Positions 1 through 12,072 of a stretch of DNA of 12,072 nucleotides are shown here, one piece after another. Origin of the DNA: Planctomycetia bacterium (GTDB taxonomy: Bacteria; Planctomycetota; UBA1135; GCA-002686595); the NCBI GenBank assembly GCA_005778045.1, contig SXKQ01000002.1, positions 1 to 12,072 of the forward strand, written 5' to 3'. Position 1 is the stretch's first letter. Each line of letters opens with the position of its first letter. Made by a program: the position numbers and the translations under genes. The notes beneath the pieces were generated by a model. The model did not search any database. It was not told the origin of the DNA and worked only from the letters and a program-made list of their open reading frames with translations.

Positions 1-1
1 C

Positions 2-475
2 AACGCCGGCATCACCCGCGACCAGCTGCTCCTGCGCATGAGCGAGGAGGACTTCGACGCGGTGATCCAGACCAACCTCAAGGGCACTTGGAACTTCATC
101 AAGGCGGCGACGCGCACGCTGATGAAGTGCTCGGGTCGGATCGTGAACATCGGCTCGGTGGTCGGCGTGACAGGCAACGCCGGTCAGGCCAACTACGCCG
201 CCAGCAAGGCCGGCGTGTTCGGCCTCACGCGCTCGGTCGCCAAGGAACTCGCTTCGCGCAAGGTTTGCTGCAACGCCATCGCGCCGGGCTACATCGACAC
301 CGACATGACCGCCGCCATCGACGCCAAGGCCAAGGAGGCCCTCATCGCGTCGATCCCGCTCGGTCGCACCGGCTCGCCCGAGGACATCGCGCTGCTCGTC
401 GACTACCTGTGCGGTCCTGGCGGCGCGTACATCACCGGCCAGACCTTCGTCGTCGACGGGGGCCTTTCGCTCTAG
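2..475 (+). CDS. fabG: 3-oxoacyl-ACP reductase FabG, C-terminal part (5' end outside window)
   Basis: NADPH-dependent reductase of the short-chain dehydrogenase family that reduces 3-oxoacyl-ACP to 3-hydroxyacyl-ACP in type II fatty-acid elongation. The reading frame is open from the first bases, which encode the NAGITRD motif that normally follows the cofactor-binding half, so the N-terminal Rossmann part with the TGxxxGxG motif is off the window. The structural Asn is in NLKG. The catalytic Ser is in NIGSVVG, and the Tyr and Lys are in YAASK; the Ser-Tyr spacing of 13 residues is that of FabG. The end (TGQTFVVDGGLSL) is the standard FabG C-terminus. It is followed at 103 bp by acpP and then fabF, the usual fab cluster order, which supports FabG over another SDR. 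The internal ATG at position 38 is not the true start. Confidence 0.95.
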   Translation, partial: NAGITRDQLLLRMSEEDFDAVIQTNLKGTWNFIKAATRTLMKCSGRIVNIGSVVGVTGNAGQANYAASKAGVFGLTRSVAKELASRKVCCNAIAPGYIDTDMTAAIDAKAKEALIASIPLGRTGSPEDIALLVDYLCGPGGAYITGQTFVVDGGLSL

Positions 476-578
476 CTTTCCAAAGGCGCAGGGAGGACCG
501 CCGGCGCGTCCGCGTCGGCGACCGAAGTCCGCCCCGTGCCTCGTCTAACGTCCAGGCAACGAAACGGAGATCACGAAC

Positions 579-824
579 GTGACCAGCAACACCACCGACA
601 TCCCGGAACGCGTCATCAAGGTCGTCTGCGAAAAGATGAGCAAGACGCCCGAGCAGGTCACGCGCGACTCCTCGTTCATCAACGACCTCGGGGCGGACTC
701 GCTCGACATCGTCGAGCTGGTGATGGAGCTCGAAGACGAGTTCGGCATCTCGATCCCGGATACGGACTCGGAGAAGATCCAGACCGTCGGCAACGCGATC
801 GATTACATCCAGTCCAAGTCCTGA
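579..824 (+). CDS. acpP: Acyl carrier protein
   Basis: Small acidic carrier (81 residues, normal ACP length) that holds growing acyl chains on a 4'-phosphopantetheine arm. The attachment serine is Ser41 in the motif [19 protein letters not shown], matching the DSL signature and the acidic helix II that docks on Fab enzymes. The start is GTG at 579, preceded by GGAG at 566-569 with a 9-base spacer; no ATG gives the right N-terminal length. It lies between fabG and fabF. The 148-base gap before fabF contains a small hairpin, which may help set the higher ACP expression usually needed. Family assignment is firm. Confidence 0.97.
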
Positions 825-843
825 GTCCCCGGGGGCGAGCCTG

Positions 844-862
844 TCGGCGGCGCGTTCGCCGA
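844..862 (+). terminator. Small hairpin between acpP and fabF
   Basis: TCGGCG (844-849) and CGCCGA (857-862) form a perfect 6-bp stem with a 7-base loop, 20 bases after the acpP stop. There is no T-run after it, so it is not a classical intrinsic terminator. It could stabilise the acpP end or partly attenuate transcription into fabF. The rest of the 825-972 gap shows nothing recognisable apart from the fabF ribosome-binding site (GGAG at 964-967). Confidence 0.3.
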
Positions 863-972
863 TCGGACCGCGCCTCGCGGAGGATCGTTCGGGCCGGCCG
901 TCGAGCGGGCAGGGTGCGTCCCCGGCCGAGCTTCGCCGCGCCCCTCAGGCAGCTCGTCATCTCGGAGTTCCC

Positions 973-2214
973 ATGCGCAGAGTGGTCATCACGGGTCTGG
1001 GCACCATCAACGCCCTTGGCAACGACCTGGCCACGTCATGGCCTCGGATCGTGGCCGGCGAGAACGGCATCGGTCCGATCACGCGCTTCGACACCAAGGA
1101 CCAGACCGTCAAGATCTCGGCCGAGGTCAAGCTCGACCCGCTGCTGCACTTTCAGGCTCCCGACCAGCGCAAGCTCGATCCCTTCACCATGTGGGCGCTC
1201 GTGGCGACGGACGAAGCCCTGCGCGACGCGGGTCTCGAGCCCGCGAAGGTGAGCGACGAGCTACGCGAGCGCTGGGGCTGCATCATCGGCACGGGCATCG
1301 GCGGCATCACGGGCATCGAGGAGCAGTACCGGGGCCTGTTGGAGAAGGGGCCGCGCCGCGTGAGCCCGCACTTTGTCCCGAAGATCATGGCGAATGCCGT
1401 ATCGGGGCAGGTGGCTATCAGGAATGGCCTGTTGGGGACGTGCTTCACGACCTCGAGTGCCTGCGCCTCGGCCGGTCACGCGATCGGCATGGCATGGCGC
1501 TCGATCCAGTGGGGCGAATCCGACATCGTCGTCACCGGCGGCGCCGAGAGCGCGACCACGCCGCTGTCGCTCGCGGGCTTCGCCAACATGAAGGCCCTCT
1601 CGCAGCGCGCCGATCCGGCTCTCGCCTGCCGCCCGTTTGACAAGGACCGCGACGGCGTCGTGATGGGTGAAGGCTGCGGCATCCTCGTGTTCGAGGAACT
1701 CGAGCACGCCCGCCGGCGTGGCGCGCGCATCTACGCCGAGGTCAAGGGCTACGGCTCGACCGATGACGCGTACCACATCACGGCGCCCGAGGAATCGGGG
1801 CGCGGTCCGGCGCGTGCCCTGCGGCAGGCGCTCGCGCACGCCAAGATCGATCCGACCGCGGTCGACTACATCAACGCGCACGGAACGAGCACGCCGTACA
1901 ACGACGCGATCGAGACGCGCGCCATCAAGCTCGTGTTTGGCGATCACGCCCGCAAGCTGGCGGTGTCGTCGACGAAGTCGATGGTCGGTCACCTGCTCGG
2001 TGCGTCGGCCGCGGTCGAGCTCGTCGTCAGCACGCTCACGATTCACCATGGCGTCGTGCACCCGACGCGCAACTACACGACTCCGGATCCCGAGTGCGAC
2101 CTCGACTACGTGCCCGGGGCCGCGCGCTCGATGAGAGTGCGCAACGTGCTCTCCAACTCGCTCGGCTTCGGCGGGCACAACGTCTCGATCTGCGTCGGCC
2201 AGCTCGAAGGCTAG
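973..2214 (+). CDS. fabF: 3-oxoacyl-ACP synthase II (beta-ketoacyl-ACP synthase, KAS II)
   Basis: Condensing enzyme of fatty-acid elongation: it takes an acyl chain from acyl-ACP onto a cysteine and condenses it with malonyl-ACP. The 413-residue length is that of FabF. The thiolase-fold catalytic set is intact: Cys164 in TTSSACASAGHA, His303 in NAHGTSTPYND, Lys335 and His340 in STKSMVGHLLGASAA. The N-terminus (RRVVITGLGTINALGND) and the C-terminal NSLGFGGHNVSI loop are standard. ATG at 973 is preceded by GGAG at 964-967. It is the third gene of the fabG-acpP-fabF run and is followed at 25 bases by a strong hairpin that probably ends the transcript. FabB or a polyketide KS is less likely given the neighbours. 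Confidence 0.97.
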   Translation: MRRVVITGLGTINALGNDLATSWPRIVAGENGIGPITRFDTKDQTVKISAEVKLDPLLHFQAPDQRKLDPFTMWALVATDEALRDAGLEPAKVSDELRERWGCIIGTGIGGITGIEEQYRGLLEKGPRRVSPHFVPKIMANAVSGQVAIRNGLLGTCFTTSSACASAGHAIGMAWRSIQWGESDIVVTGGAESATTPLSLAGFANMKALSQRADPALACRPFDKDRDGVVMGEGCGILVFEELEHARRRGARIYAEVKGYGSTDDAYHITAPEESGRGPARALRQALAHAKIDPTAVDYINAHGTSTPYNDAIETRAIKLVFGDHARKLAVSSTKSMVGHLLGASAAVELVVSTLTIHHGVVHPTRNYTTPDPECDLDYVPGAARSMRVRNVLSNSLGFGGHNVSICVGQLEG

Positions 2215-2238
2215 CCGCCTCGCTTCGACGCTCACCAA

Positions 2239-2272
2239 CGCCGCGCCGTGGCCATGGGCTCTCGGCGCGGCG
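2239..2272 (+). terminator. Probable intrinsic terminator after fabF
   Basis: CGCCGCGCCG (2239-2248) and CGGCGCGGCG (2263-2272) are perfect 10-bp complements around a 14-base loop, followed by CTTCT. The stem is very GC-rich and starts 25 bases after the fabF stop. The T-tract is short, so termination is likely but not certain. Confidence 0.6.
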
Positions 2273-2362
2273 CTTCTACGCAGTGGGACGGGCGTCCGTG
2301 CGCCGGCCGCGCTCCGAGGACCGCGGTGTCGGGCGCCGGGACGCACAAGGTTGGCCGCTCCC

Positions 2363-2821
2363 ATGAACCAGAAGTTCCAAGACCTGCTGCAGCGCTACGA
2401 GCTCCGGGCGTTTCATCGGGAACACGATCGGCAGAACGAGGACGAATTGTCGCGCCGGTGTCTGCACATCACCGAGGACGTCCCAGAGCGGAAGTACCAC
2501 CATCACTTCCAGAGGCTGCCGGATGCGGACCGCGCGGAGATCCTCAACATGGTCCAGAACTACGTCTGCGAGGCGATCCTGCCCCCGGTGGTGGAGAAGC
2601 TCATGGCGCGTCAGGTGCGCCTCGAGACGATGCAGCTGTTCCAGCGCGAGCTGCTCGATGTTCCGGGCCAGCCGGCCGCGCGCTGCGCGGGTAGTGTGGT
2701 CGTTTCGGCGGGCAGCTTTTTCCATCTCGTTCCTCGCCTTGATCGCGCACCGCGCATGCCCGCCGGGCTCGCCGACTCCACGTGGGGGGGCGTGATAGGA
2801 TCCCGGCATGAACGCCCGTGA
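2363..2821 (+). CDS. Hypothetical protein, 152 residues
   Basis: I do not recognise a family. The first ~105 residues look like a genuine soluble, mostly helical protein with charged amphipathic stretches (for example MNQKFQDLLQRYELRAFHRE and ADRAEILNMVQNYVCEAILP), a histidine cluster (KYHHHF) and no signal peptide or membrane segment. The last ~45 residues are low-complexity and less protein-like, and the frame runs 14 bases into the next gene. ATG at 2363 is chosen over an in-frame TTG at 2351; AAGG at 2347-2350 is a weak and rather distant ribosome-binding site. It follows the fabF terminator and may be the first gene of the cell-wall precursor operon downstream, but nothing shows a shared function. 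Confidence 0.6.
   Translation: MNQKFQDLLQRYELRAFHREHDRQNEDELSRRCLHITEDVPERKYHHHFQRLPDADRAEILNMVQNYVCEAILPPVVEKLMARQVRLETMQLFQRELLDVPGQPAARCAGSVVVSAGSFFHLVPRLDRAPRMPAGLADSTWGGVIGSRHERP
2796..2801 (+). promoter_or_regulatory. AGGA ribosome-binding site / possible extended -10 box (TGATAGGAT) before the pyrophosphorylase gene
   Basis: AGGA at 2797-2800 is a good Shine-Dalgarno core 7 bases before the ATG at 2808 and decides that start. The same bases sit in TG-A-TAGGAT (2793-2801), which fits an extended -10 box. If used, it would start transcription about at the ATG itself, giving a leaderless mRNA. No -35 box is visible. The two readings cannot both be dominant; the ribosome-binding reading is the simpler one. 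Confidence 0.4.
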
Positions 2822-4205
2822 GGACCGTGTTCGAGCGCGTGCTGTCGCAGCTGGGCAGGAGCACCTGTTCCGGCACTGGACGGCCCTGTCCGAGTCCTCT
2901 CGCGCATGCCTGCTCGGCGAGATCGAGAGCGTCGACTTCGACCTCGTGCAGCGCCACCGCGCGCTGGTGCGCGGCGATCTTCCCGCGGGCAAGCAGCCGG
3001 CCTTCGCTCCGGCCGAGGTGTTCCCGCTCGCGCGCAGCGCGTCCCACGAGGCGCGCGCGAGGGAGGCCCAGCAGCGCGGCATCGAGGCGCTCTCCCGCGG
3101 CCAAGTCGGCTACCTGCTGGTCGCCGGCGGCCAAGCCTCGCGTCTGGGCTACGAAGGCCCCAAGGGCGCTTACCGCATCGGACCGGTGAGCGACTGGTCG
3201 CTGTTCGAGATTCACGCGCGCCGGCTGCGCGCCGCCGCTGCGCGCTACGGCCATCCGGCGCCTTGGTACGTGATGACGTCGCGCGGCAACGACGCGCAGA
3301 CGCGCGAGTTCTTCGCCGAGCACGGCTATTTCGGTCTCGACGCGCGCGACGTGATGTTCTTCAGCCAGGCGATGGTCCCGGCGCTCGACTTCGAGGGCCA
3401 CATTCTGATGTCGGCCGAGGATCACCTCTTCCTCGCGCCCAATGGCCACGGGGGCTCGCTCGAGGCCTTTGCGCGTTCCGGGGCGCTCGATGACGCGAGA
3501 CGTCGCGGCCTGCGCCACCTCTCGTACTTTCAGGTCGACAACCCGCTCGCGCCGCCGGCGGATCCGTTGTTCCTCGGGCTGCACGCGCTCGAAGGCGCCT
3601 CGATGTCGAGCAAAGTGGTCGAGAAGCGCGATGCCGCGGAGAAGGTCGGCGTGATCGGTCGCGTCGACGGCAAGCTCTCGTGCATCGAGTACACCGACCT
3701 GCCCGCCGACCTGCGCGAGGCACGCGACGAGCAGGGCAAGCTGCGCTTTGGCGCCGGCAACATCGCCCTGCACGTGATCGACGTGGAGTTCATCGCGGAA
3801 CTCAACCGCGGCGGCCTCCAGCTCCCCTGGCACCTCGCGAAGAAGTCCATGGAGGTCTGGGAGGCGGGGCAAGTCGTCAAGAAGCAGGGCGTCAAGTTCG
3901 AGACGTTCGTGTTCGACGCGCTCGAGCGCTGCGAGCGCAGCGTGACCCTCGAAGTCGCCCGCCAGCGGGAGTTCAGCCCGGTTAAGAACAACGCCGGGGA
4001 AGACAGCCCGGCGACGACGCGGGCGGACCTGTGCCGCCTGCACGCCGAGTGGGTGCGCTCGGCCGACCTGCCGCTGCCGGAACCTGACGAGAGCGGGCTG
4101 CATCCTGTGGAAGTCGACCCGCTGCTCGCGGAAGATCTGGAGACGTTCGTCGCCCGCGGTCGCCATCGGCCGGAAGTTCGCGGGCGCGGACATCTCTACC
4201 GATGA
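2808..4205 (+). CDS. UDPGP-family UDP-sugar pyrophosphorylase (eukaryote-type UAP1-like, probably UDP-GlcNAc pyrophosphorylase)
   Basis: Nucleotidyltransferase that makes a UDP-sugar from UTP and a sugar 1-phosphate in the cytoplasm. At 465 residues it belongs to the UAP1/UDPGP family rather than the bacterial GlmU type: it has no left-handed beta-helix acetyltransferase half. Seen motifs: the nucleotide-binding loop LVAGGQASRLGYEGPKG (residues ~104-120, Arg112 and Lys119), QVDNPL (242-247, Asp244 for metal), SSKVVEK (~267-273), and FSPVKNN (389-395, Lys393), which matches the FSPLKN motif of UAP1 enzymes. This favours GlcNAc-1-P or a related amino sugar as substrate, although glucose-1-P or a broad specificity is possible. 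The stop overlaps the ddl start by 4 bases (ATGA), so the two are probably translated together, consistent with supply of UDP-GlcNAc for peptidoglycan. Confidence 0.9.
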   Translation: MNAREDRVRARAVAAGQEHLFRHWTALSESSRACLLGEIESVDFDLVQRHRALVRGDLPAGKQPAFAPAEVFPLARSASHEARAREAQQRGIEALSRGQVGYLLVAGGQASRLGYEGPKGAYRIGPVSDWSLFEIHARRLRAAAARYGHPAPWYVMTSRGNDAQTREFFAEHGYFGLDARDVMFFSQAMVPALDFEGHILMSAEDHLFLAPNGHGGSLEAFARSGALDDARRRGLRHLSYFQVDNPLAPPADPLFLGLHALEGASMSSKVVEKRDAAEKVGVIGRVDGKLSCIEYTDLPADLREARDEQGKLRFGAGNIALHVIDVEFIAELNRGGLQLPWHLAKKSMEVWEAGQVVKKQGVKFETFVFDALERCERSVTLEVARQREFSPVKNNAGEDSPATTRADLCRLHAEWVRSADLPLPEPDESGLHPVEVDPLLAEDLETFVARGRHRPEVRGRGHLYR

Positions 4206-5269
4206 GCGCACTCGCAGCCGCGAAGCAACAACGAGTCGAATCCCTGTGTGTCGCCGTGCTGTTCGGCGGACGCTCGAGCGAGCGCGAGGTTTCCTTGAGC
4301 AGCGGCAAGGGCATTGCGCGCGCGTTGCGCGGTGAGCTCGTGAGCGGGCGCGCGCTTCCGCGCGAGGTGCTCGAGGTCGAGATCGACTCCAGTGGCCGCT
4401 GGCGTGTGGACGGCGAGGCGCTGACGGCGGAGGTCGCGCTCGCGCGGCTCTCGCGCGTGGACGTGTTCTTTCTCGGGCTCCACGGAGGCGAGGGCGAGGA
4501 TGGCACGGTGCAGGGCCTGCTTGCGTCCTGCGGCCGTGTGCACACGGGTTCCGGCGTGCGCGCCTCGGCGCTGTGCATGGACAAGCTCGCGACGCGCGGC
4601 GTTGCCGAGTCGGTCGGGGTGCGCGTCGCCGCGGGCCTGTGCTTCGGTGTCGCCGACTGGCGTTCGGATCGGGCTGGCACGCTGGCGCGCATGGAAGCGC
4701 TCGGGAAGGACGGTTGGGTGATCAAGCCGCGCTTCGGCGGCTCGTCGATCGCTACGACCGTCACGCGCGAGCGCTCGGCGCTCGAGCCCGGGGTCGAGGC
4801 CGTGCTCGCCACGGGCGATGATGTGCTGGTCGAGGCACGCGTGCCCGGCGTCGAGACTTCGTGTGGCGTGCTCGGTGACCGTGGGGTGTTGCCGCACGCA
4901 CTCATGCCCATCGAGATTCGCCCCGCGAAGGGCGAGTGGTTCGACTACGACGAGAAGTACTCGAGGGATGGTGCTCACGAGCTCTGCCCGCCGCAGTCGG
5001 TGGGGGAGCGCAGCATCGCGCGCATTCGCTTGTCTGCAGCGCGCGTGTTCGCGCGCGCAGGCTGCGAAGGCTACGCGCGCATCGACTTCATCGTGCCGCG
5101 CGAGGGCAACGAGGAACAGGAACCCGTGATGCTCGAGGTGAACACTCTGCCGGGCTTCACCGAGCGCTCGCTGTTGCCGCAGGAGGCGGCCTACGAGGGG
5201 ATCGACTACACCGCGCTGTGCGTGCGCATCCTCGAATCGGCGTTGCGAAGCGCGGCGGTGGGGGCGTGA
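4202..5269 (+). CDS. ddl: D-alanine--D-alanine ligase
   Basis: ATP-grasp ligase that joins two D-alanines for the peptidoglycan stem peptide. At 355 residues it has normal length, with all landmarks: VLFGGRSSEREVS (N-terminal substrate site, Glu29), LGLHGGEGEDG (91-101), SGVRASALCMDK (117-128), the ATP-binding Lys in IKP (174-176) and the GGSS loop (179-182), the FDYDEKY segment (Tyr in the D-Ala site), RIDF (293-296), and the metal ligands Glu312 and Asn314 in EVNTLPG. The Tyr in EKYSRD argues for D-Ala rather than D-lactate specificity. ATG at 4202 overlaps the preceding stop as ATGA; the gene's own stop overlaps dapB as GTGA. Both overlaps suggest translational coupling in a cell-wall precursor operon. 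Confidence 0.96.
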   Translation: MSALAAAKQQRVESLCVAVLFGGRSSEREVSLSSGKGIARALRGELVSGRALPREVLEVEIDSSGRWRVDGEALTAEVALARLSRVDVFFLGLHGGEGEDGTVQGLLASCGRVHTGSGVRASALCMDKLATRGVAESVGVRVAAGLCFGVADWRSDRAGTLARMEALGKDGWVIKPRFGGSSIATTVTRERSALEPGVEAVLATGDDVLVEARVPGVETSCGVLGDRGVLPHALMPIEIRPAKGEWFDYDEKYSRDGAHELCPPQSVGERSIARIRLSAARVFARAGCEGYARIDFIVPREGNEEQEPVMLEVNTLPGFTERSLLPQEAAYEGIDYTALCVRILESALRSAAVGA

Positions 5270-6030
5270 CAGCGCTGCGCGTCGCGGTCCTCGGGGCCCG
5301 CGGGCGGCTCGGTTCTTTCGCGTGCGATCTGCTGCGGCGGACGGAAGGCTTCGAGCTCGTGGCGGCGTGGGATCGCGACAGCGACTGGCGTTCGCTCGCC
5401 CGCGACTCCGGCGCCGTCGTGGCGCTCGAAGCCACGCGGGCAGGTCAGGGCGCCCAGCATGCGCGAGTGCTGCTCGAGAGCGGGCTGCGAGTCGTGGTCG
5501 CGACCTCGGGCGTGGGAGTCGCCGACACCGAGGCCCTCGATCGGCGCGCGCGCGAGCTGGGCTTGGGTGGACTCGTCGTGCCGAACTTCAGTCTCGGTTC
5601 GTGGCTGCTGCAGCGCTTCGCCGCAGAGGCTGCGCTGTGGTTCGAAGGCGCGGAGATCGTCGAGTCGCACCACGAGCGCAAGGCCGACTCTCCCTCGGGC
5701 ACGGCTGGCGAGACGGCACGTCGCATGGCGGAAGAGCGCGCGCAGGGCGGGCTCGAGTCGTTCGCACCGGCCACGCCGCAGTTTCCTGCGCGCGGCGAGG
5801 TCCGGCACGGCATCCCCGTGCACTCGATCCGCTTGCCTGGGCTCTACGCCCACCAAGACGTGCTCTTCGGCGCGCGTGGCGAGGTGCTGCGAGTTTCCCA
5901 CGACATGCACGGGCCCGAGGCCTTCGGTCCGGGGATGCTGGCGGCCCTGCGCTACGCCGCGGCGGCGCACGGCGTCGCGCGCGGACTCGACCCGGCGCTC
6001 GCTCACACGCCGCGCACTCGCGGGAGCTGA
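5266..6030 (+). CDS. dapB: 4-hydroxy-tetrahydrodipicolinate reductase
   Basis: NAD(P)H-dependent reductase of the lysine/diaminopimelate pathway. The proposed product is 254 residues, slightly shorter than E. coli DapB (273). It has the Rossmann motif VLGARGRLG (residues 8-16), the ATSG cofactor loop (79-82), PNFSLG (106-111), the signature ESHHERKADSPSGT (133-146) with catalytic His135/His136 and Lys139, and the C-terminal LPGLYAHQDVLFG stretch equivalent to the domain that closes over substrate. The usual DFT motif after the second strand is replaced by ALEAT, a mild oddity. GTG at 5266 is chosen because it overlaps the ddl stop (GTGA) and gives the correct N-terminus; the frame stays open far upstream inside ddl but that is not coding. 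It supplies meso-diaminopimelate, so the cluster points to a peptidoglycan-making organism. Confidence 0.93.
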   Translation: MTALRVAVLGARGRLGSFACDLLRRTEGFELVAAWDRDSDWRSLARDSGAVVALEATRAGQGAQHARVLLESGLRVVVATSGVGVADTEALDRRARELGLGGLVVPNFSLGSWLLQRFAAEAALWFEGAEIVESHHERKADSPSGTAGETARRMAEERAQGGLESFAPATPQFPARGEVRHGIPVHSIRLPGLYAHQDVLFGARGEVLRVSHDMHGPEAFGPGMLAALRYAAAAHGVARGLDPALAHTPRTRGS

Positions 6031-6083
6031 CTGTGGACGAACCGCGACTTGAGCGTCATCCTTGGGCCTTCGAAGGAGCTCGG

Positions 6084-6167
6084 GCCGGGATGGCGGAACT
6101 GGCAGACGCGACGGATTCAAAATCCGTTTCCCTCACGGGAGTAAGGGTTCGATTCCCTTTCTCGGCA
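6084..6167 (+). tRNA. tRNA-Leu (anticodon CAA)
   Basis: The 84-base class II tRNA folds cleanly. The acceptor stem pairs GCCGGGA (6084-6090) with TCTCGGC (6160-6166), with one G-T pair. The anticodon stem is ACGGA/TCCGT (6111-6115/6123-6127) with a 7-base loop TTCAAAA, giving anticodon CAA at 6118-6120, which reads UUG. There is a long variable arm with a TCCC/GGGA stem, and the T arm is AAGGG-TTCGATT-CCCTT. The discriminator is A6167. The following bases are CCC, so the CCA end is not encoded and must be added after processing. It lies 53 bases after dapB and 29 bases before the next gene, so the downstream mRNA may be released by tRNA 3' processing. Confidence 0.97.
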
Positions 6168-6196
6168 CCCCTCTCCCTCTCGGGCGCGAGGCGCTC

Positions 6197-6811
6197 ATGA
6201 GCGCGTCCCGCTCGCGCAACCCGCGGCTCGCCGAAGCTTTGATCCCGGCGCTGGTGCATCGCATCAACAACACGACCCAGTTGCTCGTGTTGCTGCGCTT
6301 GGTGCTCGCCGAGCCCGATGACGGCGTGCTGACTTCGGCTGGGCCGAGCCTCGCGCACGCCTCGCGTGAGGCGGAGGAGCAGGGCTGGCTCCTCGGCTTG
6401 CTCGCGCGCTCGCTGGGCACGGACCTGCTGCTCGCCCGCGAGGAGCGCGACGGACTCGCTGCGACCCTGAAGCTGCTCGCGGAGGCCCTGCAGCGCCAGC
6501 GCAAGCAACTCGCCCTGCCCGAGCGCGTTCCGATGATGACGATGGCCGACGGCGGCCCGCGCTCCGCGGCGCTGTGCCTCGATCTGGCTGCGCTCGTCTG
6601 GGAGTCCTGCGAGGCGCTCGACGGGGCCTTCTCGCTCTCGCTAGCGCGCGAGGGCGAGCGCTGGGCCGTGCGGCTCTCGCGCGCCGACCTCACGCGCGCG
6701 CAAGCGGAGTTCTTGGCGTGCGAGTGCGCGACGCGCGGCGCGGAGCTCTTCGGCGACGGAGCCGGGTGGCGACTCGAGCTGCCGCTCGAGTGGCTGGCGG
6801 AGCGACGTTGA
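6197..6811 (+). CDS. Histidine-kinase-like protein (DHp-type helix pair with degenerate C-terminal domain), possible phosphotransferase
   Basis: A 204-residue soluble protein. Residues ~10-60 resemble the dimerisation/phosphoacceptor helices of histidine kinases: the segment LIPALVHRINNTTQLL has His21 followed by R-x-N-N, like the H-box HELNNPL. A second helix follows at ~50-75. The C-terminal half (~110-200) has alternating strands (FSLSLAREGERWAVRLS, GWRLELPLEW) that could be a reduced GHKL fold, but I see no N-box, no DxGxG and no GxGxG, so ATP binding is unlikely. This plan resembles ChpT/Spo0B-type histidine phosphotransferases; that role is an inference. ATG at 6197 has GAGG at 6188-6191. 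Its stop overlaps the next start by one base (TGATG), so both are probably co-translated. Confidence 0.65.
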   Translation: MSASRSRNPRLAEALIPALVHRINNTTQLLVLLRLVLAEPDDGVLTSAGPSLAHASREAEEQGWLLGLLARSLGTDLLLAREERDGLAATLKLLAEALQRQRKQLALPERVPMMTMADGGPRSAALCLDLAALVWESCEALDGAFSLSLAREGERWAVRLSRADLTRAQAEFLACECATRGAELFGDGAGWRLELPLEWLAERR

Positions 6812-7101
6812 TGGGAGTGCGCGAGTGGTTGGCACGCGCGCTCGGTACGGAGCACTCCGTTGAAGGCGATCCCACGCGCGTCGCTGCCGTGCAGGCGGTG
6901 CTCGCCGAGCTCGCGCCGCTGGTCGAGCTCGATGGCGGTCGGATCGAGCTCCTGCGCGTCGACGACGATGGCACCGTGCACGTTCGCATGCGGGGCGCGT
7001 GCGCGAGCTGCTCGCAGCAGGCGAGCACGCTGTCGCAGGCGCTCGAGCCGCGCTTGCGTGCGGCGCTGCCGTGGATGCGCGCCTTGAGCTCGGTCGAGTG
7101 A
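6811..7101 (+). CDS. NifU C-terminal-domain (Nfu-like) iron-sulfur scaffold protein
   Basis: A 96-residue protein made of one NifU-C domain, which in this family binds a 4Fe-4S cluster between protomers and passes it to client proteins. Seen: VQAVLAELAPLVELDGGRIELLRV (helix and first strands with the conserved DGG, 41-43), then MRGACASCSQQASTLSQAL with the cluster-binding Cys64 and Cys67 (CxxC), followed by the usual C-terminal helix. The length and the lack of the N-terminal IscU-like part fit standalone Nfu proteins. The start ATG shares its A with the TGA of the preceding gene, and GGAG at 6799-6802 is a good ribosome-binding site. No sulfur-mobilisation gene is nearby, so the client is unknown. 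Confidence 0.9.
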   Translation: MGVREWLARALGTEHSVEGDPTRVAAVQAVLAELAPLVELDGGRIELLRVDDDGTVHVRMRGACASCSQQASTLSQALEPRLRAALPWMRALSSVE

Positions 7102-7106
7102 ACGAG

Positions 7107-7142
7107 CGCGGGCCGCGCGACATATCGGTCGCACGGCCCGCG
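7107..7142. terminator. Bidirectional hairpin between convergent genes
   Basis: CGCGGGCCG (7107-7115) pairs perfectly with CGGCCCGCG (7134-7142); after a single C/A mismatch, GCGAC (7117-7121) pairs with GTCGC (7128-7132), leaving the 6-base loop ATATCG. That is 14 base pairs in a 36-base element, placed 5 bases after the stop of the NifU-like gene and 18 bases beyond the stop of the convergent minus-strand gene. No T-run flanks either side, so it may act as a T-less terminator or as an RNA 3'-end stabiliser for both transcripts. Confidence 0.65.
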
Positions 7143-7160
7143 GGGTGGACGCCCGGCGTC

Positions 7161-8465
7161 CTAGAACTGCTCGGCGTCGCTCGCCCCGATGAGCGTGCCA
7201 TTGGACCGCCCGACGAGGAACTGCCAGCCAAACTCGCCTTGCAGACTGCCGGGATTCCACAGGGTGAGCGTGGCCGCGCCTGTGGCGTCGGTCGGCAACA
7301 GGAACGGCATGCGCTCGATGGCCGGGAGCGCGAACGGCGTGTGCAGCAGAAACACGGGCAGCGCGTAGATCGTCTCCTGAGGCAGCATCGAAGATTGCGG
7401 GCAGTAGGTCAGCAACGCGCTGCCGTTCGGCACGCCGCCGCTGAGCGAGAACACGACCGGACCCGGGCCGACGAGCCCCGTGCCCGACAGCGCGAGATCC
7501 GGCCGCGCCGGTGAGAAGCGCACGAGGTCGTCGAGGGAGAAGAAGTCGGTGGTCGTATAGGCGATGCGCAGGCCGTCGTCGGGTTGGTACGCGTCGAAGG
7601 TGCCATCGCCAGGACGTTCGAAGCGCAGCGTGCTGATCCAGTTGTCCGCCACGAGCAGCTGCTGGCTCGAACCGCCGCCCGCGCGGATGCGCAGGATGCG
7701 GTAGCTGCTCGTGGTGAAGTTGTTCTCCGACAGGAGCAGGCGCTCGCGTCCAGGTTCGAACTCGAGCGCGCTCGTGCCCGCGAATCCAGTCGCGTAGACG
7801 ACCGCATTGCTCGCGGAGAGCTGTGTGCCCGAGGCGACGAGGCCGGCGCTCCAGCGCAGGAGGCTCTGGGGCGCGCTGGGCAGCGAGGAGTCCTGCTGGG
7901 TGCCGTAGAAGATGTCGCCGTTACGCGCGACCGCGACCGGGCCGGAGGGACCGTCGAGGTGGCCGAGGAACTGCAGCGCTCCCGAGGAGATGTTCACGCG
8001 GAACAGGTCCGTGCCGACCCCAAAGCCGTTGGGTGCGGCGGAGACGAGCAGCGAGCCATCGGGCAGGAACTCGCCGTCGTAGTTGTAGGCCAGCGCGGCG
8101 ACGAGGCCCGAGCCGGAGCCATCGAGCCACACGATGCGCAGGTCGCCGGCGGGGTTGGGCGAGAAGCCGCCGCTGTCGCCGATCACCACGGCGTCCTCGT
8201 CGGGCGTGAGGCGGATGAAGCTCGGGAACACGAAGCCCGCGAACGAGGCGAGCGTCGTCTCGAGCGATCCATCGCCGTTCCAGCGCTGGACGAGCTGGCC
8301 GTCGAACGTGACGTAGTCGCCGTCGGGCAGCGAGCACGAGACGCTCGAGGGAGCTGGGTTCACGCTGCTCGCCAGCGTGAATCCGGGCAGGGTGGAGTCG
8401 GCGCGTGCCGAGAGCAGGGGCAGCGTCGAAAGGAGCAAGGCAGAAACTAGGAGGCGTAAGGACAT
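7161..8465 (-). CDS. Secreted beta-propeller-like protein under cobalamin riboswitch control
   Basis: A 434-residue exported protein. The N-terminus MSLRLLVSALLLSTLPLLSA is a signal peptide with a likely cleavage site SARA|D after residue 22; there is no lipobox Cys. The mature part has repeated strand units of the kind F.PDGSLLVSA, ALEFEPGRERLLLSE, VARNGDIFYGT and TLRFE, each followed by a second strand with L-x-R or similar. This pattern is typical of NHL/SMP-30-type beta-propellers (about residues 35-320). The last ~110 residues form a separate beta-rich domain (from GLVGPGPVVFSLSGG to the end) of a kind I associate with secreted planctomycete proteins. Only two cysteines are obvious. The start at 8465 is set by the signal peptide; there is no Shine-Dalgarno. 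A B12 riboswitch lies 162 bases upstream on the same strand, and no other gene follows it, so B12 handling is the most likely role. The exact function is unknown. Confidence 0.75.
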   Translation of the reverse strand: MSLRLLVSALLLSTLPLLSARADSTLPGFTLASSVNPAPSSVSCSLPDGDYVTFDGQLVQRWNGDGSLETTLASFAGFVFPSFIRLTPDEDAVVIGDSGGFSPNPAGDLRIVWLDGSGSGLVAALAYNYDGEFLPDGSLLVSAAPNGFGVGTDLFRVNISSGALQFLGHLDGPSGPVAVARNGDIFYGTQQDSSLPSAPQSLLRWSAGLVASGTQLSASNAVVYATGFAGTSALEFEPGRERLLLSENNFTTSSYRILRIRAGGGSSQQLLVADNWISTLRFERPGDGTFDAYQPDDGLRIAYTTTDFFSLDDLVRFSPARPDLALSGTGLVGPGPVVFSLSGGVPNGSALLTYCPQSSMLPQETIYALPVFLLHTPFALPAIERMPFLLPTDATGAATLTLWNPGSLQGEFGWQFLVGRSNGTLIGASDAEQF

Positions 8466-8560
8466 GGGCGCGACTCGTCGATCGACCGTCGACAACACCG
8501 CCGTCGCACGTCGAATGGGGTGGTGCGGCAGCGGTCGGAACGCAAGACCGGGGCCGACGA

Positions 8561-8580
8561 GAGCGCGCACGACGGCGCTC
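8561..8580 (-). promoter_or_regulatory. Inverted repeat in the leader between aptamer and start codon
   Basis: GAGCGC (8561-8566) and GCGCTC (8575-8580) form a 6-bp stem with an 8-base loop in the minus-strand leader, 48 bases after the aptamer and 95 bases before the start codon. It is a candidate part of the riboswitch expression platform. No T-run follows, so a classical terminator is not supported. Confidence 0.3.
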
Positions 8581-8627
8581 CTCAACAGGCACCGGACCCA
8601 GCCTCGAGATCCGAGAGGTGCGGCGAT

Positions 8628-8846
8628 GCGTGATGGGTCTCCTGACTCGCCGTTGGCGCCCTCGAGCGGACCTTCCCGGGACTTGGCGTGAGCTCCCCGA
8701 AGAGAGTCACGCGGGTCCCAGTGGCCTGTCGGCCGCGAGCGACTCCCGGTGGGGGCAGTGCTCGCGCACCGGCACACGGGCTCGATGGCATGCGGCTCAC
8801 AGTGGCGGGACCGTGCTGGACTCACACCAGCTTCCCCCTTCCACGC
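8628..8846 (-). promoter_or_regulatory. Cobalamin (adenosylcobalamin-type) riboswitch aptamer
   Basis: Read on the minus strand, the conserved blocks of the cobalamin riboswitch appear in the right order and spacing. (1) GGGAAgctGGTGtGAGTCC (about 8837-8819) with its P-stem partner CCAGC, then GGTCCCGCCACTGTGA (8812-8797), the core that forms the L5 kissing loop. (2) GGCCACTGGGA (about 8727-8717) with TCCCGGGAAGG (about 8680-8670), separated by the stable hairpin GCGTGA...TCACGC. (3) GAGTCAGGAGACC (about 8648-8636), the B12 box with one change from AGCCAGGAGACC. GCGTG (8846-8842) and CACGC (8632-8628) can close the whole element. The ~219-base length is normal. In other bacteria this RNA binds cobalamin and lowers expression of the downstream gene. 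The controlled gene is the secreted propeller at 7161-8465. Confidence 0.93.
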
Positions 8847-8874
8847 TCGCGAGAACGAATTATCAGCTCGCGAG
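8846..8874 (-). promoter_or_regulatory. Paired CTCGCGAG palindromes around a GATAAT -10-like box, upstream of the riboswitch
   Basis: The 8-bp palindrome CTCGCGAG occurs at 8846-8853 and 8867-8874, 21 bp apart (two helical turns); both copies sit in the longer direct repeat GCTCGCGAGA. Between them on the minus strand is GATAAT (8864-8859), a -10-like box that would start transcription about 8852, just before the aptamer. A separate TTGACG (8901-8896) is a good -35 box but lies 31 bases from GATAAT; it pairs better by distance with a weak TTAGTC box at 8879-8874. The promoter of the riboswitch transcript therefore lies here, but which boxes are used is open. The repeats could be an operator or an RNA hairpin. 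Confidence 0.5.
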
Positions 8875-8928
8875 ACTAAGCGCCCGGTGGGAAGCCGTCA
8901 AGCCCGCGCGTCCGCGAGCGCGCGCGCC

Positions 8929-8934
8929 TACAAT
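8929..8934 (+). promoter_or_regulatory. TACAAT -10 box giving a near-leaderless transcript
   Basis: TACAAT matches the -10 consensus in 5 of 6 positions and lies 9 bases before the ATG at 8944, in an otherwise GC-rich stretch. Transcription would start about 8941, leaving a leader of only a few bases. The region upstream of the ATG has no Shine-Dalgarno sequence, which agrees with leaderless translation. No -35 box is visible at 16-18 bases. Confidence 0.55.
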
Positions 8935-8943
8935 CCGCTAACC

Positions 8944-10578
8944 ATGCGCCTCGAACCTGACGAAATCGAACAGGCGCTCGCTCTGCTCGAGCGAGCCGTG
9001 CTTGCGCAGCCCGGTCTCGCCGCCGAGTTCGAGGCGAGCCGACGCGAGTACTTCCTGCAGGGGGAGCCGCCGCCGAAGGATGAGGAGACGCCGCGCGCGT
9101 TGCGTCGCCTCCGCGAGTGGTTCCTTCTCGAGCGGCCGAGCAACGTGCTCGGCGGTGCGCCTGTCGAGTGGGTGCTGCACCGCCTCGACGGCATCGATGC
9201 GAAGGAACTCTCCGAGGATGCGCTGCGGGCGCTGCTCGCGTCGCGTTGCTCGGTCTATCAGGTCACGGGCGTGGCCGAGGGGGAAGGTGTTTGGGTACGC
9301 GACCTCGCGGCGATGGGCGAGTATCCGCTCAGCGAGCCCGAGGGCTCGCGTGCCCTGAGCGCGGACGATGTGCTCGTCGGCCGCCTCTTCGCGGTCGGCG
9401 AGTCGCTGTATCGCGTCTCGCCCGCGGCTGGCGTGTTCCGATCGAGCAAGCTCCTGCGCGCGCTGCTCGCGGACTTCGAGAGCCTGCGTCAGGCGCGGCG
9501 CGGCGTGCTGCGGCTCACGCAGGCGGAACTCGAGGGGATGTTCTGGCGTCGCATCGATCCCGTGCGCAGCGACGCCGTCGGCGCTGCGCGAGCGGCGTTG
9601 CTCGCCGGCGGCGTCGAATCGGCGCGCGTCGAGCAGATCTTCGTCGACTTGCGGCGCTCGCCGTTCGACGGGTCGCTCGTCGTGCCCGGTGTCGACGACG
9701 TACTCGCGAGCGTGCTCGAGTCGCTCGCGTTCGACACGCGCATGGACCTCGACATCGCGCGGCGGGTGCTGCTCGACGCGTGGGTCGAGCTCGCGGCCCC
9801 GACGGAGAGCGACGCCGCCGAGAGCGAGGAACGCAACGAACGCGCTCGGGACGCGCGCGCCGCGATCGAGGCCTTCGATGCGGGGCGACGCGCCGGCAAG
9901 GACCTTGAGACCTTGTTCCGCGAACTCGAGCGCGACCTCGAACTCGAGAGCGAGAGCTACGATCCCGACGCCAACGACGGCGCGCCGGCACCCGACTTCC
10001 CCGGCGTGGTGGGCGCGATGATCGAGGAGTTCCTGTGGGAGCTCGGTCGCACTCGCGGCGAGACCGAATCGGTGGAAGCCTCCGTGGTGCGGGCCTTCGG
10101 CGAGTTCGGCGCGGACTACGGCGTATTCGAGAACCTAACCGATCGCGAGCTCCTGCTGTTCGCCTCGGTCTGGCTGCCGGAGCGGCGCATTGTGAAGAGC
10201 GCGGAAGACTTGCGGCGCATGCTGCGCGCGCTGCGCGAGTTCTGCGCCTGGTCTCAGGAGAATCAGGACGTCGCACTGCTCGACGCCTACGAGAAGACGA
10301 TCCCGCCGATGGAGCGAGCGCTGGCGCGACTCGTCGAGGCGCAGCGCTGGTGTCGCAATGACGGTGGTCAGCCTTCGACGCTGTACGAGATCGCGTCGCT
10401 CGACGGTCCGCGCCCGACCGTCAGCGATGCGCGCGGCGATCGCTTCGAGGTCGACATCGAGCCACGGCTGGCCGCGGCCCTTGAGATCGGAGATCGACTG
10501 CGCGCGCGGCGCGTCGACGGTGGCCGGCTCGAAGTGTTCTGCTGCTATCCGTCCCAGAGCGCCTCGATCGCGCGCTAA
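8944..10578 (+). CDS. Unknown 544-residue cytoplasmic protein
   Basis: I do not recognise a family. There is no signal peptide or membrane segment. Residues 1-80 are helical (MRLEPDEIEQALALLERAV) and include FLLERPSNVLGGAPVEW. Residues ~85-170 contain a mixed alpha/beta stretch (SVYQVTGVAEGEGVWVRDL). Residues ~285-355 are an acidic, charged segment (ESDAAESEERNERARDAR, LERDLELESESYDPD) that may be a flexible linker. Residues ~360-470 are again helical. The last ~65 residues (from PSTLYEIASLDG to the end) look like a small beta-barrel-type domain with EVDIEP and RLEVFCCYP. ATG at 8944 is chosen over the upstream open frame because the extension overlaps the riboswitch on the other strand and a TACAAT box sits just before it. 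It is divergent from the B12-controlled gene and ends 14 bases from the convergent lipoprotein gene. Confidence 0.75.
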   Translation: MRLEPDEIEQALALLERAVLAQPGLAAEFEASRREYFLQGEPPPKDEETPRALRRLREWFLLERPSNVLGGAPVEWVLHRLDGIDAKELSEDALRALLASRCSVYQVTGVAEGEGVWVRDLAAMGEYPLSEPEGSRALSADDVLVGRLFAVGESLYRVSPAAGVFRSSKLLRALLADFESLRQARRGVLRLTQAELEGMFWRRIDPVRSDAVGAARAALLAGGVESARVEQIFVDLRRSPFDGSLVVPGVDDVLASVLESLAFDTRMDLDIARRVLLDAWVELAAPTESDAAESEERNERARDARAAIEAFDAGRRAGKDLETLFRELERDLELESESYDPDANDGAPAPDFPGVVGAMIEEFLWELGRTRGETESVEASVVRAFGEFGADYGVFENLTDRELLLFASVWLPERRIVKSAEDLRRMLRALREFCAWSQENQDVALLDAYEKTIPPMERALARLVEAQRWCRNDGGQPSTLYEIASLDGPRPTVSDARGDRFEVDIEPRLAAALEIGDRLRARRVDGGRLEVFCCYPSQSASIAR

Positions 10579-10592
10579 AGGACGGCGAGGCC

Positions 10593-11198
10593 TCAGCGAG
10601 CGGCCGTGGCCGGCACCTGCACCTCGGTGACGAGCTCCGAGAAGTCCTTCACCTCGCCGGGGTTGACGAGGTAGATCTCGCGGATCGGGCCGTTCTCGAC
10701 CCAGTCCATGCGCGCGAGGTAGGCGAACAGCGCGGGGTAGGAGCGCGGAACTTCGGGATACGGGCCCGCGACGAAGGCATAGGCGACCGTGGTGCTCTCA
10801 AGTACCCCGTAGCCGAGGTCGTCCTTGGTCTCGAGGGCCCCCGCGACCGGCAGACACGCGCGCAGGCGCAGCGAGTCGATCGCGACCTTGCCCGGATCGT
10901 CGTAGTAGAGCGCGAAGGGCGCTCCGGTCGGCTCGATGCCGGCGGCCGCGGCGAGCGCGAAGACTCGCTCGAGCGAGCGACCGACGTTGGTGTAGCTGCC
11001 GCGAGCCTCGACGAACACGTAGGGTTGATCGAGACGCTGCTTCCAGTCGACCTGCACGTCGCGGAACGGCGCGCGCGCGATGGGGAGGTCGGCGACGAAC
11101 GTGCTCGGGGCCTGACTTGGCGCGCCGGGGGCGCCCGTGGTGTTCGAAGATGCGCTGCAGGCCGCGAGCATGAGGAGCGGAAGGGAGCGGTGGAGCAT
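10593..11198 (-). CDS. Putative lipoprotein with GyrI-like small-molecule-binding domain
   Basis: A 201-residue protein with a short lipoprotein signal MLHRSLPLLMLAAC; Cys14 follows the lipobox LMLAAC and would be lipid-modified, placing the protein on the outer face of a membrane. A Ser/Pro/Ala/Gly-rich tether (15-35) leads to a GyrI-like (AraC effector-binding-type) domain from about residue 45 to 197. It has the two-fold repeated pattern: YVFVEARGSYTNVGRSLERVF then APFALYYDDPG in the first half, and AFVAGPYPEVPRSYPALFAYL then REIYLVNPGEVKDF in the second, ending in TEVQVPA as in this family. Known relatives are mostly cytoplasmic drug-sensor domains or gyrase inhibitors. ATG at 11198 is fixed by the signal peptide; no Shine-Dalgarno is seen before it. 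A haem-binding SOUL-like role is a less likely alternative. Confidence 0.8.
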   Translation of the reverse strand: MLHRSLPLLMLAACSASSNTTGAPGAPSQAPSTFVADLPIARAPFRDVQVDWKQRLDQPYVFVEARGSYTNVGRSLERVFALAAAAGIEPTGAPFALYYDDPGKVAIDSLRLRACLPVAGALETKDDLGYGVLESTTVAYAFVAGPYPEVPRSYPALFAYLARMDWVENGPIREIYLVNPGEVKDFSELVTEVQVPATAAR

Positions 11199-12072
11199 GG
11201 GATAGATTTCGTCGGGGAACGAGCTGTCCTTGAGGCGCTCGCAGGCCGGGCCTCTGGGCGTCACAGAAGTCGGGAATGGCGGCGTTGTGGGCCTCCGGCG
11301 CGGCGCACCCATCCCGCTGGCGTGGCCCCCCCGCCCGGCAGTCATAGGAAGTTGCAAATCGGACTTGGCACACTTGGGCCGCGAGGTGTGGGCCATCGCA
11401 GCGCGCCGCAGCGTGACACCGGGGGGGAACGCGACCGAAGGACGGCTCCGACGGCGGCGCCGTTCGCCCTCTCAGGTCTCGTCCAGCGCCGGCCGCGGGC
11501 CCGGTTGGGAACGGGGCCTACGGACGGTGCCCCTCGACGGGGTGCGCGACTGTCCGGGAAACGGCGGCGTCGGGGGCTGGCTCCAGCGCGGTGATCCGCC
11601 CGCAGGCTCTCTCGGTTCCTTCCGGTGGGTTCCTTGTGAGGTCGGCGAGCACGCGGCCCGCGAAGGTGCCTACTTCCGCGGCGGGTCGGCCTCGGCGCCG
11701 ATCCGGGGTCGTGGGACACGGAGGGGAGTGCCAACGATCCGGAGGCCTCGCGTTGGGGTTTCGACATGTCGACAGGGGCGATGTTGGCGCGGGCGCCAAC
11801 GGATGGCGGCGAGTGAGGCTGGAAGGTGGCAAGCGGCCGAGCTGCGGGAGCGCGCGCGGGAGGTACTTCGTGGCGGGATCGGCGAACGCCTGCGAGGCAG
11901 CGATGGCGCACAAAAGCCCGTCTCGGAGGCCCCCGTCGCGAAGGTCCTTGGCTTCTGATAATACTCGTTATGTTGCATTGAGGGCCACGGAAAGGGGCGG
12001 GGGACGGGCCGGACCGGACCGTCCTCTCGCCGCATTGACGGATGCACTCGGCTGAGGCACAACTCCGTGATG
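11199..12072. other. Region without a recognisable gene; several palindromes and an AT-rich island
   Basis: The open frames here on both strands are Arg/Ser/Gly/Pro-rich shadows of GC-rich DNA with no protein-like pattern. Structures seen: a 12-bp palindrome TCGACATGTCGA (11761-11772), an 18-base inverted repeat GTTGGCGC-GG-GCGCCAAC (11783-11800), a hairpin around CCCCTCGACGGGG (about 11530-11542), and a GGTTCCTT direct repeat (11614-11621 and 11628-11635). An AT-rich island (about 11955-11980, with TGATAATACT) is the best promoter-like spot. The minus-strand leader of the lipoprotein gene must begin inside the left end. The far right end may hold the start of another gene (ATG at 12070). No tRNA, rRNA, RNase P or SRP RNA could be recognised. 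Confidence 0.5.
11761..11800. repeat. Two adjacent palindromes
   Basis: TCGACATGTCGA (11761-11772, perfect, with TGTCGACA overlapping its end) is followed 10 bases later by the perfect inverted repeat GTTGGCGC-GG-GCGCCAAC (11783-11800). They lie in the stretch without genes. They could be protein-binding sites or, for the second, an RNA hairpin with a GTTGGC/GCCAAC stem. Confidence 0.5.

Follow-up and report, generated by a model that had tools for sequence, protein, structure and literature searches.

As described in two papers (PMC6143338, PMC10404256), BtuG2 is a seven-bladed surface lipoprotein with a lipobox and an LES, which caps BtuB and binds B12 on a negatively charged face; homologues outside Bacteroidetes were not found in that study. 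B12 binding has also been described for the tested members of DUF4465, one of which comes from Mucisphaera calidilacus (PMC13398666). Here, we analyzed a planctomycete DNA stretch of 12,072 nucleotides (the window), for which a preliminary description had proposed a cobalamin riboswitch controlling a lone secreted propeller, with B12 capture as in BtuG. Our results indicate that this propeller is probably an undescribed part of B12 capture in B12-dependent Planctomycetota. The features are collected in Table 1.

Table 1. Coordinates of features in the window and, where a locus number precedes them, in other planctomycete loci.
Feature	Position	Strand	Basis or remark
Cobalamin riboswitch aptamer, RF00174	8616..8879	(-)	cmscan; core blocks kept in 5' regions of four relatives
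Riboswitch block GGGAAGCTGGTGTGAGTCC	8836-8818	(-)	Single occurrence on strand
Riboswitch block GTCCCGCCACTGTGA	8811-8797	(-)	Single occurrence on strand
Candidate B12-box block GCCACTGGGA	8716..8725	(-)	Single occurrence on strand; alignment of relatives
Riboswitch block TCCCGGGAAGG	8681-8671	(-)	Single occurrence on strand
Riboswitch block GTCAGGAGACC	8646-8636	(-)	Single occurrence on strand
Hairpin GTCGACGGTCGATCGAC	8477..8493	(-)	11 nt 5' of start codon
Secreted propeller protein P0001, 434 aa	7161..8465	(-)	Translation, 22 homologues, alignments A1 and A2
Putative Sec signal peptide, residues 1-22	8400..8465	(-)	By eye; pLDDT <50 for residues 1-20
Six-bladed beta-propeller domain (predicted), residues 24-320	7506..8396	(-)	AlphaFold
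C-terminal beta-sandwich tail (predicted), residues 323-434	7164..7499	(-)	AlphaFold; blocks of pLDDT 92-97 in full model
tRNA-Leu	6084-6169	Opposite to propeller gene	Downstream of gene
Second secreted family	L081:8854-9960	(+)	Behind cobalamin riboswitch
Second secreted family	L118:3226-4392	(-)	Behind cobalamin riboswitch
Second secreted family	L119:3287-4312	(-)	Behind cobalamin riboswitch
Second secreted family	L120:753-1781	(+)	Behind cobalamin riboswitch
Second secreted family	L125:138-1160	(-)	Behind cobalamin riboswitch
Second-family-like	L137:3883-4896	(-)	By eye
Second-family-like	L116:1667-2572	(+)	By eye
Second-family-like	L106:822-2621	(+)	By eye; adds PKD domains

The window contains one cobalamin riboswitch, which cmscan matched to the full length of RF00174 (model positions 1-189) with 56.5 bits against a gathering cutoff of 31.5 (E 4.4e-12). 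The covariance model thus bears out the riboswitch of the preliminary description, and the blocks quoted there were recovered once each on the minus strand; the aptamer, however, begins 33 nt outside the interval given there, 7161..8846. Aptamer scores are modest in the clade of the window (e.g., 34.9 bits in L001). In an alignment of the window with four relatives, the core blocks are invariant or nearly so. The Rfam alignment puts the B12 box on CCACCGGGAG, a CCACCGG copy that the window shares with L003 alone, whereas CCACTGG is present in all five aligned sequences. Because the relatives keep CCACTGG and the choice of Rfam needs a 61-nt insert, the sequences suggest that GCCACTGGGA is more likely the true B12 box. 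The hairpin GTCGACGGTCGATCGAC is a candidate part of the expression platform; it is identical in four of the five sequences and differs by one base in the fifth, with its pairs unchanged and hence no covariation to support them. No intrinsic-terminator-like site was found in 8400-9050, and the region as a whole folded no better than shuffles (z 0.63).

The propeller gene is the sole gene behind the riboswitch on the minus strand. An ORF at 7161-8825 (-) is also present, although its GTG start at 8825 is unlikely because it falls inside the aptamer; the ATG at 8465 is the likely start of P0001. The N-terminus resembles a Sec signal by eye and has no lipobox Cys, and residues 1-30 contain no Cys. 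The exported, propeller-like protein without a lipobox that had been described is what the AlphaFold model and the signal read by eye support. Its description as a lone gene fits the window and fails for some relatives, such as those with a btuCDF-propeller operon.

P0001 matched no Pfam family at E<=10, nor any NCBIfam or PDB sequence, and PADLOC found nothing. By profile, P0001 was ruled out as BtuG, as DUF4465, and as SMP-30. The protein searches, in which scoring was confined to the ~8,000 candidates with the most words in common, yielded 22 database relatives, of which four are named: three from Planctomycetes/Planctomycetota and one labelled Chlamydiales. A second search (A2) added two proteins. 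The nearest loci in the genome collection belong to Planctomycetota MAGs (L003, 93% identity; L001, 76%; L002, 60%), and a tRNA lies downstream on the opposite strand from the propeller gene in L001 and L003 as well. Elsewhere in the window, at 38-6030 (+), we recognized by eye fabG-like, acpP, fabF, UDP-sugar pyrophosphorylase-like, D-Ala-D-Ala ligase, and dapB-like genes.

The AlphaFold model of P0001 (pLDDT 87.7) comprises 24 strands arranged as six four-stranded blades, residues ~29-320, followed by a beta-sandwich. When the C-terminal domain was modelled alone, the pLDDT was 67 and no PDB match was obtained at E<=0.001; the predicted fold of this domain is called a beta-sandwich, and nothing finer is claimed. 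The tail is exchangeable, being a beta-sandwich in most relatives and dockerin-like in some (Dockerin_1 over the cutoff in L094, under it in L090), and the part common to all family members is the propeller, not the tail. Among the matches listed, the best fold neighbours were mostly enzymes of the SMP-30/DFPase/strictosidine-synthase class; BtuG was absent among the 50 structural matches listed, which has no bearing on fold distance.

Across 29 family sequences, S174 and G175 are the only invariant residues, and no Asp, Glu, Asn, or His is invariant. Columns 97, 130, 237, and 247 are acidic in 86-93% of these sequences, none invariably, and positions 97, 237, and 247 in 90-93%. Only part of the conserved residues lies on one propeller face. 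An electrostatic case can be made for an acidic propeller that binds a cationic ligand, as in BtuG; however, it is weakened by three of the 29 propeller domains being basic, and an acidic surface is thus not universal.

Profile A1, built blind to riboswitches, was run against 392 planctomycete genomes and matched 55. RF00174 scored above gathering upstream of the propeller gene in all three near relatives (L001, L002, and L003) and in 24 of the 30 A1-profile loci listed. Six loci remain. In L024 and L026, the cobalamin-clan aptamer RF01482 reached 45.2 and 34.8 bits, below its cutoff of 50. In L031, L032, and L037, RF00174 heads an operon ~3.1 kb upstream of the propeller, and in L038 the gene comes second in a tandem propeller pair led by an RF00174 aptamer. 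We further defined a set of 40 propeller genomes, composed of G001-G003 and the 37 best others, from 57 known with an A1 match. RF00174 was found in all 40 at E<=0.001 and over the cutoff in 38.

The wider profile A2 matched 85 of the 392 genomes at E<=0.001. The census took all 65 A2 matches with E<=1.5e-7, present in 57 genomes, and left out the 28 genomes with a weaker best match, in which many of the weaker matches extend over no more than the tail or roughly a single blade. Linkage was scored for RF00174 at E<=0.001 on the same strand, up to 5 kb upstream, with the distance taken from the aptamer end to the profile-match start. As a result, 57 of the 65 family matches (54 of the 57 genomes) were linked, against a chance expectation of ~0.05 linkages at a genome size of 4.5 Mb. 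The aptamer lies within 600 nt in 51 of these 57 matches (median 173 nt), and in two (G354 and G262) it is under the cutoff. The eight unlinked matches are G239:C610, which sits at a contig edge, G206:C3, G323:C251, G094, G056, two parts of one G158 frame, and G318. Seen from the aptamers, 56 of the 80 RF00174 matches in the census genomes serve a propeller-family member. The linkage is phylum-wide in Planctomycetota and beyond chance, because relatives retain the riboswitch upstream; the possibility, considered in the preliminary description, that homologues never carry it does not apply. We also hand-picked, non-randomly, 20 aptamer loci from the high-scoring matches listed in genomes without a strong family match; the family profile matched none of the up to four downstream proteins per locus (best E 0.078).

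Some propeller genes stand beside importer genes. The aptamer in G143 leads a row of genes for a FecCD permease (PF01032, E 2.1e-66), an ATPase with ABC motifs recognized by eye, a Peripla_BP_2 protein (E 1.5e-13), and, last, the propeller. G186 and G326 share this order, a riboswitch-btuC-btuD-btuF-propeller operon with the propeller gene last; the three operons are mutually 80-94% identical and, therefore, represent about one event. Eighteen RF00174 matches in the 40 propeller genomes serve no propeller. Eleven of them precede a btuF-like gene, eight by Pfam and three by tblastn to those eight (L007, truncated by the contig end, L127, and L128; 49-62% identity), and five (L081, L118, L119, L120, and L125) precede a second secreted family without a Pfam match; the remaining two are L123 and the sub-threshold L126. 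With eight planctomycete TonB receptors as queries, tblastn gave no match at these 18 loci (E<=1e-6).

The second secreted family is possibly another B12-capture protein. Its members in L081, L119, L120, and L125 are 39-49% identical to that of L118, and a signature, SLGxGGSxTLGF...DGPGADFxVFEN, was noted by eye; for the protein in L081, a weak match to NF033170 (LIC_13355 lipoprotein) was obtained. In G375 (L137), a second-family protein (by eye) comes after the propeller, and one riboswitch leads both; in G386, such a protein has a separate aptamer and is transcribed divergently next to a tandem pair of propellers. In G170, where profile A2 found nothing, an aptamer stands ahead of pilin-like and second-family-like proteins (both by eye) and a DUF4465 protein (E 4.7e-56). 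Mucisphaera, the source of one B12-binding DUF4465 protein, is a planctomycete genus.

Other proteins were also seen behind planctomycete cobalamin riboswitches. A pilin-like protein occurs in ten of the 20 hand-picked loci (L103, L104, L107-L109, L111, L113, L114, L116, and L117), recognized as DUF1559 by Pfam in L103 and by eye in the other nine; in several of them, apparent cobalamin-related genes come next (by eye). A riboswitch-led Peripla_BP_2 protein (L122:3148-4488 (-)) has a weak N-terminal match to DUF4430 (E 0.0031, under the cutoff), a domain that we take to be related to the transcobalamin beta domain. Two further proteins stand behind cobalamin riboswitches: another exported propeller, YncE-like by eye and matching no Pfam family (L118:1960-3156 (-), G343), and a protein of 612 aa that has an IPT/TIG domain and, by eye, an apparent lipobox (L115:4265-6103 (-), G036).

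In the hosts, the metH profile was over the cutoff in 36 of the 40 propeller genomes and cobI/cbiL in none, with sub-threshold matches in three; cobI/cbiL was over the cutoff in four of 14 control genomes. By these profiles, the hosts look like B12 consumers unable to build the corrin ring, and metH retained with cobI/cbiL below the cutoff fits B12 scavenging. PF00593 identifies TonB receptors in 35 of the 40 genomes; five have no match though RF00174 is found in all 40. None lies near the propeller in these genomes, a result that carries less weight for the many short contigs, and on the five contigs that carry both, the nearest pair is 128 kb apart.

The cutoff of the BtuB model TIGR01779 was reached by no genome examined. 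Near-full-length BtuB-like proteins, defined as >110 bits and >490 positions, a limit chosen once the list was known, were found in four of the 40 propeller genomes (G332, G323, G296, and G343; 118-152 bits) and in seven of eight comparison genomes chosen for a riboswitch before a TonB receptor (146-244 bits); in the eighth, G133, the BtuB model gave 98 bits over part of the profile. A TonB receptor is directly downstream in eight of the 20 hand-picked loci; all eight match TonB-receptor models, and the BtuB model is best for six. The scarcity of BtuB in the propeller genomes is a lead, not a finding, as these are draft genomes and the comparison is confounded by shared phylogeny.

A propeller role in cobamide acquisition is well supported, because of the phylum-wide linkage, the btuCDF-propeller operon, and the host profile. 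For the mechanism, we infer B12 repression, direct cobamide binding, a periplasmic or surface location, and hand-over to BtuFCD. The riboswitch would sense intracellular cobalamin, and plentiful B12 would turn the propeller gene down; when B12 is scarce, the six-bladed propeller would be exported, capture cobamides outside the inner membrane, and hand them to the BtuF-BtuCD importer, which in these genomes frequently has a separate cobalamin riboswitch or shares the propeller operon. We assign this mechanism as a whole a probability of about 0.68. No linked outer-membrane receptor was found, so the linkage indicates no route across the outer membrane. A broader proposal, which we consider tentative and somewhat doubtful, is that cobamide uptake in many Planctomycetota dispenses with a BtuB-type receptor and takes another outer-membrane route, with the propeller, together with secreted partners and BtuFCD, as the outer capture device. 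The propeller would then be a counterpart of BtuG that evolved independently.

The main rival to the capture mechanism is that the propeller is a secreted cobamide-salvage hydrolase with an SMP-30/DFPase-like fold, made when B12 is short, for example to open the nucleotide loop or to release protein-bound corrinoid. The conserved catalytic metal ligands of SMP-30-like enzymes are E/N/N/D. The predicted fold neighbours, mostly enzymes, and the acidic positions 97, 237, and 247 make catalysis possible. However, S174 and G175 are the only residues invariant in the 29 family sequences, with no Asp, Glu, Asn, or His among them, and P0001 lacks any Pfam match at E<=10; we regard a hydrolase as unlikely. 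The propeller could instead act at the surface or in the matrix, made under B12 hunger so that the cell can exploit a B12-rich resource by attaching to other cells, algae, or detritus, while not itself binding B12. The exchangeable, sometimes dockerin-like tail and the pilin-like proteins behind other planctomycete cobalamin riboswitches (mostly by eye, among hand-picked loci) would suit such a protein, whereas the position directly behind btuF in the importer operon and the conservation of the propeller rather than the tail argue against it, so that it seems improbable.

Cobalamin riboswitches are also known to control B12-independent isozymes, and by analogy the propeller might substitute for a B12-dependent function. 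This is very improbable: a propeller that is exported does not qualify as a MetH isozyme, metH is itself retained in 36 of the 40 hosts, and the propeller shares an operon with the importer.

The open-access literature searched on cobalamin riboswitches, Planctomycetes, and beta-propellers yielded no description of the propeller family and no account of B12 capture in Planctomycetota, though the genomes examined look B12-dependent and ring-deficient. With this family, the missing capture protein has a tangible candidate that can be expressed, and a function is brought within reach for proteins without a Pfam or NCBIfam entry. B12 capture by the propeller would mean that separate phyla have drawn on different propellers for one riboswitch-controlled task.

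Regarding the known families, the predicted P0001 model shares the six-bladed fold of SMP-30/gluconolactonase-like proteins; however, identity to SMP-30, gluconolactonase, DFPase, and strictosidine synthase is 7-16% among the matches listed, no Pfam match exists, and P0001 has a tail domain and cobalamin-riboswitch control. BtuF (Peripla_BP_2) is likewise exported, takes part in B12 uptake, and stands under cobalamin riboswitches in these genomes, but it belongs to another family, and the propeller is an extra protein beside it. DUF4465/BtuJ is secreted, B12-scavenging, and riboswitch-linked (PMC13398666), and it also lies behind a cobalamin riboswitch in the planctomycete G170; it differs in being a beta-jelly-roll, and P0001 does not match its profile.

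The comparison with BtuG (DUF5074, PF16819; Bacteroidetes) separates family from setting. P0001 has six blades in the model against seven in BtuG2 (PMC6143338), with no lipobox, BtuB neighbour, or DUF5074 match. DUF5074 was matched by none of nine propeller relatives at E<=1 and once in the 40 propeller genomes, at G343:C44, on a contig without a riboswitch match. The work of BtuG with BtuB, cited in the preliminary description, finds no counterpart here, as no adjacent TonB receptor was found; of the proposed BtuG-like capture, the role in cobamide acquisition stands by the linkage and the btuCDF operon, but for a six-bladed protein of another family. The propeller family fails each testable defining feature of BtuG but resembles its setting: an exported beta-propeller, loci led by cobalamin riboswitches, B12 import genes, and a proposed role in capture.
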